A DNA stretch of 64,000 nucleotides, from assembly GCA_019455325.1 (NCBI GenBank), contig JACFMQ010000002.1, positions 393,353-457,352 on the forward strand, in the 5' to 3' direction. Each line of letters begins with the position of its first letter. Within the stretch, counting starts at the first letter, position 1. Below, piece by piece: positions 1-64,000 of the stretch. Both the position numbers and the translations under genes were made by a program. The notes under the pieces were generated by a model. That model did no database searches and had not been told where the DNA came from. It saw nothing but the letters and a program-made list of their open reading frames with translations. The stretch comes from Rhodocyclaceae bacterium. GTDB lineage: Bacteria > Pseudomonadota > Gammaproteobacteria > Burkholderiales > Rhodocyclaceae.

Positions 1-898
1 CCAGTTCGGCCGCCTTCTTCCAGTTGATCACGTGCAGGTAGTCGGTGTCCTTCGCCGAGCAGCCGGCTTCGTACGGCGGACGGCCCTTTTCGATGCCGCC
101 GACGTAGCGCTCCGTACAGAAGCTGTTGGTGAACGACCAGCCGTCCGACGGGCCCTTGCCGGCGTCCGACAGGTCCTGCGAGTACGGCGGCAGTTCGAGC
201 GAGAACGAGTCCTTCGGCTGGATGCGCCCTTCCTTGCGGTCGAACTTCCAGTAGGTGACGCCGCCGCGATACTTCTCGTTGAATTCTTCGAGCGGGTAGA
301 ACTTCTTGTTTTCGAGCGGCGCGGCGTATTGCGCGGCTTCGATGATGTAGTCGGTGTTCGGCGTGACGAAGGCGCCGCCGTGCTCGGACTTGTAGATCGG
401 GTTCACCACGATCTGCTTGGTCTCGAAGTCGCGCAGGTCGATCACCGCCAGCCGCGGGTTGGCCTTGTCGTTGATGAACAGGAACTGGCCGTCGTACTTG
501 CCGTCCGTCTCCGAGATCGCCGGGTGGTGCGTGTCGCCCCAGGTGATGTCGCGGCCGTCGATCTTGCCCTGCGCCAGCACCGCCTTCGAGCCTTCGTCGA
601 AGCCGTAGCCTTGCCACGGTTCCGGCGTGAACACGCCGATGTATTTCAGGATGCGCATCGACGGGATGCCGTACACGATCACCTGGCCCGACTGACCGCC
701 CGAGCTGAAGACGACGAATTCGTCCCGCTTGCCCGTCGGTACGTAGGTCTTGGCCGCCGCCAGCAGGTCCTGCTGCGACAGGTTCCGCCGCTTCATCACG
801 TCCTGCAGCGATTCCGCCGCCTGCGCGGCGCCTGCCGCTGCAAAACCGATTCCCGCCGCAAGCAGCATGACCAGCGCCTTGTGCCTAGGTTTGCTCAT
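1..898 (-). CDS. nosZ: Nitrous oxide reductase NosZ, second copy (C-terminal part beyond window edge)
   Basis: This is the N-terminal 299 residues of a periplasmic copper enzyme that reduces N2O to N2. The gene runs off the left edge, so the CuA domain is not visible. Bases 1-869 match 7996-8864 of the complete nosZ almost perfectly; I found three substitutions, at 767, 821 and 824. The identity stops inside the signal peptide: this copy begins MSKPRHKALVMLLAAG, whereas the other begins MMKTRMKQTVSMLLAAG. One substitution changes the residue before the predicted cleavage site (AQA here, AHA there). The start at 898 has a GGGGGT-type ribosome site about 7 bases upstream. It is a Sec-type leader with no twin-arginine motif. 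The gene lies 156 bases downstream of a three-gene signalling set on the same strand and has no visible FNR box, so it may be expressed differently from the other copy. Confidence 0.93.
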   Translation of the reverse strand, partial: MSKPRHKALVMLLAAGIGFAAAGAAQAAESLQDVMKRRNLSQQDLLAAAKTYVPTGKRDEFVVFSSGGQSGQVIVYGIPSMRILKYIGVFTPEPWQGYGFDEGSKAVLAQGKIDGRDITWGDTHHPAISETDGKYDGQFLFINDKANPRLAVIDLRDFETKQIVVNPIYKSEHGGAFVTPNTDYIIEAAQYAAPLENKKFYPLEEFNEKYRGGVTYWKFDRKEGRIQPKDSFSLELPPYSQDLSDAGKGPSDGWSFTNSFCTERYVGGIEKGRPPYEAGCSAKDTDYLHVINWKKAAEL

Positions 899-911
899 TT
901 TCGACCCCCTG

Positions 912-939
912 AAAAAAAGGATGGCGCGCCAGCCGCGCC
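912..939 (-). terminator. Possible terminator or attenuator between the response regulator and nosZ copy 2
   Basis: On the minus strand a 6-bp GC-only stem (GGCGCG/CGCGCC, loop GCTGG) is followed after four bases by seven T residues, just upstream of the second nosZ. The gap between stem and T-run makes it suboptimal. It could limit read-through from the signalling operon into nosZ. Confidence 0.35.
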
Positions 940-1054
940 CGCTGCCCCTGCGACAATCTGCCGCAGACGCATTATCGAAGGGCGACGGCCGCCGTTGCAG
1001 GTGAACGATGCTGGTTGCGGCACCGGAATGCGCCGGTACGCCATCGGAAAATTC

Positions 1055-1711
1055 CTAGACGGAGAAATCGTCGACGCTTTCGACGAGGCCGTGCTGGATC
1101 GCGTAATGGATCAGCTCGGCGGTGTTCGCCAGATCCATCTTGCTCAGGATGCTCGCCTTGTGCGTGCTCGCCGTCTTCACGCTGAGGCTGAGCCGGCGGC
1201 CGATCTCGGTGACGCCGAGGCCCTTGACCAGCAGCAGGAAGACCTCGTACTCGCGGTTCGTCAGGCGCAGGTGCGGCGCCTCCGCGTCGCGGCCGGAGAG
1301 CATCTGCCGGGCGAGCTTCTCGGCGATGCTGGCGCCGATGAACAGGCCGCCGCCGGCGACCTTGCGGATGGCGTCGGCGAGCTGCGTCTCGGCGTTGTCC
1401 TTGCACAGGTAGCCGGAGGCGCCGGCCTTCAGCGCGCGGACGGCGTAGATGTCCTCCTTGTGCATGCTGAGGACGAGGATCGGCAGGTTCGGAAACTCGC
1501 TCTTGATCTGCTTGATCAGCTCGATGCCGCTGCGCCCGGGCATCGTCAGGTCGAGCACCAGCGCGTGCCACTGCCCGCTGCGCAGCTTGGCGAGCGTCTC
1601 CGGGCCGTTACCCGCCTCGCCGGCGACGACGATGTCGCCGCTCTCGCTGAGGATGTATTTCAGGCCGGCGCGCAGGACGTCGTGGTCGTCGGCGATCAGC
1701 GTGCGGATCAT
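1055..1711 (-). CDS. NarL/UhpA-type response regulator
   Basis: A 218-residue cytoplasmic transcription factor with a receiver domain at residues 1-120 (acidic pair DD at 8-9, phosphoacceptor D54 in LVLDLTMPG, K about 104) and a LuxR-type helix-turn-helix at about 150-210 (LTNREYEVFLLLVKGLG then IGRRLSLSVKTASTHKASI). Its ATG overlaps the stop of the upstream receiver-kinase gene by four bases (1708-1711), indicating translational coupling. HisKA_3-class kinases usually phosphorylate NarL-type regulators, which fits the adjacent gene. The target is not shown by the sequence. The nearest downstream gene is the second nosZ copy, which is an attractive but unproven target. Confidence 0.9.
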   Translation of the reverse strand: MIRTLIADDHDVLRAGLKYILSESGDIVVAGEAGNGPETLAKLRSGQWHALVLDLTMPGRSGIELIKQIKSEFPNLPILVLSMHKEDIYAVRALKAGASGYLCKDNAETQLADAIRKVAGGGLFIGASIAEKLARQMLSGRDAEAPHLRLTNREYEVFLLLVKGLGVTEIGRRLSLSVKTASTHKASILSKMDLANTAELIHYAIQHGLVESVDDFSV

Positions 1712-2835
1712 GGTCGTTCTCCTCGGACGATCGGAAATTCGGCGACGATGCGCGTGCCGGCGCCGGGCGCGCCGACGATGTCGAGCGAGCCGCCGAGCAT
1801 CGCCACCCGTTCGCGCATGCCGAGCAGGCCGAAGCCCTGGCGCTTGCCGGCGGGGTCGATGCCGACGCCGTCGTCGCGCACCTCGACGCGCAGGCGGTCG
1901 CCGGCCTCGCGGATGTCTACGTCGATGCTGCCGGCCTGCGCGTGGCGCGAGACGTTGGTCAGCGACTCCTGGACGACGCGGAAGACGACGATCGCCAGCC
2001 GGTCGTCGAGGTCGAAGTCCTCGCGGTTCATGGTCAGCGTGCAGGCGATGCCGGTGCGCTCGGCGAAGTCGTTGGTCAGGTGCTCGATCGCCGCCGCCAG
2101 GCCGAGCGCATCGAGGACGCCGGGGCGCAGCCCCTCGGAAATGCGGCGCAGCGTGTCGATGATGCGCTCGACCAGGCCGTGCGCGGCGCCGACGCGCGCC
2201 ATCGCCGCTTCGCCGGCGGAAGGGCAGTCGCGGCGCAGCGCGCCGAGGTCGATGCGCAGCGCGGTCAGCGTCTGGCCAAGCTCGTCGTGCAGCTCGCGGG
2301 CGATCGTCGTCCGCTCCTCCTCGCGCACCGACTGCAGGAAGCCGGTCAGCTCCTGCAGGCGCCGCTGCGACTCGCGCAGCTCGGCCTCGGACTGCTGCAG
2401 TTGCGCGGTGCGCTCGGCGACGCGCTCTTCGAGCTTCGTCTGCAGCCGGCGCAACTCGACGTGCGTGCGCACGCGCGCCAGCACCTCCTCCGGCTGGAAC
2501 GGCTTGGCGATGTAGTCGACGGCGCCGAGGCCGAAGCCGCGCACCTTGTCGCCGGTGTCGCGCAGCGCGGAGAGGAAGATCACCGGCACGTCCCGCGTCC
2601 GCGCGTCGTCCTTCAACTGGCGGCAGACCTCGTAGCCGTCGATGCCGGGCATGCGCACGTCGAGCAGGATCAGGTCCGGCGGCCGCGCCTTCGCCGAGCG
2701 CAGCGCCATGCGTCCGTCCTGCGCCGGGCGCACCGCGTAGCCGGCGCCGGCGAGCAGTTCGCCGAGCAGGTCGAGCGACGCCGTCGTGTCGTCGACGATC
2801 AACACCTCGGCGCGCCGCGCCGCTTCGTCCGCCAT
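1708..2835 (-). CDS. Receiver domain fused to a NarX-type (HisKA_3) histidine kinase
   Basis: A 375-residue soluble protein with no signal peptide or membrane segment. Residues 9-125 are a receiver domain (D59 in LILLDVRMPG, K111 in IAKPF). A coiled coil follows at about 130-170. Next is a HisKA_3 dimerisation domain with H183 in ARELHDELGQ, then an HATPase_c domain ending near 370 (VEVRDDGVGI, GFGLLGMRER). The layout suggests a relay intermediate: it could receive phosphate from the upstream hybrid kinase on D59, which would control autophosphorylation at H183 and transfer to the NarL-type regulator encoded next. It sits three bases downstream of the sensor kinase gene and overlaps the regulator gene by four bases. 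Confidence 0.9.
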   Translation of the reverse strand: MADEAARRAEVLIVDDTTASLDLLGELLAGAGYAVRPAQDGRMALRSAKARPPDLILLDVRMPGIDGYEVCRQLKDDARTRDVPVIFLSALRDTGDKVRGFGLGAVDYIAKPFQPEEVLARVRTHVELRRLQTKLEERVAERTAQLQQSEAELRESQRRLQELTGFLQSVREEERTTIARELHDELGQTLTALRIDLGALRRDCPSAGEAAMARVGAAHGLVERIIDTLRRISEGLRPGVLDALGLAAAIEHLTNDFAERTGIACTLTMNREDFDLDDRLAIVVFRVVQESLTNVSRHAQAGSIDVDIREAGDRLRVEVRDDGVGIDPAGKRQGFGLLGMRERVAMLGGSLDIVGAPGAGTRIVAEFPIVRGERP

Positions 2836-2838
2836 GTC

Positions 2839-5412
2839 TTACGCCTCTTGATCGTAGATGCCGAGCATCTGCCAGAGCGCATGATAATGCCGGCAGCGGC
2901 AGATCTCGGAAAGCTGCGCGGCGAGCGCCGGCTGTTCGTCGGCGAGCGCAGCGAGCGCCGCGGCGATGCGCTCGGGGTCGAGCGAGACGGCGGCCTGCAC
3001 GAGCCGTTCGCGCATGGCTTCCGGCAGCGCATCGAGCGCCGGCAGCGGCGCGCCGGCCGGCGCGGCGGCGGTCGCCGGCGCCACGCCGAGCAGCGACTCG
3101 ATCACGCGGTACAGCTCGCCCTCCTCGAACGGCTTGGAGAGGAAGGCGTCGGCGCCGGCCGCCAGCGCCGCGGCGCGCGATTCGTCGAGGGCGTTGGCGG
3201 TGAGCATGGCGACGCGCGGCGGCCGGCCGTCCCGCCGCCGCTCCGCCGTCTCGCGCACGAGATCGATGCCGAGGCCGTCGTTCAGGAACCAGTCGAGCAG
3301 CACCAGGTCCGGCGGATCGGCGGCGATCGCCGCGCGCGCCTCGGCGAGCGAGGCGGCCTCGGCGACGGCGAAGGCCAGCGGTTCGAGCAGCGAACGCACG
3401 AGCAGGCGCGCCTCCGGGACGTCGTCGACGACCAGCACCCGGCGCCCGGCGCCGGCCGGCAGCGCCGCCCGGCAGGCGGCGTCCGGCGCCTGCGGCTGGC
3501 CGCCGCTCGGCACGCGGATCGAGAAACGGAAGGTCGAGCCCTTGCCCGGCGTCGAATCGACGGCCAGCTCGCCGCCCATCATCTGCACGTATTCCCGGCT
3601 GATCGTCAGGCCGAGCCCGGTGCCGCCCTGGCGCACATGGCCGACCTGCTCGAACGACGAGAAGATGCGCTCGCGGTCGGCGGCGGCGATGCCGACGCCG
3701 GTGTCGCTGACGGCGAGGGCGAGGCGGCAGAAGCCTTCGCCGTCCGGCTCGGCGCGCGCGCGGACGACGATGCTGCCGCCGCGCGGCGTGAACTTGACGG
3801 CGTTCGACAGCAGGTTGAGCAGCACCTGGCGCAGCATCAGCGGGTCGAGGACGACCACCGGCGGCAGGCCGTCGCTGTCGAGCCCGAGCGACAGGCCGGA
3901 CTCCTCGGCGCGCAGCCGCATCATGCCGACGACGGCGTCGAGCAGGCGCGCGGGGTCGGTTTCCTCGACCGCCATCTTCATCTTGCCGGATTCGATCTTC
4001 GACAGTTCGAGGATGTCGTTGATCAGCGTCAGCAGGTGGCGGCCGGACAGGTTGATGATCTCCAGGTGGCGCTGCTGCGCCGGCGACAGCGAGGCGTCGC
4101 GCTCCATCAACTGCGAGAAGCCGATCACCGCGTTCAGCGGCGTGCGCAGTTCGTGGTTCATGTTGGCGAGGAACATCGACTTGCTGCGGTTGGCCGCCTC
4201 GGCCTGGTCGCGCGCGACGACCAGTTCCTCGGTGCGCTGGCGGACCAGTTCTTCGAGGTGTTCGCGGTAGGTGGCGAGCTCCTGCTCGCTCTTCTTGCGC
4301 TGCGTGATGTCGGAGAAGATCGAGATGTAGCGGCGCACCTGGCCGTCGGGCGCGCGCAGCGCCTGGATCGAGATTTCCTCGGGGAAAGCCTCGCCGCTCT
4401 TGCGCCGGTTCCAGATCTCGCCGCGCCAGTGTCCGGCCGTCTGCAACTGCCGCCACAGCGCGGCGTAGAAATCGGCGTCGTGCAGGCCGGACTTCAGCAT
4501 GCGCGGATTGCGGCCGATCACCTCGTCGCGCACGAAGCCGTAGATCCGGCAGAAGGCATCGTTCACCCAGAGGATCGTCCCCGCGGCGTCGGTGATGATC
4601 GCCCCTTCGGCCATCGCCGAGAAGGCCATCTCGTTCTCCCGGCGCACTTCCTCCTGGCGCGCCAGGTCGGCGGCGCGGCGGCGCGCCAGCAGATGCAGCA
4701 GCAGGATGCCGGCGACGCCGAGCACCCAGACCCCCGAATGCCAGTACTGGATCACCCGCCAGGTCGGCTCCTGGACGGTGCGGTAGGCGTTCAGGTCGAC
4801 CGAGATGCTGGCCGCGCCGCGCAGGCCGCCGACCGGCACCAGCGTATCGCGGTGGCACTCCAGGCATTCGTCTTCCATGCGCATCGGCACCATGACCCGC
4901 ATCAGGCCGTGCCCGCCTTTGCGCGGCAACGCCTCGGCAACGACGTCGCCGCCCTTTTCGAGCGTTTCGAGCGCCTTCGCCTCCCACTCGTCGGGCGCAT
5001 TGTCGTAGTTGCGCAACTGCTTCGAGGTCAGCCGCTCGCGGATGCCGAACTCCTTCTGGCTGGTCTGCTGGATCGCCAGCAGCAGATGGATCGGCGTCAC
5101 CGCGACGAGGCGGAAGGATTCGGCGTCGCTGCGCGCGACGGTGACGCGCTCGGCCTCTTCGAGCGAATTGAACGGCGGCACGACCTCCTCGCGGATATAG
5201 ACGCCGCCGACGTTCGACGCCCATTTGCGGATCGCCATGTCCTTCTTCAGGTTGGCGACGGCGTCGATCCGGGCCAGCGCCGCCGCGGTGCGGTCGAGCT
5301 GCCCGCGCTGCATCAGCAGGGAGGCGACGACCAGCATGCTCCAGACGACGACGGTGAACAGCGCGCCGGCAGCGCCGTGCAGCGGCCAGTTGATTCGCGA
5401 TACGGCGTTCAT
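2839..5412 (-). CDS. Hybrid sensor kinase with periplasmic c-type-heme (Tll0287/DUF3365-like) sensor
   Basis: An 857-residue inner-membrane kinase. A membrane helix at about 13-35 and another at about 228-243 bracket a periplasmic domain that resembles DUF3365/Tll0287 (NAPDEWE near 138-144) and contains CLECH at 183-187, a c-type heme attachment motif. Then come a PAS domain (about 261-375), a HisKA domain with H420 in NMNHELRTPLNAVIG, an HATPase_c domain (GGTGLGLTISREYV), a receiver domain (LVVDDVPEARLL, LVLLDWFLNDG) and a C-terminal helical tail. The ATG at 5412 has an AGAGG site about 7 bases upstream; a longer frame would add 24 residues without such a site. Heme sensors of this type could report redox state, NO or another ligand; the ligand here is inference. 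Confidence 0.9.
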   Translation of the reverse strand: MNAVSRINWPLHGAAGALFTVVVWSMLVVASLLMQRGQLDRTAAALARIDAVANLKKDMAIRKWASNVGGVYIREEVVPPFNSLEEAERVTVARSDAESFRLVAVTPIHLLLAIQQTSQKEFGIRERLTSKQLRNYDNAPDEWEAKALETLEKGGDVVAEALPRKGGHGLMRVMVPMRMEDECLECHRDTLVPVGGLRGAASISVDLNAYRTVQEPTWRVIQYWHSGVWVLGVAGILLLHLLARRRAADLARQEEVRRENEMAFSAMAEGAIITDAAGTILWVNDAFCRIYGFVRDEVIGRNPRMLKSGLHDADFYAALWRQLQTAGHWRGEIWNRRKSGEAFPEEISIQALRAPDGQVRRYISIFSDITQRKKSEQELATYREHLEELVRQRTEELVVARDQAEAANRSKSMFLANMNHELRTPLNAVIGFSQLMERDASLSPAQQRHLEIINLSGRHLLTLINDILELSKIESGKMKMAVEETDPARLLDAVVGMMRLRAEESGLSLGLDSDGLPPVVVLDPLMLRQVLLNLLSNAVKFTPRGGSIVVRARAEPDGEGFCRLALAVSDTGVGIAAADRERIFSSFEQVGHVRQGGTGLGLTISREYVQMMGGELAVDSTPGKGSTFRFSIRVPSGGQPQAPDAACRAALPAGAGRRVLVVDDVPEARLLVRSLLEPLAFAVAEAASLAEARAAIAADPPDLVLLDWFLNDGLGIDLVRETAERRRDGRPPRVAMLTANALDESRAAALAAGADAFLSKPFEEGELYRVIESLLGVAPATAAAPAGAPLPALDALPEAMRERLVQAAVSLDPERIAAALAALADEQPALAAQLSEICRCRHYHALWQMLGIYDQEA

Positions 5413-5482
5413 GCGGAACCTCTTCGGGCACCCGGTGAAGCCCCCAAGTAAACCACAGATGCGCACGGCGATCAGGAGACGC

Positions 5483-5512
5483 AAAAAAGAGAGCCGGACC
5501 CGTCGGCCCGGC
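5483..5512 (-). terminator. Rho-independent terminator after the OmpW-family gene
   Basis: On the minus strand an 8-bp stem (GCCGGGCC/GGTCCGGC, one G-T pair, loop GACG) is followed by TCTCTTTTTT. It separates the porin gene from the sensor kinase gene, so the signalling set probably has its own promoter in the short stretch below it. Confidence 0.75.
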
Positions 5513-5578
5513 CTGAACCGGCCGCACCCGCAGGCTTTCCGGCGGGTACGGCGGAGAGGAATGAAGAAACGCGACGGC

Positions 5579-6229
5579 TCAGAAACGGTAGCCGATGCCG
5601 ACGCCGATCAGGAGGGGATCGAGCTTGACGCGCGAAACCTTGGCGCCGGCGTCGTTGCGCAGATCGCTGCGAATCTGCACCTTCTTGACGTCGAGGTTGA
5701 GGAACAGGTTCTTGCTCACCTTGACGTCGAACCCGGCCTGCAGCGCGCCGCCCCAACTGTCGTCCTCCAGGTGCAGGCGGGTGACGCCGGGAACGCGCAG
5801 GCGCTCGCTGGTGATGCGCGTGTAGTTCACGCCGGCGCCGACGTACGGACGGAAGACGCCGTCGGGATTGAAGTGCCACTGCAAGGTCAGCGTCGGCGGC
5901 AGATGCTTGAAGGAGCCGGCCTTGAAGGCGCCGATCGCGCTGCTGCCGACTTTCACGTCGTGCTTCTGCGGATAGGTCAGGATCAGTTCGGCAGCGAGGT
6001 TCTTCGTCAGGAAATAGCTGATGTCGAGCTCCGGAATCGTCTTGTCTTCGACGCGGATGGCGTCGCCCGGAACGGCCAGCGCCGGAATCGGCGTCGACCG
6101 GTGCTCCATGTCGAGATGCACGGCGCGGGCGCGGACCAGCCAGCGGCCTTCGGCGACCTCCTGCGCGGTAGCCGGCAACGCGGCGAGAACGGCGGTGGAA
6201 AGAACGAGAAACTTCATTGCGCAGCGCAT
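5579..6229 (-). CDS. OmpW-family outer membrane protein
   Basis: A 216-residue secreted beta-barrel protein. The N-terminus (MRCAMKFLVLSTAVLAALPA then TAQ) is a Sec signal peptide. The mature chain has alternating beta-strand character and ends in a terminal phenylalanine (GVGIGYRF), typical of outer membrane proteins assembled by the BAM complex. Features such as LDISYFLTKNLAAELILTYP and PYVGAGVNY are typical of OmpW. A GGGAGG site six bases before the ATG at 6229 fixes the start; MKFLV four codons later is an alternative. OmpW porins are thought to pass small hydrophobic compounds. It lies between nosZ and the signalling set but is bounded by its own terminator. Confidence 0.88.
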   Translation of the reverse strand: MRCAMKFLVLSTAVLAALPATAQEVAEGRWLVRARAVHLDMEHRSTPIPALAVPGDAIRVEDKTIPELDISYFLTKNLAAELILTYPQKHDVKVGSSAIGAFKAGSFKHLPPTLTLQWHFNPDGVFRPYVGAGVNYTRITSERLRVPGVTRLHLEDDSWGGALQAGFDVKVSKNLFLNLDVKKVQIRSDLRNDAGAKVSRVKLDPLLIGVGIGYRF

Positions 6230-6592
6230 GGCTGACCTCCCTGATGGTTGCTTATCGGATCGCGGCGTCCGGATCGGCCGGGCGCGCGCAGAAGAAGCGC
6301 CGTCCCGCGGCCGTGCCGGACCCTCCGGCGCCTTCCCGGTTCTTCCGGGAAGGATTGCGGAGCGGGGACTTGCCTGCGTCGACCGATACCCGCCGCGACG
6401 ATCCGATTATGCGAACAGTAAGCACACCGGCATAGGTGAGGTTTGCTGGTAAACAGGCCGGATTCATCCGGGAAGGACTCGGAAAAATCCTATCCGGCAT
6501 AGCCGCCGGCAACGGGGGAGGGAGAATTGGAGGCGAAAAAAAGGGGCAGATCGCTCTGCCCCTTTCGGATGCTGCCGGAAACCGGCGTCGAC
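6230..6592. other. Intergenic stretch between ompW and nosZ
   Basis: There is no credible gene in these 363 bases. The nosZ terminator lies at 6535-6565, and the remainder presumably contains the ompW promoter. I saw no FNR-type palindrome here. Confidence 0.6.
6535..6565 (-). terminator. Rho-independent terminator of nosZ
   Basis: On the minus strand a perfect stem (AGGGGCAGA/TCTGCCCCT, loop GCGA) is followed by a run of seven T residues, 28 bases after the nosZ stop. It marks the complete nosZ copy as a monocistronic unit. Confidence 0.9.
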
Positions 6593-8896
6593 TTACTTGG
6601 CGACCTTCTTCGCGCCGTTCTGTTCGAGATAAGTCTTGGCACGCAGGCCGAGGTCAGCGGCCTTCACCTGGTACTGCCACACCTGCTCCGCCCACAGCGT
6701 CGCCTGGTTCCAGTCCTTCTTCGCCGCCGCGTCCTCGTGCTTCTGCTTCGCGTCCTTGATCTTGCTCAGTTGATCCGTGGCATCCTCCACCATCGCCACC
6801 ACGTCCGGGAAGTCCTTGAAGTTCACGCTCGTGATGTAACCCACCACCTGGTCGATCACCGCCTGCGTGTCCGCCACCTTCTTCAGCTGCTTCTTGTAGT
6901 CCGCTTCCGAATACACGGCCTTTTCCGCCGCCGCCGTCTTCGTCGGCTTCCAGCCCTTCGGCTTCACCAGCAGGTAGCCCTGCATTTCAAGGTGCAGCGC
7001 CGAGCAGAACTCCGTGCAGTAGTACGGGTACACGCCTTCCTTGTCCGCCTTGAACTTCACCGTCACCGTCTTGCCCGGCTCGACCGACGCATGCACGTTG
7101 TAGGTCGAGACCGTGAAGCCGTGCGTTTCGTCCTGCGCGCGTTCGAGGTTGGTCAGGTGTATCGTGACTTCGTCACCGACGTCCACTTCGATCGTTTCCG
7201 GCGTGATGTGCGAGCGGATCAGCGTGCCGTAGACCGTGACCTTGTTGCCCTTCTTCTCGGTCTTTTCTTCGCCCGCGCGCACGCGGCCCGGATGCGGCTG
7301 GTCGGTGCGCGAGTCGGTGCCCACCTTGTAGCGGACGCCCGGCTTCAGCTTGCTCGCTTCGATCGCCACCGCGTAGTGCGGTTCGCCCAGCGGCAGCGGC
7401 ATGTCGTACAGCAGCTGCATCTTGTCGTTGCTGATGTCGATCAACTGGTGGTTCTGCGGGTGCAGCGGGCCCACCGGTACGAAGCGGTCGATCGCCAGCT
7501 TGTTCAGCGCCACCAGGTAGCGGCCCTTCGGATCCGTCGAGTCACCTTCCATCGCCATCAGGTGGCCGATGTTGTAGTGCACCGAGATCTTGTCCAGCAC
7601 CTTGCCTTCGCAGTAGTTCCACTTCACCACCTGCGAGTCTACGTACAGCGAGGTGTAGGCCACGCACTGCTTGGCGTCGTACTGCGTGTGCAGCGGGCCG
7701 AGGCCGAGTTGCACCTGGGTGTGCAGCGCGTCCTTCATGCCGATCACCGGGATGCCGTACGGGTCCTTCGATTCGAACTTGCCGGCCTGGATCGCGGCCT
7801 GGATCTTTTCGAACGAGTACACCGAGACGTGCGTGTCGAGCTTGCCGGATACCGTGATGAACTTGCCGTCCGGCGTGACGTCGACGCCGTGCGGCGACTT
7901 CGGTTCGGGCACCAGGAAGAGGATGCCTTCCTTGACCGCGGTGTCGATCGACAGCACGTTGTGCCCGTTGATCTTCTTCGCCTTGCCGCCGGCAACCAGT
8001 TCGGCCGCCTTCTTCCAGTTGATCACGTGCAGGTAGTCGGTGTCCTTCGCCGAGCAGCCGGCTTCGTACGGCGGACGGCCCTTTTCGATGCCGCCGACGT
8101 AGCGCTCCGTACAGAAGCTGTTGGTGAACGACCAGCCGTCCGACGGGCCCTTGCCGGCGTCCGACAGGTCCTGCGAGTACGGCGGCAGTTCGAGCGAGAA
8201 CGAGTCCTTCGGCTGGATGCGCCCTTCCTTGCGGTCGAACTTCCAGTAGGTGACGCCGCCGCGATACTTCTCGTTGAATTCTTCGAGCGGGTAGAACTTC
8301 TTGTTTTCGAGCGGCGCGGCGTATTGCGCGGCTTCGATGATGTAGTCGGTGTTCGGCGTGACGAAGGCGCCGCCGTGCTCGGACTTGTAGATCGGGTTCA
8401 CCACGATCTGCTTGGTCTCGAAGTCGCGCAGGTCGATCACCGCCAGCCGCGGGTTGGCCTTGTCGTTGATGAACAGGAACTGGCCGTCGTACTTGCCGTC
8501 CGTCTCCGAGATCGCCGGGTGGTGCGTGTCGCCCCAGGTGATGTCGCGGCCGTCGATCTTGCCCTGCGCCAGCACCGCCTTCGAGCCTTCGTCGAAGCCG
8601 TAGCCTTGCCACGGTTCCGGCGTGAACACGCCGATGTATTTCAGGATGCGCATCGACGGGATGCCGTACACGATCACCTGGCCCGACTGACCGCCCGAGC
8701 TGAAGACGACGAATTCGTCCCGCTTGCCCGTCGGTACGTAGGTCTTGGCCGCCGCCAGCAGATCCTGCTGCGACAGGTTCCGCCGCTTCATCACGTCCTG
8801 CAGCGATTCCGCCGCGTGTGCGGCGCCTGCCGCTGCAAAACCGATTCCCGCCGCAAGCAGCATGGATACGGTTTGCTTCATACGGGTCTTCATCAT
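6593..8896 (-). CDS. nosZ: Nitrous oxide reductase NosZ (complete copy, Sec-type leader)
   Basis: A 767-residue periplasmic enzyme reducing N2O to N2, the last step of denitrification. The leader (MMKTRMKQTVSMLLAAG to AHA|AES) is Sec-type with no RR motif, which points to the clade II (atypical) NosZ group. The beta-propeller contains the CuZ-type histidine motif WGDTHHPAISE and EHGGAF. The cupredoxin domain carries the CuA motif CTEFCSALHLEM, with its cysteines at about 627 and 631. About 110 residues of mainly charged, helical sequence without a heme motif follow CuA; many NosZ proteins end soon after it. GGGAGA precedes ATG-ATG at 8896/8893, so either ATG may start. The promoter carries an FNR/DNR box (9005-9018) and the gene ends at its own terminator. 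nosDFYL are not in the window. Confidence 0.97.
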   Translation of the reverse strand: MMKTRMKQTVSMLLAAGIGFAAAGAAHAAESLQDVMKRRNLSQQDLLAAAKTYVPTGKRDEFVVFSSGGQSGQVIVYGIPSMRILKYIGVFTPEPWQGYGFDEGSKAVLAQGKIDGRDITWGDTHHPAISETDGKYDGQFLFINDKANPRLAVIDLRDFETKQIVVNPIYKSEHGGAFVTPNTDYIIEAAQYAAPLENKKFYPLEEFNEKYRGGVTYWKFDRKEGRIQPKDSFSLELPPYSQDLSDAGKGPSDGWSFTNSFCTERYVGGIEKGRPPYEAGCSAKDTDYLHVINWKKAAELVAGGKAKKINGHNVLSIDTAVKEGILFLVPEPKSPHGVDVTPDGKFITVSGKLDTHVSVYSFEKIQAAIQAGKFESKDPYGIPVIGMKDALHTQVQLGLGPLHTQYDAKQCVAYTSLYVDSQVVKWNYCEGKVLDKISVHYNIGHLMAMEGDSTDPKGRYLVALNKLAIDRFVPVGPLHPQNHQLIDISNDKMQLLYDMPLPLGEPHYAVAIEASKLKPGVRYKVGTDSRTDQPHPGRVRAGEEKTEKKGNKVTVYGTLIRSHITPETIEVDVGDEVTIHLTNLERAQDETHGFTVSTYNVHASVEPGKTVTVKFKADKEGVYPYYCTEFCSALHLEMQGYLLVKPKGWKPTKTAAAEKAVYSEADYKKQLKKVADTQAVIDQVVGYITSVNFKDFPDVVAMVEDATDQLSKIKDAKQKHEDAAAKKDWNQATLWAEQVWQYQVKAADLGLRAKTYLEQNGAKKVAK

Positions 8897-9004
8897 TGAC
8901 TCTCCCATCTTATTGATCGTGCTTGCCATCTGAATTGCCATTGGCATCAACCTACACCTGCGGCAATATGTCGCATATGATCCGAGTCGGGACTCTGCCA
9001 AACT

Positions 9005-9018
9005 TTGATGCAGGTCAA
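9005..9018 (-). promoter_or_regulatory. FNR/DNR-type box upstream of nosZ
   Basis: Plus-strand TTGATGCAGGTCAA matches the TTGAT-N4-ATCAA consensus in nine of ten positions. Its centre is about 115 bases before the nosZ ATG. A class II promoter (-41.5) would place the transcript start near 8970, with a CATATG -10-like element at 8974-8979. It could also act on the divergent gene at 9112. Confidence 0.75.
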
Positions 9019-9111
9019 GTTTCCCAAGGATTGAGGCGCGCAGAATTTTCCGGCCCCGCGTTTTGCGCGGCCGGCCGCCGCTCCGACCTGCCGCCCTCCA
9101 CCCATCCTGCC

Positions 9112-9603
9112 GTGTCCGACCGCACTCCCCTTCCTTCCTCCGCCCGCCGCAAACTGTTGCTCGACGCCGGCATCGTGGCGGCGCTCGTCGCCCTCGGCGC
9201 CGCCGGCTACCTGCTGGCGCCGCTGCTGACGCCGCGCACCGACGTCGTGCTGCCGCAGTCCGCCTGCGATCTCGGGGCCGGGCCGTGCACCATCGAACTT
9301 CCCGGCGGCGGCCGCGTCGAGGTGGCGATCGAGCCGCGCCCGATCCCGGCGCTGAAGCCGCTGAAGCTGACGGCCGTCGCCAGCGGCGCGGAGGTCGCCA
9401 GGGTCGAGGTCGACTTCGCCGGCGTCGACATGAACATGGGCTACAACCGCCCGCGCCTCGAAAGCCTCGGCAACGGCCGCTTCGCCGGCCAGGGCAGCCT
9501 GCCCGTCTGCATCACCGGCAGGATGCCGTGGGCGGCGACGTTCATCGTCGAAAGCCGCCGCACGGTCGTCGCCGCGCCGTTCCGCTTCGACGCGGGAGAC
9601 TGA
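9112..9603 (+). CDS. Membrane-anchored YtkA/FixH-like protein, function unknown
   Basis: A 163-residue protein with a short cytoplasmic stretch, one membrane helix (about residues 15-40, GIVAALVALGAAGYLLAPLL) and a periplasmic beta-rich domain. The domain contains two cysteines (CDLGAGPC) and the segment DMNMGYNRPRLESLGNGRF followed by CITGRMPWAATFIVES. This pattern resembles YtkA/FixH-like domains, some of which act in copper supply. The Met-rich segment and location beside nosZ and nor genes make a copper-delivery role possible but unproven. The GTG at 9112 is chosen because an earlier start would run across the nosZ promoter box; no strong ribosome site is visible. Confidence 0.6.
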   Translation: MSDRTPLPSSARRKLLLDAGIVAALVALGAAGYLLAPLLTPRTDVVLPQSACDLGAGPCTIELPGGGRVEVAIEPRPIPALKPLKLTAVASGAEVARVEVDFAGVDMNMGYNRPRLESLGNGRFAGQGSLPVCITGRMPWAATFIVESRRTVVAAPFRFDAGD

Positions 9604-9743
9604 GCTTCCGGCGAAAAGGGGCCGGAAGCGCCGCCGATTCCGCACTTTTTTCCGGGTGCGACAACATGCCCCGGTCGCGCTTCGAAAGCGCAGCAAAACC
9701 GCCGGAGCGCCGCTGGCGCATCGCCGCAAACGCCCGCCCGCGC

Positions 9744-9757
9744 TTGATCGAAGTCAA
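9744..9757 (+). promoter_or_regulatory. FNR/DNR-type box upstream of norC
   Basis: TTGATCGAAGTCAA is a near-perfect FNR/DNR palindrome (one mismatch to TTGAT-N4-ATCAA). Its centre lies 81 bases before the norC ATG, compatible with a -41.5 activator position and a start site near 9792. It points to control of the nor operon by an NO- or oxygen-responsive Crp/Fnr regulator. Confidence 0.8.
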
Positions 9758-9831
9758 TTCCGGCGCGCCCTTCGCCCTCCTACAGTTCGTGCCGCGCAGA
9801 TCCCTGCGCCATGAAACGGAGGGCCACACGA

Positions 9832-10281
9832 ATGAGCACGTCATTCACCACATCGTCGGCACGCAACGTCTTCTACGGAGGCACGGCGTTCTTCGTGCTG
9901 CTGTTCGCGGCGCTGGTGTTCCAGACTGAATCCGACATCCCGCAGCGCGACCGGCGCGAGATGCTGGCGCAGAACCCGCAGGTCGCCGCCGGCAAGAAGC
10001 TCTGGGAGAACAACAACTGCATCGGCTGCCATTCGCTGCTCGGCGAGGGCGCCTACTTCGCGCCGGAACTGGGCAACGTCGTCGACCGCTTCGGCGGCGG
10101 CGAGGACGGCAAGGCCACGGTCAAGGCCTTCATCCAGGGGCGCCCGGCCGAGGGCATCCCCGGCCGCCGTTCGATGCCGCAATTCAACCTGAGCGAGAAG
10201 CAGCTCGACGAGATCGCCGATTTCCTCGAATACGTCTCGAAGATCGACACCGCCAAATGGCCGCCGAACATCCAGGGCTGA
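9832..10281 (+). CDS. norC: Nitric oxide reductase cytochrome c subunit NorC
   Basis: A 149-residue electron-input subunit of the cytochrome bc-type NO reductase (2 NO to N2O). An N-terminal uncleaved membrane anchor (about residues 12-30) is followed by a periplasmic cytochrome c domain with CIGCH at 63-67 and a distal methionine in RRSMPQFNLS. GGAGGG lies eight bases before the ATG at 9832, which decides against the in-frame ATG 21 bases earlier. It is first in norCBEFQD, with norB beginning 18 bases after its stop. An FNR/DNR box lies upstream. Confidence 0.97.
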   Translation: MSTSFTTSSARNVFYGGTAFFVLLFAALVFQTESDIPQRDRREMLAQNPQVAAGKKLWENNNCIGCHSLLGEGAYFAPELGNVVDRFGGGEDGKATVKAFIQGRPAEGIPGRRSMPQFNLSEKQLDEIADFLEYVSKIDTAKWPPNIQG

Positions 10282-11676
<1,395 letters not shown>

Positions 11677-11727
11677 CGCGGACCGGCGCGGGGCGCCCCC
11701 TCCTCCCCCGTGCCGTCTTTTTTCATC

Positions 11728-12324
11728 ATGAATGCGAACGCCCTGTCTCCATCCCCCGCCGCCGACGGCGTCCGCCGCCTGCCGGGGGATCTGGCGATCT
11801 GGGTGTTCATCCTCGCCGAGATGGCAGCCTTCGCCGTCTTCTTCGCCGCCTACGCCTTCGCCCGCGCCGGCAACGTCGAACTGTTCGACGCGGCGCAGGA
11901 AACGCTCGACCGCGGCGCCGGCCTCGCCAACACGCTGCTGCTGGTCACCGGCGGCTGGTTCGCGGCGAAGGCGGTGCACGCCGCGCGCCGCGACCGCATC
12001 GCCGCCGCCGGCCGCGCGCTGTGGCTGGCGCTGGCGTGCGGCGCCGGCTTCCTGGCGGTGAAGGCGATGGAATACGCCGACAAGTTCGCGGCCGGCGTCT
12101 CGCTGTCGACCAATACCTTCTATCTCTTCTACTTCTCGCTGACCTTCTTCCATTTCCTGCACGTCGTCCTCGGCATGGCCATCCTCGCCATCCTGCTCGT
12201 CCGCCTGCGCGGCGGCGCCTACGGCAGCCACGGCGTGCTCGGGCTGGAAACCGGTACCGCCTACTGGCACATGGTCGACCTGCTGTGGATCGTGCTCTTT
12301 CCCCTCGTCTACGTGATGCGATGA
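11728..12324 (+). CDS. norE: NorE-like cytochrome c oxidase subunit III family protein
   Basis: A 198-residue inner-membrane protein with about five helices. It belongs to the cytochrome c oxidase subunit III family (LAIWVFILAEMAAFAVFFAAY; TNTFYLFYFSLTFFHFLHV; YWHMVDLLWIVLF), as do NorE proteins. NorE is thought to aid NO reductase assembly or activity without being catalytic. The ATG at 11728 is chosen; a GTG at 11710 is also in frame, and neither has a clear ribosome site. It overlaps the next gene by four bases (ATGA at 12321). Confidence 0.85.
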   Translation: MNANALSPSPAADGVRRLPGDLAIWVFILAEMAAFAVFFAAYAFARAGNVELFDAAQETLDRGAGLANTLLLVTGGWFAAKAVHAARRDRIAAAGRALWLALACGAGFLAVKAMEYADKFAAGVSLSTNTFYLFYFSLTFFHFLHVVLGMAILAILLVRLRGGAYGSHGVLGLETGTAYWHMVDLLWIVLFPLVYVMR

Positions 12325-12590
12325 AGCACCCGGACGACGAGCGCGCGACGCGCGCCTGGCTGCTGCTCACGGCCGGCACCCTCGCCACCTGGGGCCTGGG
12401 CGCGGCCGGCCTGGCCGGCCCGTGGCTCGCTGCGGCGGTGCTGACGATCGCCGTCGCCAAGGGGCGGCTGCTCGTCCTCGACTTCATGGAACTGCGCGGC
12501 GCGCCGCGCGTCTGGCGCGTCGTGCTCGAAGGCTGGCTGCTCCTCGTCGGCGCGCTCGTCCTGATCGCCTACGCGATCGGCCTCAAATGA
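12321..12590 (+). CDS. norF: NorF-like small membrane protein (COX4-like)
   Basis: An 89-residue protein with about three hydrophobic helices (WLLLTAGTLATWGLG; WLAAAVLTIAVAKGRLLVL; WLLLVGALVLIAYAIGL). The central AVAKGRLLVLDFMELRGAP segment resembles prokaryotic COX4/NorF-like proteins, which accompany NorE. It overlaps norE by four bases and ends 19 bases before norQ. Function is inferred from position and fold type. Confidence 0.75.
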   Translation: MKHPDDERATRAWLLLTAGTLATWGLGAAGLAGPWLAAAVLTIAVAKGRLLVLDFMELRGAPRVWRVVLEGWLLLVGALVLIAYAIGLK

Positions 12591-12609
12591 AACCTCACGG
12601 AAGAACCGA

Positions 12610-13404
12610 ATGAAACCCGACGACCTCGACCTGCCCTTCTACGAACCCGCCGGCGACGAGATCCGCCTGTTCGAGCAAGCCTGGCACAACCGCCTGCCGC
12701 TGCTGCTCAAGGGACCGACCGGCGTCGGCAAGACGCGCTTCGTCGAGTTCATGGCGGCGAAGCTCGGCCTGCCGCTGTTCACCGTCTCCTGCCACGACGA
12801 CCTGTCGGCCGCCGACCTGATCGGCCGCCACCTGATCGAGGACGGCGAGACGCGCTGGTGCGACGGCCCGCTGACGCGCGCGGTGCGCGCCGGCGGCATC
12901 TGCTACCTCGACGAGGTGGTCGAGGCGCGCAAGGACACGACGGTGGTCATCCACCCGCTCGCCGACCACCGCCGCGAGCTGCCGATCGACCGCAGCGGCG
13001 AGATCCTGCGCGCGCCGCCGTCGTTCATGCTGGTCGTTTCCTACAACCCCGGCTACCAGAACCTGCTCAAGGGCATGAAGCCGTCGACGCGGCAGCGCTT
13101 CGTCAGCCTGCGCTTCGGTTTCCCGGCGCCGGCGCGCGAGGAGGCGATCGTCGCCCGCGAGGGCGGCTGCGACGCGCTGACGGCGAAGCGGCTGGTCGAC
13201 CTCGGCAACCGCCTGCGCGCGCTGAAGGACGTCGACCTGGAAGAAGTCGCCGGCACGCGCCTGCTGGTCTACGCCGCCCGGCTGATGCAGGCCGGCCTGC
13301 CGGCCAGGGAGGCGTGCCGCGCGGCGCTGGTCGAATCGCTCACCGACGACGAGGAAACGGCAGCGGCGCTGATGGAGGTCGTGGCCGTGAGCTTCGGCGA
13401 ATGA
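12610..13404 (+). CDS. norQ: NorQ, MoxR-type AAA+ ATPase for NO reductase activation
   Basis: A 264-residue cytoplasmic AAA+ protein with Walker A GPTGVGKT (about residues 35-42), Walker B CYLDEVVEA (about 98-106) and a sensor-1 region SYNPGYQN. NorQ works with the VWA protein NorD to make NorCB active, probably by helping FeB insertion. Length and motifs are normal for the family. It sits between norF and norD, 25 bases before norD. Confidence 0.95.
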   Translation: MKPDDLDLPFYEPAGDEIRLFEQAWHNRLPLLLKGPTGVGKTRFVEFMAAKLGLPLFTVSCHDDLSAADLIGRHLIEDGETRWCDGPLTRAVRAGGICYLDEVVEARKDTTVVIHPLADHRRELPIDRSGEILRAPPSFMLVVSYNPGYQNLLKGMKPSTRQRFVSLRFGFPAPAREEAIVAREGGCDALTAKRLVDLGNRLRALKDVDLEEVAGTRLLVYAARLMQAGLPAREACRAALVESLTDDEETAAALMEVVAVSFGE

Positions 13405-13429
13405 GCGGCCGCGGCCGGGGAGAACAGCG

Positions 13430-15268
13430 ATGGAAGAATGGGTCGGCGGCCTCTGGGACCGCTTCATCACCCGCGCCGCGCGGCGCGAGCATCCGGCGGC
13501 GGCGGTCGCGCTGCCCGAGATGGAGAAGACGGTGGCCATGCTCTTCCGCGCCTTCGGCGGCGACGCCGGCGTGCGCGTCGTCGCCGCCGGCGAGACGCGG
13601 CACGGCGGCCGGCGGCGGCTGATCGAGCGCGTCGCCGGCAGCGGCGAGAAGGCGGCGCGCGCCTCGGTCGACGCCGAGACGCTGCGCCTGCCGGACGCCG
13701 TCGCGCTGTTCCCGTCGCGCGAACTGAACCGCGACCTCTACGTCTGGCTGGCGGTGCTGGCGGCGAGCGCGCGCACGCTCGGCGACGCCGCCGGCGGCGA
13801 CGGCTTCGCCCGCAACCAGCTTCTTACCGCCGCCGTCCTCGCCAGCCACCCGGCGCTGGCGCCACGCTATGCGCGGCTGGTCGAGGCAGTGGTCGCGGCG
13901 CGGCCCGATCCGGCCGGCCTGCCGGCCGACGAGGCGGCGCGCGAGACGGCGATCCGCGCCGCGCTGCGCGCGCCCGGCAGCGTCGCCGCGCTGCCGGCGG
14001 CGCGGCGGCCGGCCATGCCGGTGCCGCTGTGGCTGCATGAAGCGCCGGACATGGCCGCCGGCGCGGCGCGCGCGGAGACGGCCGCGCCGGCGGGCGGCGG
14101 CGGCCGGCAGCAAAGCGGCGACGGCAAGCGCCGGGCCGCCGAGCGCGTCGCCATGCCCGAGCGCAAGTCGCCCTTCCTGCTGCCCTTCCGTTCGGAAAGC
14201 CTCCTGTCGTGGGCCGAGTTCGTCCGCGTCAACCGCGACCTCGACGACGATGACGCGGACGCCGGCCGCGCCGCCGCCGACCTCGACACGCTGACGCTGA
14301 CCGACGACGCGACGGCGAGCCCGGCCTCGCGCATCCGCTTCGACCTCGACCTGCCGGCCGGCGCCGAGGACGACCGGGTGCTCGAAGACGGCATCCTGCT
14401 GCCGGAGTGGGACTGGCGGCGCCAGACGCTGCGGCCCGATCACTGCCGCCTGACGACGATGACCGCCCGCGACGCCGTCGCCGCGCCGCTGCCGGAGCGC
14501 CTGCGCCGGCCGGCGGCGCGCATCCGGCGCCAGCTCGCCTGCCTGGCGCCGGCGCGCGGCTGGCTGAAGGCGCAGCCCGAGGGCGAGGAGATCGACGTCG
14601 ACGCCTGCGTGCGCGGCCGGGCCGACCGGTGCGCCGGGCTGGCGTCGGCGCGCGAGGCCGGCTACCTGGCGCGGCGGCGCCACGAGCGCGACCTCGCCTG
14701 CCTGGTGCTCGCCGATCTCTCGCTGTCGACCGATGCCTGGATCGACGACGCGCACCGCGTCATCGACGTCGTCCGCGACAGCCTGCTGCTCTTCGGCGAG
14801 GCGCTCGCCGCCACCGGCGACCGCTTCGCGCTGTACGGCTTCTCGTCGCTCAAGCGCAGCCTGGTGCGCTTCCACGAGATCAAGACCTTCGCCGACCGTT
14901 TCGACGACGCCGCGCGCGGCCGCATCGCGGCGCTCCGCCCCGGCTACTACACGCGCCTCGGCGCCGCGCTGCGGCGGGCGACGACGCTGCTCGCCGCGCA
15001 GCCGGCGAGGCTGCGGCCGCTGCTCATCGTCTCCGACGGCAAGCCGCACGACATCGACCGCTACGAGGGGCGCTACGGCATCGAGGACACGCGCATGGCG
15101 GTGATCGAAGCGCGGCGGCAGGGGCTGCGCCCCTTCTGCATCACCGTCGACCGCGAAGGCGAGGACTACCTGCCGCACATGTTCGGACCGGCCGGCTACA
15201 CCGTGGTCAGGCAGCCCGAAGAGCTGTCGCTGCGCCTGCCGCGGCTGTACGCGCAGTTGACCCGCTGA
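13430..15268 (+). CDS. norD: NorD, von Willebrand factor A-domain partner of NorQ
   Basis: A 612-residue cytoplasmic protein. The C-terminal ~200 residues form a VWA domain with a MIDAS signature (LADLSLSTD near residue 427, DGKPHD later), expected to bind Mg2+ and NorQ. The N-terminal part is variable and rich in Ala/Arg, with an acidic stretch DDDDADAG near residue 275. Together with NorQ it activates NO reductase. The last 62 bases overlap the 3' end of the opposing regulator gene, an unusually long convergent overlap. Confidence 0.94.
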   Translation: MEEWVGGLWDRFITRAARREHPAAAVALPEMEKTVAMLFRAFGGDAGVRVVAAGETRHGGRRRLIERVAGSGEKAARASVDAETLRLPDAVALFPSRELNRDLYVWLAVLAASARTLGDAAGGDGFARNQLLTAAVLASHPALAPRYARLVEAVVAARPDPAGLPADEAARETAIRAALRAPGSVAALPAARRPAMPVPLWLHEAPDMAAGAARAETAAPAGGGGRQQSGDGKRRAAERVAMPERKSPFLLPFRSESLLSWAEFVRVNRDLDDDDADAGRAAADLDTLTLTDDATASPASRIRFDLDLPAGAEDDRVLEDGILLPEWDWRRQTLRPDHCRLTTMTARDAVAAPLPERLRRPAARIRRQLACLAPARGWLKAQPEGEEIDVDACVRGRADRCAGLASAREAGYLARRRHERDLACLVLADLSLSTDAWIDDAHRVIDVVRDSLLLFGEALAATGDRFALYGFSSLKRSLVRFHEIKTFADRFDDAARGRIAALRPGYYTRLGAALRRATTLLAAQPARLRPLLIVSDGKPHDIDRYEGRYGIEDTRMAVIEARRQGLRPFCITVDREGEDYLPHMFGPAGYTVVRQPEELSLRLPRLYAQLTR

Positions 15269-15962
15269 GCTCCCGGCGGGCGCGTTCGCCGTGGCGCATC
15301 CGTTCGAGCGCGGCCGCGGCGTCGGCGTCGCCGCGCGCGGTGATCTTCCGGTACAGGGTGCGCCGGTGCATCTTCAGGCGCCGCGCCGCCTCGGCGACGT
15401 TGCCGCCGCATTCGCGCAGCGTGTGCAGGATGTGCCGCCATTCGATGTCGTCGAGCGCGAACTGGCTGTCGCGCACGGCGCGCCGCCGCGGCCCGCGGCT
15501 GGCGCCCGGCCGGCGCTCGCCGCTTTCGCGCGCGGGCATGGCGACGACGCCGAGGCGGAACAGGATCTCTTCGAGCGGCGCCGGCTTCGCCAGGTAATGG
15601 CAGGCGCCGAGCTTGATCGCTTCGACGGCGGTGGCGATGCCCGCGTAGCCGGTGACGACGCAGAGGCGGGCCGACGGCGACGCCGCCCGCAGCGGCCGGA
15701 TCAGCGGCAGCGTCGACGCGCCGCCGACCTTGAGTTCGAGGATGACGTAGTCCGGCGCGGCGGCGGCGGCGCTGGCCAGCGCGGCGGCGGCCGAGGCCGC
15801 GAGATCGACGGCGAAGCCGCGGGCGCGCAGCGAGCGGGTGAGGACGCGCGAGACGGCCGGGTCGTCCTCGACGACGAGAAAGCGTCGCGATGCGTCGACG
15901 GCGGAGGAAAAGTCGCAAGGGCAGGAGGCGTCGCTGATGAAGGAAGCGGGAAGGTCGAACAT
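15207..15962 (-). CDS. ActR/RegA-like response regulator with Glu in place of the phosphoacceptor Asp
   Basis: A 251-residue protein: receiver domain (FLVVEDDPAVSRVL, TGYAGIATAVEAIKLGA, YLAKPAP) and a C-terminal Fis-type helix-turn-helix (GNVAEAARRLKMHRRTLYRK), the RegA/ActR/PrrA layout of global redox regulators. At the expected phosphorylation site the codon is GAA: YVILELKVGG, where relatives have D (about VVDLRL). It could therefore be locked in an active-like state or respond to something other than phosphate. No RegB-type kinase is adjacent. The ATG at 15962 is chosen; a TTG at 16007 is in frame. Its 3' end overlaps norD by 62 bases. Confidence 0.8.
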   Translation of the reverse strand: MFDLPASFISDASCPCDFSSAVDASRRFLVVEDDPAVSRVLTRSLRARGFAVDLAASAAAALASAAAAAPDYVILELKVGGASTLPLIRPLRAASPSARLCVVTGYAGIATAVEAIKLGACHYLAKPAPLEEILFRLGVVAMPARESGERRPGASRGPRRRAVRDSQFALDDIEWRHILHTLRECGGNVAEAARRLKMHRRTLYRKITARGDADAAAALERMRHGERARRELSGSTARTAAAGAATALRAA

Positions 15963-16008
15963 GTCGGGAACCGGGCGTACGAATCGATGACCCCATTCGC
16001 CAATCAAG

Positions 16009-16030
16009 ACCCATGCCCGCCGGCATGGGC
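16009..16030. repeat. Inverted repeat in the divergent regulator promoter region
   Basis: CCCATGCC and GGCATGGG flank a four-base spacer between the divergent ActR-like and sigma-54 activator genes. No T-run follows, so an operator is more likely than a terminator. A second cluster of TGCCA/TGGCA half-sites lies at about 16101-16136. Confidence 0.5.
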
Positions 16031-16150
16031 GACATTCTTCGCCGTAGAATCATGGACTTATCCGCACCGCCCGGCCATCCTCGGGATACGGGCCTTTACC
16101 GTGCCACTGCCAGATGGCAGCATGTGGCAGTTGGCATAATGAGGCCCGCC

Positions 16151-17452
<1,302 letters not shown>

Positions 17453-17480
17453 CGGCCCCGCGGCGAGCGGGCCTGTCCGG

Positions 17481-17813
17481 TCAGCGCTCGGGGAAACCTT
17501 CGAGCAGGCGGTCGACGACCCAGCCGGCCTCGTCCTCGTTCATGAAGCGGTGCCAGGGCGGCATCGGCGTCCCCGGGCGGCCGCCGACGATGGTGGCGAC
17601 CAGCGCTTCCTTCGGCACGTCGCGGACCCTCAGCGCCTCGGCGGTCAGCGCCGGGCCGAGGCCGCCGTTCAGCGTCATGCCGTGGCAGGAGCCGCAGTCC
17701 TGGCGCACCATGCGCACCAGCTCGCGGGCGCGCTCCGGCGCCGGTTCGCCGGCCGAGGCGGCGGCGCCGGCGAAGGGCAGGGCGAGAAACAGGCAGGAAA
17801 CGATCTTCTTCAT
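17481..17813 (-). CDS. nirC: Small periplasmic cytochrome c, NirC/c55X-like
   Basis: A 110-residue protein with a Sec signal peptide (MKKIVSCLFLALPFAGAAAS then AG), one heme motif CGSCH at 40-44 and a likely distal Met in GTPMPPWHR. Size and motifs match NirC (cytochrome c55X), which can donate electrons to NirS or act in its maturation. It is the last gene of the nirS-cupredoxin-nirC run, 10 bases after the cupredoxin stop. Another small cytochrome c of the same size is possible, so the symbol is tentative. Confidence 0.75.
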   Translation of the reverse strand: MKKIVSCLFLALPFAGAAASAGEPAPERARELVRMVRQDCGSCHGMTLNGGLGPALTAEALRVRDVPKEALVATIVGGRPGTPMPPWHRFMNEDEAGWVVDRLLEGFPER

Positions 17814-17823
17814 TCGCAGTGCT

Positions 17824-18135
17824 TCACTCGACGATCACGCGCCCGATCATTTCCGGGTGCGGACCACAGATGTACGTATAGGTGCCGGCCTTGTCGAAAT
17901 TCCGCTGCCAGCTCTCCTCGGGGAACATCGGCTCCGATTCGGCGAGCCCCTCGTCCTTGAACCAGACGGTGTGATAGCCGCGCCGCTCGTAGCTCTTCCA
18001 GACGACCGTGTCGCCGGCCTTGACGCGGACCTCCTCGGGCACGAACTTCATCTTCTCGATGCGGACCTCGGCCGTTCCGGCGTTCGCCAGCCCGAGCGGC
18101 AGCATGAGGAGGAGCGGGATCAGCAGGCGGCGCAT
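17824..18135 (-). CDS. Periplasmic blue-copper protein (plastocyanin/pseudoazurin-like cupredoxin)
   Basis: A 103-residue protein with a signal peptide (MRRLLIPLLLMLPLGLANA) and a single cupredoxin domain. The four expected type 1 copper ligands are visible: His in GYHTVWF, then Cys, His and Met in CGPHPEM. The protein is probably an electron carrier to NirS or NosZ. It lies between nirS and the c55X gene, but a strong terminator (18196-18226) stands between it and nirS, so it may have its own promoter or depend on read-through. Confidence 0.85.
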   Translation of the reverse strand: MRRLLIPLLLMLPLGLANAGTAEVRIEKMKFVPEEVRVKAGDTVVWKSYERRGYHTVWFKDEGLAESEPMFPEESWQRNFDKAGTYTYICGPHPEMIGRVIVE

Positions 18136-18195
18136 GGTCTTCCTTTCGCAAATCGACGGAAATCTTCGACCGGGGATTATAAGCGTCCGTTCAAA

Positions 18196-18226
18196 TAAAA
18201 AACCGGGAGCCGAAGCTCCCGGTTTT
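18196..18226 (-). terminator. Rho-independent terminator of nirS
   Basis: On the minus strand a perfect 10-bp stem (AACCGGGAGC/GCTCCCGGTT, loop TTCG) is followed by six T residues, 34 bases after the nirS stop. It probably limits transcription into the cupredoxin and c55X genes. Confidence 0.9.
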
Positions 18227-18259
18227 CAGGCTTGCGCCAACGTTTCGACAGACAGCCGA

Positions 18260-19906
18260 TCAGTAGATGTCGTGCTGGGTGTTGTAGACGTTGAACTTGC
18301 CGGTCGGCGTCACGAGGCGCTTGTCCTTGATGACGGTCTTGACCTTGCGGGTCTTGTCATCGACGACCACGATGGCCGACGGCTCGGTCTTGTTGCCGGT
18401 CCAGACGGAGAACCAGACTTCGTCGCCGGCCTTGTTGTACTCGCCATGGACGACGCGCTGGATACCCTTGGTCTTGCCGAGGTTGGCGGCGGCGGCCAGG
18501 TCGAGGACTTCCGGCTTCGGATCGGCCTTGCCGAGGTCGTCGATGTTGTACACCGTGACCGAACCGGCCAGCTTCGGATCCGGGTTCAGCGGAGCGTCGG
18601 CCCACAGGTTCTTCGACTTCGGATGCGACTTCACGAACAGCGAGTTGGCGCCGTGGTTCTTGACTTCCTGAACGACCTTCCAGGCGTGCTGCGGGTTCTT
18701 CTCCGGATCGGTGCCGATCAGGGTGATCACGTCGGCGCCGAGGTGGGAAGTCGCCCAGACCGGGCCGAACTTCGGATGGTTGAAGTTGGCGCCGCGACCC
18801 GGGTGCGGGATCTTGGCGGTGTCGACCAGCGCGGCCAGCTTGCCGGCCTTGGTATCGACCACGGCAACCTTGTTCGAGGCGTTGGCCGCAACCAGGAAGT
18901 AGCGCTTGGAAGCGTCCCAGCCGCCGTCGTGCAGGAACTTCGCCGAGTTGATCGTGATTTCCTTCAGGTTGGCGATATCCGAGTAGTCAACCAGCTTGAT
19001 CATGCCGGTTTCCTTGATGTTGATGACCCACTCGGGCTTGTCGTGCGACGAGACGATCGACGCGACGCGCGGCTCCGGATGGTATTCGCCATCGACGGTC
19101 ACGCCGCGGGTCGAGATCAGCTTCAGCGGCTCCAGGGTTTCGCCATCGAGAATGGCGTACTGGGGCGGCCAGTAGGAACCGACCACGGCGTACTTGTCTT
19201 CGAAGCCCTTGTACTTCGAGGTGTCGATCGAGCGGGCTTCGTAGCCGGCCTTCATCGTGGCGACGATCTTCGGCGTTTCGTACCACATGTCGATCAGGTC
19301 GTAGCGGCCGTCGCGGCCGATGACGTGAACGTAGCGGCCGGAAGCCGACAGACGGGAGATGTGGACGGCGTAGCCGGTCTTCACGATGCCCCAGATCTTC
19401 TTGGTGTCGCCGTCGATCAGGGCGACTTCGCCGGAGTCACGCAGCGTGACCGAGAAGACGTTTTCCAGGTTGATGTTGTTCAGCTTCTTGGTCGGACGCT
19501 GGGCGACCGGCACTTCCAGCTTCCAGCTTTCCTTCATCTGCTTCATGCCCCACTCGGGCGGCGCTTCCGGCGGCATCTGCAGATAGGTGGCGATGTCCGA
19601 GATTTCCTTCTTCGACAGGATGTCGTCGAAGTTCGGCATGCCGCCTTCGGTACCGTAGGCGAGAACCTTTTCCAGACGGGACTGGCCGAGCTTGGCGGCG
19701 TTCGCCGGCTCGAGGTTCTTGCCGGTGGCGCCCTTGCGCAGCATGCCGTGGCAGCCGGCGCAGCGCTCGAAGTACAGCTTGCCGGACGTCGCCTTGTCAG
19801 CTTCCGACAGGGTCGGGGTCTGGGCAACGGCCGAGCCGGTGAAAGCGGCGGTGACGGCCAGCGGCAGAGCAGCCAGCATGAAGGTGTTGCGTACGAGTTT
19901 CTTCAT
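18260..19906 (-). CDS. nirS: Cytochrome cd1 nitrite reductase NirS
   Basis: A 548-residue periplasmic enzyme reducing nitrite to NO. A Sec signal peptide (to about AVA|QTP) is followed by a cytochrome c domain with CAGCH at 49-53 and an eight-bladed d1 propeller. The d1 pocket histidines expected for the family lie in conserved blocks such as VSSHDKPEW and HPGRGANFNHP. Length is normal. Of the heme d1 biosynthesis genes, only nirE is nearby; nirF, nirDLGH, nirJ and nirN are not in the window. An FNR/DNR box lies at 19999-20012, and the gene has its own terminator. Confidence 0.98.
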   Translation of the reverse strand: MKKLVRNTFMLAALPLAVTAAFTGSAVAQTPTLSEADKATSGKLYFERCAGCHGMLRKGATGKNLEPANAAKLGQSRLEKVLAYGTEGGMPNFDDILSKKEISDIATYLQMPPEAPPEWGMKQMKESWKLEVPVAQRPTKKLNNINLENVFSVTLRDSGEVALIDGDTKKIWGIVKTGYAVHISRLSASGRYVHVIGRDGRYDLIDMWYETPKIVATMKAGYEARSIDTSKYKGFEDKYAVVGSYWPPQYAILDGETLEPLKLISTRGVTVDGEYHPEPRVASIVSSHDKPEWVINIKETGMIKLVDYSDIANLKEITINSAKFLHDGGWDASKRYFLVAANASNKVAVVDTKAGKLAALVDTAKIPHPGRGANFNHPKFGPVWATSHLGADVITLIGTDPEKNPQHAWKVVQEVKNHGANSLFVKSHPKSKNLWADAPLNPDPKLAGSVTVYNIDDLGKADPKPEVLDLAAAANLGKTKGIQRVVHGEYNKAGDEVWFSVWTGNKTEPSAIVVVDDKTRKVKTVIKDKRLVTPTGKFNVYNTQHDIY

Positions 19907-19998
19907 ATTTCCTCTCCTCTTATTGAAAAGCGGCGCGCACGGTCGCGAATGGACACCAACGCTGGTCGCTAATGTGCTCCACTTGAGAACCCCAATCT

Positions 19999-20012
19999 TT
20001 GACTCAAATCAA
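19999..20012 (-). promoter_or_regulatory. FNR/DNR-type box between nirS and nirE
   Basis: Plus-strand TTGACTCAAATCAA matches the FNR/DNR consensus in nine of ten positions. Its centre is about 99 bases before the nirS ATG and 133 before the nirE ATG, so it may serve nirS or both. The surrounding 232 bases are AT-richer than the neighbouring coding DNA. Confidence 0.8.
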
Positions 20013-20138
20013 CTATTCCCAGCAAGGTTATTACTAAAGTGCGGGGCGTCGGACGAATGACGATTTTCGATTGAACGACCGCTGCGTGAACGCATATCCT
20101 TGCGCCTCGCTTTTTGCGGCAAGAAACCCGGACTCTCC

Positions 20139-20933
20139 ATGAAACTGCCCCGCCCAAGCTGCACTCCCGGAACCGTCTACCTCGTCGGCAGCGGCCCCGG
20201 CGACCCCGAACTGATGACGCTCAAGGCCGCCCGCCTGGTCGGCGCCGCCGACGTCATCGTCTACGACCATCTCGGCGCCGAGGGCGTCCTCGACCTCGCC
20301 CGGCCCGACGCCGAGAAGATCTACGCCGGCAAGGAAGCGTCCAACCACGCGCTGCCGCAGCAGGAGATCAACGTCCTGCTCGTGCGCCTGGCGAAGGAGG
20401 GCAAACGCGTCGTCCGCCTGAAGGGCGGCGATCCGTTCATCTTCGGCCGGGGCGGCGAGGAGATCGAGACGCTGGCCGAGCACGGCGTGCCCTTCGAGGT
20501 CGTGCCCGGCGTCACCGCCGCCGCCGGCTGCGGCGCCTACGCCGGCATCCCGCTGACGCACCGCGACCACGCGCAGATCTGCGTCTTCGCCACCGGCCAT
20601 CTCAAGGACGGCAGCGTCAACCTCGACTGGCGGGCGCTCGCCCGCCCGGGGCAGACCGTCGTCTTCTACATGGGCATCGGCGGCGCCGCCGAGATCTGCC
20701 AGAACCTGATGGACAACGGCCTGCCCGCCGACCACCCGGCGGCCGTCATCCAGTACGGAACCTCGCGCCGGCAGCGGGTGCTCACCGCCGACCTCGGCAC
20801 GCTCGCCGAGCGCATCGCCGAGGCCGGCATCAAGCCGCCGGCGCTGATCATCGTCGGCACCGTCGTCAGCCTGCAGAAGAAGCTCGCCTGGTTCGGCGAG
20901 AACCGCTCAGAGCAGCAGCGCGAGGCTCAGTAG
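20139..20933 (+). CDS. nirE: Uroporphyrinogen-III C-methyltransferase (NirE/CobA-type)
   Basis: A 264-residue SAM-dependent enzyme making precorrin-2, the entry step to heme d1 and siroheme. Typical motifs are [17 protein letters not shown] near the N-terminus, [15 protein letters not shown], and [20 protein letters not shown]. There is no CysG oxidase/ferrochelatase domain. Its divergent placement beside nirS supports the NirE role over general siroheme synthesis. The ATG at 20139 (MKLPRPSC) is chosen over an earlier in-frame start because family members begin just before YLVGSGPG. The 3' end overlaps the convergent prenyltransferase gene by 27 bases. Confidence 0.9.
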
Positions 20934-21830
20934 CGCGGCGAAGCCCGCCTGCAGGCGGGCGGTCGCCGCCAGCAGCGCGTTGAAGCCGGCGCCGGAGGAT
21001 TCGCCGGCGAAGCGCCGCGCCAGACGCCAGGCGCCGGGCGCCACCAAGAGCGCCAGCGCCAGCGCGGCACCGCCGCCGGCGAGCGCCGCCAGCAGCGGCA
21101 GCAGCAGGAAAGGCAGCGCCAGTTCGCCCCGGTACACCCGGTCCATCCCCGCTCGTCCGAGATGCACGGCCAGCGTCCGCTTGCCGGCGCGCGCGTCGGT
21201 GGCGAGGTCGCGCGTGTTGTTCACGCTGATCACCGCCGCGGCGAAGGCGCCGAGCATCAGCGCGGCGACGACGGCGGCCGGCGACAGGGACAGGGTCTGC
21301 AGGTAGTAGCTGCCGCCCACCGCCGCCAGCCCGAAGAAGGCGAGCACGAAGAGTTCGCCGAACGGCGTGTAGGCGATCGGCCGCGGCCCGCCGGTGTAGG
21401 CCCAGCCGGCCGCCAGCGAGCAGAGGCCGACGACGACGATCGGCCAGCCGCCGCGCGCGACCAGCGCGACGCCGAGCACGAAGGCGGCGGCGAAGGCCGC
21501 CCAGGCGGCGCGGCGCACGGCCGCCGGCGGCAGCCAGCCCATCGCCGTCGCCCGCGGCGGACCGAGACGGTCGGGCGTGTCGGCGCCGCGCTCGAAGTCG
21601 GCGACGTCGTTGTGCAGGTTGGTGCCGATCTGGATGAGCATCGCCGCCAGGAGCGCGAGGACGGCCGGCCAAGCCAGCCAGGCGCCGCTTTCGGCCCAGG
21701 CCAGCGCGCTGCCGACGAGGACCGGCGCGACGGAAACGGAAAGGGTCTTCGGGCGCAGCGCGAACCACCAGGCCTGCCGCGGCGAGGGCCTGGCAGCGGG
21801 CGCCGCGGCCGGGAGATGCGGGTCGGGCAT
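20907..21830 (-). CDS. MenA-like 1,4-dihydroxy-2-naphthoate prenyltransferase (UbiA superfamily)
   Basis: A 307-residue membrane protein with about eight helices. The first Asp-rich motif NLHNDVADFERGAD and the second NNTRDLATDARAGKRTL bind Mg-prenyl diphosphate in UbiA-family enzymes. Sequence details (LRPKTLSVSVAPVLVGSA; YTGGPRPIAYTPFGELFVL) match MenA, which makes demethylmenaquinone, better than UbiA. No other men genes are in the window. Menaquinone is not the usual betaproteobacterial quinone, so the substrate should be taken as tentative. Confidence 0.75.
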   Translation of the reverse strand: MPDPHLPAAAPAARPSPRQAWWFALRPKTLSVSVAPVLVGSALAWAESGAWLAWPAVLALLAAMLIQIGTNLHNDVADFERGADTPDRLGPPRATAMGWLPPAAVRRAAWAAFAAAFVLGVALVARGGWPIVVVGLCSLAAGWAYTGGPRPIAYTPFGELFVLAFFGLAAVGGSYYLQTLSLSPAAVVAALMLGAFAAAVISVNNTRDLATDARAGKRTLAVHLGRAGMDRVYRGELALPFLLLPLLAALAGGGAALALALLVAPGAWRLARRFAGESSGAGFNALLAATARLQAGFAALLSLALLL

Positions 21831-21858
21831 GGTATAGTTGCGCGCTTTTCGCTGCTCG

Positions 21859-21943
21859 TGGTGCCGGGAAAGGGACTCGAACCCTTACGCCTTTCGGCGG
21901 CGGATTTTGAATCCGCTGCGTCTACCGATTCCGCCATCCCGGC
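21859..21943 (-). tRNA. tRNA-Leu(CAA)
   Basis: An 85-base tRNA with acceptor stem GCCGGGA/TCCCGGC, discriminator A and encoded CCA (21859-21861). The anticodon loop TTCAAAA gives anticodon CAA, reading UUG. A long variable arm (GCCGCCGAAAGGC region) and the GGTTCGAGTCC T-arm fit the class II leucine structure. It lies between the prenyltransferase gene and queA. Confidence 0.96.
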
Positions 21944-22028
21944 CCGAGCCCGCCGGAAGCGGGCCTGAGGAGCGCGGATTATCCCCGATTCACCCGCCCC
22001 GGACAAGCGAGAATCCCTGCCGGACGTC

Positions 22029-24306
<2,278 letters not shown>

Positions 24307-24315
24307 GGCGGGCGC

Positions 24316-24906
24316 TCAGGGCATCTGCGACAGGTAGTCGGCGACCGCCTTCGCCTCCATCTCGGTCAGGCGCGAGGCGACGAGGTGCATGGCCTGGTTG
24401 TCGTTCGTCCGCGTGCGCTGATTGAATTCCTTCAACTGCATCACCAGATAGCGCGAATTCTGGCCGGCCAGCCGCGGCAGCGTCGTCGTGCCGTGGCCGT
24501 CGGCGCCGTGGCAGTCGGCGCAGGCCGGCACGCCCGACCAGGTGTTGCCCTTGCGGTAGATGTAGCGGCCGACGGCGAGCAGATCCTCGTCGGCGACGCG
24601 GTGTTGCTTCGCCGGCCGCTCGCTGAACCAGGCGGCGAGCGCGGTGATCTCGGCGTCGGTGAGGTCGGCGACCTGCGGCGTCATCGTCTCGCTCTGGCGC
24701 CGGCCGGCCTTGAAGTCCTGCAACTGCTTGGCGAGATACTCGCGGTTCTGCCCGGCGAGCGAGGGAAAGATCGGCGATGCCGCCTGTCCCTGCGGGCCGT
24801 GGCAGGTGGCGCACTGCCCATTGATGCGCTCCTCGACGCTCGCCGCCAGGGCGCCGGCGCTCGCCAGCGAAAACGCGATTGCTGCTGCCAGGGTGCGGGG
24901 CTTCAT
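24316..24906 (-). CDS. Diheme cytochrome c4
   Basis: A 196-residue periplasmic protein with a signal peptide (MKPRTLAAAIAFSLASAGAL then AA) and two similar cytochrome c domains, with CATCH in the first and CADCH in the second. LAGQNREYLAKQL and LAGQNSRYLVMQL are the repeated c4 signatures, and Met ligands lie after SETMTPQ and NQAMHLV. Cytochrome c4 shuttles electrons to terminal oxidases and, in some denitrifiers, to NO or nitrite reductases. AAAGGA about seven bases before the ATG at 24906 supports this start. Confidence 0.93.
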   Translation of the reverse strand: MKPRTLAAAIAFSLASAGALAASVEERINGQCATCHGPQGQAASPIFPSLAGQNREYLAKQLQDFKAGRRQSETMTPQVADLTDAEITALAAWFSERPAKQHRVADEDLLAVGRYIYRKGNTWSGVPACADCHGADGHGTTTLPRLAGQNSRYLVMQLKEFNQRTRTNDNQAMHLVASRLTEMEAKAVADYLSQMP

Positions 24907-25058
24907 TCCTTTTTCCTTTCGTGCGTGTCGGACGGGGGACGGAAGAAATATTAGCAAATGCGGATTTGCACCGCTTTTCCGAACCTTCCCTCAGCCGGAG
25001 CGCCGATGGGCAAGTGATACAATGCCGCACTTTTGCAACGACTCATTGGAGACGACCC

Positions 25059-25385
25059 GTGCTCATTAGCGCCGCCTACGCCCAAGCCGCCGGAGCCGCC
25101 GAACCGACCGGCAGCATGCTGCAGTTCCTCCCGATCATCCTGATGTTCGTGGTCCTGTGGTTCCTGATGATCCGCCCGCAGCAGAAGCGCGCCAAGGAAC
25201 ACCAGGCCATGCTCGGCGCGCTGGCCAAGGGCGACGAGGTGGTCACCGGCGGCGGCATCGCCGGCCGCGTCGTCAAGATCGGCGAGAACTACGTCACCGT
25301 CGAGATCGCCGAAGGCGTCGAGATCAACGTGCAGAAGCCGGCCATCGCCCTGACCCTGCCGAAGGGCACGCTGAAAAGTCTGTGA
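25059..25385 (+). CDS. yajC: Preprotein translocase auxiliary subunit YajC
   Basis: A 108-residue single-span membrane protein (MLQFLPIILMFVVLWFLMI then RPQQKRAKEH), the YajC signature. It associates with SecDF in the Sec holo-translocon. A GTG at 25059 is the start, with GGAG seven bases upstream; no ATG is available before the membrane helix except one inside it. secD follows after an 84-base gap filled by an inverted-repeat element. Confidence 0.95.
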   Translation: MLISAAYAQAAGAAEPTGSMLQFLPIILMFVVLWFLMIRPQQKRAKEHQAMLGALAKGDEVVTGGGIAGRVVKIGENYVTVEIAEGVEINVQKPAIALTLPKGTLKSL

Positions 25386-25462
25386 GGAGGAAGGGGTGAG
25401 GAGCGAGGAGGGAAAACCTCGCTTCGCCCCCTCGCTCCTGGCTCCTCGCTCATCACTCCTCT
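25384..25462. repeat. GAGGAG-type inverted repeat between yajC and secD
   Basis: An imperfect inverted repeat of GTGAGGAGCGAGGAG-like units (left) and CTCCTCGCTCATCACTCCTC-like units (right). It belongs to the same family as the element at 41137-41214. It lies wholly between genes. Confidence 0.75.
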
Positions 25463-25469
25463 CTGCCCC

Positions 25470-27338
25470 ATGAACCGATACCCGCTCTGGAAGTACATCA
25501 CCGTCGTCGTGGCACTGGTGATCGGCTTCATCTACACGCTGCCGAATTTCTTCGGCGAATCGCCGGCCGTCCAGGTATCGAGCGTCAAGGCGACGATCAA
25601 GGTCGATACGCGCACGCTCGAACGCACCGAGTCGGCGCTGAAGTCCGCCGGCATCGGCCACGACGGCATCTTCCTCGACCAGACCGGCGTCAAGATCCGC
25701 CTGAAGACCACGGACATCCAGTTGCAGGCCAAGGACGTCCTCGAACGGCTGTTCAACCCGGACCCGCAGGACCCGCAGTACGTGGTCGCGCTCAACCTCC
25801 TGCCGGCCTCGCCGAAGTGGCTGACCAGCCTGAACGCGCTGCCGATGTACCTCGGCCTCGACCTGCGCGGCGGCGTGCATTTCCTGCTCCAGGTCGACAT
25901 GCAGGGGGCGACGACCAAGCGCCTCGACGCCACCGCCGCCGATCTGCGCACGCTGCTGCGCGACAGGAACGTCCGCCACGCCGGCATCGGCCGCGACGGC
26001 GAGCGCATCGTCGTCCGCTTCCGCGAGGAAGAGGCGCGCAGCAGGAGCCGCAACGCCATCGCCGACAACCAGCCCGACCTGCAGCTCTCCGAGCAGGCCG
26101 AAGGCGACGAGCTGCGCCTGGTGGCGACGCTCAAGCCCGAGGCGCTCAAGCGCATCCGGGAAGACGCGATCAAGCAGAACATCGTCACGCTGAACAACCG
26201 CATCAACGAACTCGGCGTCGCCGAGCCGGTGATCCAGCAGCAGGGCGCCAACCGCATCGTCGTCCAGTTGCCGGGCGTGCAGGACGTGGCCAAGGCGAAG
26301 GATCTGATCGGCCGCACGGCGACGCTGGAGGTGCGCATGGTCGACGACGCGGCGACGCAGGGCGGCGCCGCCTTCGGCGTGGACGTCGTGCCCGAGCGCA
26401 ACCGCGACGGCAGCGAGACGCCGGTGGCGCTGAGGAAGCAGGTGGTGCTCACCGGCGACCGCTTCACCGGCGCCGAAGCCACCTTCGACCAGAACCACCA
26501 GCCGGCCGTCTCGGTCAACCTCGACGCCGCCGGCGGCCGCGTCATGCGCGACGTGACGCGCGAGAACCTCGGCAAGCTGATGGCCATCGTCCTCTACGAG
26601 AAGGGCAAGGGCGAGGCGATCTCGGTAGCGCGCATCCAGGGCGAGTTCAGCAACCGCTTCCAGATCACCGGCCGCTTCTCGCCGGAGGAAACGACGCGGC
26701 TGGCCATCCTCATCCGCTCCGGCTCGCTCGCCGCGCCGATGGAGATCATCGAGGAGCGCACCATCGGCCCGTCGCTCGGCGCCGACAACATCAAGAAGGG
26801 CTTCGACTCGACGCTGTGGGGCTTCGTCGCCATCGGCGCCTTCATGATCGCCTACTACATGCTGTTCGGCCTGATCTCGGTGGCCGCCCTCTCCGCCAAC
26901 CTGCTCTTCCTCGTCGCCCTGCTGTCGATGCTGCAGGCGACGCTGACCCTGCCCGGCATCGCCGCCATCGCGCTGACGCTGGGCATGGCCATCGACGCCA
27001 ACGTGCTGATCAACGAGCGCATCCGCGAGGAGCTGCGCAATGGCGCAACGCCGCAGGCGGCGATCACCGCCGGCTACGAGCGCGCCTTCGGCACCATCCT
27101 CGACTCGAACATCACCACGCTGATCGCCGGCCTGGCGCTGCTCATCTTCGGCTCCGGCCCGGTGCGCGGCTTCGCCGTGGTGCACTGCCTCGGCATCCTG
27201 ACCTCGCTCTTTTCCGCGGTGGTCGTCTCGCGCGCGCTGGTCAACCTGATCTACGGCCGCCGCAAGAAGCTCGCCTCGCTGGCCATCGGCCAGGTCTGGA
27301 AGCCCGAGGGCGATACCGCCGCAACGGCGGCGAAATAG
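25470..27338 (+). CDS. secD: Protein translocase subunit SecD
   Basis: A 622-residue inner-membrane protein that uses the proton gradient to help complete export. One N-terminal helix, a large periplasmic P1 region, then five helices at the C-terminus. Hallmarks are YLGLDLRGGVHFLLQVD, GRFSPEE, and GMAIDANVLINERIREEL. Length is normal for the family. secF starts 12 bases later. Confidence 0.98.
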   Translation: MNRYPLWKYITVVVALVIGFIYTLPNFFGESPAVQVSSVKATIKVDTRTLERTESALKSAGIGHDGIFLDQTGVKIRLKTTDIQLQAKDVLERLFNPDPQDPQYVVALNLLPASPKWLTSLNALPMYLGLDLRGGVHFLLQVDMQGATTKRLDATAADLRTLLRDRNVRHAGIGRDGERIVVRFREEEARSRSRNAIADNQPDLQLSEQAEGDELRLVATLKPEALKRIREDAIKQNIVTLNNRINELGVAEPVIQQQGANRIVVQLPGVQDVAKAKDLIGRTATLEVRMVDDAATQGGAAFGVDVVPERNRDGSETPVALRKQVVLTGDRFTGAEATFDQNHQPAVSVNLDAAGGRVMRDVTRENLGKLMAIVLYEKGKGEAISVARIQGEFSNRFQITGRFSPEETTRLAILIRSGSLAAPMEIIEERTIGPSLGADNIKKGFDSTLWGFVAIGAFMIAYYMLFGLISVAALSANLLFLVALLSMLQATLTLPGIAAIALTLGMAIDANVLINERIREELRNGATPQAAITAGYERAFGTILDSNITTLIAGLALLIFGSGPVRGFAVVHCLGILTSLFSAVVVSRALVNLIYGRRKKLASLAIGQVWKPEGDTAATAAK

Positions 27339-27350
27339 GGGATACGCATC

Positions 27351-28295
27351 ATGGAATTCTTCCGCATCAAGAACGACATCCCCTTCATGCGCCATGCGCT
27401 GGTGTTCAACGTCATTTCCGTTCTCACCTTCCTGCTGGCGGTGTTCTTCCTGGCCACGCGCGGCCTGCACCTGTCGGTGGAATTCACCGGCGGCACGCTG
27501 GTCGAGGTCACCTACGAGCAAACCGCCGACCTGGAGAAGATCCGCGGCGCGCTGCGCGGCTCGGGCTACAGCGACTTCTCGGTGCAGAACTTCGGCTCCT
27601 CGCGCGACGTGCTCATCCGCCTGCCGCTCAGGGACGAGCAGAACACCGCGCGCATGGGCGAGGCGGTGATGGCGGCGCTCGACAAGGCGGCGCCCGGCGC
27701 CAGCCTCTCGCGCGTCGAGTTCGTCGGCCCGCAGGTCGGCAAGGAGCTCGCCGAGAACGGCGCGCTGGCGCTGCTGCTGGTCATCGTCGGCATCGTCGTC
27801 TACCTCGCCTTCCGCTTCGAATGGCGCTTCTCGGTGTCGGCGATCATCGCCAACCTGCACGACGTGATCATCATCCTCGGCTTCTTCGCCTTCTTCCAGT
27901 GGGAGTTCTCGCTCTCGGTGCTGGCCGCGACGCTGGCCGTGCTCGGCTACTCGGTGAACGAGTCGGTGGTCGTCTTCGACCGGGTCCGCGAGACCTTCCG
28001 CAAGGTGCGCGGCCTGTCCACGCCGCAGGTGCTCGACCACGCCATCACGCGCACCATCTCGCGCACGATCATCACGCACGGGTCGACGCAGATGATGGTG
28101 CTGTCGATGCTCATCTTCGGCGGCGAGACGCTGTACTATTTCTCGCTGGCGCTGACCATCGGCATCTGCTTCGGCATCTACTCCTCGGTGCTCGTCGCCT
28201 CGCCGCTGGTGATGTGGCTGGGCGTCTCGCGCGAGCAGTTCGTCAAGCCGAAGAAGCAGGTCGAGGGCGCCAACGAGGACGGCGCCGTCGTCTGA
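27351..28295 (+). CDS. secF: Protein translocase subunit SecF
   Basis: A 314-residue partner of SecD with six membrane helices. The motifs VEFTGGTLVEV (periplasmic start), GYSVNESVVVFDRVRE and ISRTIITHGSTQ are typical. A clear terminator (28318-28344) follows. Confidence 0.98.
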   Translation: MEFFRIKNDIPFMRHALVFNVISVLTFLLAVFFLATRGLHLSVEFTGGTLVEVTYEQTADLEKIRGALRGSGYSDFSVQNFGSSRDVLIRLPLRDEQNTARMGEAVMAALDKAAPGASLSRVEFVGPQVGKELAENGALALLLVIVGIVVYLAFRFEWRFSVSAIIANLHDVIIILGFFAFFQWEFSLSVLAATLAVLGYSVNESVVVFDRVRETFRKVRGLSTPQVLDHAITRTISRTIITHGSTQMMVLSMLIFGGETLYYFSLALTIGICFGIYSSVLVASPLVMWLGVSREQFVKPKKQVEGANEDGAVV

Positions 28296-28317
28296 CCCGC
28301 AGCCCGGCGCACCACGG

Positions 28318-28344
28318 AAAAAGGCGGGCACTCCCCGCCTTTTC
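28318..28344 (+). terminator. Rho-independent terminator after secF
   Basis: AAGGCGGG and CCCGCCTT form a stem with a five-base loop, followed by a T-rich run. It closes the yajC-secDF unit. Confidence 0.8.
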
Positions 28345-28368
28345 CCTTTTTCAGCAAGGAGAAACGCC

Positions 28369-29061
28369 ATGCACGACGTTCGGCGCATCCGCGTCTGGGA
28401 CCTGCCGACGCGCCTCTTCCACTGGAGCCTGGCGCTCCTCGTCGTCGCCGCCGTGGTCACCGGCAAGGTCGGCGGCAACCTGATGGACTGGCACGGCCGC
28501 ATCGGCCTGGCCATCGTCGGCCTGATCGCCTTCCGCGTCGTCTGGGGCCTGCTCGGCTCGACCTACGCCCGCTTCGTCAGCTTCTTCCCGACGCCGGCGC
28601 GGCTTGCCGCCTACCTGCGCGGCGAATGGCGCGAGCCGGGGCACAACCCGCTCGGCGCCCTCTCCGTCTTCGCGCTGCTCGCGCTCGTCGCCTTCCAGGT
28701 CGGCAGCGGCCTCGTCGCCAACGACGACATCGCCTTCCGCGGTCCGCTCTTCGACCTCGCCGGCAAGGCGCTCTCCGACCGGGCGACCGGGCTGCACAAG
28801 GGGGCCACCAACCTGCTCTTCGCGCTGGTCGCGCTGCACGTCGCGGCCATCGTCTGGTACGCGCGCGCGCGCCGGGAAAACCTGGTGAAGCCGATGCTCA
28901 CCGGCTGGCAGGAGCGCCGGCACGGCCGGCACGCGAGCGGCGGCGGCCTGGCCGCGCTGGCCGTGGCGCTCGTCGTCGCCGGCAGCGCGGTGCACGCCGC
29001 GGCCGGCGGCTGGCTGTCACCGCCGCCGCCCCCGCCGCCGGCGGCAACGCCCGCCTGGTAG
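28369..29061 (+). CDS. b561-type membrane cytochrome with proline-rich C-terminal tail
   Basis: A 230-residue protein with four core helices of the Ni/Fe-hydrogenase-type/b561 cytochrome b family. Candidate heme histidines lie in RLFHWSLAL, MDWHGRIGL, GLHKGATN and ALHVAAIVWY. An extra C-terminal hydrophobic segment is followed by a tail with seven consecutive prolines (WLSPPPPPPPAAT). Such cytochromes pass electrons between quinol and periplasmic carriers. Genes of this type are often next to a cytochrome c' gene, as here, but convergently. A ribosome site AAGGAG lies eight bases before the ATG. Confidence 0.85.
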   Translation: MHDVRRIRVWDLPTRLFHWSLALLVVAAVVTGKVGGNLMDWHGRIGLAIVGLIAFRVVWGLLGSTYARFVSFFPTPARLAAYLRGEWREPGHNPLGALSVFALLALVAFQVGSGLVANDDIAFRGPLFDLAGKALSDRATGLHKGATNLLFALVALHVAAIVWYARARRENLVKPMLTGWQERRHGRHASGGGLAALAVALVVAGSAVHAAAGGWLSPPPPPPPAATPAW

Positions 29062-29073
29062 GCGGCGGACATG

Positions 29074-29101
29074 AAAAAGCCGGGGACCTCCCCGGCTTTT
29101 T
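29074..29101. terminator. Bidirectional terminator between the b561 and cytochrome c' genes
   Basis: A long perfect stem (AAAAAGCCGGGGA/TCCCCGGCTTTTT, loop CC) has an A-run on one side and a T-run on the other, so it can stop transcription from both convergent genes. Confidence 0.9.
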
Positions 29102-29125
29102 CGTTGGGCGGCGGCGGGTGCCGGG

Positions 29126-29599
29126 TCAGTCCTTCCGGAACTTGTCGTGGCAGCCCTTGCAGGTTTCGCCGACCTTGCCGAACTGGGCCTTGATCGCGTT
29201 GACGTCGCCGCCCTCGGCCACCCTGGCGAGCTCGTTGGCTTCCTTGTTGAAGGCCACCGCCACCTTCTTCACCTCTTCCGGCTGCTGGAAGAACTCCGAC
29301 TTGAGGCGGGTCTTCTCGCCGCCGGCGTCCTTGTCGGTGCCCGGACCGTAGAGCGCGCCCATGCCGGAGTTCGCGGTGGCGGCGATGACGCGGGCGGCGG
29401 CCAGCACCTGTTCCTTGTTGAAGGTCTGCGGCGCGTCCACGGTCTGCGCCTTGATCTTGCCCATGTTCCAGGCCATGACGCTGTAGCCGGCCTTGCGGAA
29501 CTTGATCATCTCTTCGGGCTTCAGCGCCTGCTGGGCCGTTGCGGCACCGACGACGGCGAAGAGGGCGAAGGCGGCGACGATGCGGGTTCTGTTTTTCAT
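29126..29599 (-). CDS. Cytochrome c'
   Basis: A 157-residue periplasmic class II cytochrome with a signal peptide (to about TAQ|QALKPEEMIKFRK), four-helix-bundle sequence and the heme motif CKGCH at 147-151, near the C-terminus as is typical. Cytochromes c' bind NO and can protect against nitrosative stress, which fits a denitrifier. A weak FNR-like sequence (TTGATTCAGCTCAT at 29691) lies about 100 bases upstream, between this gene and paaK. Confidence 0.95.
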   Translation of the reverse strand: MKNRTRIVAAFALFAVVGAATAQQALKPEEMIKFRKAGYSVMAWNMGKIKAQTVDAPQTFNKEQVLAAARVIAATANSGMGALYGPGTDKDAGGEKTRLKSEFFQQPEEVKKVAVAFNKEANELARVAEGGDVNAIKAQFGKVGETCKGCHDKFRKD

Positions 29600-29772
29600 C
29601 TGCGATTCTCCATCGTGTTTGCAAGGAGTCGATACGTTCTCTCGTCTCGACCGGCGGAAGTATATATAGTCGATTACTGATATACGAGAATTGATTCAGC
29701 TCATATCGGGTCCGAATCGGAAACCCTAGGCTGATTCGTTTCCCCATCGATCCGCACGCACGGGAGGCGCGC

Positions 29773-31080
29773 ATGCAGGCCATTTCCAGCCACGAACTCG
29801 AACCGATCGAACGCGCCAGCCGCGACGAAATCGCCGCGCTGCAGACCGAGCGCCTGAAGACGACGCTCTCCCGCGCCTACGAGAACGTGCCGGCCTACCG
29901 GGAGAAGTTCGACGCCGCCGGCGTGCACCCGGAGGACCTGAGGACGCTCGCCGACCTCGCCCGCTTCCCCTTCACCACCAAGCAGGACATGCGCGACCGC
30001 TATCCCTGCGGCATGTTCGCGGTGCCGATGAAGGACGTCGTGCGCATCCACGCCTCCTCCGGCACCACCGGCAAGCAGACGGTGGTCGGCTACACCAAGA
30101 ACGACCTCGACATGTGGGCCGGCGTCATGGCCCGCTCGCTGCGCGCCGCCGGCGCCGGGCCCGACGACATCGTCCAGATCGCGCACGCCTACGGTCTGTT
30201 CACCGGCGGCTTCGGCGTGCACTACGGCGCCGAGCGGCTGGGCTGCACGGTGATCCCGATGGGCGGCGGGCAGACGGCGAAGCAGGTGCAGTTGATCCGC
30301 GACTTCAAGCCGACGATGATCGTCGCCACGCCGTCCTACGCGCTCAACGTCGCCGACGAATTCGTCCGCCAGGGGCTGGACCCGGCGGCCTGCTCGCTGC
30401 GCATCGGCTGCTTCGGCGCCGAGCCCTGGGGCGAGGGCATGCGCGGCGAGATCCAGACGCGGCTCGGCATCGACGCCATGGATCTCTACGGCCTCTCGGA
30501 AGTGATCGGCCCCGGCGTCGCCTGCGAGTGCATCGAATCGAAGGACGGCCCGACGATCTGGGAAGACCATTTCTACCCGGAGGTGATCCACCCGGAGACC
30601 GGCGAGGTGCTGGCCGACGGCGACGTCGGCGAGCTGGTGTTCACCTCGCTGACCAAGGAGGCGCTGCCGGTGGTCCGCTACCGCACGCGCGACCTCGCCC
30701 GCCTGCTGCCGCCGACGTCGCGCGCCTTCCGGCGCATGAGCAAGGTCGCCGCGCGCACTGACGACATGCTCATCATCCGCGGCGTGAACCTCTTCCCCGG
30801 CCACGTCGAGGAGCTGATCCTGAAGCAGCCGCAGCTCTCCGGCCACTACCTGCTGGAAGTCTTCCGCGAGGGGCCGCTCGACCAGATGGAGGTGCTCGTC
30901 GAGGTCAAGCCGGAGTTCGCGCACGCCAGCGCCGAGATGAAGCAGCACACGGCGCGCGGCCTGCAGCACGAGATCAAGAGCTGGCTCGGCGTCACCACGC
31001 GCGTCAGCATCCTCGACCCCGGCCACCTGCCGCGGCCGGAGGGCAAGGCGCGGCGGGTGCTCGACAAGCGGGCGGTCTGA
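29773..31080 (+). CDS. paaK: Phenylacetate-CoA ligase PaaK
   Basis: A 435-residue cytoplasmic AMP-forming ligase making phenylacetyl-CoA from phenylacetate, ATP and CoA. The ATP-binding loop HASSGTTGKQTVVGYT, the motif LYGLSEVIGPGVACE, and RTDDMLIIRGVNLFPGHVEE are family signatures. GGGAGG five bases before the ATG supports the start. No other paa genes are nearby. The enzyme can feed aerobic (paaABCDE) or anaerobic routes; the window does not decide. Confidence 0.94.
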   Translation: MQAISSHELEPIERASRDEIAALQTERLKTTLSRAYENVPAYREKFDAAGVHPEDLRTLADLARFPFTTKQDMRDRYPCGMFAVPMKDVVRIHASSGTTGKQTVVGYTKNDLDMWAGVMARSLRAAGAGPDDIVQIAHAYGLFTGGFGVHYGAERLGCTVIPMGGGQTAKQVQLIRDFKPTMIVATPSYALNVADEFVRQGLDPAACSLRIGCFGAEPWGEGMRGEIQTRLGIDAMDLYGLSEVIGPGVACECIESKDGPTIWEDHFYPEVIHPETGEVLADGDVGELVFTSLTKEALPVVRYRTRDLARLLPPTSRAFRRMSKVAARTDDMLIIRGVNLFPGHVEELILKQPQLSGHYLLEVFREGPLDQMEVLVEVKPEFAHASAEMKQHTARGLQHEIKSWLGVTTRVSILDPGHLPRPEGKARRVLDKRAV

Positions 31081-31112
31081 GCCGGCGGCAGCGTCCGGAA
31101 CGACCGGGCCGC

Positions 31113-31796
31113 TCAAGGCCGGCGGGACGACAGGCGTTGCCGCGGCAACGATGGCGCGTCGGCATCGGCTTCGAGCCGCATTCCCGCGCACGCGGCCAGG
31201 CGGGCGACGTCCCAGTTCTTGCCGAGCATGACGATGCGCGTGTGCAGATCCTGCCGGGTCCGCTCGTCCACCTGCCGGCCCAGGCAGCGCAGGCGCTTGT
31301 CGCGCAGCTCGACGTAGCGCAGTTCGTAACGCTGGCCCAGCGCCTGCCACAGCGCATTGGCGCCGACCGACTGGCGGGCGCCGGAGATCAGGACCTTGCC
31401 GGCATCCAGCCACCAGCGATAGACGGCCGTGGCAATGCCGCGGCGCTGATAGGCGGGGGCGAACTTGGCGTGCGGTGCGCGCAGGTGCGGGTCGGCGCGG
31501 CGGTCCAGCTCGACCAGCCGGTTGAAGACGACGTAGCCGGCCAGGCAGCGGCGCACCGTATCCTCGACATAGACGTAATGCTCCCCGTCCGCCTCACGGT
31601 AGCGGAAGACCAGGCCGCGGAAGCGGATGCACAGCACGGGCAGCCCGTGCAGCGGATCGCCCGGACGGACGAGGCGATCGTACAGGGCATCGAGTTCCCG
31701 CTCGATGTCGGACGGCCGCTGCGCGACGTCGATGCGCAGCTCGCTCAGGAAGGCGCGCCACAACGGCACGGGAAAGGGCGCGGGCAGGCAGGTCAT
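31113..31796 (-). CDS. GNAT-like acyltransferase-type protein, function unknown
   Basis: A 227-residue protein without signal peptide or membrane segment. The central part (KFAPAYQRRGIATAVYRWWL) resembles the acyl-CoA-binding loop of GNAT acetyltransferases (R-R-G-I-A), followed by a strand-helix pattern consistent with that fold. I do not recognise the family. The N-terminal 90 residues and Arg-rich C-terminus have no clear assignment. It is a single gene, convergent with paaK, with a 389-base gap upstream. Confidence 0.6.
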   Translation of the reverse strand: MTCLPAPFPVPLWRAFLSELRIDVAQRPSDIERELDALYDRLVRPGDPLHGLPVLCIRFRGLVFRYREADGEHYVYVEDTVRRCLAGYVVFNRLVELDRRADPHLRAPHAKFAPAYQRRGIATAVYRWWLDAGKVLISGARQSVGANALWQALGQRYELRYVELRDKRLRCLGRQVDERTRQDLHTRIVMLGKNWDVARLAACAGMRLEADADAPSLPRQRLSSRRP

Positions 31797-32185
31797 GAAA
31801 ACCCCCGCCGGCGGACGAAGCGGAATGCCGTGAGCGACGGCTCACGGCCAGCGATCTGAGACATGGACGAGCGATTCCCGAAAGCGCGGCCGGCACCGGG
31901 CAGGGACCGTCCGCCATCGCGCCTGGCTTAGGCCCGGCGATCGATGGTTGCGCTAAAGAGAAGAGGGGGAGATCGCCGGGCTCAGGTATCTGCGTCCGGC
32001 GGGCAGGTTCCCATGACGCTCGTCAGCCGGAGTTCGTGCGCGTGCATCACCGCCATGCGAATCTGGCGGTCGACGAAGGTGCCGGCGGGGTGATCGAGGC
32101 GAAGCATGGCCGCGACCATAGGCGATCGGGCGGGGAAGGTCAAGGCGCCGGGGCGGGAGGCGGGAGCCGCCGCCCCGGCGAAGGC
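31797..32185. other. 389-base stretch with little gene content
   Basis: Except for one possible 45-codon reading frame (31982-32119), I see no gene, repeat or clear terminator. It should contain the promoter of the GNAT-like gene. Confidence 0.5.
31982..32119 (-). CDS. Possible small protein of 45 residues
   Basis: A frame starting MVAAMLRLDHPAGTFVD and ending in PPDADT. Third codon positions are strongly GC-biased, as in the real genes nearby, which is the only positive evidence. No ribosome site is visible and I recognise no family. It may be chance in GC-rich DNA. Confidence 0.25.
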   Translation of the reverse strand: MVAAMLRLDHPAGTFVDRQIRMAVMHAHELRLTSVMGTCPPDADT

Positions 32186-32506
32186 TCACACGGCGAAAAC
32201 GTGCTTCACCCGCAGCGCCGGCTCGCCGGCCTCGATCTTCAGCAGGCGGGCGATGTTCGGGTGCTTGCCCGGGTGCTGGCGCTCGTCCTCGCTGTGCTCG
32301 GCGAAGATTTCCAGCCCCCGCTTCGCGGCCTCGGCGTTGATCGAGCCGTAGGTCTGCGCGAGGTGGTTGTAGACGGCGAGCGAACCCTGGCTGCCGGCCT
32401 TGTTCTCGATGCTCGCCACCACGTTGCCGTCGGCGTCGAGCAGGTTGAGCGCCGCCAGGTGCGAGACGCCCGGCAGCTTCTTCAGGTTGGCCTGGAATTG
32501 CGACAT
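32186..32506 (-). CDS. DUF2322-like conserved protein
   Basis: A 106-residue cytoplasmic protein (MSQFQANLKKLPGVSHLAAL...). It resembles the small DUF2322 family as I remember it; function is unknown. The segment GSLAVYNHLAQTYGSINAEAA is well structured and the C-terminus ends LRVKHVFAV. The ATG at 32506 has GGGGAGA about five bases upstream, and it begins 11 bases after the purB stop, so it is probably the second gene of a purB operon. Confidence 0.75.
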   Translation of the reverse strand: MSQFQANLKKLPGVSHLAALNLLDADGNVVASIENKAGSQGSLAVYNHLAQTYGSINAEAAKRGLEIFAEHSEDERQHPGKHPNIARLLKIEAGEPALRVKHVFAV

Positions 32507-32517
32507 GTCGTCTCCCC

Positions 32518-34608
<2,091 letters not shown>

Positions 34609-34630
34609 ACGCCGCCCTACGCCCGCCGTC

Positions 34631-34655
34631 AGGCCGCCCGCGAGGCGGCCTTTTC
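34631..34655 (+). terminator. Rho-independent terminator after the GST gene
   Basis: GGCCGCC/GGCGGCC stem with loop CGCGA followed by TTTT, 24 bases after the stop. Confidence 0.8.
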
Positions 34656-34656
34656 G

Positions 34657-35394
34657 TTACAGCGACAGCCTTTTGAAGACGGACTCCGGGATGTGCCGGA
34701 CGACCAGCATGATCGCCCGCCAGAAGCCGGGCAGATAGACCACGTCCTTGTTCCGGTCGACGGCGGCGACGATGCCGCGCGCCACGTCGGCCGGCTGCGC
34801 CCACAGCGCGCCCTTCGGCAAGGCGGCGGTCATCGGCGTGTCGACGAAGCCCGGCTTGATCGTCAGCACCCGCACGCCCTGCTTCGCCAGCCGGTTGCGC
34901 AGCCCTTCGAGGAAGCGCGCGACCATGCCCTTGGCCGCGCCATAGACGTAGTTGCTCTGCCGGCCGCGGTCGCCGGCGACCGAACCGATCACCGCCAGCG
35001 TGCCGTGGCCCTGCGCTTCCAGCAGGTTGGCGAGCCGCGTCGCCAGCGCGATCACCGACAGGCCGTTGCTGTCGATCTCCCGCAGCGTCAGCTCGACCGA
35101 GGCTTCGCAGGCCTTCTGGTCGGGCAGCGTGCCATGCGCGATCAGCGCCACGTCGAGGCCGCCGAGCGCGGCGACGGCTTCCTGCAGCGCCGCCGCGTGC
35201 GCGCCGAGGTCGGTGGCGTCCATGACCCGCGTGCCGACGTTCGCCGCGCCGCGCACGCGCAGGTCGGCGGCCATCGCGTCGAGCGCCGCCGCCCGGCGGC
35301 CGACGAGGAACAGCGCGGCGCCGCGCGCCGCCCACCGGCGCGCCGCCGCTTCGGCGATGGCCGAGGTGGCGCCGACGATCAGGATCTTCTGCAT
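34657..35394 (-). CDS. Short-chain dehydrogenase, DprE2-like
   Basis: A 245-residue Rossmann-fold oxidoreductase: nucleotide-binding GATSAIAEAAARRW near the N-terminus, IGSVAGDRGRQSNYVYGAAKG containing the Ser-Tyr-Lys catalytic set, and PGFVDTPMT. It follows a DprE1-like gene with a one-base overlap, the same pairing as DprE1/DprE2, which together epimerise decaprenyl-phosphoryl ribose to arabinose in actinobacteria. The C-terminal AIMLVVRHIPESVFKRLSL is also typical of DprE2-type proteins. The lipid-sugar substrate here is inference. Confidence 0.85.
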   Translation of the reverse strand: MQKILIVGATSAIAEAAARRWAARGAALFLVGRRAAALDAMAADLRVRGAANVGTRVMDATDLGAHAAALQEAVAALGGLDVALIAHGTLPDQKACEASVELTLREIDSNGLSVIALATRLANLLEAQGHGTLAVIGSVAGDRGRQSNYVYGAAKGMVARFLEGLRNRLAKQGVRVLTIKPGFVDTPMTAALPKGALWAQPADVARGIVAAVDRNKDVVYLPGFWRAIMLVVRHIPESVFKRLSL

Positions 35395-36683
35395 CAGTTT
35401 TGCTCCATGACGCGCCGCCAGAAGCCGGACGAGAGCTTCGGATCGACGAAGGACGAGAATTCGGCCAGCCGCGGATAGCCGGCGCGGAACGTCGCCGCCG
35501 GCATGCGCGCGTCCTTGGCCGGATAGAGGCGGCCGCCGGCGGCGAGCACGATGGCATCCAGCCGCTCGAACAGCGAGAGCGTCGCCGCGCCGCGGTTCGG
35601 GAAGTCGAGCGCCAGCGTCGTCCCGGCCATGGGGAAGGAGAGCAGGCCGGGCGACGGCCGCTCGCCGAAGTTCTTCAGCACGGCGAGAAAGGAGCCCTGG
35701 CCGCTCTCGGCGATCGCCGCCAGCATCTCGGCCGTGGCCGCGGCCGCCGCGGCCGGCGGCACCGCCGACTGGTACTGGTAGAAGCCGCGCGGTCCGTAGA
35801 GGCGGTTCCAGCGGCCGACGGCGTCGAGCGGGTAGAAGTACGGCCGATGGTGCACGGTCTCCCGCGCCGGCCACGGCTTGCCGTAATAAACCGCGTTGAA
35901 GGCGCGCAGGCTGGTCTCGTTGATCAGCGAAAACGGCGGCGTCAGCGGCAGGTTCCGCTCGCCGCGCGGCGCCGGCAGGTCGGTCGCCGCGTGGTCGCCG
36001 GCAATCAGCACGCCGCGCGGCGTCTTCGCCAGGCAGTCGATCCAGGCCACCGCGTATTCGTGCTGCCGCTCGGCCTCGGCGTTCAACGCGAAGAACGCGT
36101 CGAGGCCGGTGAAGCGCGTATTGCGCACAGCCACCGCGTTGCCGGCAATGCGCCGCAACTGCAGCTCGGCCCAGGTGACGACGCCGGTCAGCCCGAGGCC
36201 GCCGACGGTCGCCGCGAACCACGCCGGGTTCTCGTCCGGCGCGCAGCGCCGGCGCGAGCCGTCCGAGCGCAGCAGCTCGAAGGCGCGCAGGTGCGCGCCG
36301 AAGCTGCCGGCGGCGTGGTGGTTCTTGCCGTGCACGTCGTTGGCGATGGCGCCGCCGACGGTGACGTGGCGCGTGCCCGGCGTCACCGGCAGGAACCAGC
36401 CGCGCGGCACGCACACGTCGAGGATGTCGGCGAGCAGCGCGCCGGCCTCGCAGACGAGCACGCCGGTGTCGGCGTCGAAGGCGATGAAACGGTCCAGCCC
36501 GCGCATCGCCAGCAGCGCGCCGCCGGGGTTGAGGCAGACGTCGCCGTAGCTGCGGCCGTTGCCGTAGGGCAGCAGCGTGCCGGCCGTCGCCGGCAGCGGC
36601 GCCGAGCGCGACGGCAGACGCAGTATCTCGGCAGCCGGCGGCCAGCCGAGCCGGCCCCAGGCAGAAAAACCCTCGGCGCTCAC
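35394..36683 (-). CDS. FAD-linked oxidoreductase, DprE1-like
   Basis: A 429-residue flavoprotein with an FAD-binding type 4 domain: LPYGNGRSYGDVCLNPGG, VTPGTRHVTVGGAIANDVHG followed by KNHHAAGSFG. The C-terminal domain contains DFPNRG and RLYPAKDARM. These match the decaprenylphosphoryl-ribose 2'-oxidase family. The GTG at 36683 overlaps the stop of the YbhN-like gene by four bases. Together with the following reductase it could make a polyprenyl-linked pentose for glycan or pilin modification. Confidence 0.87.
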   Translation of the reverse strand: MSAEGFSAWGRLGWPPAAEILRLPSRSAPLPATAGTLLPYGNGRSYGDVCLNPGGALLAMRGLDRFIAFDADTGVLVCEAGALLADILDVCVPRGWFLPVTPGTRHVTVGGAIANDVHGKNHHAAGSFGAHLRAFELLRSDGSRRRCAPDENPAWFAATVGGLGLTGVVTWAELQLRRIAGNAVAVRNTRFTGLDAFFALNAEAERQHEYAVAWIDCLAKTPRGVLIAGDHAATDLPAPRGERNLPLTPPFSLINETSLRAFNAVYYGKPWPARETVHHRPYFYPLDAVGRWNRLYGPRGFYQYQSAVPPAAAAAATAEMLAAIAESGQGSFLAVLKNFGERPSPGLLSFPMAGTTLALDFPNRGAATLSLFERLDAIVLAAGGRLYPAKDARMPAATFRAGYPRLAEFSSFVDPKLSSGFWRRVMEQN

Positions 36684-37642
36684 CGGCGCACCCGCAGCAT
36701 GAAGCCGGCACCGAGCGCGACGGCGAACCACAGCGTCGCCAGCCGGCAGATCAGCGTCGCCGTCACCGCCGCCGCTTCCGGCAGGCCGTGCAGCGACAGC
36801 AGCGCGATCATCACCGCCTCGCTGCCGCCCAGCCCGCCGGGCAGGAAGGAGAGGCCGCCGACGAGCATGGCGAAGGCGTAGACGAAGACCGCGGTGGAGA
36901 GATCGAGCGGATGGCCGAGCGCGGCGAGCAGCCACCAGAAGCCGACGCCCTCGGCCAGCCAGGCGACGACGCCGAGGCCGAGGCCCATGCCCATCGCCGG
37001 CAGCGAGAAGCAGCGGCGGAAGTGCAGCACGATCTCGCACAGCTGCGACAGCAGCTTCGCCCACTTCGCTTCCCTGGCCAGCGCCCAGCGGTCGACGGCG
37101 GCGATCAGCGCCGTCCGCTGCGCGAGCAGCAGCGCGACAGCGACGAAGGCGAGCGCGAGGCCGACCACTGGCCGCGCCGGCGCATAGGACCAGAGGCCGA
37201 CGGCGGCGAGCACGAGGATGGCGAGCAGGTCGCTCGCCCGCTCGGCGAAGAAGGCGGAGAGGCTCGCCGCCGGCGGCACGCCGTGCGGCTTCAGCAGCAG
37301 CGAGCGCAGCGTCTCGCCGAGCTTGCCGGGGCTGGTGGTCAGCGCGAAGCCGGCGAAATAGACGGCGAGGTTCACGCGCCACGGCACCGGCGCGTCGAGC
37401 AGCGCCAGGTAGCGCGCCCAGCGCGCGAAGCGCAGCAGGTAATTGACCAGCGACAGCGCCAGCAGCCCGAGCAGCACCCACGGCCCGACCTGCGCGACGG
37501 CGGCGACCACGTCGCGCCAGCCGGCCCACAGCGACAGGCCGAGGTAGCCGACGGCGGCGACGGCGACGCTCCACAGCGCGGCGCGCACGGCGCCGTGCCG
37601 GCGGGCCGGCGCGGCTGCGGCGGAATCGGCCCCGGGCGTCAC
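36680..37642 (-). CDS. YbhN/UPF0104-type (LPG synthase TM-like) membrane protein
   Basis: A 320-residue integral membrane protein with about eight hydrophobic segments. It has the family blocks RFARWARYLALL, TTSPGKLGETLRSLLLK and SFLPGGLGGSEAVMIALL. Proteins of this family are often linked to lipid or lipid-sugar metabolism and lie beside glycosyltransferases. Position directly upstream of the DprE1/DprE2-like pair suggests a role in lipid-linked sugar handling, which is inference. The GTG start at 37642 has no strong ribosome site; it begins 16 bases after mnmA. Confidence 0.85.
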   Translation of the reverse strand: MTPGADSAAAAPARRHGAVRAALWSVAVAAVGYLGLSLWAGWRDVVAAVAQVGPWVLLGLLALSLVNYLLRFARWARYLALLDAPVPWRVNLAVYFAGFALTTSPGKLGETLRSLLLKPHGVPPAASLSAFFAERASDLLAILVLAAVGLWSYAPARPVVGLALAFVAVALLLAQRTALIAAVDRWALAREAKWAKLLSQLCEIVLHFRRCFSLPAMGMGLGLGVVAWLAEGVGFWWLLAALGHPLDLSTAVFVYAFAMLVGGLSFLPGGLGGSEAVMIALLSLHGLPEAAAVTATLICRLATLWFAVALGAGFMLRVRR

Positions 37643-37658
37643 GCGGATCGGGCGGCGC

Positions 37659-38795
37659 TTAGAGGATGACGCCGCCGCCGAGGCAGACGCGCGACTCGTA
37701 GAGCACCGCCGACTGGCCCGGCGTCACCGCCCACTGCGGCGCGGCGAAGCGGATCTCGCAGCGTTCGCCGTCCACCTGCTCCACCTCGCAGGCCGCGTCC
37801 TCCTGCCGGTAGCGCGTCTTGGCGGTGTAGACCCAGTGCGTGTGCGGCGGCCGGCCGGAGACCCAGGAGAGGTCGGCGGCGACCAGCGTGTCCGACAGCA
37901 GCGCCGGATGGTCGTGCCCCTGCACGACGTAGAGCACGTTGTCGGCGACGTCCTTCCTGGCCACGAACCAGGCGTCGTGGTCGCCCGTGTCGGCGCCCTT
38001 GCCGCCCCTGACGCCGCCGATGTGCAGGCCCTTGCGCTGGCCGATGGTGTGGTAGGTCATGCCGTCGTGCTCGCCGAGCACGCGCCCCGAATCCAGCTCG
38101 CGGATCTCGCCCTTCTGCGGCGGCAGGTAGCGCATCAGGAACTCCTTGAACGGCCGTTCGCCGATGAAGCAGATGCCGGTCGAATCCTTCTTCGCGGCGA
38201 CGTGCAGCCCGGCCTCCTCGGCGATCCTGCGCACGTCGCGCTTGTACAGCTCGGCCAGCGGGAAGAGCGTCCTGGAAAGCTGCGCCTGGTTCAGCCGGTG
38301 CAGGAAGTAGCTCTGGTCCTTGGTGCCGTCCTCGGCCTTGAGCAACTGGTACTCGACGCCGCTGCCCAGGGGCGAAGCCACCTCGCGCACGCTGGCGTAG
38401 TGGCCGGTGGCGATCTTCGCCGCGCCCATCTGCATGGCGTGGTCGAGGAAGGCGCGGAACTTGATCTCGGAATTGCACAGCACGTCCGGGTTCGGCGTGC
38501 GGCCGGCCCGGTATTCCTTGAGGAATTCGGCGAAGACGCGCTCGCGGTACTCCTGCGCGAAGTTCACCACCTCGACGTCGATGCCGATCCTGTCGGCAAC
38601 ACTCATCACGTCGACCAGGTCCTGCCGCGACGAGCAGTATTCGTCGCTGTCGTCGTCCTCCCAGTTCTTCATGAACAGGCCGACCACCCGCCAGCCCTGC
38701 CGCTTCAGCAGCAGCGCCGCCACCGACGAATCGACGCCGCCGGACAGGCCGACGACGACGGTGTTGTTCTGCGCAGTTCCATTCTCACTCGACAC
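37659..38795 (-). CDS. mnmA: tRNA-specific 2-thiouridylase MnmA
   Basis: A 378-residue enzyme forming 2-thiouridine at U34 of Lys, Glu and Gln tRNAs. The PP-loop [15 protein letters not shown], the first catalytic Cys in [12 protein letters not shown] and the second in [13 protein letters not shown] are all present. The start overlaps the end of the upstream secreted-protein gene by 11 bases. Confidence 0.98.
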
Positions 38796-39366
38796 GGGGT
38801 CCCTCCCAATCCATCCAGGCGTCCAGCGGCATGACCACCGCCGGCTCGCCGTTGTCGTAAAACCAGCTATCGACCGCGTAGCGCGTCCGCGACAGCGGAT
38901 ACGCGTCGCGGAACGGCGCCCTCGGCGCTTCCTCGATCACCGCCGACCAGTGGTCGAAGATGACGAGCCGCGTGCGCACCTCGGGTTCGCGCACGCGGTG
39001 CCAGCGCAGCCAGCCGCGCCGTTCGAGCAGCCGCAGCAGCCGCGTCGTCGTCGTCGCATGGTCGATGCAGTCCATGCGGCCGTAGACGCCCTCGTCGGCG
39101 TAGTTGCCGCCGCGATCCGCGTGGATCGGCGACTGTCTGCCGGCCCAGCCGAGCAGCCGGCCGACGACGACGCCGATCAATTCGCGCTCGTGCGCCGCGT
39201 CGACCGCGTCGTCGAGCAGCTCGCGCACCTGCGTCAACTGCCCGCGGTCGTAGGTCACGGTCGCCGCGTTCAGGCAGCCGTAGTTGTAACAGACCGCGAC
39301 CTGCTCCTGCGCGCCGGCGGCGGCGCAAAGGAGCGCGAGGCCGCAGAGCAGCGCGGCGCGCCTCAT
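38785..39366 (-). CDS. Conserved secreted protein of unknown function
   Basis: A 193-residue protein with a signal peptide ([20 protein letters not shown]). The mature part contains CYNYGC early and [20 protein letters not shown], and has two Trp-rich stretches near the C-terminus ([19 protein letters not shown]). I do not recognise a characterised family. The conserved Cys and His residues could be catalytic or structural. It is translationally coupled to nudJ (four-base overlap) and mnmA (11-base overlap). Confidence 0.75.
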
Positions 39367-39821
39367 CCGTAATGCGTCAGCAGTTCCAGCGGATAGCGGC
39401 GGCCGGCCAGCCAGTCGTCGACGCAGCGCACGATCAGCGGGCTGCGGTGGCGCCCGGCCGAGGCGCGAATCTCTTCCGGCGTCAGCCAGCGCGCGGCGAC
39501 GATGCCTTCGTCCAGCCGGCGCTCCGGCTCGTGGCCGACGATGTCGCCGCCGAAGGCGAAGCGCAGATAGGTGACGTCCTTCACCTCGTTGCGCCAACTG
39601 TAGACGCCGACGAGGAAGCGCGGCGCGAAGCGGTAGCCGGTCTCCTCCAGCGTCTCGCGGGCGACGGCGTCGACCAGCGCCTCGCGGCATTCGAGGTGGC
39701 CGGCCGGCTGGTTGAAGCGCAGGCCGTCCTCGGTCTCCTCCTCGACGAGCAGGAAGCGGCCGTCCCGCTCGACGACGGCGGCGACGGTGACGTTCGGTTT
39801 CCAGATGGCGGCGTTGGACAT
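39363..39821 (-). CDS. nudJ: Nudix hydrolase NudJ (phosphatase)
   Basis: A 152-residue Nudix protein with box GHLECREALVDAVARETLEETGYR (residues about 41-64; key residues G, E, R-E-x-x-E-E-T-G). The N-terminus (WKPNVTVAAVVERDGRFLLVEE) and NQPAGHLE closely match E. coli NudJ, which also precedes mnmA. It acts on thiamine and nucleotide diphosphates. AGGA seven bases before the ATG at 39821 supports this start over longer frames. Confidence 0.88.
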   Translation of the reverse strand: MSNAAIWKPNVTVAAVVERDGRFLLVEEETEDGLRFNQPAGHLECREALVDAVARETLEETGYRFAPRFLVGVYSWRNEVKDVTYLRFAFGGDIVGHEPERRLDEGIVAARWLTPEEIRASAGRHRSPLIVRCVDDWLAGRRYPLELLTHYG

Positions 39822-39997
39822 CGCGAATCCTGCGGCGGGCGGCAAAGCGCGCATTTTACTGCCAAGCGGGCGCCCGGCGCCGATCGATGCGCGCCGGCGC
39901 AGGCCGCACCGCATCGGCCCGCAAGGGGCGCCGAAATCGGCTAAAATTTCGCCTTTCCCTTCAATCGACCTCAGGCAAAGCAACAGGAGACAAGATC

Positions 39998-40918
39998 ATG
40001 TCGATGTCCGACCGCGACGGCTTCATCTGGATGGACGGCAAGCTGGTGCCGTGGCGCGACGCCACCACGCACGTGCTGACGCATTCGCTGCATTACGGCC
40101 TTTCCGTCTTCGAGGGCGTCCGCGCCTACAAGACCGACAAGGGCACGGCCATCTTCCGCCTGAAGGAGCACACCGACCGCCTGTTCAACTCGGCGCACAT
40201 CTACATGATGCAGATTCCGTTCGGCCGGGAGGAACTGATGGAAGCGCAGAAGGAAGTCGTGCGCGCCAACGGGCTCGAATCCTGCTACCTGCGCCCGATC
40301 GCCTTCTACGGCTCGGAGAAGATGGGCGTCTCGCCGCGCGGCGCCAAGGTGCACGTCGCCATCGCCGCCTGGCCGTGGGGCGCCTACCTTGGCGAAGAGG
40401 GCCTGGAGAAGGGCATCCGCGTCAAGACCGCGTCCTTCGCCCGCCACCACGTCAACGTCACGATGCCGCGCGCCAAGCTGGCCTCGACCTACGCCAACTC
40501 GATCCTCGCCAACCTGGAGGCGACGCAGGACGGCTACGACGAGGCGCTGCTGCTCGACACCATGGGCTTCGTCGCCGAAGGCGCCGGCGAGAACCTGTTC
40601 GTCGTCAAGAACGGCACCATCTACGAACCGCAACTGACCTCGGGCCTGGTCGGCATCACGCGCGAGACGGTGATCCGGATGGCCGCCGACCTCGGCTACC
40701 AGGTCGTCGCCAAGCCGATCACGCGCGACGACGTCTACATCGCCGACGAAGCCTTCTTCACCGGCACCGCCGCCGAGGTGACGCCGATCCGCGAACTCGA
40801 CAACCGCAGCATCGGCGAAGGCAAGCGCGGCCCGATCACGACGCAGTTGCAGGCCCGCTTCTTCGACCTGGTGAACGGCCGCCTGCCCGAGTACGCCGAC
40901 TGGCTGGCCTACGTCTGA
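39998..40918 (+). CDS. ilvE: Branched-chain amino acid aminotransferase IlvE
   Basis: A 306-residue PLP enzyme (fold type IV) making Leu, Ile and Val from 2-oxo acids. Characteristic blocks are HYGLSVFEGVRAYKT, the PLP lysine in MPRAKLASTYANSILANLEA, and GFVAEGAGENLFVV. GGAGA seven bases before the ATG at 39998 fixes the start. A zinc-finger gene follows after 22 bases. Confidence 0.97.
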   Translation: MSMSDRDGFIWMDGKLVPWRDATTHVLTHSLHYGLSVFEGVRAYKTDKGTAIFRLKEHTDRLFNSAHIYMMQIPFGREELMEAQKEVVRANGLESCYLRPIAFYGSEKMGVSPRGAKVHVAIAAWPWGAYLGEEGLEKGIRVKTASFARHHVNVTMPRAKLASTYANSILANLEATQDGYDEALLLDTMGFVAEGAGENLFVVKNGTIYEPQLTSGLVGITRETVIRMAADLGYQVVAKPITRDDVYIADEAFFTGTAAEVTPIRELDNRSIGEGKRGPITTQLQARFFDLVNGRLPEYADWLAYV

Positions 40919-40940
40919 GAACGCAGAGGGAGAAAACGGA

Positions 40941-41132
40941 ATGTCCGAGAACCAGCAGACCCCCGTCGAAATCACCGCCCACGACCTGCCGCTGCACTGC
41001 CCGCAGCCCGGCGCGCCGCTGTGGGCGCGCCACCCGCGCGTCTTCCTCGACGTGACGCACACCGGCGAAGTCACCTGCCCGTACTGCAGCGCCCACTACG
41101 TGTTCAAGGGCGAGCTGCCCAAGGGGCATTGA
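40941..41132 (+). CDS. Small zinc-finger protein (CHCC / NDUFS6-like)
   Basis: A 63-residue protein with the zf-CHCC pattern: Cys20, His31 and CPYC (46-49), matching the NDUFS6-like family. Such proteins are common after ilvE in betaproteobacteria as I recall. Function is not settled. GGGAGA lies about nine bases before the ATG. Confidence 0.85.
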   Translation: MSENQQTPVEITAHDLPLHCPQPGAPLWARHPRVFLDVTHTGEVTCPYCSAHYVFKGELPKGH

Positions 41133-41136
41133 TTCC

Positions 41137-41214
41137 GTGAGGAGTGAGGAGTAAGGAGTGAGGAGTACACCTGCGGAGATCTCGCCTCCTCGCTCCTCAC
41201 TCCTCGCTCCTCAC
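41137..41214. repeat. GAGGAG-type inverted repeat overlapping the start of waaF
   Basis: Left arm of GTGAGGAG/GTAAGGAG units and right arm of CTCCTCGCTCCTCAC units, with the centre ACACCTGCGGAGATCTCGC. The same family as 25384-25462. The left arm contains the apparent Shine-Dalgarno (GAGGAG) and GTG start of waaF, so about 19 N-terminal residues of that protein are repeat-encoded. Confidence 0.85.
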
Positions 41215-42219
41215 TCGATCGGCGCGCGGCGCGCGCTGATCGTCGCCCCCTCCTGGATCGGCGACACCGTCATGGCGCATCCGCTGTTCGTGCGCCTGCG
41301 CGAACGCGAGCCGGACCTCGAACTGCACGCGCTGGCGCCGCGCTGGGTGGCGCCGGTGCTCCGGCGCATGCCGGAGATCGCCGGCGTCGTCGACAGCCCC
41401 TTCGGCCACGGCCAGCTCTCGCTCAAGGCGCGCTGGCGGCTGGCGCGCGATCTGGCGCGGATGGGTTTCCAGCGCGCCTACGTGCTGCCCAACTCGCTGA
41501 AATCGGCGCTGATCCCGTTCATGGCCGGCATCCCGCGGCGCGTCGGCTTCACCGGCGAGTCGCGGCTCGGCCTGATCAACGTCCGCCACGCGCTCGACAA
41601 GGCGGCGCTGCCGCAGATGGCCGAACGCTTCGCGCAGCTCGCCGAGCCGGTCGGCGCGCCGCTGCCGCGGCCGCTGCCCCTGCCGAAGCTCGCCTCGTCG
41701 CCCGAACAGCAGGCGGCGACGCTCGCCGCGCTCGGCCTCGCTCGCCCCGGCAAGCTCGCCGTCTTCTGCCCCGGCGCCGAGTACGGCCCGGCCAAGCGCT
41801 GGCCGACGCGGCACTTCGCGGCGCTGGCGCGCGAACTGGCGGCGCGCGGCTACACCGTGTGGTCGCTCGGCTCGCCGAAGGACGCGCCGGTCGGCGACGA
41901 GATCGCCGAAGAGGGGCCGGCGCAGAACCTCTGCGGCAAGACCTCGCTCGACCAGGCCATCGACCTCATCGCGCTGGCCGACTTCGTCGTCTGCAACGAC
42001 TCCGGGCTGATGCACGTCGCCGCCGCCCTCGGCCGGCCGCTGACCGCGCTCTACGGCTCGTCGTCGCCGGGCTTCACGCCGCCGCTGTCGCCGCGGGCGA
42101 AGGTGATCAGCCTCAAGCTCGAATGCAGCCCGTGCTTCCAGCGCGAGTGCCCGCTCGGCCATCTCGACTGCCTGGAGAAGCTCGACCCGGAACGCGTGTT
42201 GAAGGAATCTCTGCCATGA
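41158..42219 (+). CDS. waaF: Lipopolysaccharide heptosyltransferase II WaaF
   Basis: A 353-residue GT9-family enzyme adding the second L,D-heptose to the LPS inner core. ALIVAPSWIGDTVMAHPLF, NDSGLMHVAAALGRP and YGSSSPGFTPP are family signatures. Homologues normally begin just before ALIVAPSWIGD; here the first 20 or so residues come from an inverted repeat, and the only usable upstream start in frame is the GTG at 41158, preceded by GAGGAG at a good spacing. The 3' end overlaps the next gene by four bases. Confidence 0.92.
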   Translation: MRSTPAEISPPRSSLLAPHSIGARRALIVAPSWIGDTVMAHPLFVRLREREPDLELHALAPRWVAPVLRRMPEIAGVVDSPFGHGQLSLKARWRLARDLARMGFQRAYVLPNSLKSALIPFMAGIPRRVGFTGESRLGLINVRHALDKAALPQMAERFAQLAEPVGAPLPRPLPLPKLASSPEQQAATLAALGLARPGKLAVFCPGAEYGPAKRWPTRHFAALARELAARGYTVWSLGSPKDAPVGDEIAEEGPAQNLCGKTSLDQAIDLIALADFVVCNDSGLMHVAAALGRPLTALYGSSSPGFTPPLSPRAKVISLKLECSPCFQRECPLGHLDCLEKLDPERVLKESLP

Positions 42220-42662
42220 GCAACCCGCATCCCCCGCACCCGACCCTGTTCGCCTCGCCGGAAGACGCCGAGGCCGCCTTCTACGACGCCATCGAGCGCG
42301 GCGACCTGGAGGCGATGATGGCCACCTGGGCCGACGACGAGGAGATCGTCTGCATCCTCCCCTCCGGCCAGCGCCTCTCGGGCCACGCGGCGGTGCGCGA
42401 GTCGTGGCGGCAGATGTTCGAGAGCGGCTCGCGCCTGCACGCGCACGTCTCGCACGCGGTGCGCTGGACGAGCGCGCTGATGGCCGCGCACAACGTGCTG
42501 GAAACGCTCTACCTCGGCGACGACCCGACGCCGCACGGGCCGCTGCTCGCCACCAACGTCTACATCCGCGGCGCCAAGGGCTGGCGCCTCTTGGCGCACC
42601 ACGCCTCGGCGGCCAGCGAGCCGCCGCCGGTCGAGGACGGCGCCTCCCGTATCCTGCATTGA
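42216..42662 (+). CDS. SnoaL/NTF2-like protein (DUF4440-type)
   Basis: A 148-residue cytoplasmic protein of the cone-shaped NTF2-like fold: AEAAFYDAIERGDLEAMMATWADDEEIVCILP, HAAVRESWRQMF and GWRLLAHHAS. Function unknown; related proteins include ketosteroid isomerase-like enzymes and small binding proteins. It overlaps waaF by four bases. Confidence 0.82.
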   Translation: MSNPHPPHPTLFASPEDAEAAFYDAIERGDLEAMMATWADDEEIVCILPSGQRLSGHAAVRESWRQMFESGSRLHAHVSHAVRWTSALMAAHNVLETLYLGDDPTPHGPLLATNVYIRGAKGWRLLAHHASAASEPPPVEDGASRILH

Positions 42663-42744
42663 GCGTGGCCGCCTGCCGCACGCCGGCGGCGGCTCGACTG
42701 GCCGCCGCAGCGACTCCTCCATTTCTTCGCTCTCGGAAACCGAC

Positions 42745-44124
42745 ATGACCCTCCAGCTCCCGCCCGAAATCTTCAAGGCCTACGACATCCGCGGCATCGT
42801 CGGCAAGACGCTCACCCCGGAGGTCTGCCGCGCCGTCGGCCAGGCGCTCGGCTCGCTCGCCCGCGAGCGCGGCCAGCGCGCCATCGCCGTCGGCCGCGAC
42901 GGACGGCTCTCCGGCCCCGAACTCGCCGGCGCGCTGATGCAGGGCATCGCCGCCGCCGGCATGGACGCCATCGACGTCGGCTGCGTGCCGACGCCGCTCG
43001 CCTACTTCGCCGCCTACGCGCTCGACTGCGGCTCCTGCGTCTCGGTCACCGGCAGCCACAATCCGCCGGACTACAACGGCCTGAAGATGGTGATCGGCGG
43101 CGAGACGCTGGCGCTCGACGCGATCCAGGCGCTGAAGACGCGCATCGAGGCCGGCGACCTGCTCACCGGCGCCGGCGCCATCCGCAGCGCCGACGTGCAG
43201 GCGGCCTACATCGACCGCGTCGTCGGCGACGTGAAGCTGGCGCGGCCGATGAAGGTAGTCATCGACTGCGGCAACGGCGTCGCCGGCGGCATCGCCCCGG
43301 CGCTGTTCAAAAAGCTCGGCTGCGAGCTGGTCGAGCTCTATTGCGAGGTCGACGGCCGCTTCCCCAACCACCACCCCGATCCGTCGAAGCCGGAGAACCT
43401 GCGCGACGTGGTCCGCGCGCTCAGGGAGACCGACGCCGAGATCGGGCTCGCCTTCGACGGCGACGGCGACCGCCTCGGCGTCGTCACCAAGGACGGCGAG
43501 ATCGTCTTCCCCGACCGCCAGTTGATGCTCTTCGCCGCCGACGTGCTCGACCGCGTGCCGGGCGGCGAGATCATCTACGACGTGAAGTGCTCGCGCCTGC
43601 TCGCCGACTTCGTCCGCGAACGCGGCGGCCGGCCGACGATGTGGCGGACCGGCCACGCGCTGATCAAGAAGAAGCTCAAGGAGACCGGCGCGCCGCTCGC
43701 CGGCGAGATGAGCGGCCACGTCTTCTTCAAGGAGCGCTGGTTCGGCTTCGACGACGGCCTCTACGCCGGCGCCCGGCTCCTGGAAATCCTCTCGCGCCAC
43801 GCCGACCCGAGCGCCGTGCTGAAGGCGCTGCCGAACGCCACCAGCACGCCCGAACTGAACGTCCGGATGGCCGAGGGCGAGCCCTTCCGCCTGCTCGACG
43901 ATCTGAAAGCGAGCGCCCGCTTCGCCGACGCGCGCGAAGTGATCGACATCGACGGCCTGCGCGTCGAGTACGCCGACGGCTTCGGCCTGATCCGCCCGTC
44001 GAACACGACGCCGGTGCTCGTGCTGCGCTTCGAGGCCGACGACGCGGCGGCGCTCGCCCGCATCCAGGAGGATTTCCGCCGCGTGCTGCGCGCCGCCCGC
44101 CCCGATCTGCCGCTGCCGTTCTAG
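42745..44124 (+). CDS. Phosphomannomutase/phosphoglucomutase (AlgC/ManB type)
   Basis: A 459-residue alpha-D-phosphohexomutase interconverting hexose 6- and 1-phosphates for LPS and exopolysaccharide. The phosphoserine loop SVTGSHNPPDYNGLK, metal loop AFDGDGDRLGVV, sugar loop GEMSGHVFF and phosphate loop RPSNTTPVLVLRFE are all present. Its position next to waaF fits cell-surface sugar supply. Confidence 0.95.
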   Translation: MTLQLPPEIFKAYDIRGIVGKTLTPEVCRAVGQALGSLARERGQRAIAVGRDGRLSGPELAGALMQGIAAAGMDAIDVGCVPTPLAYFAAYALDCGSCVSVTGSHNPPDYNGLKMVIGGETLALDAIQALKTRIEAGDLLTGAGAIRSADVQAAYIDRVVGDVKLARPMKVVIDCGNGVAGGIAPALFKKLGCELVELYCEVDGRFPNHHPDPSKPENLRDVVRALRETDAEIGLAFDGDGDRLGVVTKDGEIVFPDRQLMLFAADVLDRVPGGEIIYDVKCSRLLADFVRERGGRPTMWRTGHALIKKKLKETGAPLAGEMSGHVFFKERWFGFDDGLYAGARLLEILSRHADPSAVLKALPNATSTPELNVRMAEGEPFRLLDDLKASARFADAREVIDIDGLRVEYADGFGLIRPSNTTPVLVLRFEADDAAALARIQEDFRRVLRAARPDLPLPF

Positions 44125-44155
44125 AATCTGCGTTCCTCCTTTTGCGCAGACCGCC

Positions 44156-45415
44156 ATGGCCGACTCCGACGCCGCCGAGTTCTTCCTCGGTCGCCAGCCG
44201 ATCCTCGACGGCAGCGAGCAACTGCTTGCCTACGAGCTGCTCTTCCGCAGCGGCCGGCAGAACGCGGCGAACGTCGCCGACCAGGTGCAGGCGACGGCCA
44301 CGGTGATCACCAACGCCTTCTCCGAGCTGGCCGTCGGCACCGCGCTCGGCCCCTACCGCGGCTTCATCAACGTCGACCGCGAGTTCCTCTTCAGCGACAT
44401 GATCGAGCTGCTGCCGAGCGACGTGGTGACGCTGGAAATCCTGGAGACGGTGCGCCCGGACGAAACCGTCGTCGCCCGCGTCCGCGAGCTGAAGCGCAAG
44501 GGCTTCCAGATCGCCCTCGACGACGTGGTCCGCCTCGGCGAGGAGTACGACGTGCTGCTGACGCTGGTCGACGTCGTCAAGGTCGACCTGCAGCCGCTCT
44601 CGCAGGCCGAGATCCGCGCCATCGTCGAACGCGTCAAGCGCACCGACGCGCGGCTGCTCGCCGAGAAGGTGGACTCCAAGGAGCAGATGGAATTCTGCCG
44701 CGCGCTCGGCTTCGACCTGTTCCAGGGCTACTACTTCGCGCGGCCGACGATCATCGCCGGCAAGAAGCTCGACCACTCGCAACTGGCGCTGATGCGGCTG
44801 ACCCAACTGCTGCTCGCCGACGCCGACAACGCCGAGCTGGAGAAGGTGTTCAAGGAACAGCCGGGGCTGGTCGTGAACCTGCTGCGCCTGACCAACTCGG
44901 TGGCCTACGGCGTGCGCACGCGCATCACCTCGCTGCGCCACGCCATCGCCCTGCTCGGCCGCCGCCAGTTGCAGCGCTGGCTGCAGATCCTGCTCTTCGC
45001 CAACCCGCAGGGCGGCGGCGTGACGCCGCTGCTGCAGCTCGCCGCGACGCGCGGCCGCCTCATGGAACTGCTCGCCGAGTCGCTCGACAAGCGGCCGCCG
45101 GGAATGCCGGACCAGGCGTTCATGACCGGCATCGTGTCGCTGATGCCGGCCCTGCTCGGCCAGTCGATGACCGATATCCTCGCCCAGTTGCCGCTGTCGC
45201 CGTCCATCGCGCAGGCGCTGAACGGCGGCGAGCGGCCCGGCCCGCTCGGCGGCCTCCTGCGGCTCGCGGAAGCCAGCGAGAGCGGCGACACCGAGGCCAT
45301 CACCGACCTGCTGCCGACGCTCGGCGGCCTCGACGCCGGCATGCTGAACGCCGCCGTCGCCCGCGCGCTCGCCTGGGCCAACGAAATCGGCCGCGAGGCC
45401 GTCAACGACGACTGA
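44156..45415 (+). CDS. EAL-HDOD signalling protein (YuxH-type), first of two
   Basis: A 419-residue cytoplasmic protein: an N-terminal EAL-like domain (LGRQPILDGSEQLLAYELLF, with ELL for EAL) and a C-terminal HDOD domain (about residues 200-400; VVNLLRLTNSVAYG). Several EAL catalytic residues appear degraded, although IALDDV and LAEKVDS remain. It is therefore probably a c-di-GMP binding or protein-protein module, not an active phosphodiesterase. Similar proteins regulate motility and surface behaviour. It is followed after 14 bases by a paralogue. Confidence 0.9.
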   Translation: MADSDAAEFFLGRQPILDGSEQLLAYELLFRSGRQNAANVADQVQATATVITNAFSELAVGTALGPYRGFINVDREFLFSDMIELLPSDVVTLEILETVRPDETVVARVRELKRKGFQIALDDVVRLGEEYDVLLTLVDVVKVDLQPLSQAEIRAIVERVKRTDARLLAEKVDSKEQMEFCRALGFDLFQGYYFARPTIIAGKKLDHSQLALMRLTQLLLADADNAELEKVFKEQPGLVVNLLRLTNSVAYGVRTRITSLRHAIALLGRRQLQRWLQILLFANPQGGGVTPLLQLAATRGRLMELLAESLDKRPPGMPDQAFMTGIVSLMPALLGQSMTDILAQLPLSPSIAQALNGGERPGPLGGLLRLAEASESGDTEAITDLLPTLGGLDAGMLNAAVARALAWANEIGREAVNDD

Positions 45416-45429
45416 AGGACGAACCACCG

Positions 45430-46644
45430 ATGGACATGCCGCCCGCTCTCGACAACGCCCTGCTGCTGCGCCAGCCGATCCTCGACGCCAAGCAGGAACC
45501 GGCCGGCTACGCGCTGCACTTCGTCGGCGCCGGCGCACCCGGCGTCGACGCCGCCTTCGCCGAACTCGGCCTCGGCGCCGCGCTGGCGAACCGGCCGGTG
45601 CTGCTGCGCGCCGACGCGCGCCTGATCATGGACGAGATCGTCGAGCGTCTGCCCGCCGACGTCATCCTCGAACTCGATCTCGCCGGCGCCCTTGACGCGG
45701 CCCTGCTCGACCGCTGCCGCGCGCTGCGCGCCGGCGGCCGCGCGCTGGCGCTGCCCGCCGACACAGACGACGCCGGGCGCGCGGCGCTGCTGCCGCTGGC
45801 CGACGTCGTCGGCGTCGATGCGCGCGCCGACGACGCCGAGCTCGCCGCCCGCGTCGCCGACCTTGCCGGCGCGGCCGACGGCCGCCGGCCGCGCATCCTC
45901 GCCGACGGCGTGGACACGCGCGAGCGCATGGCGCGCTGCCGGGAACTCGGCTGCGACCTCTTCCGCGGCTTCCACTTCGCCCGCCCGCGGCCGGTCGAAG
46001 GGCGCGGCATGAACACCTCGCAGCTCGGCATCATCCGCCTGCTCAACCAGGTGGCGCGCGAGGCCGACGCGCACGACCTGGAGGAAGGCTTCAAGCGCGA
46101 GCCGGGGCTGACCGTGAACCTGCTGCGCCTGGTCAACTCCGTCGGCGTCGGCGCCGCGCAGAAAGTCGATTCGCTGCGCCACGCCATCGCCATCCTCGGC
46201 CGCAAGCAGTTGCTGCGCTGGCTGCAACTGCTGCTGATGGCCTCGCCGAGCGGCGGCGCGCCCGAGCGCGATCCGCTGCTGCAACTGGCGGCGCAGCGCG
46301 GCGGCCTGATGGAGCGGCTGGCCGCGCTGCGCGCGCCGGCCGACCGCGCGCTGGCCGAGGAAGCCTTCCTCGTCGGCGTCATGTCGCTGATGCCGGCCGC
46401 GCTCGGCCAGCCGATCGAAGACATCCTGGCGCAGATTCCCGTGGCCGAGCCCGTCCACCGCGCGCTCGCCGCGCGCGAAGGCGAACTCGGCCCGCTGCTC
46501 GCGCTCGTCGAGGCGCTCGACGACGGCGACGCGGCGCGCTGCGACGCCCTGCTCGCCGGACTGCCGCCGCTCGCGCGCGGCAGCGTCACCGCCAGCCTTT
46601 GCGCCGTCCTCGTCTGGCTGCACGGCGACCGGGAAAACGCCTAG
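45430..46644 (+). CDS. EAL-HDOD signalling protein, second (more degenerate) paralogue
   Basis: A 404-residue paralogue of the preceding protein. The first EAL motif is changed to YALHF (no Glu), and much of the EAL domain is Ala/Asp-rich with few catalytic residues left. The HDOD part is better conserved (TVNLLRLVNSVGVGAAQKVDSLRHAIAIL aligns with the upstream copy). It looks like a duplication in which the second copy has lost EAL function. Confidence 0.88.
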   Translation: MDMPPALDNALLLRQPILDAKQEPAGYALHFVGAGAPGVDAAFAELGLGAALANRPVLLRADARLIMDEIVERLPADVILELDLAGALDAALLDRCRALRAGGRALALPADTDDAGRAALLPLADVVGVDARADDAELAARVADLAGAADGRRPRILADGVDTRERMARCRELGCDLFRGFHFARPRPVEGRGMNTSQLGIIRLLNQVAREADAHDLEEGFKREPGLTVNLLRLVNSVGVGAAQKVDSLRHAIAILGRKQLLRWLQLLLMASPSGGAPERDPLLQLAAQRGGLMERLAALRAPADRALAEEAFLVGVMSLMPAALGQPIEDILAQIPVAEPVHRALAAREGELGPLLALVEALDDGDAARCDALLAGLPPLARGSVTASLCAVLVWLHGDRENA

Positions 46645-46659
46645 CGGACGGCCCCGCGC

Positions 46660-47685
46660 TCACGCCGCCAGCGCCTGCAGGTCGGCGAGCAGCGCGTCCA
46701 CGCGCTCCGGCTGCGTGTCCCAGGCGCACATGAAGCGCGCGCCGCCGGCGCCGATGAAGGTGTAGAAGCGCCAGCCGCGGCCGCGCAGGCCGTCGACGAC
46801 CGCCGGCGGCAGCTCGACGAAGACGCCGTTGGCCTCGACCGGAAACAGCAGCCGCGCCGCCGGCAGCGCCGCCAGCCCGTCGGCCAGCCGCCGCGCCATG
46901 GCGTTGGCGTGCGCCGCGTGGCGCAGCCAGGCGCCGTCCTCGAGCACGCCCAGCCAGGGCGCGGAAAGGAAGCGCATCTTCGACGCCAGTTGCCCGGCCT
47001 GCTTGCAGCGCCAGGCGAAATCCTCGGCGAGCGCGCGCTCGAAGAAGACCACGGCCTCGCCGACCGGCAGACCCATCTTGGTACCGCCGAAGCAGAGCAC
47101 ATCGACGCCGGCGCGCCAGGTGAGGTCGGCCGGCGCGACGCCGAGCGCGGCCACCGCGTTGGCGAAGCGCGCGCCGTCCATGTGCACGCGCAGGCCGTGC
47201 GCATGCGCCACTTCGGCGACGGCGGCGATCTCGGCCGGGCGGTAGACGGTGCCGACTTCGGTCGCCTGCGTCAGCGTCGCCACGCGCGGCTTCGGGTAGT
47301 GGATGTCGCTGCGCCGCGCGATCACCTCGCGCAGCGCCTCCGGCGTCAGCTTGCCGTTCTCGCCTTTCGCCGGCAGCAGCTTGGAGCCGTTCGAGAAGAA
47401 CTCCGGCCCGCCGCATTCGTCGGTGTCGACGTGCGCCAGCTCGTGGCAGACGACGCTGTGGTAGCTCTGGCACAGCGCGGCGAGCGCCAGCGAGTTGGCG
47501 GCGGTGCCGTTGAAGGCGAAGTAGACGTCGCAGTCGGTCTCGAACAGCGCGCGCAGGCGGTCGGCGGCGCGGCGCGTCCATTCGTCCTCGCCGTAGGCCG
47601 GCGCGTGGCCGACGTTGGCGGCGACCAGCGCGGCCAGGGCTTCCGGGCAGATGCCGGCGTAGTTGTCGCTGGCGAAGTGCTGCAT
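46660..47685 (-). CDS. ltaE: Low-specificity L-threonine aldolase-type PLP enzyme
   Basis: A 341-residue fold type I PLP enzyme cleaving L-threonine and allo-threonine to glycine and acetaldehyde. The PLP lysine is in DVLCFGGTKMGLPVGE, and CHELAHVDTDECGGPEFF and HMDGARFANA are family motifs. GGGGAG lies eight bases before the ATG at 47685; an ATG two codons earlier is too close to that site. Confidence 0.88.
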   Translation of the reverse strand: MQHFASDNYAGICPEALAALVAANVGHAPAYGEDEWTRRAADRLRALFETDCDVYFAFNGTAANSLALAALCQSYHSVVCHELAHVDTDECGGPEFFSNGSKLLPAKGENGKLTPEALREVIARRSDIHYPKPRVATLTQATEVGTVYRPAEIAAVAEVAHAHGLRVHMDGARFANAVAALGVAPADLTWRAGVDVLCFGGTKMGLPVGEAVVFFERALAEDFAWRCKQAGQLASKMRFLSAPWLGVLEDGAWLRHAAHANAMARRLADGLAALPAARLLFPVEANGVFVELPPAVVDGLRGRGWRFYTFIGAGGARFMCAWDTQPERVDALLADLQALAA

Positions 47686-47708
47686 GCGCATGTCTCCCCG
47701 TCGAATCC

Positions 47709-48260
47709 TCAGCGTAGCGCGGCGAGATGGGGCGCCAGCGCCGCGCGCCAGGCCGCGCACTTCTTCTCGAACGAATGCGCGGCGTTGGCCGGGCTGGTCG
47801 ACGGCAGGCGCGCAAACGCCAGCGCGGCGGCGTCGAGGCCCGGCAGCACGCGGCGGCGGAAGCAGTCCTCGGCGGCGGCGCCGTTGAAGAAGACGTGGCG
47901 GATGCGCGGGTGCGCGGCGAGAAAGCCCGGCAGGTCGTTGGCCACCTCGCTGTCGCGGTCGATCGCCGCGTCGAGGCTGCCTTCGCGCGTGCAGGCGTGC
48001 AGCACGTCCCAGAGCGCGACGCCGGCCGCGCGCAGCGCCGCCGTGCGCGCCTCGTAGGGCGCGTCGGCGGCGAAGCCGAGCAGCGCGCCCATCAGCGGCC
48101 AGAAGGCGTTGCGCCCGTGCGCGTAGTAGCGGCCGGCGACGAGCGAGGCGACGCCGGGCATGCTGCCGAGGATGAGCACGCGCGCACCGGCGTCGGCGAT
48201 TGGCGGAAAGCTGCGGACGACATCCGCCGCCGCCTGCACTGTCGCCTGCCGCGCGCTCAT
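47709..48260 (-). CDS. DNA-deoxyinosine glycosylase-type uracil-DNA glycosylase superfamily protein
   Basis: A 183-residue protein with ILGSMPGVASLVAGRYYAHG followed by RNAFW at the N-terminal active site and LPSTSPANAAHSFEKKCAAW near the C-terminus. These match the family 6 (hypoxanthine-DNA glycosylase-like) branch of the UDG superfamily. It would excise deaminated bases, a plausible need for a denitrifier exposed to nitrosative deamination. It lies 20 bases downstream of a flavin reductase gene. Confidence 0.88.
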   Translation of the reverse strand: MSARQATVQAAADVVRSFPPIADAGARVLILGSMPGVASLVAGRYYAHGRNAFWPLMGALLGFAADAPYEARTAALRAAGVALWDVLHACTREGSLDAAIDRDSEVANDLPGFLAAHPRIRHVFFNGAAAEDCFRRRVLPGLDAAALAFARLPSTSPANAAHSFEKKCAAWRAALAPHLAALR

Positions 48261-48280
48261 GGCGGTCACGCCCTTCTCGC

Positions 48281-48817
48281 CTATTTCATCCGCGACGGCA
48301 GCCGGATCGTCTCGCCGGCGACCATGAAGACGCCGCGGCCGCGGTGGTGCAGCGTGCGCGGCGCCGTCACCGCCGGATCGACCCAGGCGTGCACCACTTC
48401 GAGGACGAAGAAGCCGTAGCGGTTCACCGCCCGCGTATCGACGACGCGGCATTCGAGGCTGGCGTAGCACTCGTCGATCAGCGGCGCCGCGACCTTTTTC
48501 GCCGGCCGCGCGGTGAGGCCGAAGCGGGCGAACTTGTCGACCTCGGCGCCGGTCGTGTTGCCGCAGCCGACCACCTGTTCGGCGAGTTCGGCGGTCGGCA
48601 CGTTGAGCACGCATTCGCGCGAGCGCTTGATGCGGCCGTAGCTCCAGTCGCGGTTGCTGATCACGCAGCCGACCAGCGGCGGTTCGAATTCGAGCATGGT
48701 GTGCCAGGACATGGCCATCGCGTCCGGCCCGCCGCGGCCGTCGGTGGTGAGCAATACGACCGGGCCCGGTTCGAGCAGGGTATAGACCCGGGAAAGGGGA
48801 AAGCTGCGCTTGGCCAT
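48281..48817 (-). CDS. Flavin reductase-like FMN-binding protein
   Basis: A 178-residue protein of the flavin reductase-like (DIM6/NTAB) family: PVVLLTTDGRGGPDAMAMSWHTM, LVGCVISNRDWS, and ECVLNVPTAELAEQVVGCG. It is expected to bind FMN as a dimer. AGGAGG lies seven bases before the ATG. Substrate unknown. Confidence 0.88.
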   Translation of the reverse strand: MAKRSFPLSRVYTLLEPGPVVLLTTDGRGGPDAMAMSWHTMLEFEPPLVGCVISNRDWSYGRIKRSRECVLNVPTAELAEQVVGCGNTTGAEVDKFARFGLTARPAKKVAAPLIDECYASLECRVVDTRAVNRYGFFVLEVVHAWVDPAVTAPRTLHHRGRGVFMVAGETIRLPSRMK

Positions 48818-48876
48818 GATCCGCCCTCCTGTCGTCGACAACGGAAAGATTTTACGCCGTGCGGCGCCCAGGGCTC

Positions 48877-48908
48877 GCCGGATTCTCACTTCCATTCTAG
48901 AATCCGGC
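48877..48908. repeat. Perfect 10-bp inverted repeat between divergent genes
   Basis: GCCGGATTCT and AGAATCCGGC are separated by 12 bases in the 261-base gap between the flavin reductase and lipoprotein genes. No T-run follows, so it could be an operator or an RNA hairpin upstream of the lipoprotein operon. Confidence 0.55.
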
Positions 48909-49078
48909 TTGGCCATTGAGGCATTCACATGGGATTTCCAGTAAATCACGACGGAATTTCCTGGGACAGGCGCCGGCCGCGGTTCATGCTGAAGGAAACG
49001 ATTCGGCGCCTGGCGTCCATGCATCGATCGGTCGCGGCACGGGGACGCTCCATGAAAAAAAACCAAAGGAAAAACACT

Positions 49079-50638
49079 ATGTCGGAATATCTGCACTATC
49101 TCAGGCGGGCCGTCGGCCTGCTGTCGGCGGCGCTGCTGCTGGGCGGCTGTGCCGGCTATCAGGCCAAGGTCGCCGGCACCGTTGGCTCGGCCAAAGCCGG
49201 CCGCATCGATTTGGCGCTGGCGGAACTGGAAAAGAACAACACTGGGAAAGACAGGGATCTCCTCTATTACATGGAGAAGGGCGAACTGCTGCGCATGCAG
49301 GGCGACTTCGCTGCCAGCACGGCGGCCCTCGCCGAAGCCGACGCCAAGGTGCGCGAATGGGAGGAGGCGGTAAAGGCCGATCCGTCCAAGGTCATCGGCG
49401 ACATCGGCTCCTTCGTTCTCAACGATACGACGCGCCGCTACGACGGCCGCGACTACGAGAAGGTGTTTCTCAGCGTCCGCCTGGCGCAGAACCACATCGC
49501 CAGCGGCGACTGGGACGCCGCCCGCGTCGAGATCAAGAAGATGCACGAGCGTGAGGCCATCATCGCCGAGTTCCGCAGCAAGGAACTGGAAGAGGCAAAA
49601 AAGGGCGCCGAGGAGAAGGGTGTCGAGATTTCCTCGCCCAAGGAAATCGCCGGCTATCCGGTCGATACGCTGAACGCACCGGAGGTGCTGGCCCTCAAGA
49701 ACGCCTATGAATCGGCCGTGGCCAACTATCTGGCCGGTTTCGTCTACGAGGCGCTGGGCGAACCCTCGCTCGCCGCCGCCGGCTACCGCAAGGCGATCGA
49801 GATGCGCGGCGGAAACACGCCGTTGATCGAGGAGGCGCTGAAGAATCTCGACGGCAGCAGGACGAGGTTGCTCGCCGCCGGAGTCGACACGCTATTCGTC
49901 GTCGAAACCGGTAACGCGCCGGCCATCGCCTCGCGCATGCTGCCCATCCCCCTGCCGATTCCGGGCAAGAACGGCCTGCGCGTGGTCATGACACCGATCT
50001 CCTGGCCGGTGGTGCAGGAGAACGAGTTGCTCGCATCGCCTGCGCAACTCCGGATCAACGACACAACAGTGCCGCTGACCGCGATGACCAGCATCGACCA
50101 CATGGCCCGCCGCGCCATTTCTGACGAGATGCCGGGCATCATCGCCCGTTCCTCCATCCGTGCCATCGTCAAGGGTGCCACCCAGGCGGCCATCCAGGAC
50201 AACGCGGGCGGCGTCGGCGGCGCCGTGCTCAGTCTGGTCGCCGGCATTGCCGCCGTCGCCACCGAACAGGCGGACGAACGCGCCTGGCGCCTGTTGCCGA
50301 ACGGCTTCGCGGTCGGTCGCGCCATCCTGCCTTTCGGTTCGCACAGGCTGACCGTGGATTCACCGCTCGGCCCGGTGACTCGCGACATCCAGCTCTCCGG
50401 CAAGTACGCCCTGGTTTCCGTACGCCATTCCGGCCCCGCCGTCTATCTGGCACAGACACCGTTCAACCCGCTGCTGGAACCGCCGAAGATCGCCCCGGCA
50501 GAACCGGTCGTTCCGGTCGAGACCGCCGCGCCGGTAGCCTCGGCCAAGGCTGGCGGGAAAGCAGTAAAATCGAAGACGGCTCCCGCCGCCAAGGCAAAGA
50601 CGGCCTCCCAGACCCCGCAAAGCAGGAGAACACAATGA
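49079..50638 (+). CDS. COG3014-like envelope lipoprotein
   Basis: A 519-residue lipoprotein. The signal peptide ends in a lipobox (ALLLGGC), followed by a helical, TPR-like region (about residues 30-280), then a beta-rich domain, and a low-complexity Ala/Lys/Pro tail. The mature Cys should be lipidated. AAAGGA nine bases before the ATG at 49079 is chosen; an ATG nine codons earlier is possible. Function unknown. It overlaps the next gene by four bases and heads a cassette with ycfL, lpoB and a CsgG-like gene. Confidence 0.82.
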   Translation: MSEYLHYLRRAVGLLSAALLLGGCAGYQAKVAGTVGSAKAGRIDLALAELEKNNTGKDRDLLYYMEKGELLRMQGDFAASTAALAEADAKVREWEEAVKADPSKVIGDIGSFVLNDTTRRYDGRDYEKVFLSVRLAQNHIASGDWDAARVEIKKMHEREAIIAEFRSKELEEAKKGAEEKGVEISSPKEIAGYPVDTLNAPEVLALKNAYESAVANYLAGFVYEALGEPSLAAAGYRKAIEMRGGNTPLIEEALKNLDGSRTRLLAAGVDTLFVVETGNAPAIASRMLPIPLPIPGKNGLRVVMTPISWPVVQENELLASPAQLRINDTTVPLTAMTSIDHMARRAISDEMPGIIARSSIRAIVKGATQAAIQDNAGGVGGAVLSLVAGIAAVATEQADERAWRLLPNGFAVGRAILPFGSHRLTVDSPLGPVTRDIQLSGKYALVSVRHSGPAVYLAQTPFNPLLEPPKIAPAEPVVPVETAAPVASAKAGGKAVKSKTAPAAKAKTASQTPQSRRTQ

Positions 50639-51042
50639 AACGTCCCGCCCTGACCGGCGCCGCCCTGCTTCTGGCCGGCGCCCTGTTCGCCGGCAGCGCC
50701 GGCGCGCAGACCATCGCCTCCAAGCTGGAGCACATGGGCGAGAGCTCCCATGTCCAGGTTGCCGGGCTGATAGCCCGCGAACGCAACGGTTTCCTTGCGC
50801 TGCAGATGGAGTTGAAGAACACCGACAACGAGCCGCGCCGCGTCTTCTGGCGCGTCAAGTGGCTGGACGACACCGGCTTCCAGGTCTGGGACGAGGAGGC
50901 ATGGAAACCGCTGCTGCTCCAGGGCAGCGCGCGCCAGAACGTGCAGATCGCCGCGCCGACGCCGAAGGCCCGCGACTTCCGCATCCAGCTCAACGCCGAG
51001 GACAACGCCCTCTTTCCGTCGGGCAACACGCAGAATCCCTGA
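50635..51042 (+). CDS. YcfL-like periplasmic protein (DUF1425)
   Basis: A 135-residue secreted protein with a signal peptide (MKRPALTGAALLLAGALFAG). The region NGFLALQMELKNTDNEPRRVFWRVKWLDDTGFQVWDEEAW resembles YcfL/DUF1425. In E. coli ycfL is next to lpoB, as here. It lacks the lipobox cysteine of some homologues. Four-base overlap with the upstream gene. Confidence 0.82.
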   Translation: MKRPALTGAALLLAGALFAGSAGAQTIASKLEHMGESSHVQVAGLIARERNGFLALQMELKNTDNEPRRVFWRVKWLDDTGFQVWDEEAWKPLLLQGSARQNVQIAAPTPKARDFRIQLNAEDNALFPSGNTQNP

Positions 51043-51083
51043 TCGCACCGCCCACCGCTCATCTCTTCGTAAAGGACCACCAC

Positions 51084-51692
51084 GTGAATACCCGCAAAAC
51101 ATCCTTCTCCTCGCTTGGCGCCGCTGCTGCCGCCGCCCTGCTGCTGAGCGCCTGCGCCACCGTCTCGCCGACCGTCGGCTCCGGCAACGTCACCTACGGC
51201 GACGCCAAGGCCGTCGAGCAGGTCACCAACCAGTTCGGCTCGACCGATTTGCAGATGATCGCCGAAACGATGGCGCGCTCGCTGGCCCAGTCCTACGCCG
51301 GTGCACAGACCAAGCCGCTGGTCACGATCGCCGACGTCAAGAACAAGACCAGCGAATTCATCGACACCCGCTCGATCACCGATTCGATCCGCACCCAGTT
51401 GCTGAAGAGCGGCACTTTCCGTTTCGCCACCGACATCGACGGCATGAAGAACCAGACCGACGAACTGGCCCGCCAGAACCAATCCGGCCTCTACAAGAAG
51501 CAGGGAAGCGCCAAGATGGGCAAGATGCAGGGCGCGCAATACCGCATCGAGGGCAACATCACCTCGATCGTCAAGCGCAACGCCGACCTGACGGACGTCT
51601 ATTACAAGTTCAGCCTGATGATGACCGACATCGAGAGCGGCACCATCGACTGGGCCGACGAGAAAGAAATCCGCAAGACGACCCGGCGCTGA
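51084..51692 (+). CDS. lpoB: Penicillin-binding protein activator LpoB
   Basis: A 202-residue outer-membrane lipoprotein with a lipobox (LLLSAC at about residues 20-25), a short linker and the C-terminal LpoB domain (TIADVKNKTSEFIDTRSITDSI; GQYRIEGNIT-like region; DVYYKFSLMMTDIESG). LpoB proteins reach through peptidoglycan to activate PBP1B. A GTG start at 51084 has AAAGGA about eight bases upstream. The N-terminal linker is short, as in other betaproteobacteria. Confidence 0.85.
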   Translation: MNTRKTSFSSLGAAAAAALLLSACATVSPTVGSGNVTYGDAKAVEQVTNQFGSTDLQMIAETMARSLAQSYAGAQTKPLVTIADVKNKTSEFIDTRSITDSIRTQLLKSGTFRFATDIDGMKNQTDELARQNQSGLYKKQGSAKMGKMQGAQYRIEGNITSIVKRNADLTDVYYKFSLMMTDIESGTIDWADEKEIRKTTRR

Positions 51693-51725
51693 CCGGCGGC
51701 GCCGCCGGACAACCAAGGAGCCATC

Positions 51726-52553
51726 ATGCTATCGACACTGAAACGCATCGCCGCCGTCTGTCTCGGCGCATCGCTGCCGCTCTTCGCCCAGGCCGAGTCG
51801 CCGAAGATCGCGGTCACCGACCTTTCCTACGAGGAAACGGTGCGTGGCTACTTCCAGAACATCGAGTACAAGGGCAAGTACCGCGCCTCGTCTTCGGAAA
51901 GCGCCCGTTCCAGCGACTTCTCGGACTCCGCCTCCTCCCGCTCGCGGGAAAGCGGCGAAGTCTCGTTCAAGTCGACCACCGGCTACGAGGTGTACATCGA
52001 CCGCGGCGAACTGCGCAAATTCACCGGCGACATCAAGGGCGAACTGTTGAAGAGCGGCTACCGCGTCGTCCAGGGCAAGCCATGGACGGCGCAGAACACC
52101 GAGAAGCTCTACGACATCATCGGCCGCATCAAGCAGGGCTACTACCCGGGCGCCAACTACGTCCTCTGGGGGACGATCACCAACGTCGAGTTCCGCCGCG
52201 ACGACAACCCGGTGCAGGGCAGCAACCACGTCTCGCATGCGCTGTCGCTCGAACTGGTCGCCGAGTTCTCGCTGATCGACACCAAGACCTACGAGGTGAA
52301 GGCAGCGTTCACGGCGATGGGAGAAGGCTCCGACGTCAAGCTCGGGTCGGCGGGCACCCGCCTGACGCTCAACCGCAGCAAGGTCATGTTCGAAGTCGCC
52401 AAATCGCTCGGCGAAGCCGTCGCCCAGGAAGTCGACAACCAGTTCGGCGAAGGCGGCGAAGCGCGCGGCAACCGCCGCGAGGGTCGGCGCGACGCGCGCG
52501 GCGGGCAGGGCGAGCCGGCCGGCGGCGAAGAAAAGGTCATCATCTATCGCTGA
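51726..52553 (+). CDS. CsgG/LpoB-superfamily periplasmic protein, function unknown
   Basis: A 275-residue secreted protein with a signal peptide (to AQA|ESP). The mature protein has a CsgG-like layout (SPKIAVTDLSYEETV; LWGTITNVEFRRDD; SLIDTKTYEVKAAF) and a Ser-rich insert (about residues 55-80) plus a charged Gly/Arg-rich C-terminus. It lacks a lipobox. It follows lpoB by 33 bases and is probably co-transcribed; I infer an envelope role from context only. Confidence 0.75.
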   Translation: MLSTLKRIAAVCLGASLPLFAQAESPKIAVTDLSYEETVRGYFQNIEYKGKYRASSSESARSSDFSDSASSRSRESGEVSFKSTTGYEVYIDRGELRKFTGDIKGELLKSGYRVVQGKPWTAQNTEKLYDIIGRIKQGYYPGANYVLWGTITNVEFRRDDNPVQGSNHVSHALSLELVAEFSLIDTKTYEVKAAFTAMGEGSDVKLGSAGTRLTLNRSKVMFEVAKSLGEAVAQEVDNQFGEGGEARGNRREGRRDARGGQGEPAGGEEKVIIYR

Positions 52554-52580
52554 TCCGGCCTCGGGTCGCGGTTCGGGAGC

Positions 52581-52609
52581 GGGGCGCGCCATGCGCCCTG
52601 CCCCTTTTT
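52581..52609 (+). terminator. Terminator after the lipoprotein cassette
   Basis: GGGGCGCGC and GCGC...GCCCC form a hairpin with a small bulge, followed by five T residues, 28 bases after the last stop. Confidence 0.6.
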
Positions 52610-52649
52610 CATGGCGGCAGCGCCGCCGATGAAAATGCGGGTGCCGAAG

Positions 52650-53366
52650 TCAGAACGGCGCCGGGCAGGAAAAGGCTAGGCGCCGGCCGTCCGCGGGGTG
52701 GGCGAAGGCGAGGCAGTCGGCGTGCAGCAGCAGGCGCGCCGCCTTGGCCCGCGCCGGCGCCGGCGCATAGAGCGCGTCGCCGAGGATCGGATGGCCGATG
52801 GCCATGAGATGCACGCGCAACTGGTGCGAGCGGCCGGTTTCCGGTTCGAGCGCGAGGCGCGCGGCGCCGCGCACCGGGTCGCGCGCGAGCACGCGCCAGC
52901 GCGTCAGCGCCGGCTTGCCGGAAAGCGGGTCGACCTTCTGCCGCGGACGGTTCGGCCAGTCGGCGGCGAGCGGCAGGGCGATCGTTCCCGCGTCCGCCGC
53001 CGGCAGGCCGTCGACCACCGCCGCGTAGCCCTTCTCGACCTCGCGCCGCTGGAAGGCGAGGCTCAGCGCGCGGTGCATGGCGGCGCCGCGGGCGAGCACG
53101 ATCAGCCCCGAGGTCTCCATGTCCAGCCGGTGCACGATCAGCGCATCGGGGTAGCGCTCGCGCAGCCGGCGGACGAGGCAGTCGTCCTTGCCCGGCCCGC
53201 GCCCCGGCACCGAGAGCAGGCCGGCGGGCTTGTCGACGACGAGCAGCGCGTCGTCGGCGTGCAGCAGCCGGCCGAAGCCGGCGTCGGCCGGCGGCGCGTA
53301 GGGCGGCGGCGGCGGAACGGCGTCCGCCAGGCGGCCGCACGCAGAGGGCGCCGGAGCGTCAGGCAT
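52650..53366 (-). CDS. RluA-family pseudouridine synthase
   Basis: A 238-residue enzyme with the catalytic motif VHRLDMETSGLIVLARG and supporting blocks LLVVDKPAGLLSVPGR and LRVHLMAIGHPILGD. There is no S4 domain, so it is of the RluA type, acting on rRNA and tRNA uridines. The N-terminus is proline-rich and short. Which RNA it modifies is not visible from the sequence. Confidence 0.9.
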   Translation of the reverse strand: MPDAPAPSACGRLADAVPPPPPYAPPADAGFGRLLHADDALLVVDKPAGLLSVPGRGPGKDDCLVRRLRERYPDALIVHRLDMETSGLIVLARGAAMHRALSLAFQRREVEKGYAAVVDGLPAADAGTIALPLAADWPNRPRQKVDPLSGKPALTRWRVLARDPVRGAARLALEPETGRSHQLRVHLMAIGHPILGDALYAPAPARAKAARLLLHADCLAFAHPADGRRLAFSCPAPF

Positions 53367-53385
53367 CGGCCGGCGCGGGGAGGGT

Positions 53386-53829
53386 TCAGGTGCCGGCCCG
53401 GCGGGCCGGCGCGCTTGCCGGGGGCTCGCCGCCGGCGCGCATCGATTTCATGTAGGCGGCGTATTCCCGGTCCGCCGTCAGGATGTGGTCGTGAATCCAG
53501 CCGCCGATCAATCGCCGGGTCTCGTCGGCGGTCTCGTCCAGGCTCATGTCCATGGCTCTAGACAACAGATCGACGAGCATCCGGCGGCATTCGACGTGCT
53601 GCCGGCGATGCGCGTCCAGCCCCGGAAAGCCGCACGCAGCCATCATCTCCTCTTCTTCCCGGAAGTGCGTCTTGACATGGTCGCAGAGGATGGCCAGCGA
53701 CTTCATCATGCGGATCTGGTCGCTGCCTTCGTCGAAGGCGGCGGCGAGTTCGAAGATCCGCCGGTGCTGCAGATCGATCCGCGGTACGTCGAACTCGATG
53801 ATCGACCAATGATTGGCGGCGATGTCCAT
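53386..53829 (-). CDS. Bacteriohemerythrin
   Basis: A 147-residue cytoplasmic di-iron oxygen-binding protein. Expected ligands are visible in order: a first His (NHWSIIEFD), His in DLQHRRIFE, HVKTHFREEEEMM, HRRQHVE and the His-Asp set HDHILTAD. Bacteriohemerythrins deliver or sense oxygen, and some respond to NO. It starts 17 bases after alaS, so it is likely in the same transcript. Confidence 0.92.
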   Translation of the reverse strand: MDIAANHWSIIEFDVPRIDLQHRRIFELAAAFDEGSDQIRMMKSLAILCDHVKTHFREEEEMMAACGFPGLDAHRRQHVECRRMLVDLLSRAMDMSLDETADETRRLIGGWIHDHILTADREYAAYMKSMRAGGEPPASAPARRAGT

Positions 53830-53846
53830 GGAGTCGCGGCGGCGCG

Positions 53847-56468
<2,622 letters not shown>

Positions 56469-57126
56469 CGTCTGGAGCCCGGAGAGTGGCCCGGTGCGGG
56501 CGGCAAATTGGCAAGGCGGCGATTTTACAGGAGAAAAACGCGTCCCGCCGCACCGCCGGACGGCGCGCCGCGGGGCCCGGCGGAAACGTCCGGCGCGCAG
56601 GATGCGCGGAGAATGCAAAGATGTTTTTACATTTGCCTTTCCGCCGCGCCCCGCTCCTGCCGGCGGCGGGCGCCGTCCGCCCGACCGGCCCGGCGAACCG
56701 GCGGCGGCGCGGCCCCGCGCCGCCGTACCGCTGTGCGCCATGCAGACCTGAGAAAATGATGCCGCCATTCCGATATCTGGCAAAGCGCCGGATTTCCGGC
56801 AAAAAACGCCCGTAAACGGCCGCGGACGGGCTCGCCGCCGCACGGCGGACGAATCGGCGCCGCGCCGGCCCGAGACGGGGCACATCCCTTGGTGCTTGTA
56901 AAAATTCATCACTACATGATGGGAATCAGGAACCTTTGCGCTGCCGGAGCGGTCGGTTTGCCGAGTTACTTCCGAAAAAACAGGAAACCCCTATTTATCG
57001 GAAAAGATGACTGTGCTAGCTTCTTGAGATTGTCCGGCTTCCGTGAATAAAGCGGAGGATCGGCGCGAGAGTTACCCCCCGCCCCATAAAAATGTTTCAA
57101 AAATGTCTCAAAGGGAGTCGAAGGTA
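56469..57126. other. 658-base intergenic region between alaS and the chemotaxis operon
   Basis: No gene is supported. The region is divergent and should contain the promoters of alaS and cheY. A possible sigma-70 promoter for cheY is TTGAGA (57024-57029) with ATAAAG 17 bases later (57047-57052). TTCCGA (about 56970) and TCGGAA (about 56998) form a weak inverted repeat. Confidence 0.45.
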
Positions 57127-57492
57127 GTGAAAACGATATTTCTGGTGGATGACTCGGCCACCATTCTCCTCAGCATTTCCAACATTCTTGCCAAAGCCGG
57201 ATTCGCCACCGAAAAAGCGGCCAGCGGCGAGGAAGCGCTCAAGAAGTTCCAGTCCGGCGTCAAGGTCGATCTGCTGATGACCGACCTGAACATGCCGGGC
57301 ATGAACGGCATCGACCTCATCAAGGAAGTCCGCAGGCTGCCGAATTACCGGTTCATGCCGATCCTTTTCCTGACCACCGAATCGCAGCAGTCGCGCAAGA
57401 TGGAAGCGAAGGCCGCCGGCGCGTCGGGATGGATCGTCAAGCCGGCGACGGCGGACGAATTGCTCAACACCATCAAGCTGGTTCTTCGCTAG
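57127..57492 (+). CDS. cheY: CheY-type single-domain response regulator
   Basis: A 121-residue stand-alone receiver domain: [13 protein letters not shown] (acidic pair), phosphoacceptor Asp in [13 protein letters not shown], Thr in FLTTES and Lys in GWIVKPA. The GTG at 57127 has GGGAG nine bases upstream and gives the normal CheY length; an ATG at 57103 would add eight residues with no ribosome site. It is first in a chemotaxis operon and should relay the CheA signal to flagella or pili. Confidence 0.9.
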
Positions 57493-57502
57493 GAGCTGCG
57501 CC

Positions 57503-58798
57503 ATGTCGCATAGCGACCTGATGAGGCGGGCCCTGTTGACGGCGGTGCTCGTCGCGGCCGGCGCCTTCGTCACCGTCTATTACCTGAATCCCTGGTTCGA
57601 GGGGTCCTTCCTGCCAAGGCTCGGTCTGACCGCGCCGGCCGGCAACGCGGTCGGCGCGGCGCTCATCGTCTTCGCCAGCTACGTCGGGCAGCGCATGGTT
57701 TCGCTGGCCTTCTACCGCGACCTGGCGTTCGGCCTGGAGAACATGGACAAGGCGATCTCGGACAAGGTGAGCGACATCGGCATGGTCGGCCACGAGGTGG
57801 CGCATGAACTGGAGCAGGTGCGCGCGTACAACGACGTGCTGCGCGGCCAGTTGAACGACATCGTGAACGAGACGGAAAAGGCAGCCTACGACATCACCGA
57901 GCGCCTGCAGTCGATCGACGCGGTGGTGACGAAGCTCGACGCCTTCGTCATCCAGACGGCCGACACCTCGACGAGCATCGCCGCCGACTCGGAAAGCAGC
58001 ATCGCCGACAACCAGAAGCTGATCAAGCGCATGGACGACTACATCCGCAAGCGCATCAACGAGGCTGCGGCGGACCAGCAGCGCATCGAGCACGTCGCGC
58101 GCCAGGCGCAGGATCTCGGTTCGCTGGTCCAGTTGATCAAGGGCATCGCCGGTCAGACCAACCTGCTGGCCCTGAACGCCGCCATCGAGGCGGCACGCGC
58201 CGGCGAGGCCGGCCGCGGCTTCGCCGTGGTTGCCGACGAGGTGCGGAAGCTCTCCTCGGAAACCGAGGTCGCGGTCAGCAAGATCAACGAAGGCATCCAT
58301 TCCGTCGCCGAGTCGATCCGCCAGCAGTTCGAGGACAAGCTCTCGAACAGCCAGGTCGACGAGGAGCGGGCGGCGCTGATGCGCTTCGCCGAGCAGTTGT
58401 CCACGCTCGGCGGCGGCTACCAGCAGCTGCTGGAACACGACCTGCACGTGCTGAAGACGGTCAAGGATTCGAGCGGCGAACTGGCCCGCATGTTCATGGA
58501 CGTGCTGGCCAGCGTCCAGTTCCAGGACATCACGCGCCAGCAGATCGAGCAGGTGCAGCGGGCGCTCTACCGGCTCGACGCGCACTGCGCGACGCTGTCC
58601 CAGCGCATCCTCGCCGTCGAGGACCAGAATTTCAGCTACACCCCGCTCAGCGAGCACCTCGACCAGCTCTACGGCAGCTACGTCATGGACACCCAGCGCG
58701 AGACGCACCGCGAGTCGCTGCGCGGCGCCGGCGAAGGCGCACCGTCCGCGCCGCCCGCGAAGAGCGGCGGCGCATCGCAGAAAATCGAACTCTTCTGA
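57503..58798 (+). CDS. Methyl-accepting chemotaxis protein with short membrane anchor
   Basis: A 431-residue protein with two hydrophobic segments near the N-terminus (about residues 8-27 and 45-65) and no sizeable periplasmic domain. The rest is a coiled-coil signalling domain with [20 protein letters not shown]. It probably senses an internal or membrane signal. The C-terminus ends in a low-complexity stretch, then QKIELF. It lies 10 bases after cheY. Confidence 0.9.
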
Positions 58799-58812
58799 CT
58801 CCGGAGGCCGGC

Positions 58813-59118
58813 ATGGCGACACCGACACGACTGTGCATCACCGAGGATCTCACCATCTACCATGCCATGGAGCAGAAGCAGCAGCTCATGAACGCGCTGG
58901 AAGCCGCCGAGGCGCTGGAGCTCGACCTGTCGCACGTGGCCGAGATCGACACCGCCGGCCTGCAACTGCTGATGCTGGCCAAGCGCGAGGCCGGGCGCCT
59001 GGACCGGCGGATGGACATCGTCGCCCATAGCCCGACCGTCCGCGAGACGATCGACTTCTGCAATCTGGCGGGCTTCTTCGGCGATCCGGTGATCATCACC
59101 GCCCGCGAACAGGTCTGA
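58813..59118 (+). CDS. STAS-domain protein
   Basis: A 101-residue anti-anti-sigma-factor-like domain (EALELDLSHVAEIDTAGLQLLMLAKR, with the conserved region around DTAGLQLL). Such proteins occur in some chemotaxis operons and in type IV pilus signalling. The usual phosphorylatable residue would be near the DTAG turn, where Thr replaces Ser. Its partner is unknown. It lies between the MCP and cheA genes, eight bases before cheA. Confidence 0.85.
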   Translation: MATPTRLCITEDLTIYHAMEQKQQLMNALEAAEALELDLSHVAEIDTAGLQLLMLAKREAGRLDRRMDIVAHSPTVRETIDFCNLAGFFGDPVIITAREQV

Positions 59119-59126
59119 GGCCGGCC

Positions 59127-61328
59127 ATGGACGAACTGACCAGCGTATTCATCCAGGAAGGCCGCGAGCAGCTTCTGGCCATGGAGAACGGCCTGCTCGA
59201 ACTGGAGCAGAACCCGGAGCTGCGCGACAACATCAACGGCATCTTCCGCGCCGCGCACACCATCAAGGGCGCCTCCGGCGTCATCGAGTGCGGCTTCATC
59301 GAGAGCTTCATGCACAAGGTCGAGAACGTGCTCGACCGTCTGCGCAACGGCGAGGTCGAGATCTCCGGCGACCTGACCGGCCTGCTGCTGCGCTGCTGCG
59401 ACCATCTCGGCCTGCTGATGGACGTGCTCGAAGCCGGCCAGCCGGAGCCGGGCGAGGACGCGCAGGCGGCGGGCAAGGCACTGCTCGCCGAACTGGCGGC
59501 CTACACCGGCGAGGGCGCGGCCGGCGCCGCCAGCGGCGTCGTCGCCGCCGAGTCGCCGGTGGAATCGAGCGGCGGCGGCGTCGTGGTGGTGACCGACGCC
59601 TAGCACATCTCGGTGCGCTTTGGCCGCGACGTGCTGCGCGGCGGCATGGACCCGCTGTCCTTCATCCGCTTCCTGACGACGCTGGGCGAGATCCTGGTCA
59701 TCGAGACCCTGCCCGACGCCATGCCGGCGGCCGCCGAGATGGACCCGGAATCCTGCTACCTGGGCTTCGAGATCCGCCTGCAGACGCGCGCCTCCAAGGC
59801 CGACATCGAGCGCGTCTTCGACTTCTGCCGCGACGACTGCGAGCTGCGCATCCTGTCGCCGAACAGCAAGCTCTCGGAGTACGTCAAGCTGATCAAGGAG
59901 CTGCCCGAGGACGACATGCGCCTCGGCGAAATCCTGATGCGCTGCGGCGCCGTCACCCAGGCCGAACTCGACGCCGGGCTGCGCTCGCAGAAGCAGGTCC
60001 GGCTGCCGGCCGAGGGCGAGGCGGAACCGCCGCCGCTGCCGCTGGGCGAGATCCTGGTCGACAAGAAGGTGATCCACAAGGCGGTGGTCGAGGCCGCGGT
60101 CAACAAGCAGGCGCAGGTCAGCGAGAAGAAGGCGGTCGAGGCGCGGCTGATCCGCGTCCAGGCCGACAAGCTTGACCAGCTCATCGACCTGGTCGGCGAA
60201 CTGGTCATCGCCGGCGCCTCGGCCAACCTGCTGGCGCAGCGCAGCGGCCAGGCGGAGCTGGTCGAGTCCACCTCGATCCTGTCGCGGCTGGTCGAGAACA
60301 TCCGCGACTCGGCGCTGCAGTTGCGCATGGTGCAGATCGGCGAGACCTTCACCCGCTTCAACCGGGTCGTGCGCGACGTGTCGCGCGAGCTCGACAAGGA
60401 GATCGACCTGGTCATCACCGGCGCCGAGACCGAGCTCGACAAGTCGGTGGTGGAAAAGATCGGCGATCCGCTGATGCACCTCGTGCGCAACTCCATGGAC
60501 CACGGCATCGAAGCGGCCGCCGTGCGCGAGAAGAAGGGCAAGCCCCGGCGCGGCCGCGTCAGCCTCAACGCCTACCACGACTCTGGCAGCATCGTCATCG
60601 AGGTGGCCGACGACGGCGGCGGCCTGCCGCGCGACAAGATCTTCGACAAGGCGGTCGAGAAGGGGCTGGTGCAGCCGGGCCAGCAACTGAGCGACCAGGA
60701 AGTCATCAACCTGATCTGGGAGCCGGGCTTCTCCACCGCCGATCAGGTCTCGAACCTCTCCGGCCGCGGCGTCGGCATGGACGTGGTCCGCCGGAACATC
60801 CAGAGCCTGCGCGGCACCTGCGAGGTGAGCAGCACCGAGGGCCAGGGATCGACCTTCACCATCCGCCTGCCGCTGACGCTGGCCATCATCGACGGCTTCC
60901 TCGTCGGCGTCGCCGGATCGGCCTACGTGATCCCGCTGGACATGGTCATCGAGTGCATCGAGCTGAAGGAGAACACCGCCGACCGCGATTTCCTCAACCT
61001 GCGCGGCGAGGTCCTGCCGTTCGTCCGCCTGCGCGAGATGTTCGAGATCGAGGGCGAGCCCCCGGTGCGCGAGAACATCGTCGTCATCCAGTACGCCGGG
61101 CAGAAGGCGGGGATCGTCGTCGACCAGTTGATGGGCGAGTTCCAGACCGTCATCAAGCCGCTGTCGACCATCTTCCGCCACCTGCGCGGCATCGGCGGCT
61201 CGACCATCCTCGGCACCGGCGAGGTGGCTCTGATTCTCGACGTGCAGGCGCTGGTCCAGCGCAACGCGCGCAGCGAGGAGCGCGACCTCGGCTACGCGGC
61301 CGGCCTGCGCCAGACGCAGCAGAACTGA
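59127..61328 (+). pseudogene. cheA: Chemotaxis histidine kinase CheA, interrupted by an in-frame TAG at codon 159
   Basis: A continuous 733-codon frame except for one TAG at 59601-59603. Before it: a Hpt (P1) domain (AAHTIKGASGVIECGF) and linker. After it: HISVRFGRDVLRGGMDPLSF and the P2-like region, dimerisation domain, HATPase (HLVRNSMDHGIE, GRGVGMDVVRRNIQ) and CheW-like P5 domain. Both halves are in the same frame, and their sequence is intact, so the stop is likely a recent TGG-to-TAG change (Trp to stop), a sequencing error, or is read through. Alternatively the two halves are made separately: 59127-59603 (Hpt) and a restart at GTG 59613 or ATG 59646, though I see no Shine-Dalgarno there. 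Confidence 0.85.
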
Positions 61329-61356
61329 TTTTCGATTTTCCAGAAGAGGAACCCAC

Positions 61357-63807
61357 ATGCTGAACAACATGAAGATAGGCACGAAGCTGGCCATCGGTTT
61401 TGCCATCACCCTGGCGCTGCTGATCGCCGTGGCGACGATGGGGACGCTGCGCCTGGCGGCGCTGACCAACGATCTGCACCTGATCATCGAGGACCGCAAT
61501 CCGAAGACGGCGCAGGCCAACGACATCATCGACCAGTTGAACGTGATCGCCCGGGCCATGCGCAACGCGCTGCTGGTGAAGACGCAGGAGGCGGCCAACC
61601 AGGAGATCGAGCGGCTCGTCGCCGCGCGCAAGATCATCGGCGAACGGCTCGAAACCTTCGAGAAGACCTTCAACACCCCGAAGGGCCGGGAGCTGCTGCG
61701 CGGCATGCAGGAGGCGCGCGCCGCCTACGTCCCGATGCAGGAGAAATTCATCGAGATGATCAAGGCCGGCCACCGCGAGGAGGCCGCCGAGCTCATGCTC
61801 ACCACCCTGCGCACGCAGCAGAACGAATATTTCAAGGCGGTGAACGACACCATCGTCTTCGTCACCCAGTTGACCGCGCAGGAAGGCAAGGCCGCGATCG
61901 AGGCCGCCGACGCGGCGAAGACGATGATGATCGCGCTGACGGTGATCGCCACGCTGCTCACCGTGCTCTTCGCCTTCCTCATCACGCGCAGCATCACGCG
62001 GCCGATCGGCGAGGTGGTTGAGGCGGCGCGCAAGATGACCGTCGGCGACTTCGACTTCAAGCTCGCCAGCGACGCGAAGGACGAGGTCGGCGAAGTGGTC
62101 CGCGCCGTCGCCGGCGTCCAGGGCGCCGTCCAGTCCATGGTCGCCGACGCCAATACCCTGGCCAAGGCCGCGGTCGACGGCAAGCTCTCCACCCGCGCCG
62201 ACGCCGCGCGCCACCAGGGCGACTTCCACCGCATCGTCGCCGGCGTCAATCAGACGCTGGACGCGGTGATCGGCCCGCTGAACGTGGCCGCCAACTACGT
62301 CGACCGCATCTCCAAGGGCGACATCCCGGAGAAGATCACCGACGCCTACAACGGCGACTTCAACACCATCAAGAACAACCTCAACACCTGCATCGACGCC
62401 GTCGGCCGGCTCATCGCCGACGCCCGCCTGCTCTCCGCCGCCGCGGTGGCCGGCAAGCTTTCCACCCGCGCCGACGCCACCCAGCACCAGGGCGACTTCC
62501 GCAAGATCGTCGAGGGCGTCAATGAAACCCTCGACGCCGTCATCGGCCCGCTCAACGTCGCCGCCAGCTACGTCGACCGCATCTCCAAGGGCGACATCCC
62601 GCCCCGCATCACCGATGCCTACAACGGCGACTTCAACGCCATCAAGAACAACCTCAACACCTGCATCGACGCCGTCAACGAACTCGTCGCCGACGCCAAC
62701 ATGCTCTCCGCCGCCGCCGTCGCCGGCAAGCTCGACACCCGCGCCGACGCCGGCAAGCATCAGGGCGACTTCCGCCGCATCGTCCAGGGCGTCAACGACA
62801 CGCTCGACGCCGTCGTCTCCCCGATCCAGGACGTGCAGCGCGTCATGGGCGCCATGGAGCGCGGCGACATGACGCAGACCATCACCCAGTCGTATCAGGG
62901 CGACTTCGCCACCCTCAAGGAGGCGATCAACAACACCATCGGCCGCCTCTCCGAGACCATCGCCCAGATCATCACCGCGGCCGATGCCCTCTCCAACGCC
63001 TCCGGCCAAGTGTCGGCGACGGCGCAGTCGCTCAGCCAGGCTTCCTCCGAACAGGCGGCCTCGGTGGAAGAAACGACGGCCAGCCTGGAAGAGATGACCG
63101 CCTCGGTGTCGCAGAACACCGAGAACGCCAAGGTGACCGACAACATGGCCTCGAAGGCGGCGAAGGAAGCCGGCGAAGGGGGAGAAGCGGTGTCGAAGAC
63201 GGTCGATGCGATGAAGTCGATCGCCGACAAGATCGGCATCATCGACGACATCGCCTACCAGACGAACCTGCTGGCGCTGAACGCGGCGATCGAGGCGGCG
63301 CGGGCCGGGGAGCACGGCAAGGGCTTCGCGGTGGTAGCCGCCGAGGTGAGGAAGCTCGCGGAGCGCAGCCAGGTGGCGGCGCAGGAGATCGGGGAGCTGG
63401 CCGGCTCGTCGGTGAAGATGGCCGAGCGGGCGGGCACGCTGCTGACGGAAATGGTGCCGACGATCCAGAAGACCTCGGACCTGGTGCAGGAGATCGCCTC
63501 GGCGTCGGAAGAGCAGTCGAGCGGCGTGGCGCAGATCAACAATGCGATGGGCCAGTTGAACAAGGCGACGCAGCAGAACGCGTCGGCCTCGGAGGAGCTG
63601 GCGGCGACGGCCGAGGAGCTGGGCGGTCAGGCCGGGCAGTTGCAGGAGCTGATGGGCTTCTTCACGGTCGAGGAAGGCGGCGCGTCCCGCGGCCGGGCCG
63701 CGCGGCCGGCGGCGACGCCGGGCAGCGCCCCGCAGGCGGCCCGGCCGGCCGCCGGCGCCCGCGCCCCCCTCGCCGCCGTCGATGTCTCCGATTTCGAAAA
63801 ATTCTGA
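61357..63807 (+). CDS. Methyl-accepting chemotaxis protein with tandem HAMP-like repeats
   Basis: An 816-residue MCP. Membrane helix about residues 10-30, a periplasmic helical domain (about 31-187), a second helix (about 188-208) and HAMP. Then come repeats of 91 residues starting at about residues 275, 366 and 457 (GKLSTRADA... GKLSTRADA... GKLDTRADA), each with [14 protein letters not shown]-type poly-HAMP motifs; the third copy diverges. The C-terminal domain has [16 protein letters not shown] and ends VDVSDFEKF. At DNA level the repeats have a 273-base period. Confidence 0.93.
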
Positions 63808-63825
63808 GAACGGGAGCAAGGGATC

Positions 63826-64000
63826 ATGGGACAAGTAGCCACCACGCCCGTCAAGGCCGGGGTGCCCGCGACCGCTGCGGCCGCCGACAACGCGCCGCAG
63901 CAGTACCTGACCTTCACGCTCGGCGGCGAAATGTTCGCCGTCGCCATCCTCAACGTGAAGGAAATCATCGAATACGGCACCGTCACCGAGATTCCGATGA
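63826..64000 (+). CDS. cheW: CheW-type chemotaxis adaptor (3' part beyond window edge)
   Basis: The first 58 residues of a CheW-like protein (QQYLTFTLGGEMFAVAILNV followed by KEIIEYGTVTEIP). GGGAG about nine bases before the ATG fixes the start. It links the MCPs to CheA. It begins 18 bases after the MCP stop, so the operon runs on beyond the right edge. Confidence 0.9.
   Translation, partial: MGQVATTPVKAGVPATAAAADNAPQQYLTFTLGGEMFAVAILNVKEIIEYGTVTEIPM

Follow-up and report, generated by a model that had tools for sequence, protein, structure and literature searches.

The window analysed here, 64,000 nucleotides of contig JACFMQ010000002.1 (G000:C24:393353-457352), comes from a Rhodocyclaceae bacterium related to Dechloromonas, labelled G000 in our genome set. 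It contains two copies of nosZ, the gene for the enzyme that destroys nitrous oxide, a greenhouse gas, and the gene order is nosZ1, haem-c sensor kinase, second kinase, NarL-type regulator, nosZ2 and nos operon. nosZ1 (6593-8896, minus strand) encodes a 767-residue Sec-type clade II N2O reductase and is preceded by a 17-bp palindrome, TGCGACATATTGCCGCA (8959-8975, minus strand), and an FNR-type box, TTGACCTGCATCAA (9005-9018, minus strand). Divergent from it lies hyp164 (9109-9603, plus strand), encoding a 164-residue protein without a family match. Of the 14 pairs, 11 have this gene next to nosZ1, and among the 18 single-copy loci it adjoins the lone nosZ in 17. Between the two copies, all on the minus strand, are the gene for an OmpW-family protein (5579-6229), an OmpW match being absent from the corresponding place in the other 13 nosZ pairs; HK861 (2839-5412, start codon uncertain), with a Tll0287-like (PF11845) sensor, the haem-c motif CLECH, PAS, HisKA, HATPase and receiver domains; HK375 (1708-2835), a receiver and HisKA_3 histidine kinase; and RR218 (1055-1711), a receiver and LuxR/GerE response regulator. 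Overlapping the stop codon of this NarL-type regulator is its candidate operator TAGGAATTTTCCGA (1044-1057, minus strand), one mismatch from TAGGAANNTTCCTA, and a second 17-bp palindrome, TGCGGCAGATTGTCGCA (949-965, minus strand), also lies 5′ of nosZ2. The 5′ part of nosZ2 occupies 1-898 (minus strand, clade II NosZ profile) and the gene runs left of the window. It is followed by genes for a cytochrome c, a membrane protein without a family match, nosD, NapG-like and NapH-like ferredoxins and an ABC ATPase, with NosD (TIGR04247) and the NapH/MauN subfamily scoring above cut-off and the NapG-like protein below it.

The first-pass annotation held that window positions 1-869 and 7996-8864 differ at three sites and that identity stops abruptly within the signal peptide. 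Both observations are correct: there are exactly three mismatches (767 G/A, 821 C/G and 824 C/T), and from 870 on identity is at background level. On the 595-kb contig that carries both copies, the repeat continues beyond the window's left edge, and nosZ2 proves to be a full-length open frame of 765 residues (G000:C24:391953-394250). Alignment of the two genes gives 39 substitutions in 2,260 nt (391962-394221), of which, read 3′ to 5′, 36 fall in the 3′ 712 nt and, after 1,445 nt without a mismatch, three at the 5′ end. The proteins are therefore not identical: of the 12 aligned positions at which they differ, 7 lie inside the signal peptide, 4 in the stretch from residue 547 to residue 579, and one at the C-terminus. 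Both are clade II (Sec-dependent) enzymes, scoring 933.6 (nosZ1) and 931.8 bits against an NCBIfam TIGR04246 cut-off of 625, and both contain CTEFCSALHLEM, the CuA motif, which in the cupredoxin domain of NosZ follows the pattern CxxFCxxxHxxM. The N-termini differ as annotated, but the proposal of unrelated upstream DNA needs a correction, since both promoters carry the palindrome in the form TGCGRCANNTTGYCGCA.

Distribution of the paired arrangement

Comparison with related genomes shows that the paired layout recurs. Intact nosZ pairs were found in 14 among approximately 370 genomes of the family, with the common order nosZ1, kinase genes, regulator, nosZ2, cytochrome c, membrane protein and nosD, and five of these assemblies are single contigs (G029, G085, G301, G336 and G343). 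Single-copy relatives are common, and some cassette-bearing assemblies have one nosZ only, behind the cassette; in G031 and G231 no nosZ2 remnants were found, and the regulator is followed by other genes. The earlier view that a duplicated N2O reductase is uncommon thus survives only in part, given that the layout recurs, that assembly collapse hides further cases, and that a nosZ1/nosZ2 pair was reported in Dechloromonas aromatica RCB in 2009 (Salinero et al. 2009, PMC2907700).

The D. aromatica pair resembles that of G000, as its VIMSS numbers (583543 and 583547) leave room for three intervening genes. That account covers one genome and interprets the cluster in terms of signalling or NO detoxification; the portion of the article available does not describe concerted evolution, compare the promoters or mention a transfer of the cassette. 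The same portion describes two nosZ in the clade II nos cluster of Wolinella succinogenes, but without an embedded signalling cluster, and the excerpted text of PMC11539149 assigns that organism Crp/Fnr-type Nss regulators, in contrast to the two-component cassette here. Among 15 metagenome-assembled genomes (MAGs) with two nosZ, none has identical copies and none has them within 45 genes of each other (PMC11409646, in part). The nosZ-cassette-nosZ arrangement is not described in the available portions of PMC6331397, PMC11906303, PMC9381517, PMC11409646, PMC11539149 and PMC12889525; across the partial texts on the pair, gene conversion, regulation and the sensor domain, it appeared only in PMC2907700. 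The nosZ pair itself is therefore already known, and the new elements are its concerted evolution, its differing promoters, an apparent acquisition of the cassette and a seeming collapse in assemblies.

Promoter boxes and their probable signals

The promoters of paired nosZ differ in their boxes. At ≤1 mismatch, TAGGAANNTTCCTA lies 5′ of 20 of the 24 nosZ on the cassette side and of none of the 34 others, in a count that includes the sequences on which the box was spotted by eye and related genomes that are not independent. The strict FNR-type box (≤1 mismatch) precedes 0 of 24 cassette-side nosZ and 23 of 34 others, and no such box occurs at the corresponding place upstream of G000 nosZ2. In copy 1 of the Dechloromonas type, the FNR box is often degenerate (TTAAC...ATCAA), and a looser pattern, devised after these had been seen, matches 29 of 34. 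Copy 2 of G202 and of G093 has 3-mismatch TAGGAANNTTCCTA boxes only, and copy 1 of G344 has a 2-mismatch box. Shuffled upstream regions yielded the box in 0 of 1160 cases at ≤1 mismatch, and a reversed-pattern control in a genome scan gave one match, in G336. In addition, the box co-occurs with the cassette: at 10 further loci with a regulator at least 60% identical, it was found no more than 75 nt from the regulator gene in 7 at ≤1 mismatch and 9 at ≤2, or in 6 and 7 of 8, respectively, once the already seen G031 and G231 are set aside. Judged by these sequences, TAGGAANNTTCCTA is likely the operator of the cassette's NarL-type regulator.

The signal entering the cassette can be approached through HK861. 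Its sensor domain matches PF11845 (E 6.8e-13), and the haem motif CxxCH is kept in 28 of 28 orthologues; for the Cache fold expected of such sensors, a PDB sequence search returned no match, and the AF2 model has poor confidence (mean pLDDT 52.5, the sensor domain mostly <50). One signalling-type sCache_heme (DUF3365/Tll0287) protein binds NO and behaves as an NO sensor (PMC12889525), and HK861 shares its PF11845 match and conserved CxxCH, although NO binding by HK861 is a prediction. The terms nosZ, nitrous and Dechloromonas are absent from the available text of that study. By analogy we infer NO sensing by the cassette kinase; anoxia would likely be the cue for copy 1, and extracytoplasmic NO (or redox) the cue for copy 2.

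We consider it probable that an old tandem clade II nosZ pair framing a two-component cassette provides one enzyme with two inputs and is homogenised by gene conversion. nosZ1, at the place of the relatives' single nosZ, would answer to anoxia through its FNR-type box, whereas nosZ2 and the nos accessory operon lie behind the TAGGAANNTTCCTA box, which is probably bound by the NarL-type regulator, and would receive the NO (or redox) input. Gene conversion would keep the mature enzyme (nearly) identical, with conversion tracts ending short of the differing boxes. Consistently, in all 14 pairs the shared tract extends no further than 9-179 nt 5′ of the anchor codon, while the FNR boxes detected for copy 1 (≤1 mismatch) begin between -187 and -236 and the TAGGAA boxes of copy 2 between -234 and -286; in G344, the FNR box is at -187 and the tract ends at 73. 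The partitioned boxes, together with tracts that end before them, suggest that the difference is kept, presumably by selection. This partition, and the cassette-bearing assemblies whose single nosZ lies behind the cassette, make it improbable that two copies simply mean more NosZ with incidental promoter differences, even though such a dosage effect would suit enzymes that are identical or nearly so, and a palindrome that both promoters of a pair usually carry and that also occurs beside copper genes at several sites elsewhere. This palindrome, conceivably a RegA/RoxR-type box, may outweigh the differing boxes in importance. The cassette regulator is disfavoured as its binder because G001 and G002 carry the palindrome without an HK375 match (E ≤ 1e-70). 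As to the annotated possibility that the duplication could raise or widen N2O reduction, the promoter sequences speak for a broader control of one enzyme and not for a second kind of enzyme.

Concerted evolution of the nosZ pair

The nosZ pairs evolve in concert and their leaders follow position. In the body tree, which leaves out G093, paralogues are sisters in 13 of 13 pairs. Within-genome paralogue dS is 0-0.0671 in 14 of 14 pairs, as against 0.22-0.50 for same-position orthologues (six genome pairs). Between G025 and G085, signal peptides are 98.9% (copy 1) and 83.3% (copy 2) identical across species but only 64.5 and 60.2% identical between copies within a genome, whereas the nosZ bodies are 93.1% identical across species and 100% within each genome. 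G239 and G292 likewise have leaders by position and bodies homogenised per genome, less cleanly, with the upstream region of G239 copy 1 gapped. Because both leaders are positional yet the bodies are homogenised per genome, the duplication predates the identity; positional leaders and flanks place it before the species split in G025/G085 and, more weakly, in G239/G292. Of the two annotated alternatives, a recent duplication and a continuing gene conversion that spares the regulatory part, the second is thus borne out, and the duplication is older than the identity.

Independent recent nosZ duplications in each lineage, without lasting gene conversion, would likewise give sister paralogues in the body tree, and single-copy relatives are indeed common. 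We nevertheless find this very unlikely, as it is disfavoured by leaders and flanks orthologous by position in G025/G085 and, less cleanly, in G239/G292, by the recurrence of the layout in 14 genomes whose cassettes have diverged strongly, and by a mosaic pattern of divergence within the pairs of G000 and G343. The preferred reading of an old pair homogenised by conversion has a familiar parallel in the enterobacterial tufA/tufB genes, near-identical duplicates with separate promoters that are homogenised by gene conversion; the nosZ pair differs in flanking sensor genes that probably control one copy, within a cassette that seems to move between species.

An assembly artefact duplicating a single nosZ in silico, or truncation of the left copy in G000, is hardly credible given the full-length left copy, the 39 differing sites with different leaders and flanks, the same layout in five single-contig genomes, the independent description in D. 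aromatica (PMC2907700, in part) and an observed error type that is collapse rather than duplication, even if near-identical repeats are error-prone and, in G239, copy 1 is interrupted by a gap of 98 N next to a repeated stretch. In five genomes, a contig carries a nosZ fragment at each of its ends, yet these genomes fall outside the nosZ-positive set (89/297, nosZ match at E ≤ 1e-100). Near-identical twin nosZ thus seem to collapse in short-read assemblies, so that nosZ can vanish from MAGs and MAG surveys can miss N2O reducers.

Possible movement of the cassette and its meaning

Cassettes across the 14 genomes are 66-91% identical in nucleotides over aligned parts. Between G336 and G343 the cassette is 91.2% identical, compared with 83.5% for rpoB and 73.7 and 81.9% for the flanks, and the G336 nosZ bodies are mutually identical and resemble that of single-copy G305 (rpoB 90.4%). 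From these comparisons, G336 looks to have acquired its cassette from another species while its nosZ stayed of the resident type. It is conceivable, at a little under even chances, that nosZ provides the homology arms for a mobile regulatory cassette made up of sensor kinase, kinase, regulator and promoter/leader 2, which would enter and leave nos clusters by homologous recombination in nosZ, while conversion would keep the arms identical and convert incoming nosZ to the resident type. G336 is the one fitting case, and excision was not seen. A conserved cassette with a defined candidate operator, together with two natural promoters serving the same enzyme, makes the switch of clade II N2O reduction directly testable.

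Concerted evolution of the two nosZ genes

The 4.46-Mb assembly of the Rhodocyclaceae bacterium under study (G000; 31 contigs), in which the window spans G000:C24:393353-457352, carries two nosZ genes, both far over the cut-off of the Sec-dependent NosZ profile TIGR04246. The first-pass annotation described an 869-bp repeat with three mismatches between nosZ1 (window 6593-8896, minus strand; 767 aa) and a left copy, nosZ2, which sequence comparison bears out exactly. Its question of whether nosZ2 is full length is answered by the contig, which continues leftward through a complete 765-aa gene (G000:C24:391953-394250). Counted from the mismatch list, the copies differ by 39 substitutions over 2,260 nt, of which 36 fall within the 3′ 712 nt and three at the 5′ end; the intervening 1,445 nt contain none. 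Such a clean run is not expected under evenly spread differences (chance ~5e-18 by our own arithmetic, for a fixed stretch), which suggests a conversion tract.

Intact tandem pairs enclosing the sensor cassette were found in 14 of about 370 distinct genomes by handle number (G000, G025, G029, G035, G085, G093, G202, G239, G292, G301, G303, G336, G343 and G344), a count of intact pairs alone; many more genomes have fragmented nosZ matches. The search sets comprised 297 family genomes, 7 of the same genus, 76 of genus g62, which holds Dechloromonas, 19 of g20 and 5 of g30. Within each of the 14 genomes the nosZ bodies are near-identical (dS 0 to 0.0671, zero in eight); between genomes, same-position copies differ by dS 0.22-0.50 (six genome pairs). 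Paralogues are sisters in the body tree in 13/13 pairs. The shared tract extends 9 to 179 nt upstream of the anchor codon (14/14); on the downstream side, in 13 pairs, it stops close to the stop codon. Of the two origins first proposed, recent duplication or ongoing gene conversion, conversion is the better supported; simple recent duplication is disfavoured because leaders in G025 and G085 match by position (leader 1, 98.9%; leader 2, 83.3%; 60-65% inside one genome), whereas bodies match within the genome (100%, versus 93.1% between species). G239 and G292 point in the same direction less clearly, as the two leaders within a genome are also alike (91.1 and 94.4%) and sequence upstream of copy 1 in G239 is gapped.

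Gene order and possible movement of the cassette

The two G000 copies are separated by genes for a response regulator, a receiver-HisKA_3 kinase and a large hybrid kinase, and by an OmpW-family gene (window 5579-6229) that has no OmpW match at the corresponding place in the remaining 13 pairs. Copy 2 is followed by a cytochrome c containing two Cytochrom_C stretches, a membrane protein for which a family search gave nothing over cut-off, NosD, ferredoxins resembling NapG and NapH, and an ABC ATPase; additional nosL/nosY-type genes are named from position alone. The order nosZ2, cytochrome c, membrane protein, nosD recurs in all 14 pairs, and nosG and nosH are present wherever the examined stretch extended far enough. 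Beyond copy 1 are a divergent 164-aa protein (hyp164) and two genes read as norC, from a Cytochrom_C match, and norB, by reading alone. Hyp164 adjoins nosZ1 in 11 of the 14 pairs and was not found there in G239, G292 or G093.

Among 18 loci with, as assembled, a single nosZ and no adjoining cassette, 17 have the order hyp164 - nosZ - cytochrome c, the exception being G300, which has no hyp164; this is the pair order minus the cassette and one nosZ. Other layouts, as assembled, place a single nosZ behind the cassette (G199, G176, G060, G198 and G181, whose contig stops directly past nosZ) or before it (G031, G231), or have the cassette divergent (G172, G149, G115) or on a separate contig (G236, G277). 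In G031, a Crp-like regulator gene and one for a small cytochrome c lie, by reading, between the cassette regulator and the nos operon (L181 8050-9800), with no nosZ2 in that interval; an exact TAGGAATATTCCTA box is retained. In genera g20 and g24 (stretches L046, L047, L048, L187), both kinases are shortened into one ~516-aa frame joining the haem-sensor part to the HisKA_3 part, a plain two-component form of the relay. The same-genus genome G004 has a NosZ with a twin-arginine-like leader (L012 1495-3549, minus strand), clade I by reading, and no clade II NosZ among the matches listed in the seven-genome search.

Comparison of G336 with G343 gave identities of 91.2% for the cassette, 89.8% for the nosZ body, 81.9% downstream, 73.7% upstream and 83.5% for rpoB. 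In other genome pairs nosZ is better conserved than the cassette (for example G301/G343, 91.9 versus 78.9%). The nosZ and both flanks of G336 resemble the single-copy genome G305 (rpoB 90.4%). For its cassette and leader 2 these comparisons point to a source resembling G343, and for both nosZ copies to the resident type.

Five entire MAG contigs of 3.0-5.1 kb (G007:C137, G255:C18, G071:C125, G212:C16 and G009:C22; stretches L083, L085, L086, L090, L173) consist solely of a nosZ 3′ end, the cassette and a nosZ 5′ end. The 89 family genomes, of 297, that give a nosZ match at E <= 1e-100 include none of these five. In D. denitrificans BAA-841 (G067), two 10-N scaffold gaps bound the cassette and a separate contig ends inside nosZ. 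Collapse of identical nosZ repeats, with the twin genes lost in assembly or binning, is the simple reading of such contigs; an excised circle, which would give the same appearance, is conceivably their source.

Promoter boxes

Most promoters of copy 1 and of single nosZ genes combine a 17-bp palindrome, TGCGRCAWATTGYCGCA, with an FNR-type box ~43 bp upstream of it; those of copy 2 show the palindrome but no FNR-type box. At up to one mismatch, 24 cassette-side promoters versus 34 others contain the FNR box in 0 and 23 cases and the palindrome in 14 and 31. The candidate operator of the cassette regulator, TAGGAANNTTCCTA, occurs in 20/24 versus 0/34 (22/24 versus 1/34 at up to two mismatches), counts that come from related genomes and are not independent of its discovery, since it was spotted by eye. 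Cassette-side promoters without it at up to one mismatch are those of G239, G202, G149 and G093; G236 and G277 were assigned to this side after their boxes were seen, and leaving both out gives 18/22. Shuffled controls (n=1160) gave 0 hits at up to one mismatch, 8 at two and 92 at three. An extra scan behind the regulator gene at 14 further loci found the box, where the regulator is at least 60% identical, in 7/10 at up to one mismatch and 9/10 at up to two (G166 has three), or 6/8 and 7/8 without the previously known G031 (exact) and G231 (two mismatches); with more distant regulators it was found in 1/4. Across nine scanned genomes, exact TAGGAANNTTCCTA occurs at 0 to 2 places each, with none in G000, G336, G029 or G222, and a reversed control pattern matched once, in G336.

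In G000 the palindrome occurs at both nosZ promoters and at G000:C24:362838-362854 (L228:5838), where it precedes a gene for a PCuAC copper chaperone by 107 nt. In eight other genomes, additional sites lie near SCO1/SenC genes (G301, G305, G029), at a TonB-copper receptor scoring over cut-off (G029), at TonB-receptor operons with no clear substrate (G222, G343), at a small protein without assigned function (one, G336) and near no recognisable copper gene (one, G029), with none in G001 or G085. The palindrome may belong to a copper-linked, possibly copper/nos, regulator. A second FNR-type box, TTGATCGAAGTCAA (window 9744-9757), precedes the norC/norB-like genes, so that nor and nosZ1 of G000 may share FNR-type control.

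Proposed sensor input and split regulation

In the large hybrid kinase of G000, the haem-c motif CLECH belongs to a Tll0287-like domain (PF11845), and the CxxCH motif is present in 28/28 orthologues of the cassette kinase. NO is the precursor of N2O, which makes an NO-fed switch plausible; we infer the NO step, in which an NO signal would act through the cassette to switch nosZ2 and the accessory operon. According to a 2026 preprint (PMC12889525), proteins of the Tll0287-like family contain haem c, and one signalling-linked member releases NO slowly, resembling known NO sensors. In D. aromatica, two identical nosZ genes inside a kinase/regulator cluster are already known from Salinero et al. 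2009 (PMC2907700). Our literature search, with subscription journals mostly uncovered, found no account of concerted evolution, operator or cassette transfer for the nosZ pair. In the G000-type locus, two nosZ genes that evolve in concert, under regulation that is probably split, frame a seemingly transferable sensor cassette.
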